Below, one piece after another: positions 1 through 7,157 of a stretch of 7,157 nucleotides of DNA. The position numbers and the translations under genes are program-made. The stretch comes from Deltaproteobacteria bacterium. GTDB taxonomy: Bacteria; Myxococcota; B64-G9. The notes below the pieces were generated by a model that saw only the letters and a program-made list of their open reading frames with translations, did not search any database and had not been told where the DNA came from. The DNA is taken from positions 1-7,157 of the forward strand of contig JAUVAM010000189.1 in NCBI GenBank assembly GCA_030591745.1, written 5' to 3'. Position 1 is the stretch's first letter; every line of letters starts with the position of its first letter.

Positions 1-538
1 AGTCCACGGTCTCCAACTCGGTCATCTTCTCGCCTTCGCCAAGGCCCAACCAGGTGGAACCCACTTCTCCGATGCCGTCGATGACCAGCACGGCCGCCTG
101 GTCGAAGGGAGAGACCAGGTAAGCGCTGGCGGCATGACAAAGGTGATGGCCAAGAAAGAAGAACTCCGCTTTGGGCATGCGTTCGAGCAGCTTGGCCTTG
201 GCGGTCATGTTGTGGGCGTGGAAGTTTCGCTCGCCGTCTTCGCTGCCCCAGCCCTCGGCGGGCTTGTCGGGCATGTCGAGGTGTGCTTTGAGGCGGAGGT
301 CCGGATCGAAGGAGTAGCCGATGCCGTCGACGTCTGCATAGTTCAGGCCGGCGTGTTGCAGGCAGAAATCGATGGAGGCCCAGGGCAGTTCGTCCGAGTT
401 GTCGATGAAGGATCGCTTGCCGTGGCGAATGCGATTAAATCGTTCTTCTTCCACGAAGGCCACCATGGTTCCGTCGACCAGCAAACAGGCGGCGGATTCA
501 TGATAGACGCTGTTGACGCCTAAGATGACTCGGCTCAT
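1..538 (-). CDS. Carbamoyltransferase, NodU/TobZ/CmcH family (N-terminal part, cut by window edge)
   Basis: An open frame begins at the ATG at 538-536 and runs 179 codons to the window edge without a stop. The translation starts MSRVILGVNSVYHESAACLL and carries the hallmarks of the carbamoyltransferase N-terminal domain (ASKHA fold): the His-Glu-Ser-Ala-Ala motif at residues 13-17, VEEERFNRIRH at 29-39, GHHLCHAASAY at 130-140 and VIDGIGE at 152-158. His131 and His135 form the HxxxH metal site known from TobZ and Kae1, and Asp154 lies 19 residues after the second His, as I recall for TobZ. Family members transfer a carbamoyl group from carbamoyl phosphate, through carbamoyl-adenylate, to a hydroxyl on a sugar or antibiotic precursor. 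They are usually about 500-620 residues, so roughly a third is visible and the C-terminal domain is missing. The start has GGGAG six bases upstream, and only one base separates it from the preceding AAA gene. The acceptor substrate is unknown. Family assignment is firm. Confidence 0.93.
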   Translation of the reverse strand, partial: MSRVILGVNSVYHESAACLLVDGTMVAFVEEERFNRIRHGKRSFIDNSDELPWASIDFCLQHAGLNYADVDGIGYSFDPDLRLKAHLDMPDKPAEGWGSEDGERNFHAHNMTAKAKLLERMPKAEFFFLGHHLCHAASAYLVSPFDQAAVLVIDGIGEVGSTWLGLGEGEKMTELETVD

Positions 539-539
539 G

Positions 540-2294
540 TCAATCTCCCACTGATAGCTTGTACTCGCGGAATCGCTGCAACAGGGCGGCGCGGCCTTTG
601 CCGGAGCTCAGTTCGTAGCGGTATTTTTCCGGCAGGAAGTTGCGGTCCGTGCATTCGATGACGGCCGCCAGGATCTGCACCATTTTTTCTTCCGAATCGG
701 CCGAGGGCATGAAGCCGTCCATGGCTTGTTGCAGGTGTTCTTTGCCCACGTCCTCGCTGCCGGCCAATAGCGCGATGCGCTGGGCCCGCGTGACCACTCC
801 CTCGATGTCGGCACCTGACAGGCGTATGTCATCTGGGATGTCGGGGACTTCTTCCGGGTCCACTTGTACTTTGTTTTTCTTGCCCAGAATGACGAACATC
901 TCTTTGAGTTCTTCTTTGTCCGCTGGATAGAAAAGAGGGATGTGTACCTCGCAGCGTCCCTGTCGCTTGATGTCGATGGGCAGCATGTCGGGCCGGCAGG
1001 TCAACAGGAACCACAGGATTTTGCCCCGGTAGTCGGTGTTGCCCATCTGGGACGCAAATTGGCCAAAGACCCGGCTTGAGGTGCCTGAGTCGCCTCCGCC
1101 GCCGCGGTTGCCCAACATGGCGTCGGCCTCGTCGATGATCACCGCCACCGGACCCATGACGCGTAGCACTTTGAGAATTTTCTCCAAGTTGCCCTCGGTC
1201 TCGCCGACATACTTGGAGCGAAAGTTCAAGAGCTTCAGGCAGGGAATGCCCACCGATCCGGCGTAGCATTCGGCCAAGAAGGTTTTGCCCGTGCCCACCG
1301 GGCCGCAGAAAAGATAACCCATGGGCACGGCATCCAAACGCCCGCGCTTGAGGAGATCCGCATCTTCCCGCAAGCGCTGCTTGGCCGCCTCGTGACCGAC
1401 CACCAGGTCCAAGGTGTGTGCCGGCTCGACGAATTCCACCAGGCCTTGGCACTGGCCTTCGATCATGCGCTTTTTGTAGACCTTGAGCGCGTCCATGCTG
1501 ATGCGCTTGTTGCCCCGGATGGCGCCCGAGACCAGGCCTTGCAAGTGCACCAAGGTCAACCCGGCGGTCAGGTCCGCCAAAAGCTCGGGGCCGACTTCGC
1601 ACAACTGATCAAAATCCCGGCCTGCTGCCGCCCACTGGATGTACTGGAGCCGTGCCTTGCGTTCCGGATAAGAGACTTCGATTTTTGTGGTGTGGGCGTT
1701 CTGTACAAGGGAGTCGTGCAGATCGCTCAGGCGCTCGGAAATGAGACAGAAAGCGAAGGGCACCTTCTTGAAATATGGGCTTTTGGACCAGTTGAGCAGC
1801 GTGGCCAGGTTGGCGGCTTGTTCACGAGCGGTGTGGGAAACCGATGCCGCCGGTGCCAGGAAGTGGGCATAGTCCAAGATCAAGGCCACCGAAGGCGGAT
1901 CGCCTTCCCTGAGAAGAACGAGTTCGAGATAGCGGTTGAGGACCGCCATGACCTTGCCCGGGCTACGGGTTTTTCTCAGTTCTTCAATCGGACCGATGAA
2001 GCGTTCGATGTGTTTGTGGATGCTGGACAGGCGTGAGGTGCTGGAGGCCAGTGCCCGTGGGCCGTGTACCTGGTCGTAGTAGATGACCGCGTCCCACTTG
2101 CCGAAAACCTGGGCGGCCAAGAACTCGGGCAGCATGGCGTAGCTCACGCCGTCCCGGCGTTCCGTGCGCACCAGATCGTTGACGTTGCCATGAATGATAA
2201 ACGTTTGGGAAGATCCGCTGGCGTGGGCTTCCGCGAGTTGCTGGGTCCAGGAGGGAAACCAGGTTTCCAGCCGGGCCTGTCTTTCGTTGGCCAT
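540..2294 (-). CDS. AAA ATPase with degenerate N-terminal ATPase-like half (Ycf46-like layout)
   Basis: This 584-residue protein has a classical AAA module in its C-terminal half. Walker A is GPVGTGKT (331-338) and Walker B is VAVIIDEAD (383-391, with Asp388 and Glu389). A pore-loop-like KYVGETE lies at 361-367. The second region of homology has two candidate arginine fingers (Arg444, Arg447), and the sensor-2 region is SGADIEG (493-499). The position that is normally the sensor-1 Asn in the ATNRPD motif is Cys433 (LTCRPD). Residues 1-290 contain a Walker-B-like strand (VALILDYAHFLAP, 136-148) and a helical segment GLTLVHLQGLVSGAI (245-259) but no Walker A. This resembles the Ycf46 arrangement of an inactive followed by an active ATPase domain. 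Such proteins act as hexameric remodelling ATPases; no protease domain or membrane segment is visible, so it should be cytoplasmic. The start has AGAGG nine bases upstream. Its target is unknown; the preceding membrane protein and the ABC importer are the obvious candidates. Confidence 0.93.
   Translation of the reverse strand: MANERQARLETWFPSWTQQLAEAHASGSSQTFIIHGNVNDLVRTERRDGVSYAMLPEFLAAQVFGKWDAVIYYDQVHGPRALASSTSRLSSIHKHIERFIGPIEELRKTRSPGKVMAVLNRYLELVLLREGDPPSVALILDYAHFLAPAASVSHTAREQAANLATLLNWSKSPYFKKVPFAFCLISERLSDLHDSLVQNAHTTKIEVSYPERKARLQYIQWAAAGRDFDQLCEVGPELLADLTAGLTLVHLQGLVSGAIRGNKRISMDALKVYKKRMIEGQCQGLVEFVEPAHTLDLVVGHEAAKQRLREDADLLKRGRLDAVPMGYLFCGPVGTGKTFLAECYAGSVGIPCLKLLNFRSKYVGETEGNLEKILKVLRVMGPVAVIIDEADAMLGNRGGGGDSGTSSRVFGQFASQMGNTDYRGKILWFLLTCRPDMLPIDIKRQGRCEVHIPLFYPADKEELKEMFVILGKKNKVQVDPEEVPDIPDDIRLSGADIEGVVTRAQRIALLAGSEDVGKEHLQQAMDGFMPSADSEEKMVQILAAVIECTDRNFLPEKYRYELSSGKGRAALLQRFREYKLSVGD
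545..549 (-). promoter_or_regulatory. Shine-Dalgarno (GGGAG) of the carbamoyltransferase gene
   Basis: GGGAG lies inside the final codons of the AAA ATPase gene, six bases before the carbamoyltransferase ATG at 538. It supports this start, which is further supported by the conserved N-terminal sequence ILGVNSVYHESAA following immediately. Confidence 0.75.
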
Positions 2295-2329
2295 GCGTTA
2301 GAACCTCTTGATGGCGCCGACCACTTAGG

Positions 2330-3217
2330 TCAGCTGTCGAACTGTTCCATTGACTCGTCGTCCAGCAGTTGGGGCGGCGCGTCGTCGGTTGTTTCCAGGC
2401 CGCTGAGGAACTCCAGTTCGCTCATCGCCTTTTCGGTCTGCTGCACCGAGGCGGACACGGTGTCCACCTCGCTGGTGATGGTGCTGGCGTCCTGGCGGTT
2501 GATGCCCATCTCGCCCAGGCTCGCGATTTTGGTGTAGAGCCTGTCCAACTCAAGCTCAATGAATTCGTGTTTTTCCGTGGCTCGGCTGTAGTTGTCGAGA
2601 CGCTTTTTCGAGGTGACCAAGGTGTCGGCCAGCGATTTTCTCTGCTTGGTCTTGGACATCGACTCATTCTCGACGGGCTGGCCCAGTTCCTCAAGGCGCT
2701 TCTCTGCTTTTTCCACATGCCTTTGGATTTCGTTTTCGTCGATGGTGTCGAAAAATTTTTCCAAAGCCCCTTTGGAATAGAGCAGCTTCAAGTAAAGCCA
2801 TAAAAGCCGATTGATGCCCGAAGACTGCATGTCCTCGATGATGCCCGTGTTTTGCTCGGGGCTGCCCTTGATGCCTTGGGAAATACGCTTCAAGTGGAAG
2901 CAGAGACCGCGCAGTTTTTCGAAGCGCTGACGGTCCTCGGGCTTCAGGGCCTCAAGCATGACGCGGCTTTTCTCGGCGGTGCGGGTGGCCTCCTGGCCTC
3001 TGTTGGCTTTGTGGGCTTCCGCGTCGATGGCCTTTTGGAACTTGGGGTGGGTGGCCAGACCCGCCAGGTAGACTACCTCGGCGGCTGCCACCAGGGGCAG
3101 GACCACGTCTGGATGACCGGAGACGAAGCCGATGGCCACGCCGGCCGCCATGGCCAGCAGGTTCCAATGCTGGATGAAAGCCCGCTTGATGTATTTCGTG
3201 AATTTGCCGCCCGCCAT
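2330..3217 (-). CDS. Uncharacterised membrane protein: two N-terminal TM segments and long helical tail
   Basis: I do not recognise the family of this 295-residue protein. After a short basic N-terminus (Lys5, Lys8, Lys11, Arg12) come two hydrophobic stretches, about 18-33 and 37-55, separated by a tight SGHPD turn. They would form a membrane hairpin with both ends in the cytoplasm. Residues 58-275 are highly charged, rich in Lys, Glu, Arg and Gln, and predicted by eye to be almost all helical, with heptad-like stretches around 150-180 and 195-270. The C-terminal 20 residues are acidic. No catalytic motif is apparent. It begins three bases after the ABC ATPase stop, with AAAGGA seven bases upstream of its ATG, and is followed by the AAA ATPase after 35 nt. 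A two-TM-plus-helices outline is also found in XpaC-like proteins, but I see no sequence motif that supports that assignment. A membrane adaptor or substrate for the AAA ATPase is a plausible inference. Confidence 0.88.
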   Translation of the reverse strand: MAGGKFTKYIKRAFIQHWNLLAMAAGVAIGFVSGHPDVVLPLVAAAEVVYLAGLATHPKFQKAIDAEAHKANRGQEATRTAEKSRVMLEALKPEDRQRFEKLRGLCFHLKRISQGIKGSPEQNTGIIEDMQSSGINRLLWLYLKLLYSKGALEKFFDTIDENEIQRHVEKAEKRLEELGQPVENESMSKTKQRKSLADTLVTSKKRLDNYSRATEKHEFIELELDRLYTKIASLGEMGINRQDASTITSEVDTVSASVQQTEKAMSELEFLSGLETTDDAPPQLLDDESMEQFDS

Positions 3218-3220
3218 GGC

Positions 3221-4102
3221 TCAGTCCTTTCCCTCCTCGAGCTGCTCGATGATGTCCCGAAGTTCGTAGACCGTGGTCTGGAAATCGGCCTCACGCTGCA
3301 TTTCCGCCGCCGGTCGGTCGGGCCGGGGGACCTTGATCTGTCTGAGCAAGGTGCCGGGTGATGAAGAGAGCACAAAGCAACGATCGCCCAGGTAGACGGC
3401 CTCGGTGATGTCGTGGGTCACGAAGAAGACCGTGCCTTCCACCTCGCGCCAAAGGCTGATGAGCAGATCCTGCATGTGCAAGCGCGTGCTGGGATCCAAT
3501 GCGCCAAAAGGCTCGTCCATCAGGATGATGCGGGGTTTCAGGATGAGGGTCCGGGCGATGGCCACGCGTTGCCGCATGCCGCCCGACAACTCGTGGGGGT
3601 ATTTGTGCTGATCGTTGCGTACGCTCAGGCCCACCTTGTGAATCCAGTAGCGGGCCTGTTCCAGGCGCTCACGCTTGGAGATCCCGCGACACTCAAGGCC
3701 GAAGGCCACGTTGTTGAGCACCGAGCGATTGTCAAAGGAGGTGTAGCCTTGAAAGACCATGCCCCGATCCGCCCCGGGTCCTTTGACTGATTTTTGCATG
3801 ACCAAGACTTCGCCTTCGGTGGGCGGATGCTGGGGGCTCAGACCAGCGATGAGTCTGAGGACGGTGGACTTGCCGCAGCCGGAAGGGCCCACCACGGTGA
3901 TGAACTCACCCAGTTCGGGCAGGTCCTCCACTTCGAAGGTGATGTCCTTGATGGCCGTGAAGGCATTGGGCGTGCCCGGGCTGTATGTCTTGGTCACGCC
4001 GCGGAATTCCACGACATTCGGCAGCTTCGTGTCCTCCGCTGGGGTTTTCTTCTTCTCTTGTGTTTCATTTTCGGTGGCTTTGTTGTTTTCCTGTTCGCTC
4101 AT
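3221..4102 (-). CDS. ABC importer ATP-binding subunit, nitrate/sulfonate/taurine (SsuB/TauB/NrtD) type
   Basis: This 293-residue protein is the motor subunit of the importer. All ABC motifs are intact: Walker A GPSGCGKST (72-80), Q-loop Gln118, signature LSGGMRQ (172-178), Walker B RIILMDEP (191-198, catalytic Glu197), D-loop ALD (201-203) and switch His230 in THD. The spacing and the context EPFGALDPSTR and THDITEAVYLGDR place it in the SsuB/TauB/NrtD group, which imports nitrate, sulfonates, taurine and similar small anions. Residues 1-27 are a charged extension rich in Lys, Glu, Asn and Thr ahead of the usual domain start near residue 30. The last 40 or so residues continue past the core as a charged helix. 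The start is well supported by a GGGAGGAGA Shine-Dalgarno within the 3' end of the permease gene, and the intergenic gap is three bases. It should act at the inner membrane with the upstream permease. The substrate cannot be told from this subunit. Confidence 0.96.
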   Translation of the reverse strand: MSEQENNKATENETQEKKKTPAEDTKLPNVVEFRGVTKTYSPGTPNAFTAIKDITFEVEDLPELGEFITVVGPSGCGKSTVLRLIAGLSPQHPPTEGEVLVMQKSVKGPGADRGMVFQGYTSFDNRSVLNNVAFGLECRGISKRERLEQARYWIHKVGLSVRNDQHKYPHELSGGMRQRVAIARTLILKPRIILMDEPFGALDPSTRLHMQDLLISLWREVEGTVFFVTHDITEAVYLGDRCFVLSSSPGTLLRQIKVPRPDRPAAEMQREADFQTTVYELRDIIEQLEEGKD

Positions 4103-4105
4103 GGC

Positions 4106-5242
4106 TTATCTCCTCCCATAGCGATAGGAGAACAGGGTTCGCTGGATCATAAAAAGGCCGCGATCAATGAAGAATGCCACCAGGGTCAAAAAGATAAGAA
4201 TCAGAGGGACGTCGTCGGTCATGCCCCGGCGTTGTGAGGTCAGGATCAGCCGGCCGATGCCGAGTTCGGCGTTGACCATTTCGGCCAAGATGATGTAGCC
4301 GAAAGCCAAACCGAAGAGCAGTCGTACCGAGTTGAAAATGTCCGGCATGGCCAGGGGCACCATGACTTTTGTCAGGACTTGAAAGCGATTGGCACCCAAA
4401 GTATAAGCCGTGTCCAAGTAGTCGTTTTTCACGTCCCTGATGGCCCGGGATGCATCAAAGAGGATAAAGGCCACACAGGCCATGAAGATGAAGGCCACCT
4501 TCTGTCCCTCGCCGATGCCGAAGAACAGCAAGGTGACGGGCACCAGAGCGGCGATGGGCACGTTGCGACCGAAGAGACTGATGGGGGCGAAGAATGCGTC
4601 GACGCGGGTGAAGGCACCGCAAAGAATACCCAGGGGTATGCCCACAAGTACAGCCAGCCCGAAGCCCTGCGCCACGCGCCACAGGCTTGCGAAAAGATTG
4701 CGCATCAGGGCTCGCTCGAACCACAGGCTGTGGAAATTGCCGAAGACTTCCTCCGGGCTGCCCATGGCCATGCGATTCAGGGCCCGCTCGTTGCCCTCGG
4801 GACCCCACCAGGGTCGGGAACTCAGATACCAGACCAAGCCGATCAGACTCAGGCAGGCCAGGACCATAAAAATCTTGCCCCAGATGGTGGCCGAGTCGCG
4901 GATTTGGAAGAAGCCCCGAAAGAAACCCCGAATCAAACCGGGTCGGCGCAGGGACTCGCGCGCTTGACGTGCCTCCTCCTCGGCTTCTTCCTTCTCTTTC
5001 TTGGCTTCGGCCGCTTTTTTTTCTTTGGTCTTCTCGTCGGATTCGAAGGCGGCCAGCGCCTCGGAAGCCGTATCGTTCAGAGGGGCTTCCGAGCTCGCTG
5101 GGGCCGCTTCAGCAGGCCCTTTGTCCTCGGTTTTGGCTTCGGCTTTGCCCTCGGGCTTGGCCTCAGATTTGACCTCGGGCTTGGCTTCGGGCTTGACCTC
5201 GGCCTTGCCTTGGGATTCGGGCTTGGGTGTATCTTTGCTCAT
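4106..5242 (-). CDS. ABC importer permease (SsuC/TauC type) with long Lys/Glu/Pro-rich N-terminal extension
   Basis: This 378-residue inner-membrane subunit forms the translocation pathway. Hydrophobic segments lie near 122-140, 188-210, 228-245, 248-264, 303-322 and 344-366. The cytoplasmic coupling loop, which contacts the ATPase, reads DTAYTLGANRFQVLTKVMVP at 277-296, matching the EAA-motif pattern (small residues, Gly283, then Pro296). This is the binding-protein-dependent permease family of nitrate, taurine and sulfonate importers, whose members are typically about 250-290 residues. The surplus is an N-terminal cytoplasmic extension of about 100 residues. Residues 12-39 are seven tandem [G/V/A]-K-[P/A/S/T]-E tetrads, and 66-98 is a dense Lys/Glu/Ala/Arg helix. 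The ATG lies one base after the substrate-binding gene stop, with a modest GGAAG nine bases upstream. I see no good alternative internal start that would remove the extension: the methionines at 126, 158 and 160 fall within or after the first membrane segment. Confidence 0.95.
   Translation of the reverse strand: MSKDTPKPESQGKAEVKPEAKPEVKSEAKPEGKAEAKTEDKGPAEAAPASSEAPLNDTASEALAAFESDEKTKEKKAAEAKKEKEEAEEEARQARESLRRPGLIRGFFRGFFQIRDSATIWGKIFMVLACLSLIGLVWYLSSRPWWGPEGNERALNRMAMGSPEEVFGNFHSLWFERALMRNLFASLWRVAQGFGLAVLVGIPLGILCGAFTRVDAFFAPISLFGRNVPIAALVPVTLLFFGIGEGQKVAFIFMACVAFILFDASRAIRDVKNDYLDTAYTLGANRFQVLTKVMVPLAMPDIFNSVRLLFGLAFGYIILAEMVNAELGIGRLILTSQRRGMTDDVPLILIFLTLVAFFIDRGLFMIQRTLFSYRYGRR
4109..4117 (-). 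promoter_or_regulatory. Strong Shine-Dalgarno (GGGAGGAGA) of the ABC ATPase gene
   Basis: GGGAGGAGA overlaps the last codons of the permease gene and sits 6 bases before the ATG at 4102-4100. Ribosomes ending on the permease would be placed directly on it, consistent with coupled synthesis of the two transporter subunits. It supports the start that includes the charged N-terminal extension. Confidence 0.8.
5126..5209 (-). repeat. Tandem 12-nt coding repeat in the permease gene
   Basis: Seven consecutive 12-nt units encode the tetrads GKAE, VKPE, AKPE, VKSE, AKPE, GKAE and AKTE (permease residues 12-39). On the plus strand the units read as variants of CTCGGGCTTGGC. A 16-base stretch beginning at 5149 recurs, with one mismatch, 24 nt away at 5173. 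The units are imperfect, so the array has diverged, but the register is unbroken. The encoded segment is charged, proline-interrupted and probably disordered in the cytoplasm. Confidence 0.85.
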
Positions 5243-5243
5243 C

Positions 5244-7004
5244 TCATTGGGCTTCCAATGGGTAGACTTTAACCTCCACGCGCCGGTTCTTGGCGTGGTT
5301 ATTTAGATCCTTTGCGTCCGCTGCTTGTTGCCAACCCATGCCCTGGGTGGCGAACTGGTTGGCCTGCAGGCTCTTGAACTTTTTGACCAGGGCTTCCTTG
5401 ACGGCGGCGGCGCGGCGTGCGGAGAGCTCGCGCACGGCCTCGAAGGGCACCTGTCCCTTCATGGAGTTATCCGTGTGCCCCTCGATGACGATGCGTGCAG
5501 CGCCGTACTGGCCGGACATGCGACCGATCTCTTCCAGGATGAAGTCCACGTTGGGATCGTAGGCCACCTTGAGGACTTTACCGTTGACGCGCTTGTCCAC
5601 TTTCATGCCCAAATCCCAGGAGTTGGGGAAGAAGTGGACCACGATGGTCTTGGTGAGGATCTCACCCGATTCGGCTTTGATTGTCGTGACGCTTCTGGGC
5701 GTGAAGCGGACCGTGTACTCGTCTTTTTGCTTGGCGAATTTTTCTTCCTTGCCCAGCTTTTTGATGATGGAGAAGTCCATCACCTGATCGAAGGCGGTCT
5801 TCTGGGTGACCTGGCCGATGCGCTTGTAGAGGTAGTAAGCCGTGTCCCATGTGCGTTCGAAGTTGGCCGGGTTGTTGCGGTTCAAGAAGAACTCGCGGTT
5901 TTCGGCGTAGTTGGTGCTGTGCGCGTCGCCAAGCATCTCAAAGGCTTCGGTGGGCGGGATGCTGTAACCCTTGCCCATCATATCCGCAACTTTTTTCTTG
6001 TTGTTGGGATCCTTCAGGTCTTCCATGGCCTGGAAGATGCCGCGCACCAAGCCTTCGACCACCGCCGGGTGATCATTGGCAAAGTCAGCTCGGGCGAACC
6101 AGACGTCGGCGATGAGCTTGTTGGCGGTTTCGGTGCTGACCAAAAGCTTGTTGCCCTTGATCTTGGAGAGATTGTAGATGTCAGGTGCCCAGGAGACGCA
6201 GGCCGAGATGTTCTTGTCGGCATTGAAGGCCGCCGCGGCCTGGAAGGCATCCTGGGTGAACTTGAATTTGACCTCTGAGGGCTGCACGCCGGCGTTGATC
6301 AAGGCGTTCAGCACAAAGTAATGGGAAGGCGAATTCTGGGCCAAGACGATGGTCTTGCCGCGCAGGCCGCCGATGTTCTTGATGCCGCCACGGGCCACGA
6401 TGCCGTCGCCGCCATTGGACCAGTCCACCTGTTGGTAAATGCGGGGCATGACGCGCGGATCCTTGCGCAGTTGCTCGATGAACAGGGGCACCATATCCAG
6501 GGTGGCCCAGCCGATATGCACATTGCCGGTGGCGTAAGCGTCACGCATGGCGACCGGATCGTCGATGAGCACGAGTTCTACCTTGAACTTCTTGCCGCCC
6601 GGCGCGGTCCATTCTTTGCCGGCCTTGAAGCCCTGGTTGGCCCATACGATCGGGGCCCAGCCTGCCCAGACATTCAGGGCGAAGCGAATCGTGTTGTCTT
6701 TCATGGGCTGGTAATTGGACGTGCCCTTGACTTCCGGCAGCTTGGCCGCCGCGACGAAGGAGTATTCCTTGACCGTGGTGGGCGCGTTGGTGTCCGGTGC
6801 TTCCAGCGCCTGCTTGTCGCCGTCGGCTACGGCCTTGTCTCCACCGGCTTTGGCGTTGTTCAGGTCGTCTTTGCTGATGTTGCCTGTGATTTCTTTTTTG
6901 CCTTCAGGGGCTAAGATGCCAGCCTTATACAGGGCGAAGCCGCCCAAGCCCAACACCACCAGAATGACTATGACCCAGAATCCCGCTTTTGGTTTGCCCG
7001 CCAT
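5244..7004 (-). CDS. Membrane-anchored NMT1/TauA-type substrate-binding protein fused to an OmpA-like peptidoglycan-binding domain
   Basis: This 586-residue protein joins two modules. Residues 8-29 are a hydrophobic signal anchor after a basic start (Lys4, Lys6), with no lipobox cysteine. A low-complexity linker follows (about 30-80). Residues 104-375 match the type-2 periplasmic binding fold of the NMT1/TauA group: IRFALNVWAGWAP (106-118), WSNGGDGIVA (195-204), LRGKTIVLAQNSPSHYFVLN (214-233), and a late DFANDHPAVVEGLVRGIFQAM (307-327). Residues 452-583 form an OmpA-like domain with IEGHTDNS (506-513), LSARRAAAV (527-535) and NRRVEVKV (573-580). Asp512 and Arg531 occupy the diaminopimelate-contacting positions known for OmpA. 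It should capture a small solute and deliver it to the permease encoded next, while bound to both inner membrane and wall. Length is nearly twice that of a normal binding protein. AGGAGG sits five bases before the ATG. The ligand is unknown; similar fusions are sometimes named phosphate-binding/OmpA proteins, but nothing here shows phosphate specificity. Confidence 0.95.
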   Translation of the reverse strand: MAGKPKAGFWVIVILVVLGLGGFALYKAGILAPEGKKEITGNISKDDLNNAKAGGDKAVADGDKQALEAPDTNAPTTVKEYSFVAAAKLPEVKGTSNYQPMKDNTIRFALNVWAGWAPIVWANQGFKAGKEWTAPGGKKFKVELVLIDDPVAMRDAYATGNVHIGWATLDMVPLFIEQLRKDPRVMPRIYQQVDWSNGGDGIVARGGIKNIGGLRGKTIVLAQNSPSHYFVLNALINAGVQPSEVKFKFTQDAFQAAAAFNADKNISACVSWAPDIYNLSKIKGNKLLVSTETANKLIADVWFARADFANDHPAVVEGLVRGIFQAMEDLKDPNNKKKVADMMGKGYSIPPTEAFEMLGDAHSTNYAENREFFLNRNNPANFERTWDTAYYLYKRIGQVTQKTAFDQVMDFSIIKKLGKEEKFAKQKDEYTVRFTPRSVTTIKAESGEILTKTIVVHFFPNSWDLGMKVDKRVNGKVLKVAYDPNVDFILEEIGRMSGQYGAARIVIEGHTDNSMKGQVPFEAVRELSARRAAAVKEALVKKFKSLQANQFATQGMGWQQAADAKDLNNHAKNRRVEVKVYPLEAQ

Positions 7005-7067
7005 GGTTCCCTCCTAGAAATTACGATAGATGTTCAAAAACGAAAGTTTCAGGTTGGTTCAAAATAA
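7005..7067 (-). other. 63-nt intergenic spacer before the importer genes
   Basis: This is the longest gap between genes in the window and is A+T-rich compared with its surroundings. It holds the Shine-Dalgarno of the substrate-binding gene. It also holds two direct copies of GTTCAAAA (plus strand 7032-7039 and 7057-7064, 25 nt apart). I see no stable hairpin followed by a T-run, so no intrinsic terminator separates the upstream gene from the importer. No convincing pair of -35 and -10 boxes was found. Read-through from the upstream gene is the simplest reading. Confidence 0.5.
7010..7015 (-). promoter_or_regulatory. Strong Shine-Dalgarno (AGGAGG) of the substrate-binding gene
   Basis: AGGAGG lies five bases before the ATG at 7004-7002. 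It is among the strongest ribosome-binding sites in the window and fixes the start of the binding protein so that the basic residues and signal anchor are included. Confidence 0.85.
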
Positions 7068-7157
7068 CTACTCGCCGATTTTTTCGGTTACTTTTTCCTC
7101 GATGGGCGCGTCTTTCTGCTCGTCGTCCATTTCCATCTCGGGCCCCAAGGCCTTGAC
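7068..7157 (-). CDS. C-terminal end of an upstream gene, product unknown
   Basis: Reading from the window edge, 29 codons end at a TAG at 7070-7068: VKALGPEMEMDDEQ followed by a further acidic, Glu- and Lys-rich tail ending in KIGE. Nothing in this fragment identifies a family. Coding is supported by the open frame, by a composition like the charged tails of the downstream proteins, and by same-strand placement 63 nt ahead of the substrate-binding gene. The 5' end and true length lie outside the window. Confidence 0.6.
   Translation of the reverse strand, partial: VKALGPEMEMDDEQKDAPIEEKVTEKIGE

Follow-up and report, generated by a model that had tools for sequence, protein, structure and literature searches.

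Why should the genes of an ABC importer lie almost end to end with those of a membrane coiled-coil protein, an AAA ATPase and a carbamoyltransferase? The stretch of DNA analysed here (7,157 nucleotides, the window) raises this question, and it appears to hold the greater part of an operon with a predicted role in the upkeep of the bacterial inner membrane. Six open reading frames run along the minus strand (Table 1), five of them encoding 586, 378, 293, 295 and 584 residues and the last running off the end of the window; the original prediction gave gaps of 1, 3, 3, 35 and 1 nt for this run, which match the list of open reading frames exactly. Pfam and NCBIfam support the families NMT1/SsuA-like with OmpA, BPD_transp_1, ABC_tran, AAA and Carbam_trans_N, and with them the claim that three genes make up an importer (substrate-binding protein, permease and ABC ATPase). 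A promoter or terminator that would split the cluster was sought. No sigma-70-like promoter was found in the window (shuffle mean 1.9), all five terminator-like sites on the minus strand fall within genes, and the 35-nt gap could form a weak hairpin (z -1.3) without a U run.

Table 1 Features of the window, with strand and the match or evidence on which each assignment is based
Feature	Coordinates	Strand	Basis
NodU/TobZ-type carbamoyltransferase, N-terminal 179 residues, cut by window edge	2..538	-	PF02543 E 1.6e-20
Tandem AAA protein: first (N-terminal) module AAA-like and lacking Walker A, second (C-terminal) AAA module with motifs intact	540..2294	-	
Catalytic AAA domain	936..1313	-	
Coiled-coil membrane protein (CC): hydrophobic helical hairpin near N-terminus, then long helices	2330..3217	-	sequence and model
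TauB/SsuB-type ABC ATPase	3221..4102	-	PF00005 E 8.8e-27
TauC/SsuC-type ABC permease with long charged N-terminal extension	4106..5242	-	PF00528 E 6.1e-21
Substrate-binding protein (SBP): SsuA/NMT1-like domain, C-terminal OmpA-like peptidoglycan-binding domain	5244..7004	-	Pfam, NCBIfam
OmpA domain of SBP, residues 502-573	5286..5501	-	PF00691 E 1.3e-10
PspA/IM30-family gene, 3' end (29 codons and stop)	7068..7157	-	same final residues as L001:5170-5958

The contig nearest to the window is JAFCZJ010000034.1 (locus L001), with protein identities of 91-98%. Comparison of loci gave the conserved order PspA–SBP-OmpA–permease–ATPase–CC–AAA, which is found again at ~30% protein identity and in two GTDB phyla. 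Since the same order recurs across many genomes, it is not a product of chance. We surveyed SBP-OmpA loci in 37 genomes drawn from the GTDB phylum of the window (which includes MAGs titled Myxococcota/Myxococcales), from a second phylum (G006, G009) and from G010, using self-built profiles, some of them seeded with loci that were then counted, and scoring genes on the same strand within 9 kb of SBP-OmpA. The permease was present at 35 of the 37 loci, the ABC ATPase at 32, CC at 30, PspA at 19, AAA at 16, a radical SAM gene at 5 and the carbamoyltransferase at 2; the counts are too low for G002, G003 and G009, whose loci are divided between contigs. An SBP-OmpA query at 1e-40 found none among 297 genomes of the phylum of G010, a search that must be considered insensitive because it missed the divergent SBP-OmpA of G010 itself.

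The original prediction missed two genes: a PspA/IM30 gene upstream, which alters the interpretation, and, in relatives, a radical SAM gene behind the carbamoyltransferase. The first is a seventh gene, upstream of the six listed; only its end lies in the window, and the complete gene is found at L001:5170-5958 (PF04012, E 2.3e-9). Its presence goes with that of AAA. At 27 scorable loci both were found in 15, neither in 10, PspA only in 2 (G009, where AAA lies on another contig, and G018) and AAA only in none (Fisher P 7.8e-6, relatedness ignored), 10 of the 37 SBP-OmpA loci having been left out for contig ends. Relaxed searches of the 16 loci scored as lacking PspA and AAA recovered neither PspA (E<=1) nor AAA (E<=1e-3). 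PspA also lies upstream of AAA at 26 of 28 further AAA loci of the same phylum with enough sequence, the exceptions being G062 and G170; this check used the same self-built profiles and extra upstream sequence for 13 loci, and 9 of 37 contigs were too short for it. PspA and AAA thus look to have been gained or lost together at these loci. The association is not obligatory, as at 10 of the 27 scorable loci the importer and/or CC stands with neither PspA nor AAA.

The AAA protein has two AAA modules in tandem, as in p97, the first of them without Walker A, and Pfam returned no match to an MIT domain in it. Plasmid relatives in Aneurinibacillus and Paenibacillus reach at best 28% identity and sit among hypothetical genes, with no operon partner annotated nearby. 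The SBP has a hydrophobic segment at about residues 8-28, judged by eye to be transmembrane. Its OmpA part resembles Omp38 (3td3, E 2.5e-9) and retains the stretches GHTDN and LS..RA. CC (295 residues) matched no Pfam, NCBIfam or PADLOC family at E 1e-3, although 195 homologues were collected. Its AlphaFold2 model is all-helical (pLDDT 81.6), and hydrophobicity suggests that it carries two transmembrane helices. Among 148 genomes of the phylum of G008, CC was found in G008 itself and in no other. A relationship of CC to ESCRT-III/PspA was considered and gained no support here, since there is no profile similarity to the PspA proteins of these loci (profile–profile hhalign probability 0.3%); structure prediction gave no support for it, nor did a fold search, in which no PspA, Vipp1 or Snf7 chain stood among the matches listed, an absence to which we attach no weight.

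What the analysis shows is gene content, order, domains, catalytic motifs and co-conservation; the topology, the sensing step, the substrate of AAA, the direction of control and the role of the enzymes are our inference. We propose, as an evenly balanced judgement, an envelope-maintenance operon in which a wall-tethered sensor and ABC unit control membrane remodelling by PspA and AAA. The SBP would be anchored at two points, in the inner membrane through its N-terminal segment and on the cell wall through the OmpA domain, and would inform the ABC permease–ATPase and CC of the state of wall or membrane or of a ligand in the periplasm. The ABC unit and CC may in turn control how PspA, an ESCRT-III-like protein that coats membranes, assembles, and the p97/Vps4-like AAA protein would extract or recycle PspA subunits at the expense of ATP; CC subunits are the other candidate substrate. 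The carbamoyltransferase and its radical SAM partner would be a lineage-specific add-on with a small-molecule substrate. The membrane-remodelling reading of the core agrees with that of Ravi et al. 2024 (PMC11237479), as given in the parts of that paper that concern these operons. The original prediction had all parts acting together. The importer genes, CC and AAA are indeed conserved as one unit, and the reading that fits best is that the ATPase works at the membrane next to the transporter; least secure is the tie to the carbamoyltransferase, though the enzyme pair tracks SBP-OmpA across genomes.

The full-length relative of the carbamoyltransferase (L001:12680-14434) has both Carbam_trans domains (Carbam_trans_N and Carbam_trans_C) and aligns with TobZ over 574 residues. 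A radical SAM gene comes 8 nt behind it, and the product of this gene scores 206.2 bits against TIGR01210 (RaSEA; residues 15-326), short of the cut-off of 212.15; the relative in G010 scores just 108.8 bits. At the six most window-like loci the carbamoyltransferase lies behind AAA in four (G001, G002, G004, G005) and not in G003 or G006. The pair follows AAA directly only in G001, G002 and G004, while G005 has the start of the carbamoyltransferase behind AAA. Across the 37 loci the carbamoyltransferase adjoins the SBP locus in just two (G001, G004), and in G002 it lies behind AAA on a second contig; this rules it out as a core part. Because it stands behind AAA in four of the six closest loci and is otherwise found with the radical SAM gene elsewhere, we regard the carbamoyltransferase as accessory. 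The co-occurrence of all six families in distant lineages that the original prediction looked for was borne out for the order of importer, CC and AAA.

The pair may be a passenger: a module of two genes unconnected with the operon, which arrived behind AAA in a single clade and is transcribed with it only fortuitously. This is possible, though we doubt it. Its linkage to AAA is limited to the window, G001, G002, G004 and G005, and the module lies elsewhere in other genomes, both as expected of a passenger. Against this stands co-occurrence with SBP-OmpA at the level of the genome, in searches that covered no more than 198 genomes of any one phylum. The radical SAM gene was found in 9 of 193 genomes of the window's phylum and some carbamoyltransferase in 57, but the close type (54% or more) in 8, all of them within the 9. 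All 8 genomes with the pair fall within the 41 of 193 that have an OmpA-fused SBP, and 7 fall within the 12 that have a close-type SBP (hypergeometric P 2.3e-6 and 3.5e-9, respectively, relatedness ignored); in the ninth radical SAM genome, G013, the SBP-OmpA operon is a divergent one. Of 176 genomes of the second phylum, 4 have the radical SAM gene, all 4 among the 14 of 188 with SBP-OmpA, and two of them (G672, G009) have a close carbamoyltransferase. Every genome found with the pair also has an OmpA-fused binding protein. Two other arrangements of a radical SAM gene at SBP-OmpA loci also speak against a passenger: a divergent copy lies directly after AAA in G010 and G013, and upstream of SBP in G618.

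A rather unlikely alternative for the core is that of an ordinary TauABC/SsuABC-like importer with a binding protein tethered to wall and membrane, for which PspA and AAA provide housekeeping protection. The gene set is complete and the ABC motifs are intact, the best families are taurine, sulfonate and nitrate importers, TauA is the solved structure closest to the SBP (6ssy, E 4.8e-10), and the importer–CC block stands without PspA or AAA at the ten scorable loci noted above. However, scores lie far under the family cut-offs. Taurine models gave 206 bits against a cut-off of 357 for the ATPase (the values for PRK11248), 100 against 342 for the permease and 47 against 490 for the SBP, so that none of the three reaches TauABC/SsuABC family level, and the permease scored 143 bits against 295 for SaoP. 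Among the selected genes beside the operon that were searched with Pfam and NCBIfam, no sulfonate catabolic gene was recognised.

Exchange of the ABC part weighs further against an ordinary importer. AAA is present in 121 of 195 genomes of the window's phylum at E<=1e-100, and 40 of its neighbourhoods were fetched; three (L048-L050) are window-type operons and the other 37 were scored separately. These 37 carry, on the AAA strand, an FtsX/MacB-type permease in 27, its ATPase in 26 and a protein kinase in 30, and an importer permease in none. At L053, the one locus of the 37 on which Pfam was run and the source of the SBP without OmpA, the order is PspA – SBP without OmpA – CC – unknown protein – ABC ATPase – FtsX permease – kinase – AAA. 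As the FtsX/MacB-type ABC replaces the importer, the type of transporter changes whilst SBP, CC, PspA and AAA persist. At four further loci (L007, L008, L010, L011) CC comes after an SBP–VWA fusion and no ABC was recognised; the genomes of L007, L008 and L011 yielded no AAA of the window's family at E<=1e-30. Since the ABC part is swapped, the solute-binding and ABC genes may serve signalling rather than feeding. A signalling role, if so, would alter the reading of many proteins annotated as 'phosphate ABC transporter substrate-binding/OmpA'. The ABC genes of the window resemble complete import machinery, and true transport may still occur.

It is also unlikely that the SBP-OmpA/ABC unit owes its ligand or target, or a modification of either, to the carbamoyltransferase and its radical SAM partner, the whole forming a single system for biosynthesis and sensing. 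The genome-level overlap in both phyla and the divergent radical SAM genes at SBP-OmpA loci would fit such a system, as would the tightness of the pair itself, with a gap of no more than 23 nt in eight of the nine genomes that have both genes on one contig (G001, G002, G003, G004, G018, G163, G164, G672). The ninth, G005, has them 1.8 kb apart, and those of G009 lie at separate contig ends. Yet pair and operon are on different contigs in G003, G018, G163, G164 and G672, the pair is absent from 33 of the 41 SBP-OmpA genomes in the sample of the window's phylum, and in G361 a radical SAM relative stands away from any operon component. Mapping the presence of the pair on a tree of 28 SBP-OmpA proteins takes five changes, at least three of them forced (5 of 500 shuffles were as low). 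Our literature searches found nothing that linked PspA, carbamoyltransferase, AAA+ and OmpA, and nothing that looked related for carbamoyltransferase with radical SAM, NodU or gene neighbourhood. The carbamoyltransferase and RaSEA-like enzyme make up a candidate enzyme couple. A role in anti-phage defence was discarded, PADLOC having returned just generic AAA, ABC and MotB-like matches.

The envelope-maintenance proposal can be taken further, to a version that we consider improbable. In this version AAA would be a dedicated Vps4/p97-like ATPase for PspA disassembly, switched by a wall-tethered sensor of solute or distance through an importer-type ABC, a MacB-type ABC or none, and the carbamoyltransferase and RaSEA-like enzyme would supply or edit the sensed molecule. 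An AAA family that is co-gained and co-lost with PspA at these loci offers a concrete candidate for the disassembly of bacterial PspA-type ESCRT-III assemblies, testable in a tractable myxobacterium.

Comparison with known systems places the operon as follows. (i) In ESCRT-III/Vps4, Vps4 has a single AAA domain and an MIT domain, whereas the window protein is a tandem AAA like p97/Rix7, without an MIT match. (ii) The families of binding protein, permease and ATPase are held in common with TauABC/SsuABC, but the window SBP is fused to OmpA and predicted to be anchored in the membrane, and the low family scores set the set apart. (iii) Both Carbam_trans domains are shared with TobZ (3ver, E 6.4e-84) and NodU; unlike NodU, the enzyme scores 124 bits against 1000 (the cut-off of NF041651 is not reached) and is paired with a radical SAM gene. 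(iv) RaSEA is the radical SAM enzyme of archaeosine biosynthesis, whereas the gene of the window's lineage is bacterial and falls under the TIGR01210 cut-off. (v) The closest precedent is that of Ravi et al. 2024 (PMC11237479), whose relevant passages describe operons with PspA and TM-bearing Snf7 homologues, an AAA protein whose N-terminal AAA copy is inactive, an ABC ATPase, a permease and a PBPB plus OmpA protein, and propose that membranes are remodelled in an ATP-dependent manner in connection with the transport of solutes. PspA, the two-AAA protein with inactive N-terminal copy, the ABC ATPase, the permease and the PBPB–OmpA protein are common to both. Since that work reported the core operon, the original prediction of an undescribed system does not hold: the core PspA–SBP/OmpA–permease–ABC ATPase–CC–AAA was already predicted in 2024, to judge from these passages (PMC11237479). 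The FtsX/MacB-type swap, the SBP–VWA form and the joint gain and loss of PspA and AAA are absent from the relevant passages of that paper (PMC11237479). Its main text contains no occurrence of 'carbamoyl', 'radical SAM', 'RaSEA' or 'VWA', whereas the window's lineage has the enzymes, and these two additions to the operon appear to be new.

Two relatives have an elongation factor P gene closely preceding the gene for the PspA/IM30-family protein (PspA). Three PspA-less loci carry a different protein, of similar start sequence, immediately upstream of the gene for the OmpA-fused solute-binding protein (SBP-OmpA), and in genome G618 that gene comes after three others, one of them radical SAM, one methyltransferase-like and one unknown. 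Two operons lacking the carbamoyltransferase share a similar small protein immediately downstream of the tandem AAA gene.

The coiled-coil protein (CC) adjoins an SBP_bac_11 + VWA fusion protein at L007, L008, L010 and L011, where no ABC genes were recognised beside the pair; at L011 the VWA part alone of the fusion was recognised. A remote subtype also contains VWA, and its two AAA proteins are 65% identical; the L045 operon has an additional free SBP. A Myxococcota version of the operon, L053, encodes an FtsX permease and a Ser/Thr kinase.

Features in loci (L) of other genomes
Feature	Locus	Position	Gene order
Elongation factor P	L001	4445-5086
	L189	6804-7379
211-234-aa protein	L194	6849-7529
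	L197	10681-11316
	L200	6335-7039
G618 genes	L166	7417-10259
92-94-aa protein	L101	12396-12674
	L103	4473-4757
Remote subtype	L045	164-10568	VWA–SBP-OmpA–unknown–PspA–permease–ATPase–AAA–radical SAM
	L162	1012-10069	as L045
Myxococcota version	L053	934-11112	PspA–SBP–CC–unknown 527-aa protein–ABC ATPase–FtsX permease–Ser/Thr kinase–AAA
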